From assembly GCA_018242685.1 (NCBI GenBank), contig JAFEBM010000023.1, forward strand, positions 22,681 through 86,680: a DNA stretch of 64,000 bases, read 5' to 3'. The stretch comes from Nitrospira sp. GTDB lineage: Bacteria > Nitrospirota > Nitrospiria > Nitrospirales > Nitrospiraceae. Position numbers and translations under genes: made by a program. This document shows positions 1 through 64,000 of the stretch, in pieces. The notes under the pieces were generated by a model. The model saw only the letters and a list, made by a program, of their open reading frames with translations, had not been told where the DNA came from and ran no database searches. Numbering within the stretch: the first letter of the stretch is position 1; each line of letters starts with the position of its first letter.

Positions 1-582
1 CAGCAGGGGCACGAGGCGCGCTTTGAGCGCGGCAAACACCGGCTGGAGGCCGGCTATGGTTGCGCCCGGTTCATAGACATCCAACAGGGCGTTGTAGGGC
101 GAATCCTGATATCCGAGATGCTCGGCTTCTTCCCGCTTGAGCTGCAACACCGTCCGGAGGTTCGGCAGAAACATCGCGAATGTATTTTGTTCTTTCGCCT
201 CGGCCCACACCTGCTGAGCCAGCGAACATTCGCGGCTCAACTTCACGACGAAATCCGAGGGCAGTTTCTTCGCGCGGCTGAAGTCCCGCCACACTTCGCG
301 CAAGAGCGAGCGTGACGGTTCATCCCAGGCATCTCCCGCTTGGTCAATCGCCTGACCGGTCGCCGGATCGACCCATTGTGACAAGAGCGCCTGCACGTCC
401 GACGAGGCCAATTTCTGATGAGCCAGGCCCTGAAGCACGGCGATCTGCTCGGCCCTCGCTTCCCCCCCGCCGACCGGCATGTAGGTTTCCTGATCCCACG
501 ACAAGACCGAGGCGGCACTATTGATGCGTTGAATTTCCAGCAACCTGGTCGTAAGAGGTTCCAACGTCGCGAGCGTCTTCAA
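1..582 (-). CDS. Carboxypeptidase Taq (M32 metallopeptidase), N-terminal part, cut by window edge
   Basis: Reading the minus strand from a TTG at 582 gives 194 codons without a stop, running off the left edge. The product contains INSAASVLSWDQETYMP near residue 20, then AEQIAVLQGLAHQK, LLREVWRDFSRAKKLPSDFV and GYQDSPYNALLDVYEPG. These blocks are typical of the N-terminal helical half of M32 zinc carboxypeptidases (thermostable carboxypeptidase Taq family, normally about 500 residues). The HExxH zinc site would lie outside the window. The TTG start is chosen because AAGGAG lies about 6 nt upstream and there is no earlier in-frame ATG before the product stops looking like the family. The gene diverges from the O-methyltransferase at 685. 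Confidence 0.85.
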   Translation of the reverse strand, partial: MKTLATLEPLTTRLLEIQRINSAASVLSWDQETYMPVGGGEARAEQIAVLQGLAHQKLASSDVQALLSQWVDPATGQAIDQAGDAWDEPSRSLLREVWRDFSRAKKLPSDFVVKLSRECSLAQQVWAEAKEQNTFAMFLPNLRTVLQLKREEAEHLGYQDSPYNALLDVYEPGATIAGLQPVFAALKARLVPLL

Positions 583-684
583 TCAGGTCTCCTTTCCACT
601 ATGTTAAGATCCGCTCATGATTCTGCAGCCGAGCGCAGTGTACGCAACCACATCGGTCTTTTCAAATTGCTGAAGGGAATACAG

Positions 685-1344
685 ATGAAACAGCTGATTC
701 CGTCCGAGATCGAAGCATACGCCGAAACCCATTCCATACCGGAATCGTCGGTCTGTCGCGCGCTGCGCGAGGAGACCTATCGGACCATGGAGTACTCCCA
801 GATGCTGGTCGGTCCCTTGGAAGGGGCGTTCCTGAAAATGATGACGCAGTTGGTGGGTGCGAAGCGGGTGCTCGAAATCGGGATGTTTACCGGCTACAGT
901 GCCCTCTGCTTCGCGGAAGCCTTGCCCGAAGATGGAACCGTCGTTACCTGCGAGATTGATGAGAAAGCGGCAGCGGTGGCCAGGCGCTATATCGCACAAG
1001 CGCCATTTGGGGGCAAGGTCAGTATCCGCATGGGAGCCGCACTCAATGCGATGCGCGTGCTCTCCGGTCCATTCGATCTCATCTTCATCGATGCAGATAA
1101 AACCAATTACCTCAATTATTACCGCCGTTCGCTCGATCTGCTCGCTCCCAATGGGGTGATCTTAATCGACAACGTGCTGTGGAGCGGTGAAGTCTTAAAA
1201 CAACCGCCGTTTGATGAATCCACCGCCGCCATTCAGGAGCTGAACCGGACCGTCTCAACCGATCCTCGCGTCACTGCTGTACTGGTTACGATCCGTGATG
1301 GGATTTTGGTGGTGAGAAGAGCGGAGAGTTCCAAATCGCGGTGA
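685..1344 (+). CDS. Class I SAM-dependent O-methyltransferase (caffeoyl-CoA OMT-like family)
   Basis: A 219-residue enzyme expected to methylate a catechol-type hydroxyl with S-adenosylmethionine and a divalent metal. The SAM loop VLEIGMFTGYSAL, the acidic metal/catechol motif LIFIDADKTNYLNYY and the later ILIDNVLWSG are all hallmarks of the metal-dependent caffeoyl-CoA/catechol OMT family, and the length is normal. The reading frame is open from 418, but the ATG at 685 is preferred because AAGGGA sits 6-7 nt before it and the upstream segment has no family resemblance. The substrate cannot be inferred. It ends 18 nt before the convergent PIN toxin gene. Confidence 0.9.
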   Translation: MKQLIPSEIEAYAETHSIPESSVCRALREETYRTMEYSQMLVGPLEGAFLKMMTQLVGAKRVLEIGMFTGYSALCFAEALPEDGTVVTCEIDEKAAAVARRYIAQAPFGGKVSIRMGAALNAMRVLSGPFDLIFIDADKTNYLNYYRRSLDLLAPNGVILIDNVLWSGEVLKQPPFDESTAAIQELNRTVSTDPRVTAVLVTIRDGILVVRRAESSKSR

Positions 1345-1362
1345 TTGAGAACGCTCTGCCGA

Positions 1363-1791
1363 TCAACCCCTGGGCAAGATGTTGAAACCTTCTCGACGTC
1401 CGGCTTCCCGCAATCGTTGGTCCAGGCACACAAACTCTCTGTGGGCTGGATTGCCTTGACACCATACTATGGCCGCCGCTAACTGCAGGGAATCGGCGGC
1501 TCGTAAGGGATGCAGTCGCAAGACACGAGCGGCCTGATCTCGGACAGCTTCACTCGGTTCCACTTCCGTCCAAGCAGTCACCAGTGCTCGCAGGACAGCT
1601 TGTGTCTGCCTATCTTCCTCAACATCAAGAACCTCCTCTCGTCTCAGTCTTGCGAAAGCCGAAAGACACTCAATCGGCGAAGCCCACCATGTGACGATGG
1701 ATTGGTCTGCTTGGAGCAGTTTTCTTAGAGCGGGGCTTTCGCGTTCCTGAAGGCACAGAGGGATCAGCGCGGAGGCGTCCCAAAACTTCAT
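1363..1791 (-). CDS. PIN-domain ribonuclease toxin (VapC-like)
   Basis: A 142-residue PIN domain. The acidic residues expected to bind Mg are present: Asp5 in KFWDASAL, Glu41 in SPIECLSAF, Asp100 in RAADSLQL and Asp124 in VCLDQRL. VapC toxins cleave RNA and are held inactive by the product of an upstream antitoxin gene. The start overlaps the antitoxin stop by 4 nt (ATGA), the usual translationally coupled arrangement. The target RNA is unknown. Confidence 0.88.
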   Translation of the reverse strand: MKFWDASALIPLCLQERESPALRKLLQADQSIVTWWASPIECLSAFARLRREEVLDVEEDRQTQAVLRALVTAWTEVEPSEAVRDQAARVLRLHPLRAADSLQLAAAIVWCQGNPAHREFVCLDQRLREAGRREGFNILPRG

Positions 1792-2078
1792 CGCCCTTCA
1801 GACCGATCTGCCAGAAGTGCTTTGAGTCCTCGCCCCTCTCGGTCCTTGGGCCGTGGCAATTTCCAAAAGCCAGCCGGCAATTTGCCGGTTCCTAAGCGAA
1901 CCAGCCCGGCGCGGGCGAGATCGTGCAGGGTGTCACTCTCATGACCATCTTTCGACAAGGGCACGAGCTTCGCGATGGGCTTCCCTCGCTCGACCACCAG
2001 TACCTCATCACCGGCTTTGACTTTAGCGAGACAGGCACTCAGCGTAGCTTTCAGTGTGGAAACTGCTGCGCGTTTCAT
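1788..2078 (-). CDS. Phd/YefM-type antitoxin paired with the PIN toxin
   Basis: A 96-residue protein beginning MKRAAVSTLKATLSACLAKVKAGDEVLVVERGKP, the classic Phd/YefM N-terminal DNA-binding fold in which an AxxxxL-LS--L pattern precedes GDEVLV-ERGKPIAKLVP. The C-terminal tail (KLPAGFWKLPRPKDREGRGLKALLADR) is the probable toxin-neutralising segment. The ATG at 2078 is preferred over one 33 nt upstream because GAGGAG lies about 7 nt before it and homology begins there. It should autoregulate its own promoter with the toxin. Confidence 0.85.
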   Translation of the reverse strand: MKRAAVSTLKATLSACLAKVKAGDEVLVVERGKPIAKLVPLSKDGHESDTLHDLARAGLVRLGTGKLPAGFWKLPRPKDREGRGLKALLADRSEGR

Positions 2079-2415
2079 GAATGACTCCTCAGGACTAGTG
2101 CATATGACCAATATAGTCCATTGAGTCGATTCCGTGCAAGGAAAGGGACTGTTGGGCTAACCATGTAGGCCGCAGTGTCCAGGCTATTCTCAAGAAGAGC
2201 GAGTAGAGAACACGATGACAGACCTAATCTTAGCTCAGCATCTACAGGAACACCAAAGGCCTGATTGAATGCCTCATGCCTTCAGAAACAAACAAGCCCT
2301 AGTTCCGTAATCCATCTTACTTATGGTATCTGTACCGATACGTGCCGTATCTCGTTTGCCACCTCGTTGTGGCAGTGGCCTTTCTCTCGCCGTGAACGAC
2401 TCGATGGAGGAGCCT
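2079..2415. other. Intergenic region between the TA module and the DUF4231 gene
   Basis: About 340 bases between divergently transcribed units. The TA promoter must lie near its left end and the promoter of the SLATT/caspase/CHAT unit near its right end. I could not identify a convincing gene, hairpin or repeat. Confidence 0.5.
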
Positions 2416-2967
2416 GTGAATAATCTAAATAAGCCGACTGACCATGAGCACATGCGGGCCGAGATGGACAAGCTCATCGCATCCCTGGATTTGCCGGAAC
2501 TGAACAAGGAGTTTATGCGGGCGCGGTGGTTGGAGCTGGTCATTTGGATGGATGGGAAGGCGCAGGAGTCCGTGTGGTGGTATCGTAGGCTACGTCTGGC
2601 GACGATCGTCGGCGGCGTGATCGTGCCGGCGCTGGTCAGCTTGAATGTCGGCGATGATGTCGCACCTCTGGTCAAAACGCTCACGTTCATCGTCAGCCTT
2701 GCGGTGGCGTTGAGCGCTGCTGTGGAGGAGTTCTTTCGCCATGGTGATCGATGGCGCCACTACCGGCGCATGACCGAGTCGCTCAAGAGCGAAGGCTGGC
2801 AATTTCTACAGCTGAGCGGAAGCTATGCCAACCAAACCCATATTCAGGCATACCCGGTCTTTGCGGCGCGGGTTGAAGAGCTGAGCCGAGAAGAGGTCGA
2901 GTCCTACATCACGCAGGTGTTCAAGGAAAAAAAAGAGGCAGATGACAAGACACCCTCTGTGTCGTGA
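2416..2967 (+). CDS. DUF4231 / SLATT-like two-TM membrane protein
   Basis: A 183-residue protein with two predicted membrane helices, about residues 61-78 (LATIVGGVIVPALVSL) and 84-103 (PLVKTLTFIVSLAVALSAAV). A soluble helix follows carrying the DUF4231 signature YRRMTESLKSEGWQFLQLSGSY. DUF4231 is part of the SLATT group of two-TM proteins that occur in prokaryotic conflict operons and are predicted to act as membrane-perturbing effectors. The GTG start at 2416 is chosen because GGAGG lies 5 nt upstream; the ATG at 2404 has no ribosome site. The next gene starts 35 nt downstream. It could be the membrane executioner controlled by the two proteases that follow, but that role is inference. Confidence 0.8.
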   Translation: MNNLNKPTDHEHMRAEMDKLIASLDLPELNKEFMRARWLELVIWMDGKAQESVWWYRRLRLATIVGGVIVPALVSLNVGDDVAPLVKTLTFIVSLAVALSAAVEEFFRHGDRWRHYRRMTESLKSEGWQFLQLSGSYANQTHIQAYPVFAARVEELSREEVESYITQVFKEKKEADDKTPSVS

Positions 2968-3002
2968 GGTTAGTACCTATTCAATCACAGAAAGGAGAGG
3001 GT

Positions 3003-3839
3003 ATGGCCAAACGAGCAGTGCTCATAGGGATCAACAAGTATCAGGTGCCCGGATCGGATCTGAATGGGTGCGTGAATGACGTAAAGAATCTGAGCGGAGC
3101 GCTGAAAACCTACTACGGGTTTGCGGACAAGGACATCACGACCCTCACGGATACTCAGGCCACGAAGAAAGCGATGGAACGAGCCATCAAAAAACTGGTG
3201 GCGAGCGGGAAGAAAGGCGATGTGCTGCTGCTCCATTATTCGGGGCATGGGTCAAACGTGCCAGATGACAATGGCGACGAAGCCGATCATCGCGACGAGA
3301 TCTTGTGTCCGACTGATTTGGACTGGAAGGATCCATTTCGAGACGACTGGCTCCGGAAGACCTTCAACAAACTGCGATCAGGGGTGAGTCTCACGGTGAT
3401 TATGGACTGCTGTCACTCAGGAACAAACACCCGCGCCATCATTCCGCCGGATGCCCCCATACGAGAACGGTTCCTCCCTTGCCCGTTGGATCTGATGGCT
3501 GTCGAGTCCGGCAGGAAGCTGCGAGGAACGCTTCGCGGTCAGCTGGGAAAAGCTCCCCGAGGACGGAAGAGAAAGAGCGATATCGTCCAGGCCGACATTC
3601 AAGAGCTGCTGATCACCGGCTGTCGGGATACTCAAACATCCGCCGATGCCGATATCGGAGGGACCTATAACGGGGCCTTGACCTATTACCTCGTCGAGTC
3701 GATCAAAGAAGCGGAGGGCAAACTGACCTATCGAGAGCTGCATCAGCGGACCGTCGCGAAACTGAAACAGGAGGATTTCGATCAGGTGCCCCAGCTGGAA
3801 GGGCAGCGCACGTCGTTCGATCGCTCTTTTCTGAGTTAG
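3003..3839 (+). CDS. Caspase-like cysteine protease (C14 family metacaspase)
   Basis: A 278-residue protease made only of a caspase-hemoglobinase fold domain. The start is typical (KRAVLIGINKYQ...LNGCVNDVKNL). The catalytic His is His82 in HYSGHGS, and the catalytic Cys is Cys137 in the motif DCCHSG at residues 135-140. Metacaspases cleave after Arg or Lys. A basic segment (about residues 175-200, GKAPRGRKRKSD) could be an activation loop. There is no signal peptide, so it is probably cytoplasmic. The ATG at 3003 has GGAGAGG 5 nt upstream. It lies between the two-TM gene and the lipase-CHAT gene on the same strand, which suggests one functional unit. Confidence 0.93.
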   Translation: MAKRAVLIGINKYQVPGSDLNGCVNDVKNLSGALKTYYGFADKDITTLTDTQATKKAMERAIKKLVASGKKGDVLLLHYSGHGSNVPDDNGDEADHRDEILCPTDLDWKDPFRDDWLRKTFNKLRSGVSLTVIMDCCHSGTNTRAIIPPDAPIRERFLPCPLDLMAVESGRKLRGTLRGQLGKAPRGRKRKSDIVQADIQELLITGCRDTQTSADADIGGTYNGALTYYLVESIKEAEGKLTYRELHQRTVAKLKQEDFDQVPQLEGQRTSFDRSFLS

Positions 3840-3978
3840 AAGGATGAGAAGTAACGGCAGCCACCAGGCCGCCGCGGTCTTCAAGCGGGTACGTGAAGAA
3901 GAGTTACAGTTGATCGCGGGAAAGCTTATATGTGTATGTGCGTAGATTGCTCGACAGGGTTCTCTGAAGGAGTCGCCG

Positions 3979-6900
3979 ATGAGTAGAAAACAGAGAGGGA
4001 CCAAACCTCGCGATACGGATCGTGTGATCCGTGCCATGGGCTGGGACGAGTTCGAGGCTCAGCTATCCCATTCTACACGCAGGGGAAAATCACGAGCCGC
4101 CTCCGACCAGACCTTGAGAGACCACTTTGGACCTGAGAAGCTTGAGAGGCTCCAACGTTTGGCGCAGCGGGTTCGCTCAGCCCGTCAAAAGCGTGAGCCG
4201 TTGCGGGGCAATATTATCTTTATCCCCGGCATCATGGGTTCCGAATTGACGGTGACTGAGGATGGCGATGACGACGTGGTGTGGATCAGTTTCCTCAAAC
4301 TGATCTGGGGAGGCATCAACAAACTTCGGCTTGCCAAAGATGGAGCGCAGGAAGCAGATTCAACACTACGAGTACAACCAAGCGGACTCGACAAGGATAG
4401 CTACGCCGAAGCGATTCTGTGGTTGAAGGCCTACTGGAATGTCGAACCGTTCGCCTACGACTGGCGGAAAGATCTGGATCGGGCGGCGGAAGGCTTGAAA
4501 GACCTTGTGCAAACCAAGTTCAAGGATCAGCCGGTTCACCTGGTCGCCCATTCGATGGGAGGCCTCGTGTCTCGTAATTTTATTCGGCTGTATCCGAAAG
4601 TGTGGAAGGCCATGTCTGAGCCGAAGAAGGCGCAGGGTGGGCGGCTCATCATGCTCGGCACACCAAACTACGGTTCCTATGCCATTGCGCAGGCGATGGT
4701 GGCCAAGGACAAACTCGTGAAGTGGTTGGCGGCGGCAGACCTGCGACATGACTTGGATGAGGTGCTCGATGTCCTGAATGGATTCGTGGGGAGTTACCAA
4801 CTGCTTCCTTCTCCCGCGAAGCTCCCAGCCTCGGAACAAGGTCTCTATAACGCCGGCACCTGGGGCCGTTATCCCATCGTCGCCTCGCATCTCGCTCGTG
4901 CGCGGAAGTTCCACACAGATCTCGATGTACCGGCTACGACCGATCCGGAGCGGATGACCTATATCGCCGGTTGTAATCAGGAAACCTTGACCAGTGTGAG
5001 GATCGATGGTCCCGGCATGTTTGAATTCGACGTAACCTTGAAAGGCGATGGACGGGTGACGCATGCGCTCGGGTTATTGCCCAATGTGCCGACGTACTAT
5101 GTCGACGAGATCCATGGTGATCTCCAGAAGAATGAGCAGGTTCTAGAAGCCATCGACGAGATCTTGCGAATCGGCAAGACGGTGGCGCTGGCGACGGAAC
5201 CGGTGGCTGCCCGTGCAGTGCGGTCGGTGGTATCGGCGCGTGTCCTCGCCGTTCAAGAGCGCGAGGATGCCGAACAGATCCGCCGGATCGCGGAAGGGAC
5301 GGAAGCCGACCGAAGCACTCCCGCCGAGCGCCGTCTGGCCGAAGACTTACTCAGACAAGCCATCATGACGCAGGCCCCCCCTGCATCCAGAGCGGTGACC
5401 GATTCGGCGCAGGCGGATGGTGAGCGGGTGAAACGAAGGCCGGCACAAACTCCCATCTCGCTGAATCTTGAAGTGGTCCATGGTGACATTCGCGATATCA
5501 AGACGTCGGCAGTGGTTGTGGGACACTACAGAGGTGTGCCACCGATACGAGCTGTTGGGGTGCTGGACCAGGCGCTGGAGTTCTGGATTTCGAAAGCGGT
5601 CAAGCACGGCATGGTTGGAGGTGGGCTTGGCGAAGTGTTTCTCATTCCCAATGTGCAAAAGTCCATTGCCGCAAGCGCAGTGATCCTTGCAGGCATGGGC
5701 GACTACGGGCGCTTCAATCGAGAAGATCTGGATCTCCTGTTTGCCAATGTCACCTACGGAGTCACCGCGCTCGGGTGGCGTGAATTCGCCACGGTCGTTG
5801 TCGGCTCTGGAGAGGGGAATCTCTCATTGGAGCAAGCGATCGAGGGCATGCTGATGGGAGTGGAATCAGCACTCAGACGGCTCGGAGGGCAAGGACGTCT
5901 CGATATCCTGCGCGTTGTGGAGTATGACAAGGACCGCTTCAAGGCTATTCTGAAGATCGTGGAGAAAATCAAGAACAGCGATGGGCCGCTGACATTACGG
6001 CTCACGACGAAGGAACTCCCGAAGCGAACCCATCGCAAGCAACTACCAAAGCCGGAGCACCTGGACCAGATGAAGGGGAGCCGCATTACAATTGAACGGG
6101 ATCGTGATGCCTTCCGGTTCTCCGCCATCAGAGAGCAGGCGGTGATTCCAGTTCGAGAGATCACGATTCAATCCTCCTATGCGGAGGGAGCCTCCGAACT
6201 GTTGAAGGAATCGCGAAATGTGGAGGATCAGCAGAAATACGGGAAGCTGTTACACAGCTATCTCATGCCGAAGGACTTTCAAGACATGGTCGATGTCACA
6301 CCGCTCACGCTCATGGTCGACCGTTCGACAGCGGCATTCCCATGGGAAATGGCGGCGTTCGAGCAGCATGGAAAAGTCATTTTCTACGGACCGGGGAGGC
6401 AATTGACGCGACAATTCCGAACCACCTTGTCTGGTTCGCCGGGGCTTATTGCGTCGATGACTGCCGATCGCCTGCGAGTGCTGATCATCGCCGATCCGGC
6501 TCCGGAGGCTGAACTCCAATTGCCGGGAGCCCGAGCGGAGGGGCGTGCGGTTGTATACATCATGCAGAACATGAGGGAAGAGCAGGGACTGAATATCACG
6601 ATCGAGCAACGTATCGGAGCGAATGAATGCGATCCGGTCGAACTGCTTGCGCTGATCCTGAGCGAAGAGTTCGACTTGATTCACTACTCCGGGCATGGTG
6701 ACTTTGATGAGAACAGTCCCGCCAAGGGTGGCTGGATTTTCGGCAAGCAGAACATCCTCTCGGCCCGAGACATCTTCCGTGCGCGACGGGTGCCTCGCCT
6801 CATCTTCGCCAACGCCTGCTTCTCCGGCGTCGTTCGATCGGGGAAGCCTTTTACTTTGCAAGAATCGAATCGGAACCTCGCCGGGCTGGCTCAGGCGTTT

Positions 6901-7143
6901 TTCGAACGAGGCGTTCGAAACTACATCGGAACCGGGTGGCCAGTGGATGATGCCGCGGCCTTGGAGTTCGCGAAAGTCTTTTATGCAGAAGCGCTGTCGG
7001 GCAATGAGCTTGGAAGCTCCTTATCGAAGGCGAGAGAGGCGATCCTCACCAGCGGGTCCACGTGGGGGGCCTATCAGCACTATGGTCAAGCCACGGCGAA
7101 ACTGATCAAGCAGCCTGAGAAGAATTCCACAGACAATCTATAA
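3979..7143 (+). CDS. LCAT-like lipase / macro-like / CHAT protease fusion
   Basis: A 1054-residue protein with three recognisable parts. Residues about 75-390 are an alpha/beta hydrolase of the lecithin:cholesterol acyltransferase type: GNIIFIPGIMGSEL, nucleophile Ser192 in AHSMGG, Asp357 in GDGRVTH and His379 in DEIHGDL form a plausible triad. Residues about 493-650 (LEVVHGDIRDIKTSAVVVGHYRG, GLGEVFLIPN) resemble the macro-like N-terminal domain of M17 leucyl aminopeptidases. Residues about 700-1045 are a CHAT caspase-like protease: FPWEMAAFE, His906 in HYSGHGD and Cys947 in NACFSG. The start has AAGGAG at good spacing. There is no signal peptide. One chain thus has a candidate phospholipid hydrolase, a possible ligand-sensing domain and a protease. 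Domain calls for the ends are firm, that for the middle is moderate, and the function is inferred. Confidence 0.85.
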   Translation: MSRKQRGTKPRDTDRVIRAMGWDEFEAQLSHSTRRGKSRAASDQTLRDHFGPEKLERLQRLAQRVRSARQKREPLRGNIIFIPGIMGSELTVTEDGDDDVVWISFLKLIWGGINKLRLAKDGAQEADSTLRVQPSGLDKDSYAEAILWLKAYWNVEPFAYDWRKDLDRAAEGLKDLVQTKFKDQPVHLVAHSMGGLVSRNFIRLYPKVWKAMSEPKKAQGGRLIMLGTPNYGSYAIAQAMVAKDKLVKWLAAADLRHDLDEVLDVLNGFVGSYQLLPSPAKLPASEQGLYNAGTWGRYPIVASHLARARKFHTDLDVPATTDPERMTYIAGCNQETLTSVRIDGPGMFEFDVTLKGDGRVTHALGLLPNVPTYYVDEIHGDLQKNEQVLEAIDEILRIGKTVALATEPVAARAVRSVVSARVLAVQEREDAEQIRRIAEGTEADRSTPAERRLAEDLLRQAIMTQAPPASRAVTDSAQADGERVKRRPAQTPISLNLEVVHGDIRDIKTSAVVVGHYRGVPPIRAVGVLDQALEFWISKAVKHGMVGGGLGEVFLIPNVQKSIAASAVILAGMGDYGRFNREDLDLLFANVTYGVTALGWREFATVVVGSGEGNLSLEQAIEGMLMGVESALRRLGGQGRLDILRVVEYDKDRFKAILKIVEKIKNSDGPLTLRLTTKELPKRTHRKQLPKPEHLDQMKGSRITIERDRDAFRFSAIREQAVIPVREITIQSSYAEGASELLKESRNVEDQQKYGKLLHSYLMPKDFQDMVDVTPLTLMVDRSTAAFPWEMAAFEQHGKVIFYGPGRQLTRQFRTTLSGSPGLIASMTADRLRVLIIADPAPEAELQLPGARAEGRAVVYIMQNMREEQGLNITIEQRIGANECDPVELLALILSEEFDLIHYSGHGDFDENSPAKGGWIFGKQNILSARDIFRARRVPRLIFANACFSGVVRSGKPFTLQESNRNLAGLAQAFFERGVRNYIGTGWPVDDAAALEFAKVFYAEALSGNELGSSLSKAREAILTSGSTWGAYQHYGQATAKLIKQPEKNSTDNL

Positions 7144-7147
7144 GTGT

Positions 7148-7178
7148 CTCGTGCGGGACGATGATCGCCCCGCACGAG
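7148..7178. terminator. Hairpin between convergent genes (bidirectional terminator candidate)
   Basis: A perfect 10-bp stem, CTCGTGCGGG and CCCGCACGAG, with an 11-nt loop, placed between the end of the CHAT fusion gene (plus) and the end of the FKBP gene (minus). There is no clear T-run, so intrinsic termination is not certain. A related, longer hairpin lies at 7924-7954 after the paralogous FKBP gene. Confidence 0.55.
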
Positions 7179-7185
7179 CGGTGGA

Positions 7186-7728
7186 TCACTTTGCTGGGTC
7201 GTACGCGACGTCCAAGACTTTGACGTCGAAGTAGAGTGTCTTGCCGGCCAGCGGATGGTTGAAATCCAGGACGACCGTATCGTTTTTCACCTCGGAAATA
7301 CGGGGAAAGACCTTTCGGCCCTCAGCGGTTTTGCCTTCCAACTGGGTCCCGACTTTTTGAGCATCCGCCGGTACCATCTTTTTGTCGATCTCCTGAAATG
7401 CTTTCGGATCGATGGTGCCGTAGCCTTCGGTTGGGGCTACCGAGAACTTCTTTTTCTCGCCGACCGCCATCCCCTCGATCTGTTTCTCGACCCCAGGAAT
7501 GATTTGGTGACTGCCCTGAGTGACTTTCAAAGGTTCCTTACCGACATTGGTATCGACGACGGATTGATCGTCCAGTTTCAGGGTGTACTCCAGGCTCACT
7601 TGTTTTCCGTTCGAGACTGTCATTGGTGAGGCTCCTTTCTTCTGGTCTCCGGCACATGCAGCCACGGTCGAGAACAACAGCACTGCGCTCCAAGCGGACA
7701 GCACAAAGAATAGGTGTGGACGTCTCAT
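7186..7728 (-). CDS. Exported FKBP-type peptidyl-prolyl isomerase, probable lipoprotein (copy 1)
   Basis: A 180-residue SlyD-like FKBP. A signal peptide (RRPHLFFVLSAWSAVLLFSTVAACAGD) ends in VAAC, which fits a lipobox, so the mature protein is probably lipid-anchored. The domain opens with GKQVSLEYTLKLDDQSVVDTNVGKEPLKVTQGSHQIIPGVEKQIEGMAVGEKKKF, the canonical FKBP/SlyD start, and ends with DFNHPLAGKTLYFDVKVLDV. It should assist folding of envelope proteins. AGGAGG lies upstream of the ATG. It is a tandem paralog of the gene at 7965. Confidence 0.9.
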   Translation of the reverse strand: MRRPHLFFVLSAWSAVLLFSTVAACAGDQKKGASPMTVSNGKQVSLEYTLKLDDQSVVDTNVGKEPLKVTQGSHQIIPGVEKQIEGMAVGEKKKFSVAPTEGYGTIDPKAFQEIDKKMVPADAQKVGTQLEGKTAEGRKVFPRISEVKNDTVVLDFNHPLAGKTLYFDVKVLDVAYDPAK

Positions 7729-7923
7729 AGGTATCTACCTCCTGCGAGAAATGGTTCGTGTGTAGACTGGAATGGGCCGCGGAGCGTTGCGCGAGGGCGG
7801 GCGATCGGTTCCAGACTATATTATTGGGTTATTGTTCACGCTACCATATGAGTACGCGTGATGCTACCCAGCAATTTGCCGACCGTTCAACTTTGATGCA
7901 ACGAGAGAAATGCGATGTCGCCG

Positions 7924-7954
7924 CTCATGCGGGGCGGTGATCGCCCCGCATGAG
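7924..7954. terminator. Strong hairpin downstream of the second FKBP gene
   Basis: A perfect 13-bp stem (CTCATGCGGGGCG and CGCCCCGCATGAG) with a 5-nt loop GTGAT, lying just after the stop of the FKBP gene at 7965 (minus strand). It is a diverged copy of the hairpin at 7148-7178, so the tandem duplication carried the terminator with the gene. Confidence 0.65.
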
Positions 7955-7964
7955 GAGGACAGAA

Positions 7965-8507
7965 TCACCTCGGCGAGGCTTGCGCGACATCCAGGACTTT
8001 GACGTCGAAGTAGAGTGTCTTGCCGGCCAACGGATGGTTGAAGTCGAGCACGACGGTCTGGTTCTTCACCTCGGAAATCCGCGGAAAGACCTTTCGGCCA
8101 TCTGCGGTTTTTCCCTCCAGCTGCATGCCGACCTTTCGGGAATCGGACGGCACCATATCCTTGTCCACTTCTTGAAACGCTTTTGGATCGACGGCGCCAT
8201 ATCCATCGGCTGGGGCGATCGTGAACTGTTTTTGTTCCCCGACCGCCATCCCTGAGAGTCCCTTCTCGACCCCAGGAAGGACTTCGTGACTGCCCTGGGT
8301 GACTTTCAACGGCTCCCCGCCGACGTTGGTATCGACGACTGATTGATCGTCCAGTTTCATGGTGTATTCCAAGGTCACTTGTTTCCCATTCGAAACGGTC
8401 ATCGGTGAGGCTCCTTTCTTCAGATCGCCGGCTGATGCAACAACCGCCGAGAGCAAGAGAATTGCGCACCAACCACAGAGTGCTTGAAATATGTACGAGC
8501 GTCTCAT
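7965..8507 (-). CDS. Exported FKBP-type peptidyl-prolyl isomerase, periplasmic (copy 2)
   Basis: A 180-residue paralog of the preceding FKBP with nearly the same domain (VTLEYTMKLDDQSVVDTNVGGEPLKVTQGSHEVLPGVEKGLSGMAVGEQKQF...DFNHPLAGKTLYFDVKVLDV). Its signal peptide ends VVASAGD without the cysteine of copy 1, so it is expected to be cleaved by signal peptidase I and be soluble in the periplasm. AGGAGG precedes the ATG. The upstream 180 bp resemble those of copy 1, so regulation is probably shared. Confidence 0.9.
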   Translation of the reverse strand: MRRSYIFQALCGWCAILLLSAVVASAGDLKKGASPMTVSNGKQVTLEYTMKLDDQSVVDTNVGGEPLKVTQGSHEVLPGVEKGLSGMAVGEQKQFTIAPADGYGAVDPKAFQEVDKDMVPSDSRKVGMQLEGKTADGRKVFPRISEVKNQTVVLDFNHPLAGKTLYFDVKVLDVAQASPR

Positions 8508-8702
8508 AGGTACCTCCTGTGAGAAGTGGTGTGTCTGTAGACTGGAAGGGTCGCGGGATGGATACGCGAGGGCAGCGATCGGTTCCAGACTATGATGCTG
8601 GGTTACTCATCACGCTACCAGATGAGTGCGTGTGATGCCACCTGGCAATTTCCCGAGCGTTCTACTTTGATACAGCGATGCATTCTGATGAGAGCCGAGC
8701 TG

Positions 8703-9167
8703 TTAGCCGCAGGCCTTTCGTGCCGCCTCCTTCAATTCTTCCGGGTTGACGTCTCGAACGTGCGTGGCGATCGACCACTGGTGCCCAAAGGGATCTTCCA
8801 GAACGCCGTAACGATCTCCCCAGAACATGTCGGCGACCGGCATCATGATTTTCGCACCGGCTGCGACAGCTTGGTTGAAGACCTCCTCCACATGCTGGAC
8901 ATAGAGATGGATAGTGACGGGCGATCCTTTGAGCGACTTCGGTCCGAATGAGTTGTGACTGGGAAATTCATCGACGAGCATGATAGGAGAGTCACCGATT
9001 CGGATCAGGGCATGGAGGAGTTTGCCCTCCGGTCCTGGTACCTTGCCCAACTCCACGGCATTGAAGGCTTTCTTGTAAAATTCAATCGCATCGGCGGCAC
9101 CGGCGCACACCAAGTGCGGAGTCACGGTATGCATCCCATCTGGAATCGGCTTGACTGGCTTGTTCAT
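8703..9167 (-). CDS. VOC family protein (PhnB/glyoxalase-like)
   Basis: A 154-residue protein of the vicinal oxygen chelate superfamily: VTPHLVCAGAADAIEFYKKAFNA at the start, a central SHNSFGPKSLKGSPVTIHLYVQHVEEVF and the closing DRYGVLEDPFGHQWSIATHVRDV. This PhnB-like subgroup is widespread and its substrate is unknown. GGAGAAAG precedes the ATG. It stands alone between the FKBP unit and the MoaD-like gene. Confidence 0.85.
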   Translation of the reverse strand: MNKPVKPIPDGMHTVTPHLVCAGAADAIEFYKKAFNAVELGKVPGPEGKLLHALIRIGDSPIMLVDEFPSHNSFGPKSLKGSPVTIHLYVQHVEEVFNQAVAAGAKIMMPVADMFWGDRYGVLEDPFGHQWSIATHVRDVNPEELKEAARKACG

Positions 9168-9227
9168 CGCTTTCTCCTTTCGGTTGAACGTTTGGGTGAC
9201 TTGTTCCTTGTTTTTATATTGCGGTAA

Positions 9228-9524
9228 CTATCCTCCCGCCATGGCCCCCACGATGAGGAACGGCTCGCTTCCCGTGACAACGGCGTCGGGCAGGGGAGTA
9301 TCCGGTGACTCATGTGAGAGGTCTTGCTCGCAGGCGAAGAATCTCACGAACGGCCGCCGTTTGAGCGTGACGTGATCACGGACCGTCCCCCGTAACATCG
9401 GATAGCTGGCTTCAAGCGTATCGAGGACCGCCCGTTGCGTCACCGGACCGTTGACCTCAAGGGTCACTTCTCCGCTGACGCGCGCCAGGGTCCGCAGATG
9501 TTGCGGCAAGATGACACGTACCAT
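9228..9524 (-). CDS. MoaD/ThiS-like ubiquitin-fold sulfur-carrier protein
   Basis: A 98-residue protein starting [42 protein letters not shown], the beta-grasp start of MoaD/ThiS proteins, and ending in Gly-Gly (VGAMAGG), the C-terminus that is adenylated and thiocarboxylated in sulfur carriers. The ATG at 9524 is preferred over an in-frame TTG at 9575 because it begins at the homology and has AGGGG upstream. It lies 31 nt after the BNR-repeat gene on the same strand and is probably cotranscribed. Its partner activating enzyme is not in the window. Confidence 0.8.
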
Positions 9525-9555
9525 TCTTTCGATCCCCTCAGCCTCGACCTTCGCG

Positions 9556-10737
9556 TTACAGTGTTTGCACTTCAACCGACAACACCGCCGGCAGATCCCT
9601 TACAATCGGCGCCCAACTGTCCCCACCGTTGGCTGATCCATAGACCTGTCCTCCGGTCGTTCCGAAATAGATGCCGCAGGGGTCGAGCTGATCGACGGTC
9701 ATCGCGTCCCGCAGAATATTGACATAACAATTCTCTTGCGGCAGACCCTTCGTCAGCGCCTCCCACTCGTTGCCTCCGGTACGGCTACGGTACACGCGCA
9801 GTTTTCCGTCGGGCGGATAATGTTCCGAGTCGCTCTTGATCGGCACGACATAGATCGTGTTGGGCTCATGGGCATGCACGTCGATCGGAAAGCCGAAATC
9901 GGTCGGCAAATCGCCGCTGATTTCATGCCACGACTCGCCGGCATCGTCGCTCCGCAGCACATCCCAGTGCTTTTGCATGAACAGCACGTTCGGCCGCGAC
10001 GGGTGCATTGCAATGCGGTGCACGCAGTGCCCGACATCGGCATCCGAGTCCGGCAGCTCATATTGTGATTTCAAGCCGCGGTTGATCGCCCGCCATGTCG
10101 TGCCACCGTCATCGGTCCGGAACGCACCGGCCGCTGAGACGGCGGTATAGATGCGCTGAGGATTCGTCCGATCCAGCATGACCGTATGCAAGCACATCCC
10201 TCCGGCGCCCGGCTGCCACAGATTTCCCTTCACGTCGCGTAGCCCGGCAAGTTCCTGCCACGTCCGCCCGCCGTCGATCGAGCGGAATAAGGCTGCGTCC
10301 TCCACTCCGGCATAGACTGTATCGGGATCAGTCAAGGACGGTTCAAGGTGCCATACCCGTTTGAATTCCCACGGACGCTGCGAGCCGTCGTAATGCTGGT
10401 GCGTCGTGAGCGGTTTTCCCGTTTCAGCAGAAGTATTGTACAGAAACATGTTGCTCTCGCCTTTCGGCATGCCGTCGGACCCCATGAGATCCTCGGGTTT
10501 GGTTCCGGGGGCATTCCAGGTTTTCCCGCCGTCATCAGAACGTTGAATGACTTGCCCGAACCAGCTACTGGTTTGCGAGGCATACAGTCGATTCGGATCC
10601 ACGGGTGAGCCCTTGAGATGGTACAGCTCCCATCCTCCGAAGTGCGGTCCTTGTACATCCCATCGTTTGCGGGCGCCGTCCGATGTCAGAATGAATGCGC
10701 CCTTTTTGGTTCCGATCAGTAATCGTACGCTGCTCAT
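9556..10737 (-). CDS. BNR/Asp-box beta-propeller protein (exo-alpha-sialidase-like)
   Basis: A 393-residue beta-propeller. At least six Asp-box-type repeats are visible: [55 protein letters not shown] and [11 protein letters not shown]. Annotation pipelines call this family glycosyl hydrolase or sialidase, but there is no signal peptide and I cannot see the sialidase arginine triad, so catalytic activity is doubtful. Pairing with a MoaD-like gene downstream suggests a shared but unknown role. Confidence 0.85.
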
Positions 10738-10894
10738 TGTATGATCCCTTTCTTGTGATGGCCGGCTTTCGGCGGTCAGCTGTCGGCCGCTTCATGAGCT
10801 AGTCGTCCAGCTTCAAGAAAATCGACAGAAGTTGGAAAGGTGCTACGGCATTTATGGCAGGAGCAAAAGAGACACCGCCGTCAAATGCCGAAGG

Positions 10895-11296
10895 TCACCG
10901 GCGGAGTTGGCGCCGCGAAGCGACGGCACGTTCGTCCGGTGGAGCGTCTTGTTGCGCGCGTTCACGCTCCAACGCTTCGATTTGCTGCAACACCGCCAGA
11001 AACTTCGTCCCAAGTTCTGTGAACCCATACTCGACATGTAGTGGAACCTTCGGGAACTCGGTTTTTTTGAGAACGCCGTGCGAGACCAGCTTTCGCAGGC
11101 GCTCGTTGAGCACCTTGGTAGAAAGGCCGGGAATGGCCCGTTTTATCTGCCCAGGGCGAACAGTGCCGGCATGGATAGCACGCAAAACGCTCCAGGACCA
11201 CTTGCACCCCAACACGTCCTCCAGCAGTGCAGTGATGCGCGTGGGCTGGCCGGCGCGCGCAGCCTGCACAGAAACCGTTTTATGAGTGGGAACCAT
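10895..11296 (-). CDS. HxlR-family winged-helix transcriptional regulator
   Basis: A 133-residue DNA-binding protein with the HxlR signature LGCKWSWSVLRAI, followed by GQIKRAIPGLSTKVLNERLRKLVSHGVLKKTEFPKVPLHVEYGFTELGTKF. The C-terminal tail is charged. HxlR proteins often sense electrophiles or oxidants through cysteines; here the only Cys is the one in the GCKW motif. It diverges from the thioredoxin-like gene at 11383 with 86 nt between them, so that gene is its likely target. Confidence 0.9.
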   Translation of the reverse strand: MVPTHKTVSVQAARAGQPTRITALLEDVLGCKWSWSVLRAIHAGTVRPGQIKRAIPGLSTKVLNERLRKLVSHGVLKKTEFPKVPLHVEYGFTELGTKFLAVLQQIEALERERAQQDAPPDERAVASRRQLRR

Positions 11297-11382
11297 TTTG
11301 TGCCTTCTTTACAAAAAGCTGCCGATGTGAAGAATAGTGCATGTAAGGTTCTGTCACAACCACATTTGCAAGGAGAGGCACC

Positions 11383-11619
11383 ATGACGAAGAAGGCAGTG
11401 TTTTATCACGCAGGCTGCCCTGTGTGCGTCGAAGCGGAGCAGAACGTGGCGCAGGCGCTTGACCCCGCGCGCTACAATCTTGAGATCGTGCATTTGGGAC
11501 AGCAGAAGGGCCGGGTCAAAGAGGCCGAGACTGCCGGCGTGAAGTCCGTGCCGGCGCTCGTGCTTGATGGGCATCCGTTTCATATCAACTTCGGAGCCGG
11601 ACTCGATGCGCTGAAGTAG
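11383..11619 (+). CDS. Small thioredoxin/glutaredoxin-like protein with CPVC motif
   Basis: A 78-residue thioredoxin-fold protein with a redox pair at Cys12 and Cys15 (YHAGCPVCVEAE) and a cis-Pro loop (VKSVPALVLDG). It is shorter than thioredoxin and close in size to glutaredoxin. AAGGAGAGG precedes the ATG. It is divergent from an HxlR regulator that may respond to the same redox signal. The last residues (INFGAGLDALK) complete the fold. Confidence 0.85.
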   Translation: MTKKAVFYHAGCPVCVEAEQNVAQALDPARYNLEIVHLGQQKGRVKEAETAGVKSVPALVLDGHPFHINFGAGLDALK

Positions 11620-11761
11620 GTTGCAGTCGTGCGGCTCCACTCGCCTGTTCAGGGCCGGTGGGGCCGTTCCTTTTTACCGACATGAAACGATGAGATCAGC
11701 CACCTATGCGGAAGATGGCTCCTGCAATTGAACTCCTGTGAGACAGTGCTGAAAACCTGCC

Positions 11762-12361
11762 TTATTGCTTTCGCGTATAAATAATCTCCAGAAACTTCGT
11801 TTCTTTTTGCTTCTCATGGGCGCCGTACATCTCGACAATCTGGTTGTCGTTGTCGACGATCTTCCAAACGGCACGATGCGTCATCTGGCCGCCACCGGGC
11901 TTGGGGTGCGAACCTCGCAATGTAATGGTCTTGCCGTCTTGGCTCGCCGTCCCCTCCATGATAAGGACACCGGTCCCCCTCGTATCCATCCAGACCGTGA
12001 CGTATTTCTTCCGAATGTTGTCATAGGCGTCGATGCTGACGCCGGTGAACGGTTGGCCCATCATCTGGCCGTTGTAGTCTTGGTGGAGAAAGCGCCCGCC
12101 CAACAGCATTTTCGATTCTGCCGTGCCGATGGACTCCATTGGCGGTTGACCGGGCTCCCTCCATTCCTTGGTCTGGGTCGTCCAACTGCCGGCCAATGTC
12201 GCGAACAACTTGTGCGGCTCGCCGGGCTGGGCCAGTTTCTTCCACACCTCCATCATCTCTTGAGAGTCCATCGTCTTTTCGTACTTCTTCTCTTTCGCGA
12301 AAACCGGTGCGACAGTCAGCATGATACACAGTGTGGTTGTTGCCAAGGGTCTCAACTGCAT
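11762..12361 (-). CDS. Exported DUF1579 family protein (copy 1)
   Basis: A 199-residue secreted protein. The signal peptide MQLRPLATTTLCIMLTVAPVFA is followed by KEKKYEKTMDSQEMMEVWKKLAQPGEPHKLFATLAGSWTTQTKEW, the DUF1579 opening, and later LLGGRFLHQDYNGQMMGQPFTGVSIDAYDN and GTASQDGKTITLRGSH. The family has no established function; it probably folds as a lipocalin-like barrel. The reading frame is open further upstream, but the ATG at 12361 has AAGGAG and starts the signal peptide. A paralog with an almost identical signal peptide lies at 14606. Confidence 0.9.
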   Translation of the reverse strand: MQLRPLATTTLCIMLTVAPVFAKEKKYEKTMDSQEMMEVWKKLAQPGEPHKLFATLAGSWTTQTKEWREPGQPPMESIGTAESKMLLGGRFLHQDYNGQMMGQPFTGVSIDAYDNIRKKYVTVWMDTRGTGVLIMEGTASQDGKTITLRGSHPKPGGGQMTHRAVWKIVDNDNQIVEMYGAHEKQKETKFLEIIYTRKQ

Positions 12362-12391
12362 GGTGGTCTCCTTGTAAGTGATCAAGCCACG

Positions 12392-12758
12392 ACATTCTAT
12401 TGAATTTCTCGGCTTCCTCGAAGGAAGGGTGATGAGCAGAGCGTTCAAACCAGACCAATTGCTTGCACGGAGCCTCAACGGTCTGGAAGTAGGAAGCGGC
12501 AAGGGGGGCAGGTACTTGCTGAACATGGCGTCCGCTGCAAATGGCGTCGAATTCGGTATCGCTCACGGGAAAGGCATAGTGATGTGTCTCAAACGAATCA
12601 TCTTCATCGAAATCGAATGTCAGCCTATCGCTCACACGTACAGGAGCAAAATGCCCGGACGAACCCTCATATTTGAGCTCCAAGATGTCGGCAAAAAAGC
12701 GCGCCGGTTTTTTCTTGTCATGCGCCGGCACGATCGTATGATTCAATTCAATGGTCAT
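12392..12758 (-). pseudogene. Chimeric remnant: VOC protein N-terminus joined to an alpha/beta-hydrolase C-terminus
   Basis: From the ATG at 12758 the first 70 or so residues are a VOC/glyoxalase start (MTIELNHTIVPAHDKKKPARFFADILEL...RLTFDFDEDDSFETHHYAFPVSDTEFDAI). Then the frame switches family: residues about 84-122 (APLAASYFQTVEAPCKQLVWFERSAHHPSFEEAEKFN) are the C-terminus of an alpha/beta hydrolase of the proline iminopeptidase type. No stop follows until the frame has run through the DUF1579 gene in another phase. This is best explained by an internal deletion that fused two neighbouring genes. Expression or function is doubtful. Confidence 0.6.
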
Positions 12759-12876
12759 GCTTGCCTCTTTCCATGAGATGCGTTCACGCCTGGCTTGCGG
12801 ACCGGCACCTTCATGCCCTTTCGTCAACTGATCCACCAGCCGATGATATTGCCGGTGACGCTCGTATGAGATCCTC

Positions 12877-13737
12877 TTAGACGGGCTGGAGGACCGATGC
12901 ATAGTCGTGGGCAAACTCCCCGAATCGTCGGGGATCGTGTCCAGTCACGCGCTTGATGTCGTCCGTAATACGGCTTGCACCGTTCTCTCGATAAAACCGT
13001 TCGAGGTCGATCAGCCAGTCGGCGATCTCTTCGGGTGTTCCCTAAGCAAGCATTCCGGCCTTCATGTCTTCCGGCGAAAGGTTGACATGGTGGATCATTC
13101 GTCCGAGCGCTTTCGAAAGCTCGCCGGCTAACTCATCATACGTTATCGCTTGCGGTCCTGTGATCGTATACGCTTTCTTCTCGTGGTTGGTGCCGGTCAG
13201 TGCTCGAACGGCCACTGCAGCGATATCCCGCACATCCACATGGCTGATTCGTGCGTCTCCACTGGAGCTGTAGAACATGGATTCGGCTCTGATCGTGCCG
13301 CCCATGAATGTGATCGCATTCTGCATGAAGCTGTTCGAGCGGAGAAACGTCCAGGCCATCCTACTGGATTCGATTCCCCTCTCGACGGCCCGATGAAGTC
13401 GTGCGAGGGTGTATTTCTCTTCGTCTGCGCACATGACGGACTGTTTGACAATAAGTTGTACACCTGCCTGCTCCGCAGTTTCGACTCCATTGAGTTCGAG
13501 CTGCGTTTGGTTCGGCAGGGTCGGCCCAAGCAGAAACAACTTGTCGCATCCCTGAAAGGCTGCACGAAGGGTCTCAGGGTTGCTGTAGTCGATCACGACC
13601 GCGTCGATCCCTCGCGTACGTGCAGCTGTTGCTTTCTGGCGAGAAAAGTATGCAGCGCGGAAGGGCGTTTTTGCTACTTTCAGTTGCTTAATGACCTCGC
13701 TGCTTACTGTCCCGCTTGCTTCCGTCACACAGATCAT
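12877..13737 (-). pseudogene. NmrA-like NAD(P)-binding protein with in-frame TAG
   Basis: The frame from the ATG at 13737 encodes an NmrA-type atypical SDR (231 codons), stopped by a TAG at 13042-13044. The same frame continues for 54 more codons (GTPEEIADWLIDLERFYREN...RRFGEFAHDYASVLQPV) to a TAA at 12877, and those residues are the normal C-terminus of the family. The glycine-rich cofactor loop, usually VTGATGxxG, reads VTEASGTVSSE, so key glycines are also lost. A nonsense mutation plus a damaged Rossmann loop points to a decaying gene. GGAGG precedes the ATG. Confidence 0.75.
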
Positions 13738-13961
13738 GGTCGTTGCCTCCTTGCCTGATGGCTCCTGTCATTCTGTTTCCACCGACTGCTCACGGACTCC
13801 GATTGATCCCATCGAACCAGTTGCCGGTATGATATCCGTTCCGAATGACTACACGGTGACCATGACAATCGTGAAGAGCGAGGCAACAACCGATCCCGCG
13901 CGCGAAGAAATCGTCATCGACGCCTCTTTTGCACCCTTTTGGTCGTATATCGGCGTAGCGC

Positions 13962-14465
13962 TCATGCTTTCGCTCCCGTAGCCTTCGCGCCGCTTCCGCA
14001 CCGCGCTGCCTCGATGGCGGCGACGTCGATCTTCTGCATGGTCATCATCGCATCGAACGCGCGCTTGGCTTCATCGCCGCCGGCCGCCATCGCCTCCATC
14101 AGCACGCGCGGCGTGATCTGCCAGGAGACGCCCCACTTGTCCTTGCACCAGCCACACTCACTCTCCTGACCGCCGTTGCCGACAATGGCGTTCCAGTAGC
14201 GGTCGGTCTCCGCCTGGTCGTCGGTCGCGATCTGGAATGAGAAGGCTTCATTATGCTTGAAGGCGGGACCGCCATTGAGACCGATACAGGGGATACCGGC
14301 GACGGTGAAGTCCACCATTATGACGTCGCCCGCCTTGGTGGAGGGGTTATCGCTCGGAGCGCGGTAGATCGCGCCCACGGCGCTGTCGGGAAAGGTCGCC
14401 GCGTAGAAACGCGCGGCAGCCTCCGCGTCCTTGTCGTACCACAGGCAGATCGTGTTCTTGGCCAT
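13962..14465 (-). CDS. VOC family protein (PhnB/3-demethylubiquinone methyltransferase-like)
   Basis: A 167-residue VOC protein with the start NTICLWYDKDAEAAARFYAATFPDSAVGAI, the central GIPCIGLNGGPAFKHNEAFSFQIATDDQAETDRYWNAIV and the family motif ECGWCKDKWGVSWQITPRVL. This subgroup is annotated in databases as 3-demethylubiquinone-9 3-methyltransferase, but it is a VOC fold and the assignment is probably wrong. The C-terminal tail (about residues 150-167) is Ala/Gly-rich and variable. Confidence 0.88.
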   Translation of the reverse strand: MAKNTICLWYDKDAEAAARFYAATFPDSAVGAIYRAPSDNPSTKAGDVIMVDFTVAGIPCIGLNGGPAFKHNEAFSFQIATDDQAETDRYWNAIVGNGGQESECGWCKDKWGVSWQITPRVLMEAMAAGGDEAKRAFDAMMTMQKIDVAAIEAARCGSGAKATGAKA

Positions 14466-14605
14466 GACCGTTCCTTTCGAGTTCAGAGAAATGTCGGAGA
14501 CGTTTTCGCTTCGTCGTGCCCTCTACGTCGACGCAGGTTCCGAGACGTCTTGGCTGCATTCGCTCACTTATGCTGCAACCATGGCCCCCTTCTTTTATCG
14601 AAAAC

Positions 14606-15205
14606 CTATTGCTTTCGTGTGTAGACAATCTCCAGGAACTTCGCTTCTTTTTCCTTGCCGTGACTGCCGTACATCTCAAACGTATGGTTGTCGGGGTCGG
14701 CGATCTTCCACACGGCGCGATGCGTCATCTTGCCGCCGCCGGGTTCAGGATGCGATCCTCGTAACGTAATGGTTTTCCCGTCCGCGCTGGCCGTGCCTTC
14801 CATGAAGAAAATGCCGGTGCCCATGGTATCGATCCAGGCGGTGACATATTTCTTGGTGATATTGTCGTAGCCATCGATCCCGACTCCTGAGAAGGGTTGC
14901 CCCATCATCTGGCCGTTGTATTCCTGGTAGAGGAATCGTCCGCCGAGCAGCATCTTCATTTCCGCGCTGCCGGTGGACTCCGACGGGGGCTTGCCCGGCT
15001 CCATCCACTCCTTGGTCTGAGTCGTCCAGCTCCCGGCCAACGACGCGAACAACTTGTGCGGTTCGCCGGGCTGGGCCAGTTTCTTCCACACTTCCATCAT
15101 TTCTTGAGGGTCCATCGCTTTCTCATGCTTCTTCTCTTTCGCGAAAACCGGTGCGACAGTCAGCATGATACACAGTGTGGTTGTTGCTAAGGGTTTCAAC
15201 TGCAT
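14606..15205 (-). CDS. Exported DUF1579 family protein (copy 2)
   Basis: A 199-residue paralog of the protein at 11762 and the same length. The signal peptide (MQLKPLATTTLCIMLTVAPVFA) and the following KEKKHEKAMDPQEMMEVWKKLAQPGEPHKLFASLAGSWTTQTKEW are almost identical, with more divergence toward the C-terminus. GGAGG precedes the ATG. The two copies are separated by 2.2 kb that contains two decaying genes and a VOC gene, so the region looks like an old segmental duplication. The function is unknown. Confidence 0.9.
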   Translation of the reverse strand: MQLKPLATTTLCIMLTVAPVFAKEKKHEKAMDPQEMMEVWKKLAQPGEPHKLFASLAGSWTTQTKEWMEPGKPPSESTGSAEMKMLLGGRFLYQEYNGQMMGQPFSGVGIDGYDNITKKYVTAWIDTMGTGIFFMEGTASADGKTITLRGSHPEPGGGKMTHRAVWKIADPDNHTFEMYGSHGKEKEAKFLEIVYTRKQ

Positions 15206-15356
15206 GGTGGCCTCCTGGTTAGGTTATGACGAGTCTATCCTCGATATTACCGATGGCGGGTCTCGTCGCCGGTTTATCGGTATCGTGGACTTCGGGAAAG
15301 TACCGTTGATTGCACAGCCACCGCTCGTTTGGCTCTGGTATTTGAGCGAGGCATCT

Positions 15357-15782
15357 CTATTTCTTTTTGGCCGTCTCTGCTCGCAATCGTTCTTCTTGCT
15401 CTCTCAATTCCGGCGTGAACTCCGCGCCGAAGTCGTCTGCCTCGAACACCTGACGGATTTCGATCTCGGATTCTCCGGGCATGGGGTTGGGGCAGCGCTT
15501 GACCCATGCGATCGCTTCTTCCTTCGACTTCACTTGCCAGATCCAGTAGCTGGCGATCAGCTCTTTTGTCTCGGCGAACGGGCCGTCGATCACTGTCCGC
15601 ATGTTTCCAGAGAACTTCACGCGGGCGCCTTTCGAGCTGGGCTGAAGCCCATCGCCCGCGAGCATCACGCCGGCGTTCACCAGCTCTTCGTTGAACTTGC
15701 CCATTTCAGTCAACAGTTGTGTGCTCGGCATGACACCCGCTTCCGACTCTTTTGTCGCTTTCACAATGACCATGAATCGCAT
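15357..15782 (-). CDS. YCII-related (DGPF domain) protein
   Basis: A 141-residue protein of the YciI/DGPF family: MRFMVIVKATKESEAG at the start, the motif VIDGPFAETKELIASYWIWQVKSKEEAIAWVKRCP in the middle and a charged Lys/Glu-rich C-terminus. DGPF proteins are small ferredoxin-like-fold proteins, often next to ECF sigma factors; no such gene is adjacent here. The function is unknown. AGGAGG precedes the ATG. A second member is at 40341. Confidence 0.88.
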   Translation of the reverse strand: MRFMVIVKATKESEAGVMPSTQLLTEMGKFNEELVNAGVMLAGDGLQPSSKGARVKFSGNMRTVIDGPFAETKELIASYWIWQVKSKEEAIAWVKRCPNPMPGESEIEIRQVFEADDFGAEFTPELREQEERLRAETAKKK

Positions 15783-16130
15783 CTCAACCTCCTATGGCGT
15801 CTCGTTTGTTGGTTTGGCCGATGCTTCCGTTTATCTATAGTCGAACGAGTAGGCCTGAAATCGACATGGTCTCTCAAATCTCCTCCTGGTTCAGAAAACG
15901 CCTTATGATTTCCCCACTTGATTCGGACAGCTATGAGAACGTCATGCCGCGCGCCATGGCGCGCGACGAAAAACGGGATGAATATGAGCGCGATACCTGC
16001 TTGCTCCATCGGATCAGCCTTAGGGTTGGTGGAATCGAGAGTATCGCTACTGTCACGAAGAGACCGATCTTGGTCCAGAAGAGGGGGTTCGATCGATAAA
16101 AGGATAGGCTCTTTGAGCTCCTCGGTTCCC
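15783..16130. other. Gene-free stretch upstream of the YCII gene with a perfect palindrome
   Basis: About 350 bases without a supported gene, between the YCII gene start and the 3' end of the efflux operon. It contains an 18-bp perfect palindrome, CGCGCGCCATGGCGCGCG at 15950-15967, followed by A-rich sequence. This may be a structured 3' end or a protein-binding site. Confidence 0.4.
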
Positions 16131-17573
16131 TCAACCTTTCCGTGCTTCGACGACCTTGGTTGCAGGCATCTGCTGAGATGCATCCAAGGGTGACCATCCG
16201 CCGCCCAAGGCCTTATACAGCTGAACGACGGAAACGAGATGCAGCCTGTGGGTGCCGGCCAACGCCAGCTCGGCGTCAAAGAGATTGCGTTGCGCGACGA
16301 GCACATCGAGATAGTTGGCGAGCCCACCCTTATATCGGAGACTTGCCAGTTGCAGAGCCGACTGGAGGGCTTCCACCTGTTCAGCCTGCGCCGCACGCTG
16401 TTCGCGAGCGGTCGAGACGGCCACCAGCGCGTCTTCGACTTCTCGAAAAGCAACCAAGATCGTTTGTTCGTACTGGGCGAGCTGCTCCCGTGTCTGCGCT
16501 TCAGCGGCTTTCTGTTGAAACCCCAATGCCACGGCGTTGAACAAGGGACCGGCCACGCTCGGACCGACGACACCGAATGAGGTTTCGTTCGCGATGAGCC
16601 GAGAAAAGTGTGGGCTGGCCACCCCCAAAATGCCCGTGATGCTGAGTTTGGGAAAGCGGTCTGCCTTGGCGGCTCCGACTCGTGCCGTCGCCGCCGCCAA
16701 CGTCTGTTCGGCCTGCACCACATCCGGCCGGCGCTGTAACAATTCGGAAGGCAGACCGGCCGGGACATCCGGAGCCAGTACTTGTTCGGTCAGCGACTGT
16801 CCTCTCAAGATGCGACCGGGATTGCGCCCGAGTAACACACTGAGCTGATTTTCTTTTTGCACCATCTGGCGGGTCAATTCTGCGATGCGCGCCGCGGCAT
16901 TCGCCCGTTCGGAGACGAACTGATCCGCGTCGATTTTTGTAATGACACCGTGTCGCACACGGGCCTGAGCGATTGTGACCGAGTCTTCCCACGACTTCAG
17001 CGTTCGCTTCGCCACGTTCAGCTGCTTATCGAACTGCAGCAGATCGAAGTAGGCTTCCGCGACACCGCTCACGAGCTGAAGCACGACCGCCCGCCTGGAT
17101 TCTTCACGGGCCAAGAGGTCGCCGCGCGCCGCTTCATTCGATCGCCGAATGCGACCCCAGATGTCGAGTTCCCACGCGAGATTGCCTTGGAGATAATAGT
17201 TAAATGGGTTCGGAAAGCCGGGGAACAGAAATTCTGCCTTCCGTCCCATGATCGGTGCGCTGCCCGTGATATCGGCTTTCGGGGCAAAATCCATCCTGGC
17301 AGTGAAAAGACGGGCCTGAAATTCTTCCACAGAAGCCACGGCCCGCTTCAGGTCTTTGTTTTCCTCAAGCCCAATCCGAATGAGCCGTTGGAGTTCCTCG
17401 TCCTTTACCAGCTCCCACCAGGGTAGGTTCGCGAAGGATTCCGCCTCCCGTGCGGCTTCAGCCATCTGGAACTTTTCCGGTATGGATAGCTTCGGGCGGT
17501 CATAGTCCGGACCGATCGCACAGGCCGTCAACAAGAGTGACGACGTGAAAAGACCGAGCTGTTGCATCTTCAT
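16131..17573 (-). CDS. RND efflux outer-membrane lipoprotein (NodT/OprM family)
   Basis: A 480-residue outer-membrane channel protein (TolC superfamily). The signal peptide ends in LLLTAC (lipobox), followed by AIGPDYDRPKLSIPEKF, the typical NodT opening. Later VAEAYFDLLQFDKQL, RRPDVVQAEQTLAAATARVGAAKADRFPKLSITG and ALQLASLRYKGGLANYLDVLVAQRNLFDAELAL match the two OEP repeats. It should form the exit duct for the pump encoded upstream. The start overlaps the stop of the STAS gene by 4 nt. It is the last gene of a four-gene operon. Confidence 0.93.
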   Translation of the reverse strand: MKMQQLGLFTSSLLLTACAIGPDYDRPKLSIPEKFQMAEAAREAESFANLPWWELVKDEELQRLIRIGLEENKDLKRAVASVEEFQARLFTARMDFAPKADITGSAPIMGRKAEFLFPGFPNPFNYYLQGNLAWELDIWGRIRRSNEAARGDLLAREESRRAVVLQLVSGVAEAYFDLLQFDKQLNVAKRTLKSWEDSVTIAQARVRHGVITKIDADQFVSERANAAARIAELTRQMVQKENQLSVLLGRNPGRILRGQSLTEQVLAPDVPAGLPSELLQRRPDVVQAEQTLAAATARVGAAKADRFPKLSITGILGVASPHFSRLIANETSFGVVGPSVAGPLFNAVALGFQQKAAEAQTREQLAQYEQTILVAFREVEDALVAVSTAREQRAAQAEQVEALQSALQLASLRYKGGLANYLDVLVAQRNLFDAELALAGTHRLHLVSVVQLYKALGGGWSPLDASQQMPATKVVEARKG

Positions 17574-17869
17574 GTTCTTCGCTTCCTTTGCGTTGACGGA
17601 TGACGCAATCGTGATCCCGTAATGTGTTCAACGATGGGACTGTTGCAGCATCCCGTCGCAATCAGTTCCGCGCCCTCTCGCCACATCCGGCTCAGGAGAG
17701 CTTTGCCGTCCTCGGCAATGAAGGTCACCCCGATCAGATCCACCACGATTCCGGATTGTCCGGCGCCGCACCAGATCTGTTCGAGTTCCTTCACCCAGGC
17801 GCCGGCCAGCCGGCCTTCCAAGGTCAATCGCATCGAACCCTGACTGCTATCCGGGGTAATCTTCAACAT
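17570..17869 (-). CDS. Small STAS-domain-like protein inside the efflux operon
   Basis: A 99-residue protein with a STAS-like layout: LEGRLAGAWVKELEQIW, then GIVVDLIGVTFIAEDGKALLSRMWREGAELIATG, the beta-strand and helix pattern of anti-sigma-factor antagonist proteins. The position where a phosphorylatable Ser often lies reads IAEDGK, so regulation by phosphorylation is unlikely. The last 15 residues are basic (RHPSTQRKRRT). It sits between the pump (49 nt away) and the outer-membrane factor (4-nt overlap), so it is translated with them. Its role in efflux is unknown. Confidence 0.7.
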   Translation of the reverse strand: MLKITPDSSQGSMRLTLEGRLAGAWVKELEQIWCGAGQSGIVVDLIGVTFIAEDGKALLSRMWREGAELIATGCCNSPIVEHITGSRLRHPSTQRKRRT

Positions 17870-17918
17870 GATGTCGAATCGCGTTGCTCACCCGCCTTTT
17901 GCATAGGCCACGATGACG

Positions 17919-20900
17919 TCAGCCTTTGGCTCCCGCGAGCAGCAGATCCTCGCCCGCGACATCGCGATCAATCGCCTCATGCGCGAGACTCGGCTGGTGC
18001 TGGGCGGCGATCAGCGAGTAGAACACCGGCACGACGAACAGCGTGAAGATCGTGCCGACCGTCATTCCTGAGACCAAGACCGTGCCGATACTGTTGCGGG
18101 CCGCGGCTCCCGGCCCGGAGGCCAGCACCAAGGGAAGGTGTCCGAAGACGGTGGCGGCGGAGGTCATCAGCACCGGGCGCAGTCTGGTCAAGGCCGCTTC
18201 ACGCACCGCTGCGATCCGTGAGAGGCCGCCCGCCTGCAGTTTGTTGGCGAATTCCACGATCAGGATGCCGTTTTTTGCGATCAATCCCACCAGCGTGATC
18301 AGGCCGACTTGGGAGTAAATGTTGATGGTCGTGAAATCCAAAAAACTAAAGATCAGCGCGCCGGAGATTGCGAGCGGCACCGAGCCCAACAAGACGATCA
18401 GCGGGTCACGGAAGCTCTGGAACTGGGCGGCCAGCACCAAATAGATGAGCACGACGGCGAAGCCCAATGTGACGGTCAGCGCGGCGCTCTCTTGGCGGAT
18501 CTGTCTCGACTCGCCCGCATAATCGAGCATGACAGGAGGATTGGTCGCCTTCGCCGCAGCCTCTTCCAGCACACGCAGCCCTTGATCTTTCGTGATGCCG
18601 GGCTTGACGCCGCCGAAGATGCGCACGGCGTTGCGCTGTTGAAAACGGTTCAAGGTACGTGGCGCGGTGCTCGTTTCGATGTGCGTAAACGTCGACACCG
18701 GCACCATCTGCCCGCCCGGCGTCTTGATCTTCAAATCGAGCAGGGGACCGACGGTCGAACGGTCCTTATCTCCGAGCTGCGGGATGACCTTATAGCTTCG
18801 ATCGAAGTAGTTGAACCGGTTCACGTACGCGCCGCCGAGCATGGTGCCGAGCTCACGGCCGACTCCGGCCAGGTCGAACCCAAGATCGGCAAGACGCTCT
18901 CGATCCAGCACCACGCGCGCCTCGGGTAAGTCGATCTTCAAGTCGGTGTCCACATACAAGAACATGCCGCTCTGCCACCCGGCGGTCAGGACGGCTCTCG
19001 TCGTCTCGAGCAATCGCTCGATCGGCAGGTCGCTCTGGAGGAGCAGCTCGACGTCATATTGCCCCGGCGTCGGCAGAGGCGGATCCAAACGCGGGAAGAC
19101 TCGCAGGCCCGGCACTTGAGAGACCCGGCCGAACATCTCGCCGTACATTTGCTCGGTCGAGCGTGTCCGCTCGTGCCAGTCTTTCGCGACCAAGCCGCCG
19201 AACCCGCCCCAGGACGTCGTCAGCGACCAGGTGAACTTCGTTTCAGGAAGAGATGTGATGGCGTGGACGACATTCAGATGCTCGCGGTTGCTGGCGGCAA
19301 CCGTCGAGTCGGGAGCCGCTTCGAAGAACAGGCTGATGTGGCTTTGGTCCTCCACCGGCGCGAGTTCTTGTCGCGAAAACAGGTACAGCGGCCAGATCAT
19401 GGCCATGATCAGCAATGCCGCCGCCACGATTCCCCAACGCATGGTCAATGCGACGTCGAGCAACCAGGTGTAGACGCGGCGAGCCTCTTCGAACCGTCGG
19501 TTGACGAAGGCGGTCAACCGGCCTTCCTTCCCTTGCGGGTGGACGAACCGCGAACTCATGACCGGCGACAGCGTGATGGCGACGACGCCCGATAACACGA
19601 CCGCCACGGCGAGGGTGATGGCAAACTCCAAGAAGAGCGAGCCGGTCAACCCGCCCTGGAATCCGATCGGCGTGTAGACCGTCGCCAGCGTGATCGTCAT
19701 GGCGATGATCGGACCGAGCAGCTCGCGTGCGCCGATCAGAGCCGCGTCGATCCGCGACTTGCCGAGGCGCACGTGCCGTTCGACGTTCTCGACGACGACG
19801 ATCGCGTCGTCCACGACCAACCCGACCGACAGGACGATGGCGAGCAACGTCAGGAGATTGAGGCTGAAGCCGAACGCAACCATGAAGATCGCCGCGCCGA
19901 TCAGCGACACCGGCATCGCGACGAGGGGGACCAGCGCGGTTCGGACCGAGCCCATAAAGAGAAACACGACGACGGCGACGATCAAGATCGTCTCAGACAA
20001 GGTCTTCGTGATTTCCGTCAGCGCATTCCGCATGAACATCGTGCCGTCCCACACCAGCTGCATGTCGATGTCGGGGGGCAGCGTCGGCCGAATGCGCTCC
20101 ATCTCGTCGACCAACCGGTGCTGGACCTCGATTTCATTCACGCCCGGTACCGGCCAGATCCCGAGGTACACGCCTTCCGTCTCGTTGTACTTGGCGATCA
20201 TGTCGGCTTCTTCCGCCTCGCGCTCGACCTTCGCAATATCTTTTAGCCGGACGATGGCCCCGCCTCGGTCTGCGACGATCAGCTCCTCGAACTCGGCGGC
20301 GGAGCGCAGATCGGTATTCGCGAGCAGGTTGATCTGAGCGAAGTTTCCCTTGGTCCGTCCGACCGCGGCCAGGTAGTTGTTGTTCCGCAGCGCGTTCTGC
20401 ACGTCGCCGGGCGACAGATTGAAGGATGCGAGGCGGTCGGGATCGATCCAGATGCGCATGGCGATCTGTCGTCCGCCTTCAAAGGTGACTCGCTGGACAC
20501 CGGCCAGCGTGGCCAGTTGCGGCTGGAGCGTGCGTAGCAGCCAGTCCGTGACGGCCGAGACCGTTCGTTCGCTGGAGGAGAAACTGAGATAGAACGAGGC
20601 GTAAGGTCGATCGGCGCGCTGCAGCTCGATTACCGGCGGTTCCGCTGCAGGCGGCAACTCCGCTCTCACTTGCTGGAGCCGCGCCGTGACTTCAGCGAGG
20701 GCCGCCGTGCTGCTGTGATTTAACTTTAGGTGCACAGTGACCGTGCTGACACCGGCCCGGCTGGTTGACTCCACATAATCGACACCGGCGATTGCGGAGA
20801 CAACTCGCTCGATCGGCGTGCTCAAAAACCCGCGAACCGTTTCGGCGCTCGCCCCATAATAGATCGTCGTGATGATCACGGAGGAGCTCTCGATTTGTGG

Positions 20901-21014
20901 ATATTGCTGTACAGGCAAGGACATCAACGCTCGCCAGCCGACGAGGATGATTACGAGGTTGACGACCACGGCAAGGACCGGATGCTTGATAAAGATGTCT
21001 GTGAATGAGCGCAT
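17919..21014 (-). CDS. RND-family multidrug efflux permease (HAE1 type)
   Basis: A 1031-residue inner-membrane proton/drug antiporter. The start is canonical (MRSFTDIFIKHPVLAVVVNLVIILVGWRAL.LPVQQYPQI). It contains the TM4 motif GLVVDDAIVVVENVERH with the essential acidic pair, and the late GLIAKNGILIVEFANKLQ. It has the usual 12-TM arrangement with two large periplasmic loops. The normal length is about 1030-1050. It works with the adaptor encoded 33 nt upstream and the outer-membrane factor downstream. The substrate is unknown. Confidence 0.95.
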   Translation of the reverse strand: MRSFTDIFIKHPVLAVVVNLVIILVGWRALMSLPVQQYPQIESSSVIITTIYYGASAETVRGFLSTPIERVVSAIAGVDYVESTSRAGVSTVTVHLKLNHSSTAALAEVTARLQQVRAELPPAAEPPVIELQRADRPYASFYLSFSSSERTVSAVTDWLLRTLQPQLATLAGVQRVTFEGGRQIAMRIWIDPDRLASFNLSPGDVQNALRNNNYLAAVGRTKGNFAQINLLANTDLRSAAEFEELIVADRGGAIVRLKDIAKVEREAEEADMIAKYNETEGVYLGIWPVPGVNEIEVQHRLVDEMERIRPTLPPDIDMQLVWDGTMFMRNALTEITKTLSETILIVAVVVFLFMGSVRTALVPLVAMPVSLIGAAIFMVAFGFSLNLLTLLAIVLSVGLVVDDAIVVVENVERHVRLGKSRIDAALIGARELLGPIIAMTITLATVYTPIGFQGGLTGSLFLEFAITLAVAVVLSGVVAITLSPVMSSRFVHPQGKEGRLTAFVNRRFEEARRVYTWLLDVALTMRWGIVAAALLIMAMIWPLYLFSRQELAPVEDQSHISLFFEAAPDSTVAASNREHLNVVHAITSLPETKFTWSLTTSWGGFGGLVAKDWHERTRSTEQMYGEMFGRVSQVPGLRVFPRLDPPLPTPGQYDVELLLQSDLPIERLLETTRAVLTAGWQSGMFLYVDTDLKIDLPEARVVLDRERLADLGFDLAGVGRELGTMLGGAYVNRFNYFDRSYKVIPQLGDKDRSTVGPLLDLKIKTPGGQMVPVSTFTHIETSTAPRTLNRFQQRNAVRIFGGVKPGITKDQGLRVLEEAAAKATNPPVMLDYAGESRQIRQESAALTVTLGFAVVLIYLVLAAQFQSFRDPLIVLLGSVPLAISGALIFSFLDFTTINIYSQVGLITLVGLIAKNGILIVEFANKLQAGGLSRIAAVREAALTRLRPVLMTSAATVFGHLPLVLASGPGAAARNSIGTVLVSGMTVGTIFTLFVVPVFYSLIAAQHQPSLAHEAIDRDVAGEDLLLAGAKG

Positions 21015-21047
21015 GCGAATATCCCTTTTGGTGTCTGTTCGGCTCGT

Positions 21048-22175
21048 TCAGCGTCTGCTGAGCAATCGGCTCGACCGGCTCTCTTTATCCTGTTCACCGG
21101 TGATGGCCACCAGCACGCCGTCGCGTAACTTGAAGGAGCCGGATGCCGCCACTATCTCGTCGGCCGACAACCCTGTGTGGATGACGATCTCGTCGCCGAC
21201 CATCGCGCCGCTTTCGACTTGCCTGGCGTGCGCGCGGGTTTTGCCGTGATCGTCCGGCTGGATCACGAAGACTTGATCACCTCCCGGCCCCTTGCGCAGG
21301 GCGCTGACGGGAACAGCGATGGCTATGCGTGATGGGCCGACCGGAACTTGGACGCGCACAGAAGCCCCGGGCGCCGGTGCTTGGTCTGAACCATCGATCC
21401 TCGCCCGCACCATCGCATTGCGGGTCGTCGGGTCGATGCGCGCATCGAGCGCAACGATTCTCGCTGCGATCGGAGAGGCTTGGCCCGCCACGAACACCGC
21501 CACGCTAAGGCCTTCCCGCAGGTCGGCGGCGACTTGCTGCGCGACGGTGAAATCCACGTGGACCGCGTCGCCGACACCTTGCAGCGTCGTCAGTTGCGTG
21601 CCTTCGTCGAGGTACTGTCCGGGATGCACGTCCGCGATGCCGACCCTGGCTTGGAACGGCGCACAAATGGTCTTCTTGGCGATGATCGCTCGGGTACGCG
21701 CGATCTGCGCCAACGCAATATCGAGGTCCGCGCGCGCCCGATCCACTTCTTCTTGAGTCGTGGCCAGCTCCTGATTCAGATTATGCCGCCGGTTGAGCAC
21801 CGATTTCGCCAACGCAGCCTGGGCTTCCTGGGCCTTGAGGTCCGCTTCTTCGACGGAGACGTCGAGTGCGACGAGAACGGTCCCCTTGTTGACGATCTGT
21901 CCCGGAATCAACGTAACGTGGCGTACGGTTCCGGCAAGCTCATTCTTGAGCGTGATGGACCGGAGCGCCAAGACCGTCCCAATCGACGTGGTGGTCTGTC
22001 GATGCTCAATCTCTCTTGCCGAGACGACCGTCACCGATTCCATCGGCTCCGGTTGGCCGGCGGAAGCCTCGGCCTTGGCTTGAATGGATGCATACTTCTG
22101 CAACCCCAAACTGGTGCCGATGGCGATGATGAAGACCAGTAACAATAATGAACCGAACCACCCACGACGAGTCAT
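21048..22175 (-). CDS. RND efflux periplasmic adaptor (HlyD/MFP family)
   Basis: A 375-residue membrane-fusion protein. An N-terminal anchor (GWFGSLLLLVFIIAIGTSLGL) is followed by a split biotinyl-lipoyl domain (GTVLALRSITLKNELAGTVRHVTLIPGQIVNKGTVLVALD), a coiled-coil hairpin (about residues 105-160) and the returning half (CAPFQARVGIADVHPGQYLDEGTQLTTLQ). The ATG at 22175 has GGAGG at proper spacing; an earlier in-frame ATG has no such site. It is the first gene of the efflux operon, so the promoter should lie in the region 22176-22537. Confidence 0.93.
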   Translation of the reverse strand: MTRRGWFGSLLLLVFIIAIGTSLGLQKYASIQAKAEASAGQPEPMESVTVVSAREIEHRQTTTSIGTVLALRSITLKNELAGTVRHVTLIPGQIVNKGTVLVALDVSVEEADLKAQEAQAALAKSVLNRRHNLNQELATTQEEVDRARADLDIALAQIARTRAIIAKKTICAPFQARVGIADVHPGQYLDEGTQLTTLQGVGDAVHVDFTVAQQVAADLREGLSVAVFVAGQASPIAARIVALDARIDPTTRNAMVRARIDGSDQAPAPGASVRVQVPVGPSRIAIAVPVSALRKGPGGDQVFVIQPDDHGKTRAHARQVESGAMVGDEIVIHTGLSADEIVAASGSFKLRDGVLVAITGEQDKESRSSRLLSRR

Positions 22176-22537
22176 GACTGATACCCTCCTGTCTGTGCTG
22201 GTGGAACGCTCTTGATCGCCCTCCACCGGCGTGAACCTGACTGACGGGTTCAGCAATGAGCGTTCCAGACATGCATCGCGAGCAAGTAAAACGTGTAACT
22301 CATGAATAGTACGGTGAAATATTTATTGGGTTGGAGAAATCTTGGGACCAAAAGAAAAGCATTGCCGATGTGAGTCTGCCGTCAGTTCGACAGGTGCCGA
22401 AATATCGGCGATTGTCACTGAGATAAGGAGCGTCAGACCGAGGCTGGCTGTCCCAACCTGCTTCGTGGAGAAGAACTCCAAAATGCCTGGAAAACAATAC
22501 CGTCGCAAATTCTACCCGGTTTGGTTCTCCACGTTTA
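22176..22537. promoter_or_regulatory. Intergenic region upstream of the RND operon
   Basis: About 360 bases without a supported gene, between the adaptor start and the end of a lipoprotein gene on the same strand. It should hold the efflux operon promoter. It contains a short dyad GCCGAAATATCGGC near 22400 that could be an operator or a weak hairpin. No regulator gene is adjacent. Confidence 0.35.
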
Positions 22538-22855
22538 TCATTGCTCTTTCGGCCAGTAGTCCCGTTGAAATTCCTTCAAGACCCCGTCAGAGTCGAACGT
22601 GAGAATCTTATTCCAGCCTTGAGCGCCGCCGTAGCCCCGGAACTCCCACCGTAAAATTTCTCCACCGTCTCCGGCTTTTGTTCGCTTCGCCGGGCGTCCC
22701 CATTCTTGCACATAGTAATCTTTCGTCTTCACGCCGACCTCCTGCCGAGTCTTCTCGTCAAACGCCTGCCATCGTTCTTCCAAAGTTGCGAAACATCCGG
22801 AGAGGAGCGGCACAGCAATCAGGACGACATAGAAAAGCAGATTCAATTTCCTCAT
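22538..22855 (-). CDS. Small lipoprotein of unknown function (paralog of 30456)
   Basis: A 105-residue lipoprotein. The signal peptide MRKLNLLFYVVLIAVPLLSGC ends in a good lipobox. The mature part ERWQAFDEKTRQEVGVKTKDYYVQEWGRPAKRTKAGDGGEILRWEFRGYGGAQGWNKILTFDSDGVLKEFQRDYWPK resembles small envelope lipoproteins of the BamE/SmpA type in its WG.P...G.....W.F pattern, but the match is only suggestive. The ATG overlaps the stop of the upstream gene by 4 nt. A paralog lies at 30456. Confidence 0.8.
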   Translation of the reverse strand: MRKLNLLFYVVLIAVPLLSGCFATLEERWQAFDEKTRQEVGVKTKDYYVQEWGRPAKRTKAGDGGEILRWEFRGYGGAQGWNKILTFDSDGVLKEFQRDYWPKEQ

Positions 22856-23622
22856 GGCGTTCCTCCTTTGTATGGGGCGATTCTCATTGTCCTCATACCT
22901 TCGTTGGACAAGCTTGGCAGCTTCCGATCGCCGTAAAACCGAAAGCTTGTGACCAGGCGATGAAAGAGAGGTTGGTATGTTTCGTAAAACTCAGGCGTCG
23001 ACGCGTATTCCAATACATACATGTCCAACTCGTCTTGAACGATGACGAAGTTCTCAATCAGGACCGGGGCGAGAAACTCCGACTCCCACATTGGAACTGC
23101 GATCCGGTCACGAATGACGAGGACATGCGCGGGACGCTGATCAACCAGACAGTTCTCATGCAGCAGCATCTCAGTCCGTTGATTCGTTTGCAATCGGTCG
23201 ATCTCTTGTTCGATCGCAGCCCCCTTTCGCGGATAGCGGTTGACGCTGAGGAGCACGACCGTGTGACGCGATTGATCAACCAATCCCACGAATAACGCCT
23301 TGAGCGCAGAATCCGTCGGATCCACGGGGGCGGCCCAGGCAGCCGGACCTTCAAAGCTGAAATCTCCGTCCGAGAACCGGAAGGCGGTAAAACGCAGGTC
23401 GTTATGTACCGACGCGGGCTCTGTCGAGGCTGTCCCCAGGACTGCAGCGCAGTGTTCAGGCGCCTTCCAGACGGATCGGGCATCTTCCCGGATGTCCACG
23501 AAGCCTTCCCTCAAGCCCTGCGCGTCAAACGCGACCTGGTGTTGTTCGGCTGTCGCGCACTCGACTGAAAGCATTAAGGCCAACGGGATGACGTACAGGA
23601 GCAAGTTCTTTAGTCTATTCAT
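22852..23622 (-). CDS. Exported protein of unknown function (PsbP/DcrB-like fold possible)
   Basis: A 256-residue protein with a signal peptide (MNRLKNLLLYVIPLALMLSVECATA) and no membrane segment after it. The C-terminal block (ENFVIVQDELDMYVLEYASTPEFYETYQPLFHRLVTSFRF) is the pattern seen in PsbP/DcrB-like periplasmic proteins. The frame is open upstream to 23880, but only the ATG at 23622 gives a signal peptide, with AAAGGA upstream. Its stop overlaps the start of the following lipoprotein gene (ATGA), so the two form a small operon. Confidence 0.7.
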   Translation of the reverse strand: MNRLKNLLLYVIPLALMLSVECATAEQHQVAFDAQGLREGFVDIREDARSVWKAPEHCAAVLGTASTEPASVHNDLRFTAFRFSDGDFSFEGPAAWAAPVDPTDSALKALFVGLVDQSRHTVVLLSVNRYPRKGAAIEQEIDRLQTNQRTEMLLHENCLVDQRPAHVLVIRDRIAVPMWESEFLAPVLIENFVIVQDELDMYVLEYASTPEFYETYQPLFHRLVTSFRFYGDRKLPSLSNEGMRTMRIAPYKGGTP

Positions 23623-23672
23623 ATCTCTTTTCCTTTCACACATATACCATTCATTCTGTCGAGCATGATGGG

Positions 23673-24725
23673 TCACTGTGCCGCTACCCCGGCTAGCGTA
23701 TGAGTCGGCTGGTGACTGGTCGCAAACGCAGCAATCGTTTTCAAGGCGTTCACGTCTTGTGAGTGATTCAACCGATCGAGAGCGTGCAGTGCGAGCGAGA
23801 CATGGGTGTCTCGAGTCGCCATGACACGATCCAAAATACGTTCTTCTCCTAGCAACCTCACCATATCGGCTAGTAACCACACCCTATCAGCATGTCCGCT
23901 ACGCACAATTTTCCGCAGCAGGTGCTGTGCTGCCTCACGGCCGGCGCTCGAACCGTATCGTTCAAGGTAAATCAACGGCAACAGCGAGCGCCCCATGGCG
24001 AGAGAGGTTCCAACCGGCTTTCTCAAAACAAGTGCATCGCCGATGAAGTCGAGGAGGTCGTCATGGATCTGAAATGCGATCCCAAGATGGAGACCGTATG
24101 TCCGCATCGCCTCGATTTCATGGACATCGCCTCCGCCCACGATGACCGGCAGAGTCGTTGCCGCGGCGAATTGCGAGGCGGTCTTGCCGCGCACGATCGC
24201 GAGGTAGTTCTCCTCCGGGTCCGATTGGTCCGATGGCAAAAGTTCGCGGATCTCGCCCAGGCAACAGGCTCGGGCGTAATCATTCAGCTTGTGCAACGCC
24301 GCAAGCACGTTGCAGGGTTCAAAGGAGAATTCCAACTCTCGAAGAACGGCAAAGGAGTGTAGGATCAAATAGTCGCCGAGCACGATGGCCGAGCCGATCC
24401 CAACCTGCCTGTGCAATGCGGGGAGGCCGCGACGTTCGTCTGCTTCATCTGCGATATCGTCATGAATCAATGAGGCGCCATGGAGCAGTTCAAGAGCGGC
24501 GGCGACCATGGTCATGTTCCTGGGTTCGTGGCCGGTGGCCGACGCCGCAACGAAGACGAGCAGCGCTCGAAGCATCTTTCCCTGCTCGAAATACGGAGCC
24601 AGCACCGCAGTGGCAGGAGTCTTTTCCAAGTCCAATACGACCTTGTTACGGGAGGCTCGAAGATAGAGTTCATAGCGATCGAGAAGTTCGTCCATGCTTT
24701 CCTGGCAAGTCACATTGCTAGTCAT
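23673..24725 (-). CDS. Polyprenyl diphosphate synthase (trans-isoprenyl transferase)
   Basis: A 350-residue all-helical prenyltransferase. It carries the first Asp-rich motif DDIAD (residues 89-93, in LIHDDIADEADERRG), a GKxLR block (GKMLRALLV) and the second Asp-rich motif DDLLD (residues 222-226, in FQIHDDLLDFIGD). It condenses isopentenyl diphosphate onto an allylic diphosphate, with Mg held by the Asp motifs. The chain length of the product cannot be read reliably. The ATG at 24725 has AAAGGAAAG upstream. A membrane protein and a UbiE-like methyltransferase lie 1.5-3 kb upstream. Confidence 0.9.
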   Translation of the reverse strand: MTSNVTCQESMDELLDRYELYLRASRNKVVLDLEKTPATAVLAPYFEQGKMLRALLVFVAASATGHEPRNMTMVAAALELLHGASLIHDDIADEADERRGLPALHRQVGIGSAIVLGDYLILHSFAVLRELEFSFEPCNVLAALHKLNDYARACCLGEIRELLPSDQSDPEENYLAIVRGKTASQFAAATTLPVIVGGGDVHEIEAMRTYGLHLGIAFQIHDDLLDFIGDALVLRKPVGTSLAMGRSLLPLIYLERYGSSAGREAAQHLLRKIVRSGHADRVWLLADMVRLLGEERILDRVMATRDTHVSLALHALDRLNHSQDVNALKTIAAFATSHQPTHTLAGVAAQ

Positions 24726-24737
24726 GTTCACTTTCCT

Positions 24738-25128
24738 TTCAGTACTGTAGGTCTTGCTTGATCGTCGGTCGCGACAGGTCATTCGTCCGACCATCATACG
24801 GCGTACCATTGCGGGCATCCTCGAATCTGCTTGTTCTTAAACGGAAGTGATGCTCACGAGCCCCGCAGCAGGTGCAACGCCATATTTCGATCGAGAGTGG
24901 GCCATTGATTCCAAATAGATATTCGTACGGGTTCAGGACCATGAGTCCTCCGCATTGGATGCACAGCATGTGTCCTCCTTGCATGTTGAAGGTCGTGAGA
25001 CGGGAGTCGATTCGGCTGCCGATTTCTGTTCGATCGACAGACCTCCTTGGTTGAGAATCAGGTGCGATGTCCATTCACTGTGTGTAACTGCCACATCGTG
25101 AAAATATTCCTGTCATGCGGGAGTTTTT
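24738..25128. repeat. Direct repeat copy 1 (zinc-ribbon gene plus upstream region)
   Basis: About 390 bp that match 25716-26109 in the same orientation. The gene part is moderately conserved. The upstream part is conserved most strongly: GAATCAGGTGCGATGTCCAT and the following CACTGTGTGTAACTGCC are identical in both copies. Strong non-coding conservation suggests a promoter or regulatory element. Confidence 0.75.
24739..24969 (-). CDS. Small zinc-ribbon-like protein (copy 1)
   Basis: A 76-residue protein with two CxxC pairs (MLCIQCGG and WRCTCCGAREHHF), a likely zinc ribbon. The conserved C-terminus is GTPYDGRTNDLSRPTIKQDLQY. The ATG at 24969 has AAGGAGGACAC upstream. A longer frame exists in this copy, but in the paralog at 25716 the upstream part is frame-disrupted, which supports the short start. 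It lies 13 nt before the polyprenyl synthase gene on the same strand. The function is unknown. Confidence 0.7.
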   Translation of the reverse strand: MLCIQCGGLMVLNPYEYLFGINGPLSIEIWRCTCCGAREHHFRLRTSRFEDARNGTPYDGRTNDLSRPTIKQDLQY

Positions 25129-25287
25129 GTGCAGAAGCTCAAGCTTGGCCCAGGCTTCGCCTGCGCCGCGTGGCGGTTCTCCAGACACATGAAAACCCTG
25201 CCACGCCGGCGAAGAGAACGGGCGAGGTCGTCTTTCCCCGGCATAGCCTCGGCCCAGTTAGAGTGCAATCGTATGGTCGAATCTAAG

Positions 25288-25668
25288 CTAACGACCGCCG
25301 ATGACTCCCCCCAATGACCCCCCGATGCCGGGTGCTCCTATGTTGCCGGAAGCCCCTAGACCGCCGGATGTCTCCATCCAACCGAATGGCTCCCTGCTAC
25401 CGAATGCGCCCATGCGACCGAACGAGTCCAAGCTGCCGGATGAGGTTCTTCCGCTGGGCAATCCAATTGGAACTTCGCTAAAGCGCCAAGCCTGCCCGCC
25501 TCTCGCAGTTTCCGGGGGATTCCCATGACTCGTACTTCCAATATTCTTTTGAGTTCCACTCGCTCCAGTGTTTCCACCCGTCGATTTCCAGGCCTGGGAT
25601 GCGTCGGTGAAGAGCAGCATGCTGCCGGCCATCACCATGTATGCGCAGGTTTGTTGCCGTATTCTCAT
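25288..25668 (-). CDS. Glycine-rich exported hypothetical protein
   Basis: A 126-residue protein with a signal peptide (MRIRQQTCAYMVMAGSMLLFTDASQA) and a Gly/Ser-rich low-complexity mature part ending GASGNIGAPGIGGSLGGVIGG. No domain is recognisable. AAGGAGGATCCC precedes the ATG, a strong ribosome site. It lies between the two copies of the zinc-ribbon repeat. It could be a small structural or surface protein. Confidence 0.6.
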   Translation of the reverse strand: MRIRQQTCAYMVMAGSMLLFTDASQAWKSTGGNTGASGTQKNIGSTSHGNPPETARGGQAWRFSEVPIGLPSGRTSSGSLDSFGRMGAFGSREPFGWMETSGGLGASGNIGAPGIGGSLGGVIGGR

Positions 25669-25715
25669 GGGATCCTCCTTCGAAGTAAGGTTATAGGTAG
25701 ACTACCGTTTCCCCC

Positions 25716-25946
25716 TCAGTACTGTAGGTCTTGCTTGATTACCGGCCGTGACAGGTCATGCGTCCGACCATCATATGGCGTACCGCTACGGCATTCTCGA
25801 AGTCGCCTGTTCTTCAGCCGCAGCGGATACTTACGAGCCCCGCAGCAGATGCAACGCCATATTTCGATCGAGACTGACTCTCTGACTTCAAACAGTTCTT
25901 CCCACTCGTCCAGGACCGTGAGTCCTCCGCATCGGATGCACAGCAT
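25716..25946 (-). CDS. Small zinc-ribbon-like protein (copy 2)
   Basis: A 76-residue paralog of the protein at 24739: MLCIRCGGLTVLDEWEELFEV, then WRCICCGARKYPLRLKNRRLRECRSGTPYDGRTHDLSRPVIKQDLQY. Both CxxC pairs and the C-terminal 20 residues are kept, which argues that both copies are real genes under selection. GGAGGACAC precedes the ATG. Confidence 0.7.
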   Translation of the reverse strand: MLCIRCGGLTVLDEWEELFEVRESVSIEIWRCICCGARKYPLRLKNRRLRECRSGTPYDGRTHDLSRPVIKQDLQY

Positions 25947-26109
25947 GTGTCCTCCTTGTAATGTTGAAGGGTAATGAGACGGTGTTGATTCGACTGTCGA
26001 TTTCCGTTCGATCGACAGGCCTCCTCGGTTGAGAATCAGGTGCGATGTCCATTCACTGTGTGTAACTGCCGCCTCGTGAAAATATTCCCGCCATGCGGAA
26101 GTTTTTGGT
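25716..26109. repeat. Direct repeat copy 2 (zinc-ribbon gene plus upstream region)
   Basis: The second copy of the repeat at 24738-25128. The right end shares GTGAAAATATTCC, ATGCGG and AGTTTTT with copy 1, just upstream of the presumed promoter. Confidence 0.75.
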
Positions 26110-26235
26110 GGGAATAAAATCGCCTATCCATCGGTCTCAAGAGAATCAAAGCAATAGGCCTGCGACAGTCATGGCGGCCGAGGGGGACATGTCGCCGGTG
26201 AATAGAGGTGCTCTCATCCACACAGGGAGATGACC

Positions 26236-26991
26236 ATGGCATCTGAAGTGATCGCCGATCGAAGGAATGAATGGTTTGTGCCTTCTCGTGGCCCGCTCAA
26301 CGTTCGGGTGCTGATCGGCCTGCTCTTTCTTCCCTATACGGGGATGGTGCTGGCCTACACGATCATCGGCGCCATGCTGGCTGAGCGTATTTATTGGGAT
26401 CGGGTGGGGGCGATGGCTGCAATTTATTTCTTGGCCCTCGGTATCGGGGCGCATGCGTTGGATGCCGTCGGCAGCAAGAACGTCAAGCCGTGGGGGACCG
26501 TGTTTTCCGACGAGTCACTCTGGGGGTTAGCTCTTTTCTCGATTACGATCGCGTACAGCATCGGGATCTACTATATGGTGTTGTACACACCGCTTCTGAC
26601 GCTGATCGCCTTGGCTGAAGGGTTCTTTCTGTTCGCCTACAATCTGGAATGGTTCGGCGGCCGATTCCACACCGATGCATGGTTTGCCGTCTCGTGGGGC
26701 GGCCTGCCTGTTCTCGCCGGGTACATTCTTCAGATGAATCGGCTTTCCCTGACGGCCCTGATCGTGGCAATCGCGACGGGTTTGTTGAGTCTCGTGGAGA
26801 TCAAGGCGTCACGGCCATATAAGGCGTTGAGGCGCCATCTTCCGACGACAAAGACGGAAGGTGATGAAGAGCAGAGAGAGATGCTTCAGCGGTACGAGGT
26901 GATCCTCAAAAGCCTCAGCGCGGGGGTCCTCCTTCTGGGGATCGGACTGTTGATGTGGCGTATCGCGAGTCCTGTGTGTTCGCCGTCATGA
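26236..26991 (+). CDS. Polytopic membrane protein (UbiA-like topology possible)
   Basis: A 251-residue protein with about six hydrophobic segments (VRVLIGLLFLPYTGMVLAYTIIGAML, MAAIYFLALGIGAHAL, LWGLALFSITIAYSIGIYYMVLY, LLTLIALAEGFFLFAY, LPVLAGYILQ and LSAGVLLLGIGLLMW). Motifs of UbiA prenyltransferases (DxxxD) are not clear, so catalysis is not established. Neighbours are a polyprenyl synthase and a UbiE-like methyltransferase, which is suggestive of isoprenoid or quinone chemistry. The ATG at 26236 is preferred over 26230 because AGGGAG lies 6 nt before it. The 3' end overlaps the convergent methyltransferase gene by 77 nt. Confidence 0.7.
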   Translation: MASEVIADRRNEWFVPSRGPLNVRVLIGLLFLPYTGMVLAYTIIGAMLAERIYWDRVGAMAAIYFLALGIGAHALDAVGSKNVKPWGTVFSDESLWGLALFSITIAYSIGIYYMVLYTPLLTLIALAEGFFLFAYNLEWFGGRFHTDAWFAVSWGGLPVLAGYILQMNRLSLTALIVAIATGLLSLVEIKASRPYKALRRHLPTTKTEGDEEQREMLQRYEVILKSLSAGVLLLGIGLLMWRIASPVCSPS

Positions 26992-27667
26992 TGGCAGATC
27001 CGTAGGCGGTCAGATATTCCAGCCGGATGTTCTCGAAGCCCTGTTCCTTAAGCACCTCGGTCAATTCCGGAATCCAGCGCGTGTGCTGGATCAGGCCGGG
27101 CAGGCCGTAGTAAATGTCCCGCCACGCGGGACAGAGCCGAGTTCCCACTCGCTGCAACATCCAGAAATACAGGCGCCACATCGGGATCAGGCAGGGTTTG
27201 GGCGGATAGGTAAAGTCATGCATGAGCAGAAGGCCGCCTTTCCTCAGCATGGCCTTGGTGACGGGGGTCAGACGTTCTAAGTCGGCATATTTTGCCAGAT
27301 AAGAAGAAACCACGCAGTCGAAGGGTTCGGCGGATCGATAGTCTTCCGCCCGGCTCAACACGAAGTCCACATTGGCCAAGCCAAGCTTGTGGATTTTGCT
27401 TCGAGCGATCTCGAGATATTCCTCCCGTAGTTCAACTCCGATCACCCGGCAATGCGGAAACTGTTCGGCGATCGCCAGCGTAGAAATGCCGGTGCCGCAG
27501 GCCAGGTCCAGAATGCGTCGTGGATTCGGAGGCAACAGCTCGATGATCCTCCGCTTCCACCGGCGGTCGATACCGAAGGTTGCGTAATGAACCACCGCAT
27601 CGTAGGTCCTTCCTGTACCGGAGAAGAACCGATGGACCAATTCCACTCTTGCATCGTGCGTTTGCAT
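26915..27667 (-). CDS. Class I SAM-dependent methyltransferase (UbiE/MenG-like)
   Basis: A 250-residue methyltransferase with the start VHRFFSGTGRTYDAVVHYATFGIDRRWKRRIIELLPP, SAM motif I RILDLACGTGISTLAIAEQF, acidic motif GVELREEYLE and the later FDCVVSSYLAKYADLERL and GGLLLMHDFTYP. The opening segment resembles UbiE/MenG quinone methyltransferases. GGAGGG precedes the ATG. The last 25 or so residues are antisense to the neighbouring membrane protein gene and may be unconserved. Confidence 0.85.
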   Translation of the reverse strand: MQTHDARVELVHRFFSGTGRTYDAVVHYATFGIDRRWKRRIIELLPPNPRRILDLACGTGISTLAIAEQFPHCRVIGVELREEYLEIARSKIHKLGLANVDFVLSRAEDYRSAEPFDCVVSSYLAKYADLERLTPVTKAMLRKGGLLLMHDFTYPPKPCLIPMWRLYFWMLQRVGTRLCPAWRDIYYGLPGLIQHTRWIPELTEVLKEQGFENIRLEYLTAYGSAIMTANTQDSRYATSTVRSPEGGPPR

Positions 27668-27894
27668 GACAAACCCTCCTTTCTATCGCCATTTCCTATT
27701 CTGACCTTCTGCTCATGGTTTCTATTCCCGATGTCGCATTGATTTGGTGGCCGCACTGCTGTTAAGTAGGAGCCCTGTCGCCGGGATTGAGCGATATCGC
27801 AGCAGTGAATCCGAGATTGCAGTAGAAGCCTTCATGAATAATGCGGGCCTAGAACCACATCACTCAATTGCATCGGGAATAAATCGGCTCAGAA

Positions 27895-28455
27895 ATGGGT
27901 CTTATCAGGAACCTGCAACCGGAGCGGTCGTCTGAGCAAGACGAGCCCTCACGATTTGAAAAAGCCATCCTCCCGCATCTCGATGCGGCGTACAATTTGG
28001 CGCGCTGGCTGACACGTAACGACCAAGATGCGGAAGACATGGTTCAAGAAGCCTGCTTGCGCGCGTTCAAATCGTTCGACGGCTTCTATGGAGTCCATGC
28101 GAAAGCGTGGCTGCTCACGATCGTGCGGAACACCTGTTACACGTGGCTCGGCAAGAACCGAGTTCATGACCTGTCTGCCTCGCTTGATGAAGACGTGCAC
28201 CAAGCGGAAAGTCAGGTTCCGGACCCGCAGGCGCTGCTGCCCCGATTCGAAGATAATCAGGCGCTCCGGCAAGCCTTGGAAGGATTACCGGCGGAGTTCC
28301 GCGAAGTGTTGATCCTGCGAGAACTGGAAGGGCTTTCGTATAAGGAGATCGCCGATGTTACCGGTATTCCACAGGGGACGGTCATGTCTCGTCTGGCCCG
28401 CGCTCGAGGTCGGTTGAAACTCTCGCTCGCCGGCCACATGAACAAGGAACATTGA
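27895..28455 (+). CDS. ECF RNA polymerase sigma factor (RpoE-like)
   Basis: A 186-residue sigma-70 family protein with region 2 (AAYNLARWLTRNDQDAEDMVQEACLRAFKSFDGF...AKAWLLTIVRNTCYTWLGK) and region 4 (LRQALEGLPAEFREVLILRELEGLSYKEIADVTGIPQGTVMSRLARARGRLK). The linker is short, as in the ECF group. The next gene, starting 1 nt after the stop, encodes a zinc-binding anti-sigma factor, a standard pair. The signal sensed is unknown. Confidence 0.95.
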   Translation: MGLIRNLQPERSSEQDEPSRFEKAILPHLDAAYNLARWLTRNDQDAEDMVQEACLRAFKSFDGFYGVHAKAWLLTIVRNTCYTWLGKNRVHDLSASLDEDVHQAESQVPDPQALLPRFEDNQALRQALEGLPAEFREVLILRELEGLSYKEIADVTGIPQGTVMSRLARARGRLKLSLAGHMNKEH

Positions 28456-28456
28456 C

Positions 28457-29215
28457 GTGAATTGCCAAGAAGTCCGGATACTCATTGACGGCTATGTGGA
28501 CGGAGAGTTGGATCCGATCCGCAACCGGGAGGTCGAACAGCACTTCCGAACTTGTCCGGCCTGTTCGACTGTGCTCAACAGTCATCAGGCGTTGCGAGCG
28601 GCATTACGAACCGGTTCGCTCTATCGGACGGCGCCCCCGGCGCTACGGAACCGAATTCGATCATCCTTCAAGCCGGCACCCACCCGGAAATCGCTCATGG
28701 GCTTACCGCAATGGCGCTGGGTTGCCGTCGCGGCTTCTCTTGCGCTTGTGAGTGTCCTCACCTGGCGCGCGGTGCCTTTCTTGCCGACTGAAACTGCAGA
28801 TGACCAGTTGATTCAAGAAGTCACCGCCAGCCACGTACGTTCGTTGATGGTCACCCATCTGGTAGATATCTCGTCTTCCGACCGGCATGTAGTCAAGCCT
28901 TGGTTCACCGGCAAGCTTGATTTCGCCCCATCCGTCGCTGATCTGACCGAACAAGGGTTTCCTATGGTCGGAGGTAGACTCGATTATGTGAACGGTCGGG
29001 CGGTTGCCGGACTGGTGTACAAACGGCGGGAGCATGTCATCAATGTCTTTCTCTGGCCGTCCGCCGCCGCGGTAGAGACAAGGTCGCTGGCTCACCAGGG
29101 CTACCATCTGGTTTGTTGGACCCAGTCCGGCATGACCTATTGGGCCATATCCGATTTGAACAGCCGCGAACTACAGGAATTCGTTCAGCTCCTGCAAAGT
29201 CCCTCCTCACACTGA
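28457..29215 (+). CDS. Zinc-binding anti-sigma factor (ZAS), membrane anchored
   Basis: A 252-residue protein. The N-terminal anti-sigma domain has Cys3 and the HxxxCxxC motif (His29, Cys33, Cys36 in EQHFRTCPAC), so zinc binding is expected. A single TM segment follows at about residues 88-105 (WVAVAASLALVSVLTW), then a periplasmic domain. The start is GTG with AAGGAAC upstream. It should hold the preceding ECF factor at the membrane until an envelope or redox signal releases it. Confidence 0.9.
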   Translation: MNCQEVRILIDGYVDGELDPIRNREVEQHFRTCPACSTVLNSHQALRAALRTGSLYRTAPPALRNRIRSSFKPAPTRKSLMGLPQWRWVAVAASLALVSVLTWRAVPFLPTETADDQLIQEVTASHVRSLMVTHLVDISSSDRHVVKPWFTGKLDFAPSVADLTEQGFPMVGGRLDYVNGRAVAGLVYKRREHVINVFLWPSAAAVETRSLAHQGYHLVCWTQSGMTYWAISDLNSRELQEFVQLLQSPSSH

Positions 29216-29279
29216 CAGCCGGTCAGCCCTGTGATCGTCTCGAGGTCAGGCTCCAATAGCATTTCTGAGAAGTCTTGAA

Positions 29280-30140
29280 TCATGGCGCGTTCGCTATCAG
29301 CCGCGCCAGTGCGCGGTCGAGTTCCGGCACATCCGGCAGAACGATCTGAAACTCTCCCTCAAGCGTTTCCCGCATTTCGGTCACGCTCGTAATCAGGCGT
29401 CGATCTTTACGGCCGGCTCGATGATGCACGGTCAGTTGGTTGTTGAGCAGCCCATAACGTCGATCCGGTGCGGGCCTGGCTGCCAGCAGGCCGGTCACAA
29501 ACCGGGACTCCGGGTGGGTGGATAAGTACCAATTGGCCATCTCGTAATCGGGCAACAATTGCTCGGCCAAGCTGAACCGGTACAACGAGACCCAGTTGTC
29601 GCCGATTTGGACTTGCTCGATAAATTCCTCAAACTCCTCCTGAGCCTTCACCAGACGGAACGGTTCATGCGGGGTGGCTTGCTCGATATCGATTTCAAGT
29701 CGTAATGGGCCCGTCAGCGTCACCCCACCGAATCCAGCGTCCACAACGTAGCGCCCTTCGTTAAGATCGACCAGAAGCAACATATGACTCCGGGGCGGCA
29801 CGGCTCCTTCCGGCATGTTCCATAACACGCGCGCGGCGAGACCGGTCACGCGGAACCCCAGTGCGTCGAGCGCATGTTTGAGCAGGAGGTTCTGCTCAAA
29901 GCAATAACCGCCGCGGCCGTCCCGTACCAACTTCTGCTGAAGCGACTCCAGATCCAGGTGGACCGGCCATCTCATCAAGGAACTCAGGTTTTCAAATGCA
30001 ATGGTTTCGGTGTGGCGGAGCTGGATGGCCCGCAAGGTATCCAGCGTCGGCTTGCGTGCTCCTTCGTAACCGATGCGCTTGAAATAGGCATTCAAGTCGA
30101 TTGTCACTGCCTGATTCTGCTGTGGCGTTGGACTATCCAT
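29280..30140 (-). CDS. Arylamine N-acetyltransferase
   Basis: A 286-residue NAT enzyme, which transfers acetyl from acetyl-CoA to arylamines or hydrazines. The catalytic triad is visible: Cys80 in RGGYCFEQN, His119 in PRSHMLLLV and Asp134 in VDAGFGG. The start at 30140 (MDSPTPQQ) has GGGAG close upstream; an upstream in-frame ATG at 30164 is less likely. The length is normal for bacterial NATs. Confidence 0.92.
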   Translation of the reverse strand: MDSPTPQQNQAVTIDLNAYFKRIGYEGARKPTLDTLRAIQLRHTETIAFENLSSLMRWPVHLDLESLQQKLVRDGRGGYCFEQNLLLKHALDALGFRVTGLAARVLWNMPEGAVPPRSHMLLLVDLNEGRYVVDAGFGGVTLTGPLRLEIDIEQATPHEPFRLVKAQEEFEEFIEQVQIGDNWVSLYRFSLAEQLLPDYEMANWYLSTHPESRFVTGLLAARPAPDRRYGLLNNQLTVHHRAGRKDRRLITSVTEMRETLEGEFQIVLPDVPELDRALARLIANAP

Positions 30141-30366
30141 GCATGCTCCCGAGAGCTGGTGCACCCAGCTTTACCGATATACCAACCGGGGTGAAACTAT
30201 AGACAGCTGTTCGCCCAAATGCCATCGCGCCCAGTCGTCTCACCGCCGTCGTGAGTGGGAGCATACAGCAGGACCCAATCCCAATTTCGCGGAGCACAGC
30301 GTTTACCTTGGGAAATAGCCGTTCATCATCGAGCCTCGATACGACAAGAGGTTGTTGAGCCATCAC
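30133..30366 (-). pseudogene. GAF-domain fragment, remnant of a FhlA-like regulator
   Basis: A 77-residue frame whose first 50 residues ([50 protein letters not shown]) align by eye with the GAF repeats of the regulator at 37699 ([36 protein letters not shown]). After that the similarity stops abruptly and the frame runs into the NAT start region. At about 30173-30190 the DNA can also be read as LVYR-stop, the same tail as the monooxygenase remnant at 32381. It is probably debris. Confidence 0.55.
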
Positions 30367-30455
30367 GACTCAAGATGCCTCACTATCGGCTCGTCAGGAT
30401 CGCGTGTGTCCGTCAGGTTTCGTCTTGATTAGTCCTCCTTCATATTGAGAGCCGG

Positions 30456-30797
30456 TCATCCCTGTTCTTTCGGCCGATAGTCCCGGTGAAATTCCGTCAA
30501 GACCCCGTCAGGGCCGAACGTGAGGTCCTGATTCCAACCCTGGGCGTCGTCGTAATCACGAAATTCCCATGTCGCGATCTCCCCGCCATCGGTGGTCTGC
30601 CGTGTCTTCGCCGGTTTTCCCCATTCGCGCACATAGTAATCTTCAGTCTTCACACCGATCTCTTGCCGCATCCGCTCGTCAAATGCCTCCCAACGTTGTT
30701 CCGTCTCCCAGCGTTGTTCCATGGTCATGGAGCAGCCGGAAACCAGCGGCACAACAGCGGCCAAGACAACGGAGAACAGCACATTCACAGTCTTCAT
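30456..30797 (-). CDS. Small lipoprotein of unknown function (paralog of 22538)
   Basis: A 113-residue lipoprotein with lipobox LVSGC. The mature part contains a small internal duplication (MEQRWETEQRWEAFDER) and the family signature RQEIGVKTEDYYVREWGKPAKTRQTTDGGEIATWEFRDYDDAQGWNQDLTFGPDGVLTEFHRDYRPKEQ, shared with the protein at 22538. AGGTGTACC lies before the ATG. It is dispersed from its paralog by 8 kb. Confidence 0.8.
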   Translation of the reverse strand: MKTVNVLFSVVLAAVVPLVSGCSMTMEQRWETEQRWEAFDERMRQEIGVKTEDYYVREWGKPAKTRQTTDGGEIATWEFRDYDDAQGWNQDLTFGPDGVLTEFHRDYRPKEQG

Positions 30798-30904
30798 GGT
30801 ACACCTCCGTCATTTCATCACGGGCATGTCCAGAAATCCGATGCTGAATTCGTCATGTGATGGACAAGGTGACCGCTGTGTGTCTCACCGATCCGTCTAT
30901 CCAT

Positions 30905-31327
30905 TCACGCGACCTTGGTTCGATCACCGACCTCGTTTCGATCATGGCCCTCCAATGAAGATCGGCCATGAATAACTGAAGTCATGCTCTGCCGGAGTAG
31001 AGGGAAAATAGCTTCCAACTCAGGTTTCTCGAAATAGCTGCTCTTCGATTCAACAGAGGATAATTGATTCATGGCGGCTGGGTCCGCCCGAAGATGTCGC
31101 CACTCGATCACCCACCGTGCTGCAAGAAACAGAAAGCCGGTCGTGCCCAGGACGAATGTCCAGAACCCCACATAGAGCGCCCAGAGCAGAGTGGCCACAT
31201 CCGTCTGCCCGAACACTTGACGCGCGAGCAATTCCAATCCTAAACTGACGAGGAGCAGCCCACCGACGACGCCGGTCGGCCACCCGATATGTTGTATTTT
31301 TCGATCTCCTCGAATCTTGGTGTTCAT
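30905..31327 (-). CDS. Two-TM membrane protein of unknown function
   Basis: A 140-residue protein with two membrane segments (GVVGGLLLVSLGLELLARQVF and LLWALYVGFWTFVLGTTGFLFLAARWVIEW) and a cytoplasmic-type C-terminal tail of about 65 residues. No domain is recognised. The ribosome site is weak. It lies between a lipoprotein gene and an epimerase gene on the same strand. Confidence 0.5.
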   Translation of the reverse strand: MNTKIRGDRKIQHIGWPTGVVGGLLLVSLGLELLARQVFGQTDVATLLWALYVGFWTFVLGTTGFLFLAARWVIEWRHLRADPAAMNQLSSVESKSSYFEKPELEAIFPLLRQSMTSVIHGRSSLEGHDRNEVGDRTKVA

Positions 31328-31411
31328 AAGATCACCGTTTTTATGCCAATGTGCCTGACTTCCGGTTTAGGAACCGTCGATTTGATATGCCCATTCGGGT
31401 GGCGAAAGATG

Positions 31412-32353
31412 CTAACCAAGCCCTTCGGCGAAACCTCGCCGCCAGGTCTGATACGTCGGTTCCCATCCCAACTCCTGCTTCGCCTTGGCGTTTGATCCGC
31501 CACGTATTTGGGTCATCATCGATACGCCGCCCTCGCCGATGGCCAGCTTGCCGAGCCAAACCGGCACTCGATAGGGCGGCTTCGCACCGACGGCGTCGGC
31601 AAGCGCCGGAAGCCACGTTGTGACGGGAGCCGGCTCGTTGTCCACCACATTGTAGATCCCTGGACTACCGCTCGAAACGGCGGCAACCGTCGCGCGCGCT
31701 GCGTCGTGAATATGGATGAAGGACCAGATACCGGCCCCGTTGCCGACGATCGGTAGCATTCGCTTGCGGACGAGTTTGATAATCGGTCCATCCTGCGCAA
31801 TCCCGGTTCCAGGTCCGTAGAAGGGGCCGTAGCGCAAGGCGAGCACCCGGAGGTCCACGGTCTTTCGGACTGTATCTTCCAGGTACCGAATTGCGGCCAA
31901 GATCTTGGCGAAGCCGCTGGGCGGGTTCGGATCGAGCGGGGCTTCCTCGGCTTTCACCGGCCCACCCTCACGTGCGAACGGCCATCCGCAGAAGCTCTGC
32001 GCAATAAACCGACGTGCTCCCACCAGACGTGCTGCCGCGAGCAGGGTGTCCGTGACCTCGGTGCGGAATCGGTTGGTCAGCACAAACTCATCGTCAAGCC
32101 TCTTGAGGTTGCCGGCGTGGGCGAGGGCCGTCAGCTGATGAATGATCACTTCCGGCTCGGCCTTCCTGATGGCCGCCGTTAACGCCTCCTTGTTGAGCGC
32201 GTCGGCCACGGCAACCGTTGCACCCGCGGCTAGGAGCGCCTCGGCCTTTCGATCGTCACGAACGAGTGCGACCACCTCATGTCCTTTCTCCATCAGTTGC
32301 GGCACAAGGACCTTTCCGATGGCTCCGGTACTGCCCGCGACAAATACCTTCAT
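31412..32353 (-). CDS. NAD-dependent epimerase/dehydratase family protein (extended SDR)
   Basis: A 313-residue Rossmann-fold protein with cofactor motif MKVFVAGSTGAIGKVLVPQLMEKGHEV, the block ARRFIAQSFCGWPFAREGGPVKAEEAPLDPNPP and the family motif LRYGPFYGPGTG. The catalytic Tyr of classical SDRs is not evident (SFCGW instead), so the chemistry is uncertain. GAGGAA precedes the ATG. Confidence 0.88.
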   Translation of the reverse strand: MKVFVAGSTGAIGKVLVPQLMEKGHEVVALVRDDRKAEALLAAGATVAVADALNKEALTAAIRKAEPEVIIHQLTALAHAGNLKRLDDEFVLTNRFRTEVTDTLLAAARLVGARRFIAQSFCGWPFAREGGPVKAEEAPLDPNPPSGFAKILAAIRYLEDTVRKTVDLRVLALRYGPFYGPGTGIAQDGPIIKLVRKRMLPIVGNGAGIWSFIHIHDAARATVAAVSSGSPGIYNVVDNEPAPVTTWLPALADAVGAKPPYRVPVWLGKLAIGEGGVSMMTQIRGGSNAKAKQELGWEPTYQTWRRGFAEGLG

Positions 32354-32380
32354 AACGATGATTCCTCACATACCAACTTT

Positions 32381-32560
32381 TTACCGATACACCAACCCGG
32401 ATAACCCCCAGGCAAGTTCCCGGCGAAATGCCGGTACGCAGGCCAGCAGTTTCAGCAAGCTGTTGCGCAGCGGCCGGAACCCGCGGCCGACTGTGGCCAG
32501 TCTGGTCAGGCCGGTCGGCCAGGCTCCGACAATGAGAACGTCAACATCTGCGGTCTTCAT
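32381..32560 (-). pseudogene. Internally deleted FAD-dependent monooxygenase remnant (59 codons)
   Basis: The minus-strand frame from the ATG at 32560 begins MKTADVDVLIVGAWPTGLT, the N-terminus of a PheA/TfdB-type aromatic hydroxylase. It then jumps directly to GRGFRPLRNSLLKLLACVP and AFRRELAWGLSGLVYR, which looks like the extreme C-terminus of the same family, before a TAA. About 350-450 residues are missing. The FAD loop glycine is replaced (GAGPTG expected, GAWPTG seen). GAGAGGGA lies upstream of the ATG, so the original start site is intact. Confidence 0.65.
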
Positions 32561-32647
32561 CGTCCCTCTCCATCAAGACACGGTTGCGATCAAGCCCAAA
32601 GCCGAACCCTAGTCGTGAACGAACAGGGCCACCATGCTACAGCTCCC

Positions 32648-34564
32648 TTACTGTGGTCTTGCCGTCTCATTTATCTGCACGACAGGTTGATTGATCTCGC
32701 CGGCATAGACAATCAACTTGAATGGGTTGAATTCCTGGTATTTGTCCATGAGTTTGAGGTAGGCCAGTCGGCGGGACTCGTTCAATCGGGGACTGTCGGG
32801 TAACCTTGCATGTCCCCATCGGAGGTAGTTCGCAGCCAGCTCGTGCCTGCCGTCACGGCTCATACGCTCCGCAGCGGCGGCCAGCTGCGAGTCAGAGAGT
32901 CCGAAATAGTCCACCAGCGCCGCCCCGTGGTCCGCATCAGTCAGCGCGTCTAGCCCATGTAAGCCGTTTTGCCAGTAGCCGCTGTTCTGCTGGAACAGCC
33001 GATTGATCATGTTTTCTCGGATCACAAGATAGGCGAGGTGTACGTCCGATGCGCTGTTCGCAAGCGTGGGTGGGATCAAGTTGGCCTGTTGGATCACGCC
33101 ACGTTCCGTACCAGCCTTCATGGCACGCAACACTTCATCGCGCAACCACGTCAGTTGAATGCGTAAGTCGTCCAACATGGCCGTGGATGAGAAGAGTCGT
33201 GTCAGTGGCACATGCCCGTGTAACAAATGCTCAGGCTTCAGCCGATCGACCTGGTTTATTGCCTCCAAGAGGCCGTCGACGCTTCCCTCTGGGACGAACG
33301 GGGCGCCCAGATACGGCATCAGAATGTCACCCACGAACAGTACGCCCTCGTCCGGCATATGCACGAGGAGGGCATCGGAAGTTTCTCCACCGCTGGTCGG
33401 TATCAAACGAAAGTGCGTCTCGCCGATTACCACATCACGTGGACCATCGATCAGGACATCGGGTTTGTAGGTGAGCACGTCATCGAGTCGGAATTTCTCG
33501 CCGAAGAAACGCCGCAACATCGTAGGATCGCCCAACGCGTCATCCGAGAGTTCCTCTTGATAGTTGCTTCGACCATAGAAGCGCACAGCTGGATTGAGGC
33601 TGCGGAAATACCGATGCCCGCCTACGTGGTCCCAGTGTGCGTGCGTGACGAAGACCGTTGTTAGAGGAGGGAGTGATGGAACGTGGTTTCGTAGCGCCTC
33701 GTAGGCTGCCTGGGCGGAGTCTGGGCGAGTCCCGGCATCGATCGCGATCAATTCCTGTCGATCCGCCGAGACCACAAAGTAGTATTCCGTGAACTCGAAG
33801 CCGGACAAGCAATACACTGTGCCGGGAAGGACTTCTCGTATGGTGCGTGACATGAACGTGTGGCCATTGGACGGATCTTCGGCGAAGGGGGTGGTGAACA
33901 CCGGCATGTCATTCCCGGTGCCGGCGCCGATCAGGGTTTGGTACCGTTCCGCCCCTGTGGTGTCGCCTCGTTGTCGGTGCAAGGAGGCCAATTGAGCATA
34001 GACCTCGCGCAACCAGTTTCGATGCGGGGCGGCGTCCACGTGTTCTACACACCAGAGCAGATCGGCCAGTGCGGTATCGCGCTCACCAAAGAAGCCTGGA
34101 ATCCTTGCTCTGACCACGCCGGACATCCATCGCGCGATGAACATCTCGTTCTTCGTGAGTCGCTTCGCGTCGTCCAGCAGAGCCAACGTGTCGCGCACCC
34201 AGCCGAATCGTTTGAATAGAAAGACCTCGTACGCATGATCGGCGCGAAGGAAGGCGATTGCGACGAGGTATTGAGCCATTTGGTTATCGGTCAGCCTGGA
34301 GGTAAAGCGATTCAAGACGTCTTCCAAGTAGACGATGCCTTCGACATGGCGTCCGGTATTGGCGAACTGCTGCATCAACAGGAACAGTAATTGAGGATCG
34401 GAGGGTGGCCGCCATTGATTGACCTGTTTCAAGTAGGCCAGTTCGGGCTGGACGGTATCAGCCGGCAGGTGCGATTGGGCGCCCGATGAGGGAGCACGGA
34501 CGATGGCGATGAAGCTTAACACTAAGGTGCCCAGAAGGACCAATATCACAATAGAGCGGTTCAT
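32648..34564 (-). CDS. Exported MBL-fold hydrolase (alkylsulfatase-like architecture)
   Basis: A 638-residue protein. A signal or anchor segment (SIVILVLLGTLVLSFIAIV) is followed by a helical, TPR-like region (about residues 45-215). Then comes a metallo-beta-lactamase domain with the zinc motif THAHWDHVGG at about residue 308, GGETSDALLVHMPDEGVLFVGDI and HLLHGHVPL, and a C-terminal helical part with YLRWGHARLPDSPRLNESRR. The MBL-plus-dimerisation layout is like SdsA1-type alkylsulfatases, but the N-terminal helical region is unusual. AAGGAG precedes the ATG. The substrate is unknown. Confidence 0.8.
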   Translation of the reverse strand: MNRSIVILVLLGTLVLSFIAIVRAPSSGAQSHLPADTVQPELAYLKQVNQWRPPSDPQLLFLLMQQFANTGRHVEGIVYLEDVLNRFTSRLTDNQMAQYLVAIAFLRADHAYEVFLFKRFGWVRDTLALLDDAKRLTKNEMFIARWMSGVVRARIPGFFGERDTALADLLWCVEHVDAAPHRNWLREVYAQLASLHRQRGDTTGAERYQTLIGAGTGNDMPVFTTPFAEDPSNGHTFMSRTIREVLPGTVYCLSGFEFTEYYFVVSADRQELIAIDAGTRPDSAQAAYEALRNHVPSLPPLTTVFVTHAHWDHVGGHRYFRSLNPAVRFYGRSNYQEELSDDALGDPTMLRRFFGEKFRLDDVLTYKPDVLIDGPRDVVIGETHFRLIPTSGGETSDALLVHMPDEGVLFVGDILMPYLGAPFVPEGSVDGLLEAINQVDRLKPEHLLHGHVPLTRLFSSTAMLDDLRIQLTWLRDEVLRAMKAGTERGVIQQANLIPPTLANSASDVHLAYLVIRENMINRLFQQNSGYWQNGLHGLDALTDADHGAALVDYFGLSDSQLAAAAERMSRDGRHELAANYLRWGHARLPDSPRLNESRRLAYLKLMDKYQEFNPFKLIVYAGEINQPVVQINETARPQ

Positions 34565-35107
34565 GGGGCTCTCCTTGTTGTCCGAGACATAGCACCCTCT
34601 CAGAACTCGCGATCACATTGGAGAGTGTGCCTATTTTGGTCGAGGATCGAGTGAGTCTCCCTCCCGTTACCACTTCAAGATCGCCCAACTGCGTTGCGAC
34701 CGTTCTGCGATGTCCTTAAGCCACGGCAATGATCGTTCCAAGGAACATGCTTCAAGGTCGCGTATCTCTAAGTGCGGAACAAATATGTGAGTCGGGATGA
34801 ATTAGAGGGAAGCAGTCGGAAGGAGCGAGCCGCTTGTGACGAAAGACATCTGTCGATATCTCGGCGTTTGCCGAAAGGTCAGCATCAGCGAGGGCGAGCA
34901 ATCCCGAGCTTTTGAATTTTGGATTGCGACGTGGTGCGTTCCAAGGGGGGGCAGACCCCGTGGTTCCATGGCGTTTGGTTTCACGCTGATGCTCACTGCG
35001 TTGCGGTCCGGTACAGGCCGACGGCATTAGTGTAACCATCGGCTACTTTTTGTTTGACATTAAATTTTGTCCTGGGCATACTGCGCAAACTTCTCAATTC
35101 CTGTTTT
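34565..35107. other. Gene-poor stretch with a remnant of a regulator 3' end
   Basis: About 540 bases between the MBL gene and the methyltransferase gene. The only recognisable content is at 34885-34941 (minus strand), where [22 protein letters not shown] can be read. This is nearly the C-terminus of the sigma-54 regulator at 37699 ([18 protein letters not shown]). The rest shows no supported gene. Confidence 0.6.
34847..34926. repeat. Left copy of the 80-bp direct repeat flanking the R-M module
   Basis: Matches 37661-37740 at 76 of 80 positions in the same orientation. It begins CATCTGTCGATATCTCGGCG and contains the hairpin TCGGCGTTTGCCGA. It corresponds to the last codons of the sigma-54 regulator gene plus its 3' flank. 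Confidence 0.9.
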
Positions 35108-36703
35108 ATGAAACTCTTTTCTGGCGTAGGCAGTTGCGAACCGATGGTTCTTCCGACCACTCAAGATTCTCTCTTCCGTCTTGCCGATCGCTTGCTCCAG
35201 TGCTGTCACAGCCGTCCACAAGATGCACTTCTCAATACAATCAGAAGGCGGCTATTGGCAGGGCATGACGTGCTCGGGGACAGCTATAGCCGAATAGTGT
35301 CGGCCGAACAGCGGCGTGCTCTGGGGGCGACGTTCACGCCGCCTCAAGTGGTACGGGCGATGGTGGCATGGGCCAAGACGCAAGGGGTAACATTTGAGCG
35401 TATTATCGACCCCGGCGCCGGCTCCGGCCGCTTCGTCCTCGCTGCAGCGCAAGCCTTTCCGGATGCTCACATCATTGCTGTTGAAAAAGATCCACATATC
35501 GCGAGGCTTCTGCGCGCCAATATCGCCTTCGCCGGGTTCGTTAAGCGCGTTTCGATCATTGTAGACGATTACCGCTCGGTCCATCTGTCTTCCGCCGGCC
35601 GGACATTGTTTATCGGTAATCCGCCCTACGTTCGCCACCATGATATCGAACCACGTTGGAAGCGTTGGTATACCGAGACTTTTCGAGCATATGGATTGCC
35701 CGGCAGCGCTTTGGCAGGGCTCCATCTCCATTTTCTTCTCAAGACTCGTCAACTCGCGAGTCCCGGCGACTATGGATGCTTCATTACGGCAGCGGAATGG
35801 CTCGACGTGAACTATGGCTCCACAGCCCGCGCGATGTTGATGAACGGTATGGGCGGGCGATCACTACACCTTATCGATACGGCATCGCAGGTTTTCCCTG
35901 ATGCCATGACGAGCGCTGCTATCGTCTGTTTTGAAATCGGTTCCCGTCGTCGCTCATTGACGATACGCCGCGTTCAATCTTCCGCTCAGCTAGGGAATTT
36001 GCAGGGTGGCATGAAGGTCACTTTCTCGCGCGCTGAGAGCCAGGACAAATGGTCGCATTTGATTCGACCAAACGGTTGGGAGGAGAAGAGCTTTATTAAG
36101 GTTGGAGAGTTGTTCAAGGTGCACCGCGGACAGGTGACTGGTATGAACAAGGTGTGGATCGCTGCTGAACAGGCGGAGGGGCTGCCCACCTGCGTCTTGG
36201 TTCCTGCCGTTACGCGTGCAAAAGAACTCATCCAAGCCTCCAACGCTCGTCTCACGGAAGCTCGCCAACTTCGGCGCATCGTGGATCTTCCCAATGACTT
36301 CAGCAGGTTTTCGACGCAGGACCGTAAACGTATTGAAACCTTTATGGCATGGGCGCAGTCGCAAGGAGCGAAAGACAGTTATATTGCGGCGCATCGGAGA
36401 CCGTGGTGGCGGGTCAACCTGAGAGCACCTGCGCCCATCCTCATGACATACATGGCTCGACGCGCTCCGGTGTTTGTTCGGAACGCTTGCGGGGCCAGAA
36501 TTCTGAATATTGCCCATGGCCTATATCCCCGTATCCCGCTTTCTGAAGCCGATCTGACGCTGATCATCCGTTGGCTGAACGCAAATGTCCGGCTTGGTGG
36601 TGGTCGGACCTATGCCGGCGGGTTGACCAAGTTCGAGCCAGGAGAAGTGATGAGGCTCCCTATCCCTCGTCTGGAACAGTTGCGTATGATGGGAATCGCT
36701 TGA
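35108..36703 (+). CDS. N6-adenine DNA methyltransferase (type II R-M, XamI-type partner)
   Basis: About 531 residues. SAM motif I DPGAGSGRFVLAAA is at residues about 101-114, and catalytic motif IV GNPPYV at about 170-175, the NPPY signature of N6-adenine methylation. The stretch LGATFTPPQVVRAMVAWA is the usual lead-in for this class, and the C-terminal half (VGELFKVHRGQVTGMNKVW) resembles target-recognition segments. The start is uncertain: TTG at 35054, ATG at 35108 or ATG at 35144 are all possible and none has a strong ribosome site. The stop is immediately followed by the nuclease start. It should protect host DNA from the nuclease. Confidence 0.88.
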   Translation: MKLFSGVGSCEPMVLPTTQDSLFRLADRLLQCCHSRPQDALLNTIRRRLLAGHDVLGDSYSRIVSAEQRRALGATFTPPQVVRAMVAWAKTQGVTFERIIDPGAGSGRFVLAAAQAFPDAHIIAVEKDPHIARLLRANIAFAGFVKRVSIIVDDYRSVHLSSAGRTLFIGNPPYVRHHDIEPRWKRWYTETFRAYGLPGSALAGLHLHFLLKTRQLASPGDYGCFITAAEWLDVNYGSTARAMLMNGMGGRSLHLIDTASQVFPDAMTSAAIVCFEIGSRRRSLTIRRVQSSAQLGNLQGGMKVTFSRAESQDKWSHLIRPNGWEEKSFIKVGELFKVHRGQVTGMNKVWIAAEQAEGLPTCVLVPAVTRAKELIQASNARLTEARQLRRIVDLPNDFSRFSTQDRKRIETFMAWAQSQGAKDSYIAAHRRPWWRVNLRAPAPILMTYMARRAPVFVRNACGARILNIAHGLYPRIPLSEADLTLIIRWLNANVRLGGGRTYAGGLTKFEPGEVMRLPIPRLEQLRMMGIA

Positions 36704-37642
36704 ATGGGTTGGCCGAAGGGCGCCCGTAAGTGGTCTCCGCAAGAAGTTCTGCGAGATGCAAAACAGGCCAAGGAACTGTTCAGGCAGCGCCGCCTGGAGG
36801 AACCAAAAGAACGATATCTAGAGGCGTTCCAATCGCTTGAACGAGCCAACAAGAAGGTCGTGGAGTTATTGCCCGACCTATTGACTGACTCTGTCGATCC
36901 CCGTCTGGTCTCATCACTGATTCAGGACGGGGATCTCTTCACGGCGCTCAGGTATTTGGGCGCTCCTCCGATATCGACCGACGATCTTGAGACCTTGCTG
37001 GGTAACACGCTTGCGCCTACGCTGATCGCTCATGACCCTGAGCGAGCGAGAAACCTAGTCCATATTCTCCGTCGTATCCTTGATCCCAAGCGATTTCCAT
37101 GGATCTATGAGAATCGCTCCGCCTCCACGAGTGAAAAGAAGGCCGCCGTCTTGGCCTCTTCCGTGGCCGCTTCGGCTCAACGTGTTCAGACATCGAGGCG
37201 ATCCGACGAACGGGATGCCGTTGAAGGAGCAGTGAGAGCTTTGCTTCTTAAGATGGGATGGACAAAAGAGCCGTCTCCAAGACGAGGCATACAGGTATTG
37301 CTGACGGATGCGCCGCAGAATGGCAAGTTTATGGTCGGGTGTACGGTGGGAGAACATAATGCCGATATTGTCGTCAGGGTTACTGATGGACGGGTACTCG
37401 CCCTGGAATGTAAAGCGTCGAATTCAGAAATCAATAGCCGCAAACGTATCAATAAGGAGGTAGCTGTTGATGCCGGAAGCTGGATCAGACAATTTGGAGA
37501 GCAGAATGTCGTTCCGGCTGCGGTGATCCAAGGAGTGTTCAACCCTGCCTATCTAATCCAGGCACAGAACACTCCTGTGGTATTCTTTTGGGCTCATCGG
37601 CTCAATGATCTAAAGCGCTTTTTGCTATGGTCGCGGTGTTAG
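36704..37642 (+). CDS. XamI-family type II restriction endonuclease
   Basis: A 312-residue protein that starts directly after the methyltransferase stop codon. It has a helical N-terminal half and a PD-(D/E)xK nuclease core in the C-terminal half: Asp221 in HNADIVVRV, Glu235 and Lys237 in LALECKASNSEI. The middle segment ERARNLVHILRRILDPKRFPW is what led me to the XamI family, whose members recognise GTCGAC. The specificity is inferred from the family, not from the sequence. A nuclease of this type needs the adjacent methyltransferase. Confidence 0.75.
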   Translation: MGWPKGARKWSPQEVLRDAKQAKELFRQRRLEEPKERYLEAFQSLERANKKVVELLPDLLTDSVDPRLVSSLIQDGDLFTALRYLGAPPISTDDLETLLGNTLAPTLIAHDPERARNLVHILRRILDPKRFPWIYENRSASTSEKKAAVLASSVAASAQRVQTSRRSDERDAVEGAVRALLLKMGWTKEPSPRRGIQVLLTDAPQNGKFMVGCTVGEHNADIVVRVTDGRVLALECKASNSEINSRKRINKEVAVDAGSWIRQFGEQNVVPAAVIQGVFNPAYLIQAQNTPVVFFWAHRLNDLKRFLLWSRC

Positions 37643-37660
37643 CAGAGTTCTCAGCTAAGG

Positions 37661-37740
37661 CATCTGTCGATATCTCGGCGTTTGCCGAAAGGCCAGCATC
37701 AGCGAGGGCGGGCAATCCCGAGCTTTTGCATCTTGGATTG
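37661..37740. repeat. Right copy of the 80-bp direct repeat flanking the R-M module
   Basis: Covers the last 14 codons (37699-37740) and the immediate 3' flank of the sigma-54 regulator gene. It is the intact copy; the left copy at 34847 carries only the end of a gene. Confidence 0.9.
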
Positions 37741-40350
37741 GAGGGTAGTCCGTTTCATGCCGAGCTTTGCCGCGGCGCCAGCGGTTCCACCGATGATCCA
37801 GCTCGACTCGCGCAGGGTCCTGAGAATATGCTCGCGCTCGGCCTGTTCGAGGGTGATCACCACGGACTGCTCCATGTGGCTCGGCGTCGGCTTCAATTCA
37901 GTCAGCGACACGTAGAGATCCGATCCTTGCGTCAGGATGACGGCGCGCTCGACGAAGTTTTCCAGTTCGCGCACGTTGCCGGGCCAGGAATAATTCTGCA
38001 ACGCCTTCATGGCCTCGGACGGAATCGTCTCGACGCGTTTCTTCATCCGTTGGGCGAATTTCTGCGCGAAGTGCCGAACCAACAATGGAATGTCATCAGG
38101 ACGTTCCCGAAGCGGCGGGACGGTGACCGGGAAGACTTTGAGCCGGTAGTAGAGATCACTCCGAAACTTCTGCTCTTCCACCATGTGAACGAGGTCGCGA
38201 TTCGTGGCTGCGACGACCCGCACACTCGTGCGAATGGTACGAGTGCCGCCCAGCCGTTCGAATTCCTGCTCCTGGAGTACCCGGAGGAGCTTGACCTGGA
38301 GTTCCAGGGGAATTTCTCCCACTTCGTCGAGGAACAGCGTTCCCCGGTCGGCCAATTCAAACCGGCCGATCTTGGTCGCAATCGCACCGGTAAAGGCTCC
38401 CTTTTCGTGACCGAATAATTCGCTTTCGAGCAGGCCGGTCGGGATCGCGGCGCAATTCAGCTTTACGAACGTGCGTTCCCGCCGGGTGCTCAGATTGTGG
38501 AGTGCGCGGGCGACGAGCTCTTTCCCGCAGCCTGTTTCACCCAGGATCAAGACCGTAGAGTCCGTGGAGGCGACCGTTTGGACCTGCTTGAGGACCTGCT
38601 TGAGGGCGCGGCTCTCGCCGACGATTTCTTCAAAGTTGTAGTCCGTCTGAATTTCTTCTTCAAGGTACAGTTTTTCTTCCGTTAACTTGTCCTTCAACTG
38701 GGCGATTTGTTTATAGGCCAAGGCGTTCTCGACCGCGATGGCGACTTGCTGTGCGACCTGGCTGAGCAACTCGACGTCTTCCGATGTAAAACCGTCGTCT
38801 CTTCGTCGCCCCACGTTCAATGCGCCGAGCGTGCGTTTGTGCGCAAGGAGCGGCAGGGAGCAGAACGATTTCACTCCGCGATCAAGAAGATCCTGCGCGC
38901 AAGGTGAAGAGTTCGCCATCTCTTTCAGATCTTGTTCTCTAAACAGCGCGGCTTTGCCCGTGTTGATGGCGAGGCAGGACGGGGATTCCGTACTCTCCCC
39001 AATGGTTCCTTCCTCGACGAAACTCTCATTCCTCTGAAAATCCAACACATGAATACGCCACTCGCCTGTGTGTTCGTCGCAGAGCAGCAGGCTGGACCCG
39101 TCGTGCTGAATCACTTTTCTCAAGCACTCACTGACGGCCGTGAACAAGTCGTCGAGGTCCAGATGGGTGATGACGGCATTATTCACTTCAAGCAGCAACC
39201 GTTGATGGTCACGCTCACATGTGAGTTGTGATTGAGTGGATTGCGCGCGTTCGTAGTTCAGCGCGTTCTCAACGGCGATGGCCACCTGCTTCGCGACTTG
39301 GTGCATGAATTCAATTTCGGACACTTCGTAGGTTCGGCGCTCCAGACTGCCGAATCCCAGGGCGCCGAGGCGTTGATTTGCGGTGGTCAGCGGCACGACG
39401 CAGAAAGACTGTATGCCGTTCTCTTGCAGCATCGCGATCAATCGAGGGAAGCGAGGCTCGTGCGCCACGTCGGGCACGGTCAAGGGTTGCTGCGTTTTCC
39501 AGACGAGACCGCCGGGGGATTCCTCCATCGGCAATTCAAGCCCCGGCTTGATGGTAGCGGGTATCGACGTGACCAACAATCGGAGGCGCATGACCTCCTT
39601 GGCCGGATCATGCAGCACGATGTTGATATAGTCGAACGGCACGATGCGGGGAAGCCGCTGCGCGAGATCGTGCAGCAGCCGGTCCGCATCATGGTGAAAC
39701 GCGATGGACTCCGTGACCTCGAGCAGAAGACGCAGCCGATCCCGATCGTGGATCAGTTCCTGATGGTGCAGGACGTTATCGACCGCCACCGCGACTTGCT
39801 TCCCGACCTGGCGGAGAAATTCCACGTCCGACTCGCTGTACGCCTCTTTCCGCATGCTCGAAAATCCCATGGCTCCCAGTCGTCGTACGGCGGTGGTCAG
39901 GGGCACGACACACAGCGAGTTGATGCCGTCCTCCTTCATACGGTGAATGACCTTGGGCCAGCGATGTTCGTCGGCAAGGTTCGGCACGAAGATCGGCTGC
40001 TGTGTCAGGAGCACCAAACCGGCGGGAGTCTCATCGAGAGGCTCCTCATGGCCGCCCAAGAGCTCAGCCGGCACGTTCGCTTGAATGGTCTGGAGGCGGA
40101 TATGGTTGCGCGTCGGGTCGTGCAGTGAGAGAGATGCGAAGTTCACGTGCACCACTCGGGGGAGGCGCTGGACCAAATCGCGAAAGAGTTCGTGCAGGTC
40201 GCGGTGCGCAGAGATCGCTTCCGCTACTTCCAGTAGCGCCTGGTATTGCTCCATCAGTGTGTCGCACGGCGATGCAGAAGCCGGATCCATAGTTGTGGGA
40301 TAGTATGACGCATTAGATTGTCGCGGCTCAATAGGAGGCATTAGGGGCAT
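37699..40350 (-). CDS. Sigma-54-dependent regulator with three GAF domains (FhlA-like)
   Basis: An 883-residue enhancer-binding protein. Three GAF-type sensory repeats lie at about residues 30-200, 205-375 and 395-560, with recurring blocks such as [22 protein letters not shown] and [22 protein letters not shown]. The AAA+ domain has Walker A GETGCGKE, the sigma-54 contact loop GAFTGA and Walker [18 protein letters not shown] Fis-type HTH ends the protein ([24 protein letters not shown]). It activates sigma-54 promoters in response to a small ligand. The start is uncertain (40350, or an internal ATG at 40290). The gene overlaps the end of the YCII gene by 10 nt. Confidence 0.93.
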
Positions 40351-40718
40351 TCTTCTTCGCCCGGCAGGCCGGTGATCTCCCTGATCGGCCTGACTTCGAC
40401 TGTCCCGATACGAGCGCCCGGCACCAGCTTGGCGATACGAACGGCGTCTTCCCGATCCTGGGCTTCGATGAGAAAGTAGCCGGCGAGCTGTTCCTTTGTC
40501 TCGGCGAACGGCCCATCGGTGACCGTTGCCTTTCCATTGCGCACCCGAACGACGATTCCTGTCGCTTCAGGCTGCAGTGGGGAGGCATGCACGTATTGCC
40601 CGTTCCCATCGAGCTGGTGGCAGAGTTGGATTGATTCCACGAGCAGTTCCTTCCGTTGGGCTTCCGGGATCTTGCTGAAGGTGTCCTCGTTGTGATGAAC
40701 CAGCAACAGATATTTCAT
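40341..40718 (-). CDS. YCII-related (DGPF domain) protein
   Basis: A 125-residue DGPF protein: MKYLLLVHHNEDTFSKIPEAQRKELLVESIQLCHQL, then TVTDGPFAETKEQLAGYFLIEAQDREDAVRIAKLVPGARIGTVEVRPIRE. The ATG at 40718 has GGGAGGAACGGC upstream; the frame is open further but unrelated. It overlaps the start of the sigma-54 regulator by 10 nt, so the two are probably cotranscribed. The function is unknown. Confidence 0.88.
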   Translation of the reverse strand: MKYLLLVHHNEDTFSKIPEAQRKELLVESIQLCHQLDGNGQYVHASPLQPEATGIVVRVRNGKATVTDGPFAETKEQLAGYFLIEAQDREDAVRIAKLVPGARIGTVEVRPIREITGLPGEEECP

Positions 40719-41029
40719 GCCGTTCCCTCCTCCCGTCACATAAGATGCGATGCAACTCGACAGACTGTTTCCCAGGGTTAGACAACCGGCGTACTTCAGA
40801 TTTGGATTTGCGAGAACGACATTTATGGTTCGCTTCCCTGAGGTTATCGACGAGTTCCAAAGTCGCTTTCCAAAGATTACGCTTGATCTTCGAGCGAAAT
40901 CGAGTAAAGAAATCGTCAAGGGTGTGAGGATGGGCGTCTTGATGCGGGCTTTGTGGAAGGACTGAATGCTTGATGTTGTCAAACGAGAAGAGTGATAGTC
41001 CTGACTGTTGATTTCAAAGGAGCCATGTC
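40719..41029. promoter_or_regulatory. Divergent intergenic region
   Basis: About 310 bases between the YCII/regulator unit (minus) and the carbonic anhydrase gene (plus). It must contain both promoters. A 71-codon plus-strand frame here has no recognisable domain and no ribosome site, so I do not call it. Confidence 0.4.
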
Positions 41030-41746
41030 ATGCAAAGTCCGAAACCGATGTCCCGACGTGAATTCATGCGGCTTTCCGGCCTAATGGTTGGCGCGGCCGG
41101 CTTCGCCTTTTCGACGATCGGGCGGGCAGCCGACCTGCCGACGGGAGGACGAGACGCGGATGCGGTGCTGGCTCAATTGCTCGAGGGCAACAAGCGGTTT
41201 ATGAGGGGAGACCTCGCTCATCCACGCCGGAAGCCGGAGGACTTCATGCCGCTGGCAGAAGGACAGGCGCCACTCACCGTGATCGTCTGCTGCGCGGACT
41301 CACGTGTTGCGCCTGAACTGATTTTCGATCAGGGCATGGGAGACCTATTCGTGGTCCGTGTGGCCGGGAACGTGATCACCGGCGTGGGCGATTCCGTGAA
41401 GGGAAGCATCGAGTATGCGGTTGCGGAACTCGACGTGCGGTTGATCCTGGTGCTGGGTCATAGCCGGTGCGGCGCGGTTAAGGCTGCCATCAAGCACATT
41501 GACGCCAAAGACACCCTGCCGGGTTCCATCGGCGGTCTTGTCGACCTGATCAGGCCGGCCGTGGCAGCGGTAAAGGATAAACAAGGCAACATACTCGACA
41601 ACGCCATCAAAGCTAACGTTGAACGGGGTGTGGAGCGGCTCAAACATTTGGAGCCGATCCTGGCCGATTCGGTAAAGAAGGGAACGCTGAAGGTCGTCGG
41701 CGCCGTCTACGACTTACACAGCGGCAAGGTCACGGCGTTCGAGTGA
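41030..41746 (+). CDS. Exported beta-carbonic anhydrase (Tat signal)
   Basis: A 238-residue beta-class carbonic anhydrase. A twin-arginine signal (SRREFMRLSGLMVGAAGFAFSTIGRAA) indicates folded export to the periplasm. Zinc ligands and catalytic dyad are visible: Cys88, Asp90 and Arg92 in CCADSR, and His144 and Cys147 in GHSRCGAV. It interconverts CO2 and bicarbonate outside the cytoplasm. AAGGAG precedes the ATG. Periplasmic beta-CAs are known in several autotrophs. Confidence 0.93.
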   Translation: MQSPKPMSRREFMRLSGLMVGAAGFAFSTIGRAADLPTGGRDADAVLAQLLEGNKRFMRGDLAHPRRKPEDFMPLAEGQAPLTVIVCCADSRVAPELIFDQGMGDLFVVRVAGNVITGVGDSVKGSIEYAVAELDVRLILVLGHSRCGAVKAAIKHIDAKDTLPGSIGGLVDLIRPAVAAVKDKQGNILDNAIKANVERGVERLKHLEPILADSVKKGTLKVVGAVYDLHSGKVTAFE

Positions 41747-41861
41747 GGAGTCCGGACCAAATTCTTGAGCAAACTTGAGGTGACGGCTAGGTTCCCAACT
41801 TGAATTGTCATGTCCGAAAATGGCGAGCAGGGGTTCCCCCGCCGCAACTATAATAGCACCC

Positions 41862-43307
41862 ATGATGCTTGATTCAGTCACCTGTTACCGCGCGTTACGG
41901 GCTCGTGATGCACGCTTCGACGGGCGATTTTTTGTCGCGGTCTCATCGACGCGTATCTATTGTCGGCCTGTCTGTACGGTGAAGCCGCCTAGATCTGAGA
42001 ACTGCCGCTTCTATCCGAGCGCCGCTGCGGCCGAAGTCGCCGGCTACCGGCCTTGTCTTCGCTGTCGTCCTGAACTCGCACCGGGCAATGCAAGTGTGGA
42101 TGCGACAACGCGTCTGGCGCAGGCCGCTGCGGGCCTGATCGAGGATCGTGCGCTCGACTCCAACGGATTGGAGGGCATCGCATCGAGCCTAGGCATCACA
42201 GACCGGCACTTGCGCCGGGTGTTCGGCGCCGAGTTCGGCGTCTCGCCAGTGGAGTTCGCTCAGACACAGCGTCTGCTGCTCGCCAAACGTCTGCTCACCG
42301 ATACCAGTTTGCCGGTCACAGACGTGGCGTTTGCGAGTGGTTTTGGGAGCCTGCGGCGTTTCAATGCGCTCTTCAGGCAACGATATCGCTTGCAACCGGG
42401 ACAGTTGCGCCGACGTGTGAACGGCAAGGCGATGCCGGTTTCCGATGCCCTGAGCTTCGAACTAAGTTTCCGCCCGCCCTACGACTGGCCGGCGATGAGG
42501 GCGTTTCTCGGTGCGCGGGCGATTGCCGGTGTCGAGATGCTCGATGGTCTCTGTTACCGCCGCACTGTGCGTGTGACAATAGAGGGGAAGGACCATTTGG
42601 GATGGGTCGAGATCGGATTGTCGCTGAAAAATCCGGCGCTCCATGTCATTGTCTCTTCATCGCTCGCCTTGGTTCTGCCTCCATTGCTTGGACGTATCAA
42701 GACGCTCATGGATCTGTCCGGCAATCCGGCCGAAGTCGCAGGCGTGTTGGGTGAGTTGGCGCAGCGTCGTCCCGGCATGCGTGTCCCCGGCGCCTTCGAC
42801 GGATTCGAAATTGCTGTACGCGCGATTATCGGGCAACAAGTGACCGTTGCCGCGGCACGGACCATCACTGGGCGATTGGCCGCCGAGTTCGGGGATCCGA
42901 TCGAGACGCCGTTTGGGGCGCTGACGACGGTATTCCCCTCCGCTGCACGCGTGGCCGGCGTGACGGTCGAACTCATCGCGCGACTGGGCATCCCGGCGTC
43001 GCGCGCACGCACCGTGATCGCGCTTGCGCGTGCTGTAGCGGACGGCAACCTGATCCTGACGCCTCACACAGATCTCGATGTGACACTCGATCGACTGCGC
43101 CGACTGCCCGGCGTAGGAGAGTGGACGGCACAGTACATCGCCATGCGGGCGCTGGCATGGCCGGATGCGTTTCCTCATACCGATCTCGGCATCATGAAGG
43201 CGCTGAAGGAGAAAGATGCGCGCCGTGTGCTCGAAGCCGGTGAAGCCTGGCGGCCTTGGCGCGCCTATGCGGTGATGCACCTATGGCATTCATTGACCAA
43301 GGAGTAA
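41862..43307 (+). CDS. Ada-type methyl-phosphotriester sensor / AraC / AlkA DNA glycosylase fusion
   Basis: About 481 residues in three parts. The N-terminal Ada zinc domain has four cysteines (RIYCRPVCTVKPPRSENCRF...PCLRC). An AraC HTH follows (LEGIASSLGITDRHLRRVFGAEFGVSPVEFAQTQRLLLAKRLL). The C-terminal part is an AlkA-type HhH-GPD 3-methyladenine glycosylase (AIIGQQVTVAAARTITGRLA, LRRLPGVGEWTAQYIAMRAL and the catalytic-type Asp in FPHTDLGI). It should sense alkylated DNA, activate genes and excise alkylated bases. The ATG at 41862 is chosen because the domain begins there. Confidence 0.93.
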   Translation: MMLDSVTCYRALRARDARFDGRFFVAVSSTRIYCRPVCTVKPPRSENCRFYPSAAAAEVAGYRPCLRCRPELAPGNASVDATTRLAQAAAGLIEDRALDSNGLEGIASSLGITDRHLRRVFGAEFGVSPVEFAQTQRLLLAKRLLTDTSLPVTDVAFASGFGSLRRFNALFRQRYRLQPGQLRRRVNGKAMPVSDALSFELSFRPPYDWPAMRAFLGARAIAGVEMLDGLCYRRTVRVTIEGKDHLGWVEIGLSLKNPALHVIVSSSLALVLPPLLGRIKTLMDLSGNPAEVAGVLGELAQRRPGMRVPGAFDGFEIAVRAIIGQQVTVAAARTITGRLAAEFGDPIETPFGALTTVFPSAARVAGVTVELIARLGIPASRARTVIALARAVADGNLILTPHTDLDVTLDRLRRLPGVGEWTAQYIAMRALAWPDAFPHTDLGIMKALKEKDARRVLEAGEAWRPWRAYAVMHLWHSLTKE

Positions 43308-43309
43308 TT

Positions 43310-43792
43310 ATGTTGTACTACGACTATTATCAAAGCCCACGTGGACGCATATTGCTGGTGGCCGATGACCGAGCGTTGACGGGCCTCTATTTCGCCGGAC
43401 AGAAATATCACCCCCGCATCGACAAGAAGTGGAAACGAGCCGAGAGCCATGAGCTGCTGCGTCAGGCCAAGCGCGAGCTGTCGGAATATTTCGACGGCAA
43501 GCGGACGCGGTTTACAGTCGAACTCGCGCCGCGGGGCACGCCGTTCCAGCGCGCGGTCTGGAAGTCGATTGCGAGTGTGGAATTCGGTCACACCATCGCG
43601 TATGCAGAACTGGCACGGCGAGCTGGACGTCCCAGTAGTGCGCGAGCAGCCGGTGCCGCCACCGGTCGCAATCCGATCAGCATCATTGTGCCCTGTCACC
43701 GAATCGTCGGCTCGAACGGTTCGCTCACCGGCTACGCCGGAGGCTTGGCGAAAAAACGCGCTCTCCTGACATTGGAAGGGTGGGTTCAATGA
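43310..43792 (+). CDS. ogt: Methylated-DNA--[protein]-cysteine S-methyltransferase (O6-alkylguanine repair)
   Basis: A 160-residue suicide repair enzyme that accepts the alkyl group from O6-alkylguanine onto Cys129 in IVPCHRIVGSNGSLTGYAGG. The preceding GTPFQRAVWKSIASVEFGHTIAYAELARRAGRP is the DNA-binding HTH of the family. The ATG lies 2 nt after the stop of the Ada/AlkA gene with AAGGAG, so the two form an adaptive-response operon. Confidence 0.95.
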   Translation: MLYYDYYQSPRGRILLVADDRALTGLYFAGQKYHPRIDKKWKRAESHELLRQAKRELSEYFDGKRTRFTVELAPRGTPFQRAVWKSIASVEFGHTIAYAELARRAGRPSSARAAGAATGRNPISIIVPCHRIVGSNGSLTGYAGGLAKKRALLTLEGWVQ

Positions 43793-43899
43793 ATGAGGAG
43801 AGGCATTCCTTTTGAGAATTACGCAATGCCCAGCGGTCTACCAGGCGTGGGATATACGGATCAGTCTACTCAATAGTGAGATCACTCTGGAGGTGTTCA

Positions 43900-44232
43900 G
43901 TGGCTCAAACATTTAAAGACCTATCGGATCAAGCCTTCTCAGCGATCGACTTCTTGCCAGGTAGCAGCTGGGCTCCACTGGCTGAGCCGGTGCCATCGGG
44001 ATCTATTCATCGTTTAAGAATGAAAGCTGGATCGCGCATTCCTCCCCATACACACCCTGCTGACGAGTATGTAGTGCTATTGACTGGCGACTTAGTTACA
44101 GGTGGGCGGCGGTGCTCAGCAGGCTGCTTTTGGTTCACTCCTGCAAACACGAGGCAAGGGCCTCATGAAGCTCTGACAGATGTTGAGCTGGTGACCGTAA
44201 GACTAGGTGCCATGGGAAACTTCGAGTTGTGA
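43900..44232 (+). CDS. Small cupin-domain protein, likely an integron gene cassette
   Basis: A 110-residue cupin: SIHRLRMKAGSRIPPHTHPADEYVVLLTGDLVTGG contains the HxH and E metal ligands of cupin motif 1, and motif 2 is degenerate. The GTG start at 43900 has TGGAGGTG upstream. An attC-type site begins exactly at the stop codon (44232), the usual arrangement of an integron cassette. Base use is more AT-rich than in the flanking genes. The function is unknown (anti-sigma ChrR-like cupins are similar in size). Confidence 0.8.
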   Translation: MAQTFKDLSDQAFSAIDFLPGSSWAPLAEPVPSGSIHRLRMKAGSRIPPHTHPADEYVVLLTGDLVTGGRRCSAGCFWFTPANTRQGPHEALTDVELVTVRLGAMGNFEL

Positions 44233-44296
44233 TCTAACAATTCAATTTATTCAAGCCGAAGCCACTTCGCGACTCGGCTTCATTCAGGCGTTAGCC
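44232..44296. other. Integron attC recombination site
   Basis: R''-type box ATCTAAC at 44232-44238 and R'-type box GTTAGCC at 44290-44296 bound an imperfect palindrome with arms AAGCCGA (44253-44259) and TCGGCTT (44274-44280). The sequence around the arms (AACAATTCA, TTCAGGCGTTAG) is the classic 60-bp-element form found in mobile integrons. No integrase gene is in the window, so this is an orphan site. Confidence 0.85.
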
Positions 44297-44312
44297 ATAC
44301 AAGGCCAGTGAC

Positions 44313-44996
44313 ATGTTTACATTGGATCAAGTCGTCCCATGGGGCCGCTCGTTCGACGAGTACTGCTCGATGTTCGCGATAGACGAGGCGGATTTTTCAG
44401 GCCGAATTCTAGGCTGCGGGGATGGGCCGGCGAGTTTCAATGCCGATGCCACGCGACGGGGCGCGTCAGTGGTTTCGTGCGATCCTATCTATCGGTGGAG
44501 TGCGAAAGAGATTGGCTGGCGAATCGACCAGACCTATCAGCAGGTCTTGGAGCAGACGCGACAGAACCAATATGAGTTCGTGTGGGATTCCATCCAGTCG
44601 GTCGAAGAGTTAGGACGCGTGCGGATGGCGGCGATGCAAGAATTCCTGGCTGACTTTCCAGAGGGGGCTACGGTGGGGCGGTACATAGAGGCCGAGTTGC
44701 CATCCCTGCCATTCGACGATGCGGCGTTCGATCTGGCTCTATGCTCGCATCTTCTGTTCTTGTACGGCGTACAGCTGGGTGAGGCGTTTCATCACGCAGC
44801 AGTGATGGAGTTGTGTCGGGTAGCCCGAGAAGTGAGGATCTTCCCCCTGCTCGCGTTGGGCGGCGCCCCGTCGCCGTTCATCGAAGGATGCGTCAGACTC
44901 CTTCGGGAGACTGGTCGCGAGGTCGTATTCGAGCAGGTGCCTTACGAATTTCAACGAGGAGGCAACCAAATGATGCGAGTGCACAGCCGGATTTAG
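44313..44996 (+). CDS. SAM-dependent methyltransferase-like protein downstream of attC
   Basis: A 227-residue protein with a SAM-binding-type loop (FSGRILGCGDGPASFNADATRRGASVVSCDPIY) and a later LPFDDAAFDLALCSHLLFLY, the usual motif IV region of class I methyltransferases. It starts 17 nt after the attC site, so it may be a second cassette, but I did not find a matching attC after its stop. AAGG lies before the ATG. The substrate is unknown. Confidence 0.75.
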   Translation: MFTLDQVVPWGRSFDEYCSMFAIDEADFSGRILGCGDGPASFNADATRRGASVVSCDPIYRWSAKEIGWRIDQTYQQVLEQTRQNQYEFVWDSIQSVEELGRVRMAAMQEFLADFPEGATVGRYIEAELPSLPFDDAAFDLALCSHLLFLYGVQLGEAFHHAAVMELCRVAREVRIFPLLALGGAPSPFIEGCVRLLRETGREVVFEQVPYEFQRGGNQMMRVHSRI

Positions 44997-45111
44997 ATGA
45001 TGGGAAGGTGCTTTCTCTATCCGACGGCGAGCGCATCTTCGAACATACGGCGCGCTATAAGACTGAATAGAGGCGTCGCATCCATCCACATTTTTCCATG
45101 GAGACCAGAGG

Positions 45112-46287
45112 ATGAATAAGCCCATATCAAATCGACCCGATCAGCAAGTTTCTCATGTGACAGCCCGTGGCTGTCCAGCCAGTACGGATCACGACCGAGA
45201 AGTCCCAGAGATCGATCTGCTCAGCACGCTGACGATCCGAGGAGTTACGCTTCGAAACCGGATCGTGATGTCCCCCATGTGCCAGTATGTGGCAACGGAT
45301 GGATTGGCAAGCGATTGGCATCTGGTTCATCTCGGCAGCCGTGCCGTTGGCGGGGCGGCGCTAGTGATGGTTGAGGCCACGGCTGTCACCTCTGCCGGCA
45401 GGATTTCACCGGGAGATATGGGGATTTGGGGGGATCAACATATTGAGCCACTCGCGCGCATTGCGCGATTTGTTCACTCCCAAGGCGCGGTTGCCGGCAT
45501 TCAGTTGGCCCATGCCGGGCGAAAGGCCAGTTGCGAGCCGCCTTGGAAGGGAGGAGCGAGCCTCAAGACGCCTGCGGTGGGTGGTTGGGCCGTCCTCGGT
45601 CCTAGCCCGATTCCGTTCAATGACGGCGACCCGAAGCCGATGGCCCTCGATGAAGCTGGTATCGATGAGGTTGTCGCCGCTTTCGAGGCCGCTGCCCATC
45701 GGGCGGTGGTGGCCGGGTTCCGGGTGATCGAGATCCACGCGGCCCACGGGTATCTGCTGCACGAGTTCCTGTCACCCTTGAGTAATCATCGAACGGATCA
45801 TTACGGTGGAAGCCTGGAGAACCGGATGCGGTTTCTGCTCCGAGTCGCTGAGCACCTGCGCCGACTGTTGCCGGCGGAACTTCCTCTCTTTGTACGGATT
45901 TCAGCCACCGATTGGGTAGAGGGCGGCTGGGATGCCGAGCAATCGGTGGTCCTCGCCAGACATTTGAAAGACCTGGGCGTCGATCTCATCGATGTCTCCT
46001 CCGGAGGGTTGGTTCCCAAGGCGCGTATTCCGGTGGCTAAGGGGTACCAAGTTCCGTTCGCGCGGAAGATCCGGGACGAGGCCGCAATCATGACCGGTGC
46101 GGTTGGGATGATCACCGAATCTCACCATGCAGATGAAATTGTGACCGGCGGAGATGCCGATGTGGTGTTCATCGCTCGCGAACTGCTCCGGGAGCCGTAC
46201 TGGGCGCTCAAGGCGCAGCAAGAACTCGGCTCGGAACCTTCATGGCCCACCCCCTATGGGTATGCCGTCAAGCGGCGAGCAAAGTAG
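45112..46287 (+). CDS. NADH:flavin oxidoreductase, Old Yellow Enzyme family (YqjM/NamA type)
   Basis: A 391-residue FMN-dependent ene-reductase. It has a TIM-barrel start LTIRGVTLRNRIVMSPMCQYVATDG with the Cys that tunes FMN in the YqjM class, substrate-binding HAGRKA, EIHAAHGYLLHEFLSPLSNHRTDHYGGSLENR, and the C-terminal MTGAVGMIT and VVFIARELLREPYW. It reduces activated C=C bonds. The N-terminal 35 residues precede the fold and may be an extension. The ribosome site is weak (CAGAGG). Confidence 0.93.
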   Translation: MNKPISNRPDQQVSHVTARGCPASTDHDREVPEIDLLSTLTIRGVTLRNRIVMSPMCQYVATDGLASDWHLVHLGSRAVGGAALVMVEATAVTSAGRISPGDMGIWGDQHIEPLARIARFVHSQGAVAGIQLAHAGRKASCEPPWKGGASLKTPAVGGWAVLGPSPIPFNDGDPKPMALDEAGIDEVVAAFEAAAHRAVVAGFRVIEIHAAHGYLLHEFLSPLSNHRTDHYGGSLENRMRFLLRVAEHLRRLLPAELPLFVRISATDWVEGGWDAEQSVVLARHLKDLGVDLIDVSSGGLVPKARIPVAKGYQVPFARKIRDEAAIMTGAVGMITESHHADEIVTGGDADVVFIARELLREPYWALKAQQELGSEPSWPTPYGYAVKRRAK

Positions 46288-46388
46288 CACTGGGCAGCGA
46301 CGATGAGATCGTGATCTTTAACCGTGCCGAAGAGAGTTACGGCTATGTCTTTTATGTCCTTCAACACAGCAATTAGGAGAAGACTAAC

Positions 46389-46757
46389 ATGAAGGTTACG
46401 GACATCGCATTTACCGTCTATCCCGTTACTGACTTGAAACGTGCCCGCCAATTCTATGAAACGACCTTGGGACTGAAGGAATCGCGGTTTTTCGGGAACG
46501 AAAAGCAAGGCTTTGTCGAATACGATATCGGGTCGGGGACGCTCGCGATCGGTATTGGAGCGCCGGAATGGAAACCTTCGCGTGGCGGAGGGTCTGTGGC
46601 TCTCGAAGTAGACGATTTCAATGGAGCGATGAACCGTCTTCGAGAGTGCGGCTGCATATTTACGCTTGAGCCGATGGAGACTCCCGTCTGTCACATGGCG
46701 GTAGTGTTAGATCCCGATGGGAATTCTGTGATGATTCACCGGAGAAAAACCTCTTAA
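46389..46757 (+). CDS. VOC/glyoxalase family protein
   Basis: A 122-residue VOC domain protein: DIAFTVYPVTDLKRARQFYETTLGLKESRFFGNEKQGFVEYDIGSGTLAIG at the start and MAVVLDPDGNSVMIHRR at the end. The usual metal ligands of glyoxalase I are incomplete, so the activity is unknown. AGGAG precedes the ATG. Confidence 0.88.
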   Translation: MKVTDIAFTVYPVTDLKRARQFYETTLGLKESRFFGNEKQGFVEYDIGSGTLAIGIGAPEWKPSRGGGSVALEVDDFNGAMNRLRECGCIFTLEPMETPVCHMAVVLDPDGNSVMIHRRKTS

Positions 46758-47309
46758 ACTCTCAGGATTGCGTGGCAAAGACAAACTCGGTGACGCTGTA
46801 AGGGTAGGCAAGGTCGAAGCCGCTCTGATCAACCCGGTACGGATGCGGAGAGTTGAAGGATGATCTCATGCGATCTCCTGTGCAATTAGAGCTTTCCCGA
46901 GCTGTACTCATATAGATAGAGAGCTAAATTGATCTTGTGTCGGCTCGATACTGAAGAAGGACGCCACGCAGATCGCCGTTGTGCTGTATCCAGGAATACA
47001 CGCGCTTCCTCCGCCACAGCACTCAATTCCTGGCCGCTTGACAAACGGGGAGCACTACATGACATTGAGTAGGGGCAAGCTGAGGAGCCCAGTCTGATTG
47101 TGCGGCATAGCGCAACCTGTGTCCCCGAGATGAGACAGCCTTCTGGCGAGCGCGTGACAACATTCTGGAATGTATTGCAGCAGTAGTGTTCATGGACAAT
47201 GCGGGTTAGGGTTGACACATGCCTCAGAGTTCCAGTTAGAGTCATCGCGAACAGCGATGAATCATAAGAACGTGTCTTCAAAACGACATAGATAGCGTTG
47301 ATATCTCAT
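46758..47309. other. Gene-poor stretch before the trehalose/glycogen cluster
   Basis: About 550 bases with no well-supported gene. At 46762-46869 (minus strand) a 35-codon frame with AGGAGATCGC before its ATG can be read (it ends YPYSVTEFVFATQS), which may be a small protein or a fragment. The remainder holds no clear repeat. The promoter of the trehalose cluster should lie in the right half. Confidence 0.4.
46762..46869 (-). CDS. Possible 35-residue small protein
   Basis: A short frame starting MRSSFNSPHPYRVDQSGFDL and ending FVFATQS, with a good GGAG ribosome site 6 nt before the ATG. There is no family that I recognise. It may equally be the end of a decayed larger gene. Confidence 0.3.
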   Translation of the reverse strand: MRSSFNSPHPYRVDQSGFDLAYPYSVTEFVFATQS

Positions 47310-47987
47310 ATGACCAAACAGAGCGGCTATACGATCTCCGATTCCACATTTACATTCATCGGGTGCAGCGAGGTGCAGGAAATCCTGGGCCAACAGGTGG
47401 AGGACGAGAAAGAACTTGCCGAACTCGTCGAAGAGGTCCCGCTCGATTCCATCCATTTCCATACCCATAGCTACTTTCTCCGGCATCGCTTCATCGAGCG
47501 GGCCTATCCGAATGATTTTGCCCAATGGGTCGTGATGCAGATCGGAGATCGTGTGCTGGGCGAACGGCTCGCCGTGGTGGACCCGTTCGACTATCCGAAC
47601 CTAGAAGACTTGCGGGAAGAGATTATTTCGATTATCGACGACCATCTGTCGAGGATGTCCACTATTCCCCGCGTGGCGTTCGGCGAGCCGTTTCATTTCA
47701 AGCGCTCCCGGATTTTAGAAGTGCCGACCGGCCTGGAAGCGAGGTCCCTGGCGGAATTTCGACAGGCGGTTGCGGACGTCGATGTCAGCGCGATCTATTT
47801 CCACATGTTCGAAGCGCATTTCCGGTTGGGGCGTGAAGAAAGCGACTTCTCGGCCTGGATCCGAATGGGCCTCGGCTTGCATGAACTGGCTGATCGTATT
47901 CACTCCATCAACCCGTACTTGGGAAGCCTCGAGCGCCTACGGTCGGGTCTCATCACGGCGTGCGATGAGTTTCTGACGAGAGCCTGA
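47310..47987 (+). CDS. DUF5752 family protein
   Basis: A 225-residue protein made of two similar halves: IHFHTHSYFLRHRFIERAYPNDFAQWVVMQIGDRVLGERLAVVDPFDYPNLEDLREEIISIIDDHL and IYFHMFEAHFRLGREESDFSAWIRMGLGLHELADRIHSINPYLGSLERLRSGLITACDEFL. The internal repeat and the H-F-H and S-F-R patterns match DUF5752, a family that occurs next to trehalose/glycan enzymes. The function is unknown. The ATG at 47310 is chosen as the first ATG before the homology. It lies 9 nt before the treS start. Confidence 0.75.
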   Translation: MTKQSGYTISDSTFTFIGCSEVQEILGQQVEDEKELAELVEEVPLDSIHFHTHSYFLRHRFIERAYPNDFAQWVVMQIGDRVLGERLAVVDPFDYPNLEDLREEIISIIDDHLSRMSTIPRVAFGEPFHFKRSRILEVPTGLEARSLAEFRQAVADVDVSAIYFHMFEAHFRLGREESDFSAWIRMGLGLHELADRIHSINPYLGSLERLRSGLITACDEFLTRA

Positions 47988-47996
47988 AGGCATGGA

Positions 47997-49676
47997 ATGC
48001 TGAACCAAGATCCTCTCTGGTACAAGGACGCCGTGTTCTATGAGCTCCACGTGCGGGCCTTCTACGACAGCAATGACGACGGCATCGGGGATTTCGCCGG
48101 CCTGATCGAGAAACTCGATTATCTCGAGTGGCTCGGAGTGGACTGTCTCTGGTTGCTGCCGTTTTATCCGTCGCCGTTGCGCGACGATGGCTATGATGTG
48201 GCGGACTTCACCACTATCGCGCCTTCGTACGGTTCCACCGAGGTGTTCCGAAGGCTGCTCGATGCGGCCCATCAGCGCGGCATGCGCGTCATCGTGGATT
48301 TGGTGTTGAATCACACGTCCGATCAGCATGCGTGGTTTCAGGATGCCCGCAGGTCGCCGCAGGCTCCGACGCGGGATTATTACGTCTGGAGCGAGACGGA
48401 TCAGAAATACGCGAAGGCGCGCATTATCTTCGTAGATACGGAAAAATCCAATTGGACCTGGGATCCCGAGGCGCAGGCGTACTATTGGCACCGGTTCTTC
48501 AGCCATCAACCGGACTTGAACTACGACAATCCCGCGGTCAGGCAGGCCATGATGGAAGTCATGGAGTTCTGGCTGGATCAAGGGCTCGATGGGTTTCGTT
48601 GCGATGCGGTGCCCTATCTATTCGAGCGCGAAGGCACGATCTGCGAGAACCTGCCCGAGACTCATGCCTATCTGAAGGAGATTCGGAAACGGATCGACGA
48701 CCGGTACAGCACCAGAATCCTCCTGGCGGAGGCCAACCAATGGCCGAGCGACGTACGTCCTTACTTCGGAAATGGTGATGAATTTCACATGGCCTTTCAT
48801 TTCCCGCTCATGCCGCGCCTGTTCATGGGACTGCGCAGCGAGGACCGCCGACCTATCCTCGATATGTTCAAACATACGCCGCCGATTCCGGCGAATTGCC
48901 AGTGGTGCCTCTTCCTCAGGAATCACGATGAGTTGACCCTGGAAATGTGCACTGGGGAAGAACGGGACTACATGTATTATGCCTATGCCCGCGATCCCCA
49001 GGCGCGCCGCAACGTCGGCATCGCGCGCCGTCTCGCGCCGTTGCTCGAGAACGATCGGCGCAAGATCGAGCTGCTCAACAGTATTGTGTTTACCTTGCCC
49101 GGCACGCCGATCATCTACTACGGCGATGAAATCGGCATGGGGGACAATATTCATCTGGGCGACCGCAACGGCGTGCGGACGCCGATGCATTGGACCGCGG
49201 ACCGGAACGCCGGCTTCTCCAAAGCAGATCCCGCGAAGTTGTTTCTTCCGCTCGTCACGGATCCCGTCTACGGCTACCAATCGATCAATGTGGATACGCA
49301 AAAGCAGACGCCGCATTCGTTGCTCCATTGGATGCGCCGCATGATCGCGATCCGCAAGCGGCACAAGGTCTTCGGACTGGGTGCGTTGGAATTCTTGGCG
49401 CCGTCGAACGAAAAGATCCTGGCGTATCTGCGGACTTATGAAGGGGAGACGGTGCTTCTGGTCCACAATTTGGCGGAGTCGGCGCAGGCCGTGGAGCTGA
49501 ACCTGACGCGGTTCAAGGGTATCGTTCCGGTTGAGTTGTTCGGCGATTCGCGATTTCCGCGGATCGGGGACCATCCCTATGCGCTCAGCCTAGGACCCTA
49601 TGGCTTTTATTGGTTCAACCTGCCGCCGGTGCGATCCTGGGACAGCACCTATGACCTCGAATGGAGCGCGATTTGA
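47997..49676 (+). CDS. treS: Trehalose synthase (maltose alpha-D-glucosyltransferase)
   Basis: A 559-residue GH13 enzyme that interconverts trehalose and maltose. The start [29 protein letters not shown] is diagnostic of TreS. The catalytic residues lie in [10 protein letters not shown] (nucleophile Asp), LLAEANQWP (acid Glu) and [12 protein letters not shown] (Asp). There is no fused maltokinase domain; a separate kinase is encoded at 55277. The last 16 nt overlap the TreT-like gene. In this cluster it probably supplies maltose to the GlgE route. Confidence 0.95.
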
Positions 49677-50917
49677 CATCAGCGGAACAGAATGGGCCGG
49701 AGAAGGAAGGCAGCGCCCTGACCACCGCGCTCGATGACTACCGGGAAGTGTCGCCGAAGGGAACGGTCGACTTCCTCTACCGGCTGAGTGACCTGGTCAA
49801 GGGGCGGAGCGTCGTGCATGTAAGCGCGGTCCGGTATGGTGGAGGGGCGGCGGAGTTATTGCGACGCTTGGTGCCAATGCTGACGGCGTTGGGCGTGGAG
49901 GCGCGTTGGGAAGTCATTGCGGGGACGCAGGAGTTCTTTGCGGTCGTCAAACGGCTCACCGACGCCTTGCAAGGACGAGACGAGAAGATCACCGAGGACA
50001 TGTATCAGACCTTCCGGGAGATCAATGAGCGGAACGCGAAAGCGCTGAACCTCGAAGCGGACATGGTCATGATCCACGATCATCAGCCGGCCGGCATGGT
50101 CGAGCATCGAACGAGCGGGGCTTGGCTGTGGCGCTGCCACCTGGATCTGTCTCAGCCACAACGGCGCGCCTGGACGTTTTTGCGACGGTATGCCTTGAAG
50201 TACGATGCGGCTATTTTTTCATTGTCCGGCTTTGCGCAACGGCTGCCGATCCCGAAGTTTCTCATGTATCCCTCGATCGATCCGCTGAGCCCGAAGAATC
50301 GAGAGATGGCCAGATCCGAGATCAATCAGATCGTGGATCGGTTGGGCATTCCACGAACCAAACCGATGATCCTGCAGGTGGCGAAGTTTGAGCGGTTCAA
50401 CGATCCGCTCGGCGCCATCCATGCGTACCGGATCGTGAAAAAACACCATGATTGCCGATTGGTGCTCGCCGGATCCGGCGTCATGCACAACCCCGAGGGT
50501 GAAGCGGTGTTGGCCGAATCGCGTGAGGCGGCGGGACGGGATCCTGATATTCATCTGGTGCAGTTGCCGCCCGAAGCAGATCTGGAGATCAACGCCTTGC
50601 AACGGACGGCGACGATCGTGCTCCAGAAGTCGATTAAGGAAGGGTTCGGCGTGACGGTCTCAGAAGCCATGTGGAAAGGGAAGCCGGTGGTCGGAGGAAA
50701 CGCCGAAGGGATCGCGGCGCAAATCATCGACGAGGTGACGGGATATGTTGTCCATTCCGCGGAAGGGGCTGGATTCCGCCTGCGGCATTTATTGAATAAT
50801 CCAGGATTGATCACCCGCATGGGAGCAGTGGGGCGGGAACATGTGCGCCGGAATTTCCTCATCACCCGACAATTGGGCGACTTTCTTACGTTGTTGAAGA
50901 TCATGCCGCTGCAGTGA
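49661..50917 (+). CDS. treT: Trehalose glycosyltransferring synthase (TreT-like, GT4)
   Basis: A 418-residue GT-B glycosyltransferase. The N-terminal block ([36 protein letters not shown]), [17 protein letters not shown] and [17 protein letters not shown] are typical of the TreT group. The C-terminal [20 protein letters not shown] is the GT4 nucleotide-sugar motif. TreT makes trehalose from NDP-glucose and glucose. The ATG overlaps treS by 16 nt, consistent with translational coupling. Confidence 0.88.
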
Positions 50918-51011
50918 CACAGGAAGTTCTGAGCGTTGAGGCGCAAACCGCCCAATCAGCGCTTCACGCTCGCCTCGCTGAGTCGGCGAAGCGGGCGTTA
51001 CGGTTAGACCG

Positions 51012-52280
51012 ATGACCGACCAGTCAGTCATGAATGAACCAGCCGAGGACCTCTCCAACCAGGCCGTGACTGCCGATGTCGTCGTGGGTCTGTTGACCTT
51101 GAACAACGCCGGGACGATCGAGCAGGTGGTGAAGAGCATCATCGAAGGGCTGCAGCGATTCTTCGGCGGCGCCTCGGCGATGATCGTGAATTGCGACGGC
51201 GGGTCTCAAGACGGCACGCCGGAGATCGTCGAACGGCTTGCCGCAGGGCAGGTCGCCGCCCGCATCGTTCCCGGTGCGGCGGGACATTATGCAAGCCTTG
51301 GGACGGATTCCGGTCTCTCGGGACGGGCCGACGATGTCCGCCGTCTGTGTGAGACGGCGCAGTCGCTCCAAGCAAAAACGTGCCTCATCATCGAGGGCAA
51401 TCTGCGCTCGTTGTCTCCCCAGTGGATTGAGCTGCTGGGTCGTCCCGTCTATCACGACGGCATGGATTTCGTCGTTCCACTGTTCCGGCGGCACCGATAT
51501 GAAGGAACCTTGGTGAACAATCTACTTTATCCGTTGATGCGTTCGCTGTACGGAAAGCGGCTGCGATACCCCAGCGGCGGTTGCTACGGCCTTTCCGGCC
51601 GCCTCGCACGGGAGCTGATCAAGAACCCGTTTTGGTCACAGGATGAAGCCCGCATCAGTTTCGACGGATGGATGACGACCGTCGCGCTCGCCGAGGGCTA
51701 TCAAGTGTGCCATGCGTTTCTCGGTGTCAAGGACCAGGATTCCAAATTGGGAACCGCTGATCTGGCCCATGTGCTGGCGGCCGCCGTCGGAGCGATCTTT
51801 CATTCGATGGAGGATTACGAGTCGGGATGGGAACGCACCCATGAGTCGACCGATGTGCCGCTGTATGGGGTGGTCGACTATGCGCCGCTCACCGGCCCGA
51901 TCAACATCGCCCGCATGGTCAGTGGCATGCGACAGGGGGTGCGCGATCTGTTGCCGCTGTGGGAAGTCATCCTCTCGCCGGAGACACTCAGCCAAATTCT
52001 CACGCTTGGAATTCAGGAGTCCGACGAATTTCATTTTCCCGAGAACCTCTGGGTGCAGGTCGTCTATGAGTTTGCACTGGCGTATCATGACCAAGTGCTG
52101 CATCGGGAACATTTGCTGAAATCGCTGACCCCATTGTATCTCGGGCAGACCGCTTCCTTTGTCCTCGACACGCAGCGCGGCGGCACCGAGCAGGTGGAGG
52201 CGTCCGTGGAGTCGCTCTGCCGGCGGTTCGAGGCGATGAAGCCTTATCTTACGGATCGATGGAGGTGGCGGGATGAGTGA
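51012..52280 (+). CDS. GT2-like glycosyltransferase (glucosylglycerate/mannosylglycerate synthase-like)
   Basis: A 422-residue protein with a GT-A opening VVVGLLTLNNAGTIEQVVKSIIEGLQRFFGGASAMIVNCDGGSQDGTPEIVERL and the acidic motif DFVVPLFRRHRYEGTLVNNLLYPLMRSLYGKRLRYPSGGCYGLSGRLA. This resembles glucosyl-3-phosphoglycerate or mannosylglycerate synthases, which make compatible solutes. The exact product is uncertain. It follows TreT by 94 nt and overlaps the membrane protein gene by 8 nt. Confidence 0.75.
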   Translation: MTDQSVMNEPAEDLSNQAVTADVVVGLLTLNNAGTIEQVVKSIIEGLQRFFGGASAMIVNCDGGSQDGTPEIVERLAAGQVAARIVPGAAGHYASLGTDSGLSGRADDVRRLCETAQSLQAKTCLIIEGNLRSLSPQWIELLGRPVYHDGMDFVVPLFRRHRYEGTLVNNLLYPLMRSLYGKRLRYPSGGCYGLSGRLARELIKNPFWSQDEARISFDGWMTTVALAEGYQVCHAFLGVKDQDSKLGTADLAHVLAAAVGAIFHSMEDYESGWERTHESTDVPLYGVVDYAPLTGPINIARMVSGMRQGVRDLLPLWEVILSPETLSQILTLGIQESDEFHFPENLWVQVVYEFALAYHDQVLHREHLLKSLTPLYLGQTASFVLDTQRGGTEQVEASVESLCRRFEAMKPYLTDRWRWRDE

Positions 52281-52983
52281 CCTCTGGCGCGACACAATGA
52301 TCGCAGGATTTCGTGACGCCGTGATGCAGATCCTGTTGGTATTGCCGAGACTTCTGGCGCTCGTCACGTTCCTTTTGGTCGGATTCGCCATGGCGTGGCT
52401 GGTCAGAGCGCTGATGGTGCGCGTCCTTACGGCCTTTCGGTTCGATCGTCTCTGCGAGCGGTTCGGGCTCAATCAGCCGCTGGCCCAAGCAGGCATCAAG
52501 CAACCGGCGTCGGTCGTCCTGAGTCGCATCTTGTTTTGGACGGTGTTTCTGCTCTTTGCGTTCATGGGCGTGGACGCGGTGAATCTGCCGGCCACGGCCA
52601 ATCTCATCAGCCAGATTGTAGGCTTTCTGCCCAATGTGCTTGCGGCCGCGTTGGTATTGCTGATCGGCGTATTGTCCGCAAATTTCTTTGCGGAGGCGGC
52701 GCTGATCGCGGCGGTAAATGCGCAACTGCAAGAGGCTCGTATCGTGGCGAGCCTGGTTCGGTGGGGGATTCTCTTATTCACGTTTGCCATGGTGCTGACG
52801 GAGATGGGCATCGCCAAAGAGATCGTCATCTCGGCGTTTTCTATTACGTTCGGCGGCGTCGTCTTCTCGCTCGCACTTGGCGTGGGTCTCGGAATCCGGC
52901 ATCTGATGCGTGAGGCTATCGAACGGCGTCTGGGAAAGAGAAAGGAAAAGGAAGAGAAGATCGACGAGCTGTCGCATCTGTGA
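52273..52983 (+). CDS. Membrane protein with conserved TM helices (mechanosensitive channel-like)
   Basis: A 236-residue protein with about four hydrophobic segments (ILLVLPRLLALVTFLLVGFAMAWLV, ILFWTVFLLFAFMGVDAVNL, IVGFLPNVLAAALVLLIGVLSANFFAEAALIAAVNA and FAMVLTEMGIA...ITFGGVVFSLALGVGLGIRHL). It matches the conserved TM-helix repeats of CmpX/MscS-related proteins; the full MscS pore-lining helix is not present. The position inside a solute-synthesis cluster suggests osmotic sensing or release. The gene overlaps the glycosyltransferase by 8 nt. Confidence 0.75.
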   Translation: MSDLWRDTMIAGFRDAVMQILLVLPRLLALVTFLLVGFAMAWLVRALMVRVLTAFRFDRLCERFGLNQPLAQAGIKQPASVVLSRILFWTVFLLFAFMGVDAVNLPATANLISQIVGFLPNVLAAALVLLIGVLSANFFAEAALIAAVNAQLQEARIVASLVRWGILLFTFAMVLTEMGIAKEIVISAFSITFGGVVFSLALGVGLGIRHLMREAIERRLGKRKEKEEKIDELSHL

Positions 52984-53032
52984 ACATGAAGCGCGTAAGG
53001 CGTATATGACATCAACTCGTTGATTTTAAGAG

Positions 53033-55084
53033 ATGAAACAATCAAAGAAAAAATCCAACCCTCCGGCGGCTGCTACGTCGGAGAAACCGTTGACCAAAGT
53101 GCGGCCATCCGGCGGCGGTGATGATCTGAATGTCGATGGGCGCCGCCGTGTCGTGATCGAAGGGCTTCGTCCGGAAATCGACGGTGGCCGGTTCCCAATC
53201 AAGCGGGTGGTGGGGCAGCCGGTGGTGGTGGAGACGGACATCTTTGCCGACGGCCATGACGAGATCGGCGGCGTGATCCGGTACCGGCATGAACGAGAAC
53301 AGCATTGGACCGATGTACCGCTGATCTTCGTGGAGAATGACCGATGGCGCGCCTCCTTCGAGGTCCGGGAGCAAGGCCTCTACTATTATACGGTGACCGC
53401 ATGGATCGATCCCTTTCGGTCCTGGCAGCGGGATATGCGCAAGCGCGTTGCAGCTGATCAAGATGTGACGGTGGATCTCTTGATCGGCCGGGATTTGATT
53501 AAAGCGTCCGCGCTTCGCGCAGACGGGGCGGACGCGGAACGGCTCACTGCGATCGCAACAGCGATGGAACATGGCGAGGAACGTGAGCTGACGCTGAAGA
53601 CTGTTCTAGGACAAGAACTGACTGACCTCATGGCACGGCACGCGGACCATTCTTGGCCGACCCTCTATGACAAGGAATTGGCGGTCATTGTCGATCGGGT
53701 CAGGGCGGGATTCGGCGCCTGGTACGAGGCGTTTCCCAGGTCCTGTGCGACGGAACCTGGCCGCCATGGGACGTTTCAAGATTGCGAAGCTCGCCTTCCT
53801 TACATTGCCGGGATGGGGTTCGATGTTTTATATCTTCCTCCGATCCACCCGATCGGCCGGACCTTCCGTAAGGGTAAGAATAATGATCCGGTTGGAAGTC
53901 CTGATTCGGTGGGAAGTCCGTGGGCCATCGGGGCTGCTGAGGGAGGCCACACAGCGATTCACTCAGATCTCGGTACGCCCGAGGATTTCAGGCGACTGAT
54001 CGGCAGGGCGCAAGAGCAGGGCTTGGAGATTGCGCTTGATCTGGCCTTTCAATGTTCACCCGATCATCCCTACGTCAAGCACCATCCCGAATGGTTCGTG
54101 CAGCGGCCGGACGGCACCATTCAATATGCGGAAAATCCGCCGAAGAAATATCAGGACATCTATCCGTTGAATTTTGAAAGCGACCGATGGGCTCCCTTAT
54201 GGCAGGAACTGAAAGAGGTCGTGGTTCATTGGATCGATCAGGGAGTCAGGATTTTTCGGGTCGATAATCCTCACACCAAACCGTTTGCATTCTGGCACTG
54301 GCTGATCGCAGAGGTGAAGCGCAATCATCCCGATGTGCTGTTTCTCTCGGAAGCTTTCACCAGACCCAAAATTATGTACCGGCTGGGAAAGGTGGGCTTC
54401 ACCCAATCGTACACGTATTTCGCGTGGCGGCAGACCAAATCGGAATTGACTCAGTATTTCACGGAATTGACCGAAACGGATGTCCGGGAATACTTTCGAC
54501 CCAATCTCTGGCCCAATACCCCGGATATCTTGACGGAACAATTGCAGCACGGCGGCCGTCCCATTTTTATGTCCCGCTTCATCTTAGCCGCCACGCTGGG
54601 GACGAGTTATGGAATCTATGGTCCTGCGTTCGAACTCATGGAATCACGTCCGCAAAAAGCCGGCAGCGAGGAATACCTCGATTCGGAAAAGTATGAAGTC
54701 CGCGCATGGGATCGAGATCGAGCCGACAGCCTCAGAGAGTTGATCGGCCGTGTCAATCGCATCCGCCGCGAAAATGCCGCATTTCACAATGATGAGAACT
54801 TAATGTTTCATCATGTGGATAACGAGGAGCTGGTTGTGTACAGCAAACGCTCAGTCGATGGAGTCAATGTGACACTGACGGTAGTAAACCTCAGTCCTCA
54901 CTCTGTCCACTCCGGATGGGTGCATCTGGATCTCGGCGCATTGGGACTACAGGCAGACAAGCCGTTTCAGGTTAAAGACTTGCTCACCGAAGCGTACTAC
55001 ACCTGGCAGGGACCACGGAACTATGTGCAGCTCGATCCGCATGTGCTGCCGGCCCATATATTTCTTGTCCAGAGCAATCTTTGA
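53033..55084 (+). CDS. glgE: Alpha-1,4-glucan:maltose-1-phosphate maltosyltransferase
   Basis: A 683-residue GH13_3 enzyme that extends alpha-1,4-glucans with maltosyl units from maltose-1-phosphate. The typical N-terminal domain ends with WYEAFPRSCATEPGRHGTFQDCEARLPYIAGMGFDVLYLPPIHPIG. The nucleophile is the Asp in GVRIFRVDNPHTKPF and the acid is the Glu in LFLSEAFTRPKIMY. The C-terminal part is QADKPFQVKDLLTEAYYTWQGPRNYVQLDP. The N-terminal 30 residues are a disordered Lys/Pro-rich extension. It works with the maltokinase and branching enzyme encoded downstream. Confidence 0.96.
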   Translation: MKQSKKKSNPPAAATSEKPLTKVRPSGGGDDLNVDGRRRVVIEGLRPEIDGGRFPIKRVVGQPVVVETDIFADGHDEIGGVIRYRHEREQHWTDVPLIFVENDRWRASFEVREQGLYYYTVTAWIDPFRSWQRDMRKRVAADQDVTVDLLIGRDLIKASALRADGADAERLTAIATAMEHGEERELTLKTVLGQELTDLMARHADHSWPTLYDKELAVIVDRVRAGFGAWYEAFPRSCATEPGRHGTFQDCEARLPYIAGMGFDVLYLPPIHPIGRTFRKGKNNDPVGSPDSVGSPWAIGAAEGGHTAIHSDLGTPEDFRRLIGRAQEQGLEIALDLAFQCSPDHPYVKHHPEWFVQRPDGTIQYAENPPKKYQDIYPLNFESDRWAPLWQELKEVVVHWIDQGVRIFRVDNPHTKPFAFWHWLIAEVKRNHPDVLFLSEAFTRPKIMYRLGKVGFTQSYTYFAWRQTKSELTQYFTELTETDVREYFRPNLWPNTPDILTEQLQHGGRPIFMSRFILAATLGTSYGIYGPAFELMESRPQKAGSEEYLDSEKYEVRAWDRDRADSLRELIGRVNRIRRENAAFHNDENLMFHHVDNEELVVYSKRSVDGVNVTLTVVNLSPHSVHSGWVHLDLGALGLQADKPFQVKDLLTEAYYTWQGPRNYVQLDPHVLPAHIFLVQSNL

Positions 55085-55146
55085 TCGGAGCATGATCGCT
55101 ATTGTTTCATGTAATTTGAATGGGGAGCAGATAGCCGATAGTCTGT

Positions 55147-55222
55147 TCCGTCATTCCTGTGCAAACGGGAATCCAGAGAATTCGATGTTCTGGACTCCCG
55201 CTTTCGCGGCAGCGACAAGGGA
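55147..55222. repeat. REP/MITE-like palindromic repeat in the glgE-maltokinase gap
   Basis: Imperfect inverted repeat CGGGAATCCAGA (55166-55177) and TCTGGACTCCCG (55189-55200), followed by CTTTCGCGGCAGCGACA. This form, with CATTCC...GGGAATCCAGA and CCCGCTTTCGCGG, is a common dispersed palindromic repeat in bacterial genomes. Only one copy is in the window. Confidence 0.6.
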
Positions 55223-55276
55223 AGTTGAAGTTGTTCCTGCCATGTGTCACCGACCATTAACCATCGGCTTTTGAGC

Positions 55277-56842
55277 GTGTTGACCGTCAAAGACAATTGG
55301 GAGCGGCTGTTCGAGCGGGATACCGTCGGTGCGCTTGAAGCGCTGTTGCCGTCGGCCCTTCTGTCCGCTCGATGGTACGGAGGCAAGGCAAGGACGATTG
55401 CGGCGGTTCGCGTCAGAGAGACTATTCCGCTTCACACAGGCGCCCATTCAATGGCCCTGATCTTCATCGACGTCTCCTATAAAGACGGCGGCCCTGAAGT
55501 CTATACGATGGTACTCACAGCCTCCTTCGGCGAACCGGCAGTGCAAATACAACAAGCCCATCCTCAGGCGGTGTTGGCAGAGGTGACCATTGCGGGCCGG
55601 AACGGAGATCGCAGCGGATTGTTGCACGATGCCCTGTCGGATCATGCCTGTGCCGGCGCGATGTTGCAGGCTATCCGTCAAGGAAATGGATTTCAGGGAG
55701 GGAACGGAAAACTTCTCGCTTCATCCAGCCCCGCCTTTTCAACGGCTCTCGCGGGAGCGGCATCGGCGGAATCGTCCGTCATGCGGGGAGAGCAAAGCAA
55801 TACTTCCGTCAGATTCGGTCGACACGCGATACTGAAACTCTACCGACGTTTCGAGCCGGGTCTTAATCCCGATCTGGAGATCGGCAGAGTCTTAACGGCG
55901 CGCGGATATGCTCACAGTCCCGCAGTGCTTGGTTCTTTGGAATATACAAGACCCAACCAACAGCCGGGCATCGTTGCGATTGTGAGTCGGTTCGTCGAGA
56001 ATCAAGGCGATGCCTGGCGATTCACGTTGAGCGAATTGGAAGCAGAACTGGGAGACAGCTCAGGCCCGGCCGCGCGTGCAAGCAGCGCCTACGCCGATGC
56101 TGCGGCCCTGCTCGGGCGAAGGACGGCGGAATTACACCTCACCTTGGCGCAGGACACGGCCGATCCGTCATTCGCGCCGGAGCCCTGCGGTCCGGACTAT
56201 TGGCAATCGTTGTGTGATCGAATGACACGCTTTGTCGAAGACTCGCTGGCATTGCTTGATCGCCGCCTCCAGAATCTTGATGAGTCGAATCGGCAACTGG
56301 CGACCTTGGTGCTCGAATCGAAAGCTTTCTTGCTGTCCAGGCTGGAGGCCCCGGTCGAGCGAAATCCGCAGGTAGTCAGAATTCGATGTCACGGTGATTT
56401 TCATTTGGGCCAGGTCCTGTATACGGGCCGGGATTTCGTGATTATTGATTTTGAGGGCGAACCGGCCAGGCCGTTGGCGGAGCGGCGCGCGAAACATGTC
56501 CCAATCGTCGATGTGGCGGGGATGATCCGATCATTCCACTATGCCGCTTCTGCGGCGCGCGATCGGGCGGGAAGTCGGTCTGGAGGCGGCGAGCGGCGAT
56601 TTGATCTGGAACAACGGACGAAGCAATGGTATCGGTCGGCGACGGATGCATTTTTATCGGGCTATACAGAGACGACGGGCAAGGCTCCATTTCTCCCGGA
56701 ACAGTCCGATGACCGCGACATGCTTCTGGGGGCATATTTGATCGAAAAGGCCTGTTATGAATTGAGTTATGAACTGAACAACCGGCCTTCGTGGGCCGGA
56801 ATTCCACTGAGCGGACTCCTTCAACTCGCACAACCTACATGA
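55277..56842 (+). CDS. Maltokinase (Pep2/Mak-like)
   Basis: About 521 residues; phosphorylates maltose to maltose-1-phosphate for GlgE. The N-terminal block LLPSALLSARWYGGKARTIAAVRVRETIPL is the maltokinase cap domain. The kinase core has VRIRCHGDFHLGQVLYTGRDFVIIDFEGEPARPLAERRAKHVPIVDVAGMIRSFHYAA, where HGDFH and DFEGEP are the catalytic and metal-binding loops. The GTG start at 55277 is tentative; an upstream GTG at 55244 is also in frame and neither has a clear ribosome site. It lies between glgE and glgB. Confidence 0.9.
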   Translation: MLTVKDNWERLFERDTVGALEALLPSALLSARWYGGKARTIAAVRVRETIPLHTGAHSMALIFIDVSYKDGGPEVYTMVLTASFGEPAVQIQQAHPQAVLAEVTIAGRNGDRSGLLHDALSDHACAGAMLQAIRQGNGFQGGNGKLLASSSPAFSTALAGAASAESSVMRGEQSNTSVRFGRHAILKLYRRFEPGLNPDLEIGRVLTARGYAHSPAVLGSLEYTRPNQQPGIVAIVSRFVENQGDAWRFTLSELEAELGDSSGPAARASSAYADAAALLGRRTAELHLTLAQDTADPSFAPEPCGPDYWQSLCDRMTRFVEDSLALLDRRLQNLDESNRQLATLVLESKAFLLSRLEAPVERNPQVVRIRCHGDFHLGQVLYTGRDFVIIDFEGEPARPLAERRAKHVPIVDVAGMIRSFHYAASAARDRAGSRSGGGERRFDLEQRTKQWYRSATDAFLSGYTETTGKAPFLPEQSDDRDMLLGAYLIEKACYELSYELNNRPSWAGIPLSGLLQLAQPT

Positions 56843-56927
56843 ATTCTGACTTGGCGATTGGACGTGGATTGACACGAGATGTTGATCCTGATTCGGCTTT
56901 CAGAATTCAGAGCTATGAGGTGAACGG

Positions 56928-58853
56928 ATGACACAGGGAGCAATGATGACCGTGGATGAACCGACGAGGCTGACACGCGACGATCTCTATCTGTTCAATG
57001 AAGGGTCATTGGTCAATCTCCATGAGAAACTGGGCTCGCATCCAGGCCGCGTGAACGGACAGGATGGAACATTTTTCGCGGTCTGGGCCCCTGATGCCGA
57101 GCGAGTGTCGGTGATCGGCTCGTTCAACGACTGGAAACAAGATGCACATAATCTGGGCCCTCGCGGGAGCAGCGGAATTTGGGAAGGGTTCATTCCCGGC
57201 ATCGGAGTCGGTACTCTGTACAAATATCACATCCGTTCGCGCTTCAACGGGTATCGTGTAGATAAGGCAGACCCGCTGTCGTTGTTCAACGAGATTCCTC
57301 CGAAGACGGCCTCGATCGTCTGGGACTTGGCCTATGAATGGAACGATGCGGAGTGGATGAAGCAACGGCGGGACAGGAATGCGTTCACGGCGCCCATGTC
57401 AATCTATGAAATGCATGTCGGGTCATGGAGGCGGGTAGCTGAAGAAGGCCATCGTTCACTGAGTTATCGCGAAATGGCCTTGCCGCTGGCGGAATATGTC
57501 AAGCAGATGGGATTTACCCATGTAGAGTTTCTTCCGCTGATGGACCATCCCTTCTTCGGCTCATGGGGCTACCAAACCACCGGGTATTTTGCGCCCTCCG
57601 GCAACTACGGCAGCCCACAGGATCTCATGTATTTGATCGACATCCTGCACCAGTACGGCATCGGGGTCATCCTGGACTGGGTGCCGTCGCATTTTCCCAC
57701 CGATGAACATGGACTCGGCTACTTCGACGGGACGCACCTGTATGAGCATGCGCACCCGAAGCAAGGATTTCATCCGGAATGGAAGACCTTCATCTTCAAC
57801 TACGGCCGTAATGAGGTGCGCAGCTTCTTGATCAGCAGCGCGCTGTTTTGGCTCGACAAGTATCATATCGACGGACTCCGGGTCGATGCGGTCGCATCGA
57901 TGCTGTATTTGGATTATGCGCGCAAGGAAGGTGAATGGATTCCGAACCAGTACGGTGGGCGAGAGAACCTGGATGCGGTCGCCTTTCTACGGCGATTCAA
58001 CGAGGAAGTCTATACGCGGTATCCGGACGTGCAGACCACGGCGGAGGAATCCACGTCCTGGCCGGCTGTCTCGCGCCCTGGCTACGTCGGGGGGCTGGGT
58101 TTCGGCCTGAAGTGGGATATGGGCTGGATGCATGACACCTTGAAATATATGCAGACCGATCCGATCTACCGGCATTACCACCATCAAAATCTCACGTTTC
58201 GCATGCTCTATGCGTTTCACGAGAATTTCGTCTTGCCGTTGTCTCATGACGAAGTGGTGTACGGGAAGCGCTCGCTGCTCGAAAAGATGCCGGGAGACGA
58301 CTGGCAGAAGTTTGCGAATCTCCGCGTCTTGTTCGGCTACATGTACGCGCAGGCGGCCAAGAAGCTGCTCTTCATGGGTGCAGAGATCGCCCAGCGCGCG
58401 GAGTGGTCGCACGACGGCCAATTGGAATGGGAGCAACTCCAACATGCAAGCCATCTGGGTATTCAGCGATGGGTCGCGGACCTCAACCGCGTCTATCGGA
58501 GCGAACCGGCCCTGCATGAGGACGATTTGACTCCCCATGGATTTGAATGGATCGACTGCAACGATGCGGAGTCGAGTGTCATCAGCCTGATACGCAAGGG
58601 CCACACGACGCAGGACATTATCTTGGTCGTGTGTAATTTCACGCCGGTGCCACGGCCGAATTATCAGGTGGGGGTTCCACGTGGGGGATGGTGGCAGGAA
58701 ATTCTCAACAGTGATTCTGCCTGGTATGGAGGGGGCGACTGGGGCAACGGAGGCGGCATCGATGCCGTGCCGGTTCCGCTGCACGCGAGGTCCCATTCAT
58801 TGACCGTGACCGTTCCCGCCCTGGCGGCGGTGTTTTTTAAGAGCCAGGGTTAG
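56928..58853 (+). CDS. glgB: 1,4-alpha-glucan branching enzyme
   Basis: A 641-residue GH13 branching enzyme. An N-terminal CBM48 (FFAVWAPDAERVSVIGSFNDWKQDAHNLGPRGSSGIWEGFIPG) precedes the catalytic barrel with YHIDGLRVDAVASMLYLDYARKEGEWIPNQYGGRENLDAVAFLRRFNE (nucleophile Asp), TTAEESTSWP (acid Glu) and LPLSHDEVVYGKRSL. It introduces alpha-1,6 branches in the glucan made by GlgE. GAGGTGAACGG precedes the ATG. Confidence 0.97.
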   Translation: MTQGAMMTVDEPTRLTRDDLYLFNEGSLVNLHEKLGSHPGRVNGQDGTFFAVWAPDAERVSVIGSFNDWKQDAHNLGPRGSSGIWEGFIPGIGVGTLYKYHIRSRFNGYRVDKADPLSLFNEIPPKTASIVWDLAYEWNDAEWMKQRRDRNAFTAPMSIYEMHVGSWRRVAEEGHRSLSYREMALPLAEYVKQMGFTHVEFLPLMDHPFFGSWGYQTTGYFAPSGNYGSPQDLMYLIDILHQYGIGVILDWVPSHFPTDEHGLGYFDGTHLYEHAHPKQGFHPEWKTFIFNYGRNEVRSFLISSALFWLDKYHIDGLRVDAVASMLYLDYARKEGEWIPNQYGGRENLDAVAFLRRFNEEVYTRYPDVQTTAEESTSWPAVSRPGYVGGLGFGLKWDMGWMHDTLKYMQTDPIYRHYHHQNLTFRMLYAFHENFVLPLSHDEVVYGKRSLLEKMPGDDWQKFANLRVLFGYMYAQAAKKLLFMGAEIAQRAEWSHDGQLEWEQLQHASHLGIQRWVADLNRVYRSEPALHEDDLTPHGFEWIDCNDAESSVISLIRKGHTTQDIILVVCNFTPVPRPNYQVGVPRGGWWQEILNSDSAWYGGGDWGNGGGIDAVPVPLHARSHSLTVTVPALAAVFFKSQG

Positions 58854-58877
58854 CACTTATCATCCCGGAGGTATCCC

Positions 58878-58955
58878 ATGAGTAGCGATATCCGGCCGCA
58901 GATCGAATCGGAATTCATCAATGCGGTTAGTTCGGTCGTTAGGTGCCGTCAGTAG
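58878..58955 (+). pseudogene. 25-codon truncated open reading frame after glgB
   Basis: The ATG at 58878 has a strong GGAGG ribosome site and reads MSSDIRPQIESEFINAVSSV, then 5 more codons to TAG. It looks like the start of a gene whose body was replaced by the TA module that follows. The original gene cannot be identified from so few residues. Confidence 0.35.
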
Positions 58956-59203
58956 TGATATCGCAGCTGCGCGATAAGCACTGAATCATCGACCACCTTG
59001 TAGACGATGCGATGCTCTTCGTTGATACGCCGCGACCAATAACCTGATAAGGCGTGCTTGAGCGGCTCAGGTTTTCCTGTGCCTGTGTGTGGCGTCCGGG
59101 TGATCTCTTTGATAAGGTCATTGATGCGCCGCACCAGCTTTTTGTCGATTTTCTGCCAGTACAAATAGTCTTCCCACGCTTGCTCGGAGAAGACGAGTTT
59201 CAC
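58949..59203 (-). CDS. yoeB: YoeB-type mRNA interferase toxin
   Basis: An 84-residue RelE-superfamily toxin that cleaves mRNA on the ribosome: KLVFSEQAWEDYLYWQKIDKKLVRRINDLIKEI, then GKPEPLKHALSGYWSRRINEEHRIVYKVVDDSVLIAQLRYHY. The conserved Glu/Arg/His and C-terminal Tyr of YoeB are all present. The ATG overlaps the antitoxin stop by 4 nt. Confidence 0.95.
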   Translation of the reverse strand: MKLVFSEQAWEDYLYWQKIDKKLVRRINDLIKEITRTPHTGTGKPEPLKHALSGYWSRRINEEHRIVYKVVDDSVLIAQLRYHY

Positions 59204-59451
59204 TTGGCCAAGCTCCGCACCTTGCCCTTGCCGGATTCCAGTGCGGCAATGCTTTCCAGCAGCCGCTGTGCGTTCTTGGGGCTACGCAGCAGGTAAGAGG
59301 TCTCCTCGAGCGCCTTAAAATCGTCGAGCGACATCATGACAACGGCCTGCCGGCCGCTGCGAGTGATGATGATAGGCTCATGGTCCTCGCAAACACGGTC
59401 CATGGTGTCGGCCAATTTGGCTCGGGCAGTGCTGTAGGTAATTGCGTCCAC
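59200..59451 (-). CDS. yefM: YefM-type antitoxin
   Basis: An 83-residue Phd/YefM antitoxin: GTG start, then DAITYSTARAKLADTMDRVCEDHEPIIITRSGRQAVVMMSLDDFKALEETSYLLRSPKNAQRLLESI. GGAGG precedes the GTG at 59451, which is why it is preferred to an in-frame ATG 18 nt upstream. It binds the operator palindromes just upstream and neutralises YoeB. Confidence 0.93.
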   Translation of the reverse strand: MDAITYSTARAKLADTMDRVCEDHEPIIITRSGRQAVVMMSLDDFKALEETSYLLRSPKNAQRLLESIAALESGKGKVRSLAK

Positions 59452-59461
59452 GGTACCTCCT

Positions 59462-59481
59462 TTGTACAATTATTTGTACAA
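59462..59481. promoter_or_regulatory. YefM-YoeB operator, paired TTGTACAA palindromes
   Basis: Two perfect 8-bp palindromes TTGTACAA at 59462-59469 and 59474-59481, separated by TTAT, immediately upstream of the antitoxin ribosome site. The TGTACA core is the established recognition motif of YefM operators in E. coli. Location and core agree, so autoregulation is expected. Confidence 0.85.
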
Positions 59482-59755
59482 TAGAGGGCCTGTAGTGTCA
59501 AGCGCTTGCCAGTGACGAGCGACGCTTCGGTCTTGCAGAAAGGCGGTTTCGACGGGGATACCGAGATCACTGTCGCATGTCGAGTTCTCGGGAACTCGTA
59601 ACCCCTCAGGGTTAATGCAACTGCCAATTAAGAACTGGTACTCGCAGCCTAATTAAGCCTGAGACGTCGTCTATCTGAGGCCGGCAGGGGAGCCCCCCCT
59701 ATATGAGTAGAAAACTCTCCATCTCGTGCTCGACTCAGCAAGTCCATGCTCACCG

Positions 59756-59780
59756 GTATGCACAGAACAAGACTTGACCC
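59756..59780. repeat. Left copy of 25-bp inverted repeat flanking the cassettes
   Basis: The reverse complement of this stretch matches 61905-61929 at 23 of 25 positions. The core CTTGTTCTGTGCATAC is identical in both. The pair brackets the two cassette genes. Confidence 0.8.
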
Positions 59781-59817
59781 TTAATTTTCGTTTTTGCATT
59801 CACGGAGTAGGCGTTAT

Positions 59818-59832
59818 GCCGATCCGCATAAG
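59818..59832. repeat. Left arm of a 15-bp inverted repeat before the first cassette
   Basis: GCCGATCCGCATAAG here is the exact reverse complement of CTTATGCGGATCGGC at 59946-59960. The arms are 113 nt apart. The two arms may be the stem of a long attC-like structure belonging to a lost upstream cassette. Confidence 0.6.
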
Positions 59833-59978
59833 AACCCATGAAGCATAGTCATACGGTTGCAACTCGTGGAAACAACGTCACAAAGGGCGTATGGTGTGCG
59901 AATGTTCGTAGCGCACTATGCGGATTGAAACTGCCAGATGCAGCGCTTATGCGGATCGGCCTGAACATTGTTAGGGGT

Positions 59979-60644
59979 ATGGAAAAGACAGCTGAAGACC
60001 ATGTACTTGCGGTTGTGAAGGCGGGCATCAATGCCGTACCGTTTGTCGGCGGCGTTGTTGCCAGTCTCATCAGTGACTACATACCTACGGCGACTCAGCG
60101 TACGGTTGAGAAGATGCTAAACGATGTGGGTGAGCGTTTAACAGCCCTCGGAGATCGCATTGACGCAAATACCGTGAATAAGGACGAGTTTGCGGAGCTT
60201 TTCAAGAGTGTTTATTTGGTGGTCATGCGAACTCACAATGAGGCGAAACTCAAGGGCGCAGCAAACCTCATCGTAAATATCCTGCTCAGGCTAAGTGACG
60301 CGGAAAAGCTCTCTTACACCGAACTCGACCACTACGCGCGATGCCTGGATCAACTGTCCGCTGGCGCCATCCAAGTTCTTGCTCATGCTGTGGCGTTGGC
60401 AGAACAAAGAGAGCCGGGTCGGCTATTTGAACGCTCCGTGCGGATCAACTTCGAGAACCTGCAAGCAAAGGCGGCCGAGGCATCGCCATCGCTGCTTATG
60501 GGCTTAGTTGGAGAGCTAGATGCGTGCAACTTTATTCATCGAGTCGGCGTGCCTTCTGTTCGAGCACCAGACTACGCTAACTACGCGTTGGAGGTCACAC
60601 CGCTCGGGGCAAGGTTTGTTCGGCGACTATTGGAGATTGCCTAA
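59979..60644 (+). CDS. Unknown protein encoded by an integron-like cassette
   Basis: A 221-residue protein with no family I recognise. After a short polar start it has a hydrophobic, glycine-rich stretch at about residues 12-32 (KAGINAVPFVGGVVASLISDYI), which could be a membrane-active or amphipathic helix, followed by an all-helical soluble part. The ATG at 59979 lies 9 nt after the boundary-like GTTAGGGG and starts where the protein looks natural; a longer frame from 59838 crosses repeats. The stop lies inside the R'' box of an attC site. The next cassette encodes a TIR-like protein, so a defence role is possible. Confidence 0.65.
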   Translation: MEKTAEDHVLAVVKAGINAVPFVGGVVASLISDYIPTATQRTVEKMLNDVGERLTALGDRIDANTVNKDEFAELFKSVYLVVMRTHNEAKLKGAANLIVNILLRLSDAEKLSYTELDHYARCLDQLSAGAIQVLAHAVALAEQREPGRLFERSVRINFENLQAKAAEASPSLLMGLVGELDACNFIHRVGVPSVRAPDYANYALEVTPLGARFVRRLLEIA

Positions 60645-60701
60645 CAAGGCCATGCAGGCGACGTGCGAAGACGCACGCGCCTGATGACCAGCGTTATGTG
60701 G
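60639..60701. other. Integron attC site between the two cassettes
   Basis: R'' box GCCTAAC (60639-60645) and R' box GTTATGTG (60693-60700) enclose a palindrome. CAGGCG (60655-60660) pairs with CGCCTG (60678-60683) and CGTGCG (60662-60667) with CGCACG (60672-60677), leaving one bulged A at 60661 and the loop AAGA. A single extrahelical base between paired blocks is the polarity signal of attC sites. The R'' box matches the start GTTAGG of the upstream cassette, as expected for an excisable circle. Confidence 0.85.
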
Positions 60702-60726
60702 CAATTCGGCTTTAGGAGCGTCCGCA

Positions 60727-61857
60727 TTGATTGACCATGAAGAACTCTTCGCGATTGCTGAAAAGCTGAAGAAAACCGCAAGCGGCGCGGACACTGATGA
60801 CATAGCTAGGCCGCTAAGCGCCTTAGAGGATGCAGCCCTAACGGTTGGGCGCTCATTTTCCGGCTCTTGGCAAGGCTATCACTCCCGCGTGTATTACAAG
60901 GGCTTCTCGCCGCCACCGCCGGGGGCGCACTTCAGTCAAGAGTGGGGGCTGATGGATACCTCCGGAACTAGTCTCGGATCGCGTGGGGATTGGCAAGAGT
61001 ACGACACCGAACAAGTAAGGACGCACATTCGAAAGCTAGCTGGGACGCCCGATCTCGACAAGGCGCATAAGGCCGCCGATGCCGCATCCAAGACCTTTGA
61101 TCTCGCAAAGGCGGAGATCATCTCCGTCCTTCAAAGTGATGTCGAAGAGCGAGGAGATGCGTTTCTTGAGAACCTGAAGAAAAAAGTCGAGGAGCTAGAG
61201 GTGTTATCGCCTTTCGATGTCGTACAACATCTATCCTCTAAGGGACAGATCATGACTCGCGATACAGTCGTGTTGGGACAAGGAACGCAAGTCCCTCCAC
61301 ACATTAACCTCATTGCTGAGGTTCAGAGTATCCGTCACACCTTCTCGATCTGCGATGCTGCCAGCGCAATTGCGACAAAGGCGGCATCACACCTAGAACG
61401 CAAATCACGCAAACGGAAAGACGAAGAGAGAGTGGGAACAAACGTTTTCATTGGCCATGGCCGGTCGCGCCTCTGGTGCGAGCTTAAGGACTTCGTGCAG
61501 GATCGCCTGAAATTACCGTGGGACGAATTCAATCGTGTACCGGTCGCGGGCATCGCGAACATAGCGAGATTATCAGAAATGCTTGATGTGGCCGCGATCG
61601 CCTTTCTCGTGATGACAGCTGAAGACGAAATGGCTGACGGTGCGAGCCAGGCAAGAATGAATGTCGTTCACGAGGCAGGACTGTTTCAAGGCCGCCTCGG
61701 ATTCACTAGGGCAATCGTCATGTTGGAAGAAGGCTGCGAAGAGTTCAGCAACATAGAAGGCTTAGGACAGATCCGATTTCCTCACGGGAACATCTCCGCT
61801 GCCTTTGAGGAAGTTCGCCGCGTAATGGAGCGCGAGGGGTTGATTGAGGCAAATTAA
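60727..61857 (+). CDS. TIR-like (CAP12/Pycsar-effector type) protein, putative NADase
   Basis: A 376-residue protein. The C-terminal domain (about residues 237-376) begins GTNVFIGHGRSRLWCELKDFVQDRL and contains ARMNVVHEAGLFQGRLGFTRAIVML, the pattern of the TIR-like family PF10137, with Glu317 as the likely catalytic residue. Such domains degrade NAD+ in antiphage systems. The N-terminal half (about residues 1-200) is unassigned and may sense the trigger; residues 110-160 are helical. The start is TTG at 60727 with AGGAG about 9 nt upstream. No cyclase gene is adjacent. It lies within the second cassette. Confidence 0.85.
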   Translation: MIDHEELFAIAEKLKKTASGADTDDIARPLSALEDAALTVGRSFSGSWQGYHSRVYYKGFSPPPPGAHFSQEWGLMDTSGTSLGSRGDWQEYDTEQVRTHIRKLAGTPDLDKAHKAADAASKTFDLAKAEIISVLQSDVEERGDAFLENLKKKVEELEVLSPFDVVQHLSSKGQIMTRDTVVLGQGTQVPPHINLIAEVQSIRHTFSICDAASAIATKAASHLERKSRKRKDEERVGTNVFIGHGRSRLWCELKDFVQDRLKLPWDEFNRVPVAGIANIARLSEMLDVAAIAFLVMTAEDEMADGASQARMNVVHEAGLFQGRLGFTRAIVMLEEGCEEFSNIEGLGQIRFPHGNISAAFEEVRRVMEREGLIEAN

Positions 61858-62516
61858 TAACCATCGTTTTGCCCTGCCACATAATAGCCGGTTGTCATGA
61901 ATCGGGGTCACATCTTGTTCTGTGCATACCAAGGATGGAATGGGGGTCGGGGTCATTGTTTGAGAAAGCCGCTGTTCCAGTCTTTGCTGGTTCAGCCGAA
62001 ACCTCTGTTGGAGGATCGCGGGCTTCGGCTGTTTGTCCCAGTCCCCGGCAGGGATCCTCTCGCGCAGAATGGATCGAATGATACACGGTTCACTCGTTGC
62101 CCGGAGGCGTGCGGTGGAGGGTAGTGCCCATGTGTCATGACCCTTTGACATCGCTTGAAAAAACGCGGGTATGGTCTGTGGCACCAGACACGACATGGGG
62201 CGCAACAAGAAGCTTGATACTTCCCGATCTCTGGCCATCGCGAAACGTGTGGACAGGACATCTCATCAATAACCAAGCCGATGAGCGAGAGCGATCAATC
62301 GCAATGGTCAGCGAATCGTCACAATCCCTCGCCACAACCCTGTCAACGTCATTACCATGGGCTGCATCGTTCGTGATGCTGGTCTCACCATTGATGAGTT
62401 CAGGGCCTTGCTATATAGAGATCAACGGTTCAGGAGAAGCGGCCGTGTCAGTGAAGCGTCGGCTGGAGAAAGGGAAGCGCCATGATTAGGAAACGACGCC
62501 TCATGATTGATCGCAC
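61858..62516. other. Gene-poor stretch after the TIR cassette
   Basis: About 660 bases. At 61876-61884 GCCACATAA is the exact complement of the second cassette's start TTATGTGGC (60694-60702), so this is the R'' box of its own attC, which then looks truncated. The right 25-bp inverted repeat follows at 61905-61929. Beyond that I see only degenerate open frames on both strands that resemble no family with confidence. Confidence 0.55.
61905..61929. repeat. Right copy of 25-bp inverted repeat flanking the cassettes
   Basis: Matches the reverse complement of 59756-59780 at 23 of 25 positions. Its core ATCTTGTTCTGTGC also recurs at 63962-63975 in the same orientation, so this is a dispersed repeat. 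Confidence 0.8.
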
Positions 62517-63158
62517 CTATGGGACAGGCGGCACCAGATCCGACAATGTTGCCGAGAAGACGAACAGAAATATATACTCGTTATAGTAGGTATCGCCTTC
62601 GTATGTTGGTGTCGAACCCACAAGCTGCCCGGTTTTCTTATCCAGAAAATCCATCGACCAACGGGCATGTCCTCGCTGCCTGATCGCCTGGTAGAGAGCC
62701 AATTTGGGCAAGGCGAATGGGATGAATGCGCTGCTGAACGCCGGCATACCGAAGAACGTCTCATTGTGAGCCGTGCCGAACGCGTCCAACGTCGCCCTGA
62801 CCACCAACGTTTCTTTTCCGTCTTTGTCTTTCGGCACATACAGCCCTTCCCGGGTCAGCCACCTCTCAATTAACGCGTTCGCATACCCCTGATCGGCCGT
62901 AAGGCCGGTCGTTTCAACCGCGACGGATTGTCCTGGACGAACGGGAACCACCGCATCAGTCAGACTCCTTTTGAACGCCTCGGCCAAGAGCAATTGTTCG
63001 GTGGCGGCTCTGGGCGTGTTGGTCGTGCCGTAGGAGACCGCACAGCCCCCGATTCCCAGCATCAGGCTCACTAAGCAGAGTAAGACCCAGCTCCGTGGTC
63101 CGGCCGGCAGCCGCCGGTCGGCGACCGTGCGCCTCATGTCTTGATCAGTCGCGTTCAT
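62517..63158 (-). CDS. Lipoprotein of unknown function
   Basis: A 213-residue protein with a signal peptide whose lipobox is GIGGC (VLLCLVSLMLGIGGCAVSYGTT). The mature part, with LTADQGYANALIERWLTREGLYVPKDKDGKETLVVRATLDAFGTAHNETFFGMPAFSSAFIPFALPKLALYQAIRQRGHARWSMDFLDKKTGQLVGST, ends in a hydrophobic stretch. No domain is recognised. The start at 63158 (AGAGG upstream) puts the lipobox at a plausible distance; a longer frame to 63248 would overlap the upstream stop by 4 nt. It is probably cotranscribed with the next lipoprotein gene. Confidence 0.75.
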   Translation of the reverse strand: MNATDQDMRRTVADRRLPAGPRSWVLLCLVSLMLGIGGCAVSYGTTNTPRAATEQLLLAEAFKRSLTDAVVPVRPGQSVAVETTGLTADQGYANALIERWLTREGLYVPKDKDGKETLVVRATLDAFGTAHNETFFGMPAFSSAFIPFALPKLALYQAIRQRGHARWSMDFLDKKTGQLVGSTPTYEGDTYYNEYIFLFVFSATLSDLVPPVP

Positions 63159-63244
63159 GCGAAGACCTCTCGCGCGGTTCATCGGAAGATTGAACGGCGA
63201 TCCGCCTCCCTTGCTCCTGCCTCTTATGAATCGTCCAAGCCGAC

Positions 63245-63802
63245 TCATCGCGAGACCGCCGGGAGAGCTCCGTCAACGGAGCACATCTTCTCAGAAGAGA
63301 GGAACCACTTTGTTCCTGCCGGACGGAACCCCCAGACCGTCGCGAGCGCCTCACACGTCAATAGAGCAAGGGCATCCTTCGTGGGACGGCTCTCGAACGT
63401 TGCATACCGAGCGCTGCCGCTCCAGGAGACTCGTCCGGTCTGAACCTCTACGCCACGGACGCTGATCATCGGAGCCCGAGCATCGCCTCCGCGATTGATA
63501 AATACCACTTCCTGCACTCCCATCTTCTTCGCGGTCTGAAGGATGGTCGCCTCATCCTTGAGTGTGTGCATCAGCTCGGGGTTGTCCGTCTCCAGGTTCG
63601 CGTACAAGAGGCTCCGCTCGAGAACAGACAACCCTCGCTTCTGCAGCCAGGTCGTCGCCATGCCCACGGCGCTCACATCGTCTCCCCAAACAATCGTAGG
63701 CGCGTCCTTAGCCGGCAGATCCTGTCGAAACCCGTCGGTCACCGGCACGCATCCGGCGAAGAATACCATCATCCAGCCACACGCGATCATGAATGTCCTC
63801 AT
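63245..63802 (-). CDS. Lipoprotein of unknown function
   Basis: A 185-residue protein with a lipoprotein signal (MRTFMIACGWMMVFFAGC). The mature part includes ATTWLQKRGLSVLERSLLYANLETDNPELMHTLKDEATILQTAKKMGVQEVVFINRGGDARAPMISVRGVEVQTGRVSWSGSARYATF. This layout (a WLQKRG-type helix, then a strand with VRGVEVQTGRVSWSG) is seen in envelope lipoproteins that resemble CsgG/PEGA-type assembly proteins, but I cannot assign it. It lies upstream of the other lipoprotein gene in the same orientation. Confidence 0.75.
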   Translation of the reverse strand: MRTFMIACGWMMVFFAGCVPVTDGFRQDLPAKDAPTIVWGDDVSAVGMATTWLQKRGLSVLERSLLYANLETDNPELMHTLKDEATILQTAKKMGVQEVVFINRGGDARAPMISVRGVEVQTGRVSWSGSARYATFESRPTKDALALLTCEALATVWGFRPAGTKWFLSSEKMCSVDGALPAVSR

Positions 63803-63961
63803 GAAGCCCTCCGTACAACTCTCAGGATCCGACTGTTCAATTTCCTCGGTCGCCTCGAGAAAGTCCAGATTTCCGATTCCAAAAACAAGCAACGCCTCTG
63901 TGTTCGATCCTACACATCGCGATGGCTATGTGCAATCAGAACGTTGCTGAATTGGGAGCAT

Positions 63962-63975
63962 ATCTTGTTCTGTGC
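63962..63975. repeat. Third copy of the dispersed repeat core
   Basis: ATCTTGTTCTGTGC, identical to 61912-61925. It lies upstream of the lipoprotein pair, near the right window edge. Only this core matches, not the full 25 bp. Confidence 0.6.
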
Positions 63976-64000
63976 GTGGAGGTCATGTCAATAGGTGTGT

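Follow-up and report, generated by a model that had tools for sequence, protein, structure and literature searches.

A metacaspase and a lipase-CHAT protein as a candidate protease-triggered cell-death module in a Nitrospira slot with changing conflict genes

Introduction

What could a small membrane protein, a metacaspase and a very large protein carrying both a second protease and a lipase domain be doing side by side in a Nitrospira genome? A sequence-only reading of the window (the whole 64,000-nucleotide stretch of DNA analysed here) had taken these three genes for a candidate undescribed conflict system, in which proteases would trigger an attack on the membrane and a macro-like domain might sense the signal. 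To our knowledge, few bacterial metacaspases have a known trigger or substrate, and a search of open-licence papers found neither a lipase-M17N-CHAT protein nor its pairing with a metacaspase.

Results

Three genes and their proteins

The three consecutive plus-strand genes are real and open in the window (Table 1), and all are under purifying selection, with dN/dS values of 0.05-0.22 over nine pairwise comparisons (three per gene), in five of which dS was near or above 1. The identities first proposed for the proteins held, with one qualification concerning the macro-like domain. The gene 1 protein matches DUF4231 (102.3 bits) and SLATT_1 (98.2 bits), each above the cut-off, and two transmembrane segments are predicted from hydropathy at residues ~61-79 and ~85-103. 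The gene 2 protein, P0002, matches Peptidase_C14 at 123.7 bits; its nearest solved relatives are metacaspases by sequence as well as by fold, and the His and Cys of its dyad, with Cys137 as the expected catalytic cysteine, are invariant in a 13-row alignment (A4). The Hymenobacter metacaspase forms one protein with an Amidase_2 cell-wall amidase.

The gene 3 protein, P0003, matches CHAT (94.4 bits), Peptidase_M17_N (31.2 bits) and LCAT (30.6 bits), all above the cut-off, and each domain was recovered on the fold model. The CHAT His and Cys, the latter being Cys947, the expected catalytic cysteine, are kept in all 42 aligned proteins (that of the window included), as are the Asp and His of the lipase. 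The lipase Ser is kept in 39 of the 42 and replaced by Gly in three, all of them from Hymenobacter; its motif aligns with that of PLA2G15, and Asp357 and His379 are matched by position only. The lipase has an LCAT fold with a Ser-Asp-His triad and a predicted phospholipase-like activity. As for the macro-like domain, the macro domains macroH2A1.1 and Af1521 are among its Foldseek matches, and its family is the leucyl aminopeptidase N-terminal domain (M17N). Two K/R-rich linkers, one in each protease-bearing protein, are listed in Table 1; their basic character might mirror general linker composition, and the rows compared are related.

Table 1. Features of the locus, in window coordinates
Feature	Position	Strand	Remarks
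O-methyltransferase, left slot border	418..1344	+	homology starts near 601
SLATT (DUF4231) two-TM protein gene (gene 1)	2416..2967	+	183 aa; DUF4231/SLATT_1 matches, hydropathy, same-slot Nitrospira orthologues
Metacaspase (Peptidase C14) gene (gene 2, P0002)	3003..3839	+	278 aa; His82/Cys137 dyad, numbered with the start Met as 1
Metacaspase p20/p10 linker, K/R-rich, low-confidence	3519..3602	+	P0002 residues 172-199; candidate site for an activating cleavage, cleavage presumed
Lipase-M17N (macro-like)-CHAT gene (gene 3, P0003)	3979..7143	+	1054 aa
Lysosomal PLA2/LCAT-like lipase domain	4201..5172	+	residues 75-398 of P0003; triad Ser192/Asp357/His379 by position
K/R-rich lipase-M17N linker	5368..5454	+	residues 464-492 of P0003; candidate cleavage site, cleavage presumed
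Leucyl aminopeptidase N-terminal (macro-like) domain	5449..5982	+	residues 491-668 of P0003
CHAT protease domain	6232..7086	+	residues 752-1036 of P0003; dyad His906/Cys947
FKBP-type peptidyl-prolyl isomerase, right slot border	7186..7728	-	FKBP gene borders the slot across Nitrospira

A fixed slot with changing members

The genes stand in a slot that is fixed in Nitrospira, with the O-methyltransferase on one side and the FKBP gene on the other, and within which order and strand are conserved: SLATT, then a SLOG/TPR-S sensor, then the metacaspase, then a CHAT or phospholipase protein. Gene 1 orthologues occupy the same slot in other Nitrospira. Membership varies, and TIR, TPR-S, SLOG-like, nSTAND, patatin and DUF4062 genes can all stand there. 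Some slots hold SLATT and the metacaspase without a CHAT protein (L134, L135, L140), others the metacaspase and lipase-CHAT without SLATT (L009, L010, L011, L021), and patatin genes occupy the same place in L125, L128 and L148; PADLOC 'Effector, Phospholipase' models, which we take to be those of CBASS, match the patatin of L125 at 8.5e-47. A PIN/Phd toxin-antitoxin pair is also present in this slot, and sensor remnants are found in relatives L134 and L149. Some relatives show decay: the metacaspase gene carries an in-frame stop in G001, and the lipase-CHAT gene is broken into three pieces in G028.

SLATT, SLOG-like and TPR-S genes lie side by side in Nitrospira relatives. Some partner proteins carry a TPR-S sensor and CHAT in a single chain. 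Beside the SLATT gene of the window no nucleotide-signal partner (SLOG, SMODS or TIR) of the kind present in Nitrospira relatives was found. The window has no SLOG/TPR-S gene, its first 9 kb showed no remnant of one, and the 94%-complete genome bin gave no match to the TPR-S domain. The relatives point to SLOG/TPR-S proteins as sensors rather than to the macro-like domain, to which that part had first been given.

The metacaspase and lipase-CHAT pair

Metacaspase and lipase-CHAT genes are adjacent in 18 of the 47 loci judged, in Nitrospira and in three further phyla. No metacaspase lies within 4 kb in 29 of the 47, including the Nitrospira orthologues L012 and L013 with 10 kb of upstream sequence, a count in which distant caspases may be missed because the caspase profile was built from matches near the query. 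Of ten genomes from other groups that have the pair, a single one contains DUF4231, and there it lies on a different contig. The broad unit is the metacaspase with lipase-CHAT, and SLATT is an accessory tied to the Nitrospira slot and no fixed third member. Of the three genes that the sequence-only reading proposed as a system, the metacaspase and lipase-CHAT have orthologues that do occur together, inside and outside Nitrospira, whereas SLATT varies and also occurs without lipase-CHAT. The broader claim, that two proteases of the caspase clan and a domain of phospholipase type make up a conflict-type module, is supported by this adjacency and by the swapping of TIR, TPR-S, SLOG-like, nSTAND and patatin genes in the slot.

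The contrary prospect, that lipase-CHAT proteins belong mainly to unrelated metabolic operons, was seen in part: caspases are missing from the surroundings of many distant lipase-CHAT genes, and some of these genes adjoin ordinary metabolic ones. An outer-membrane-type gene is the neighbour in L143 and L144. When 130 neighbours from 20 distant loci were sorted by Pfam family, SIR2_2 came up in 4 and nSTAND1 in 2; C14 is not among the 25 families listed out of 207, so a lone C14 may have been missed. A metabolic lipase was rejected as the leading interpretation on account of the fusion to CHAT and the pairing with a metacaspase in four phyla; the caspase-free distant relatives keep some weight on it.

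An origin in phages or plasmids was likewise rejected. Viral contigs yielded a single weak relative, limited to the lipase. Matches came from 30 plasmid records, 8 of which spanned more than 80% of the query, with identity under 60% throughout. Three plasmid regions were inspected, in Rhizobium (with an adjacent SIR2 gene), Azotobacter (beside restriction-modification genes) and Paracoccus (beside rhamnose transport genes), and a local profile found no caspase in any of them.

Discussion

The metacaspase and lipase-CHAT protein, with SLATT before them in a variable conflict-gene slot, may together make up a protease-triggered cell-death module: CHAT would act on the metacaspase and the metacaspase on the phospholipase-like domain, which would be turned on the cell's own membrane. 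We give this reading a little under an even chance, and the role against infection or phage, the trigger and the order of cleavage are what we infer. Known metacaspases cut after Arg or Lys. In the relatives, infection or a nucleotide signal would be sensed by SLOG/TPR-S proteins or by TPR-S domains fused to CHAT; in the window, which has neither SLOG nor TPR-S, the lipase-CHAT protein itself could be the sensor, possibly through its M17N macro-like domain. Activated CHAT would then switch the metacaspase on by a cut in the K/R-rich linker between p20 and p10, and the metacaspase, an expected Arg/Lys cutter, would cleave the K/R-rich linker that joins the lipase to the macro-CHAT part, freeing the phospholipase-like domain to attack the membrane. 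SLATT could be a second, nucleotide-gated membrane effector plugged into the same metacaspase hub; in two published accounts, SLATT is predicted to be a nucleotide-responsive membrane effector (PMC9503650, PMC7159879). In its fullest form the pathway would resemble pyroptosis with an enzyme in place of the pore: a phospholipase of lysosomal PLA2 type, restrained by the macro-like and CHAT domains of the same protein, would be freed by the metacaspase that CHAT activates, as a two-gene, two-protease positive feedback that would be wired to TPR-S sensors in some lineages. We consider this elaborated version rather unlikely.

The slots that lack CHAT or lack SLATT, together with the patatins at the same place, would also suit an arrangement without release of the lipase, in which the metacaspase is the executioner through broad proteolysis, and SLATT, lipase-CHAT and patatin are independent, alternative effectors or inputs gathered in the slot. 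We hold this to be somewhat doubtful, since the metacaspase/lipase-CHAT adjacency recurs in phyla that do not have the slot, a pattern that favours a direct link in function between those two. It is improbable, in our judgement, that the proteases and lipase serve to remodel the membrane or envelope when cells starve or develop, outside any conflict: the Hymenobacter amidase fusion and the ordinary or outer-membrane-type neighbours of distant lipase-CHAT genes fit such a role, but the patchy presence inside one genus and the TIR, nSTAND, SIR2, TPR-S and SLOG-like neighbours speak against it. That the three genes came together by chance at an insertion hotspot, as selfish or decaying accessories that do not work jointly in this genome, would account for the toxin-antitoxin pair and the sensor remnants and is very improbable given the conserved order and strand, the purifying selection on all three genes and the adjacency in four phyla.

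If the cell-death reading is right, bacterial proteolytic immunity would have a second type of executioner, a metacaspase-released phospholipase, besides gasdermin pores and CRISPR CHAT proteases; bacterial metacaspases would gain a candidate role, in an environmentally important nitrite oxidiser, and pyroptosis a bacterial parallel based on a lipid-cutting enzyme. Around its one conserved metacaspase, the Nitrospira slot holds many sensors and effectors that nature has exchanged, and the wiring can therefore be tested part by part.

Several known systems share elements with this locus. A prokaryotic caspase is cut in the proteolytic cascade of type III CRISPR SAVED-CHAT, which P0003 resembles in its CHAT fold and in the presence of CHAT and a caspase-type protease in one locus; however, a SAVED domain is absent from its Pfam and PADLOC matches, and the M17N macro-like domain and lipase stand in its place; nor was a CRISPR or cyclase gene noticed among the genes of the slot. 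Unlike Craspase/TPR-CHAT (Csx29), the window protein carries no TPR, and its partner is a metacaspase and not a CRISPR effector. The PADLOC BovA model of Borvo matches the CHAT domain of P0003 (2.8e-07), but the match is limited to residues 870-1026 and not full-length, and the gene set and the other domains differ. TPR-S conflict systems were reportedly predicted by Burroughs, Aravind and colleagues. With the predicted SLOG-SLATT and TPR-S systems the Nitrospira relatives share SLATT, SLOG-like and TPR-S genes, whereas the lipase-M17N-CHAT protein and its metacaspase pairing do not figure in the passages of those descriptions that were consulted. CBASS patatin/phospholipase effectors have a counterpart in the patatin phospholipases found in the same slot of relatives, although the lipase of the window has an LCAT/lysosomal PLA2 fold and not that of a patatin. 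Finally, bacterial gasdermin systems follow the same general scheme of a protease-triggered membrane attack, the membrane part here being potentially a phospholipase and/or SLATT. The module belongs among the predicted conflict systems and is not categorically new.

Gene content and catalytic residues

Three consecutive plus-strand genes had been proposed by the sequence-only reading, and they were recovered as such, encoding a SLATT/DUF4231 protein, a metacaspase and a lipase-CHAT protein. The His/Cys dyad of the metacaspase, which had been read as intact, is present in all 32 alignment rows that span both positions (one contig counted twice). In the third protein the CHAT and lipase-type (LCAT) domains stood, whereas the supposed macro-like domain is by family a leucyl aminopeptidase N-terminal domain. 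Selection estimates on the window genes carry the caveat of a high dS.

Features of the window, with coordinates, strand and supporting matches
Feature	Position	Strand	Matches
O-methyltransferase (slot border)	418-1344		
PIN/Phd toxin-antitoxin pair	1363-2111	-	weak Pfam matches under cut-off
SLATT/DUF4231 protein	2416-2967	+	DUF4231 102.3 bits (Pfam, over cut-off); SLATT model 98.2 bits
C14 caspase-family protein (metacaspase)	3003-3839	+	123.7 bits, over cut-off
Lipase-CHAT, 1054 residues	3979-7143	+	LCAT 30.6, Peptidase_M17_N 31.2, CHAT 94.4 bits, all over cut-off
FKBP (slot border)	7186-7728	-	
FKBP, tandem copy	7965-8507	-	
Eco57I/N6 DNA methylase-like protein	35054-36703	+	
376-aa CAP12/Pycsar-type TIR protein (second candidate defence gene)	60727-61857	+	PF10137, 66.7 bits

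The lipase triad (Ser192, Asp357, His379) and the CHAT dyad (His906, Cys947) do not vary among 61 homologues of lipase-CHAT. The same positions were compared more widely in 42 full-length proteins, the window's among them, after 20 loci named as fragmentary, weak or duplicate, together with all proteins of 900 residues or fewer, had been set aside. Asp357, His379, His906 and Cys947 are found in all 42, and 39 have Ser192; those without it are three Hymenobacter proteins. In Hymenobacter loci L028, L033 and L036 this Ser is replaced by Gly, and the adjoining amidase-caspase fusion has a GHSAG-type motif of its own.

A variable slot in Nitrospira

The slot, bordered in the genus by the O-methyltransferase and FKBP genes, was compared between the window and 40 further Nitrospira-type stretches (8 of them duplicate contigs of another collection). 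Its order is fixed: O-methyltransferase, SLATT, a SLOG/TPR-S protein ("SLOG-like", for the C-terminal part of TPR-S proteins, being a label from reading the sequence, and the stand-alone form having no Pfam match) and the metacaspase, then at least one of lipase-CHAT, CHAT-TPR-S, an 1878-aa lipase-CHAT-TPR-S protein, patatin, TPR-S-patatin and DUF4062, and finally FKBP on the opposite strand. The full complement occurs in none of the stretches compared. Locus L006 has SLATT, SLOG/TPR-S, metacaspase and lipase-CHAT, and L015 the same with one additional gene; L128 has SLATT, two TIR genes, SLOG/TPR-S, metacaspase, the 1878-aa protein, TPR-S, patatin and DUF4062; L135 holds SLATT and metacaspase alone, and L010, L011 and L021 metacaspase and lipase-CHAT alone. 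The window's slot holds SLATT, metacaspase and lipase-CHAT, with the PIN/Phd pair inserted ahead of SLATT and neither a SLOG/TPR-S gene nor a remnant of one.

Some further arrangements were seen. L127, from another genome of the genus (G011 contig 2, 343001-363000), likewise has a PIN/Phd pair ahead of SLATT, and its SLATT and metacaspase genes are set apart by a long series of genes, TPR-S, TIR and DUF4062-like ones among them. L005 and L134 also have two FKBP copies. In L138 (G006 contig 32), DUF4231 is fused within a 655-aa protein neighboured by a TIR-nSTAND1 protein and a patatin-like gene.

The search covered 59 genomes, 35 of them from the window's genus. DUF4231 occurs in 13 of the 59, all 13 of that genus; it adjoins the O-methyltransferase gene in 11, the contig stopping short of that gene in the other 2, and the metacaspase lies downstream in the same slot in 9 of the 13 (one a piece at a contig end). 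The metacaspase (at least 85% identity) is found in 19 of the 35, with a CHAT protein downstream in 12 of 18 readable cases (one inferred over a contig break). Lipase-CHAT orthologues (at least 74% identity) are found in 9 of the 35, with the metacaspase on the same contig in 6 and over a contig break in 1, and 2 truncated at contig ends. More distant lipase-CHAT genes inside Nitrospira (L143-L147) adjoin unrelated genes.

Pairing beyond the genus

Scanning 84,980 species genomes for lipase-CHAT turned up 78 loci, 60 with a match above 100 bits, and 47 were judged, having at least 1.2 kb of upstream sequence or a caspase present. That these genes co-occur in other genomes was borne out for the metacaspase and lipase-CHAT: the former lies within 4 kb of the latter in 18 of the 47, always upstream and on the same strand, most often among the closest matches (at least 700 bits, 12/18; middle band, 4/20; weakest, 2/9). 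It is absent nearby in 29, two of them Nitrospira orthologues with 10 kb of upstream sequence. Ten of the 18 pairs lie outside the Nitrospira group (one each in Bryobacterales, Pyrinomonadaceae, Blastocatellia, Azotobacter and Competibacteraceae, and five in Hymenobacter), in three further phyla. Position and recurrence tie the metacaspase to lipase-CHAT. SLATT, which had been counted in the set, is an accessory to it in the Nitrospira slot, but DUF4231 occurs in just 1 of the 10 other genomes with the pair, on a separate contig.

Partners differ between loci. The Hymenobacter caspase is part of a protein of 932-988 residues, with an Amidase_2 domain in the one scanned; Peptidase_C11 lies upstream in L045; L012 and L039 both have SIR2_2 as a partner, as has a Rhizobium plasmid, and L039 has nSTAND1-WD40 as well. 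Where the metacaspase adjoins a giant lipase-CHAT protein in Azotobacter and Competibacteraceae, that protein carries a C-terminal TPR-S domain. No TPR-S domain was found in the 4.2-Mb, 94% complete genome bin that holds the window (in contig 15) and has mainly Nitrospira as its closest named relatives, so the window's copy would either sense by another route or have lost its trigger.

Proposed mechanism

By analogy with the SAVED-CHAT cascade, as outlined in PMC11229360, CHAT would switch on the metacaspase. The lipase-CHAT linker at residues 464-492 has low model confidence, is rich in Lys/Arg (24% vs 13%) and is dibasic in 46 of 61 rows, which are not independent, against 32% of random windows; segment 172-199 of the metacaspase is also of low confidence and Lys/Arg-rich. 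Since metacaspases prefer Arg/Lys, the metacaspase would release the lipase by cutting the lipase-CHAT linker. Phospholipases of LCAT type and of patatin type alternate in the slot, which suggests that membrane lipid is their common target. SLATT, according to PMC9503650 and PMC7159879, is a predicted nucleotide-responsive membrane effector. That the cleavages follow the proposed order is doubtful.

In summary, the locus is modular and active-looking, and it probably serves in conflict or cell death. The kind of system had already been predicted; what is new is the core formed by the lipase-M17N-CHAT protein and the metacaspase.
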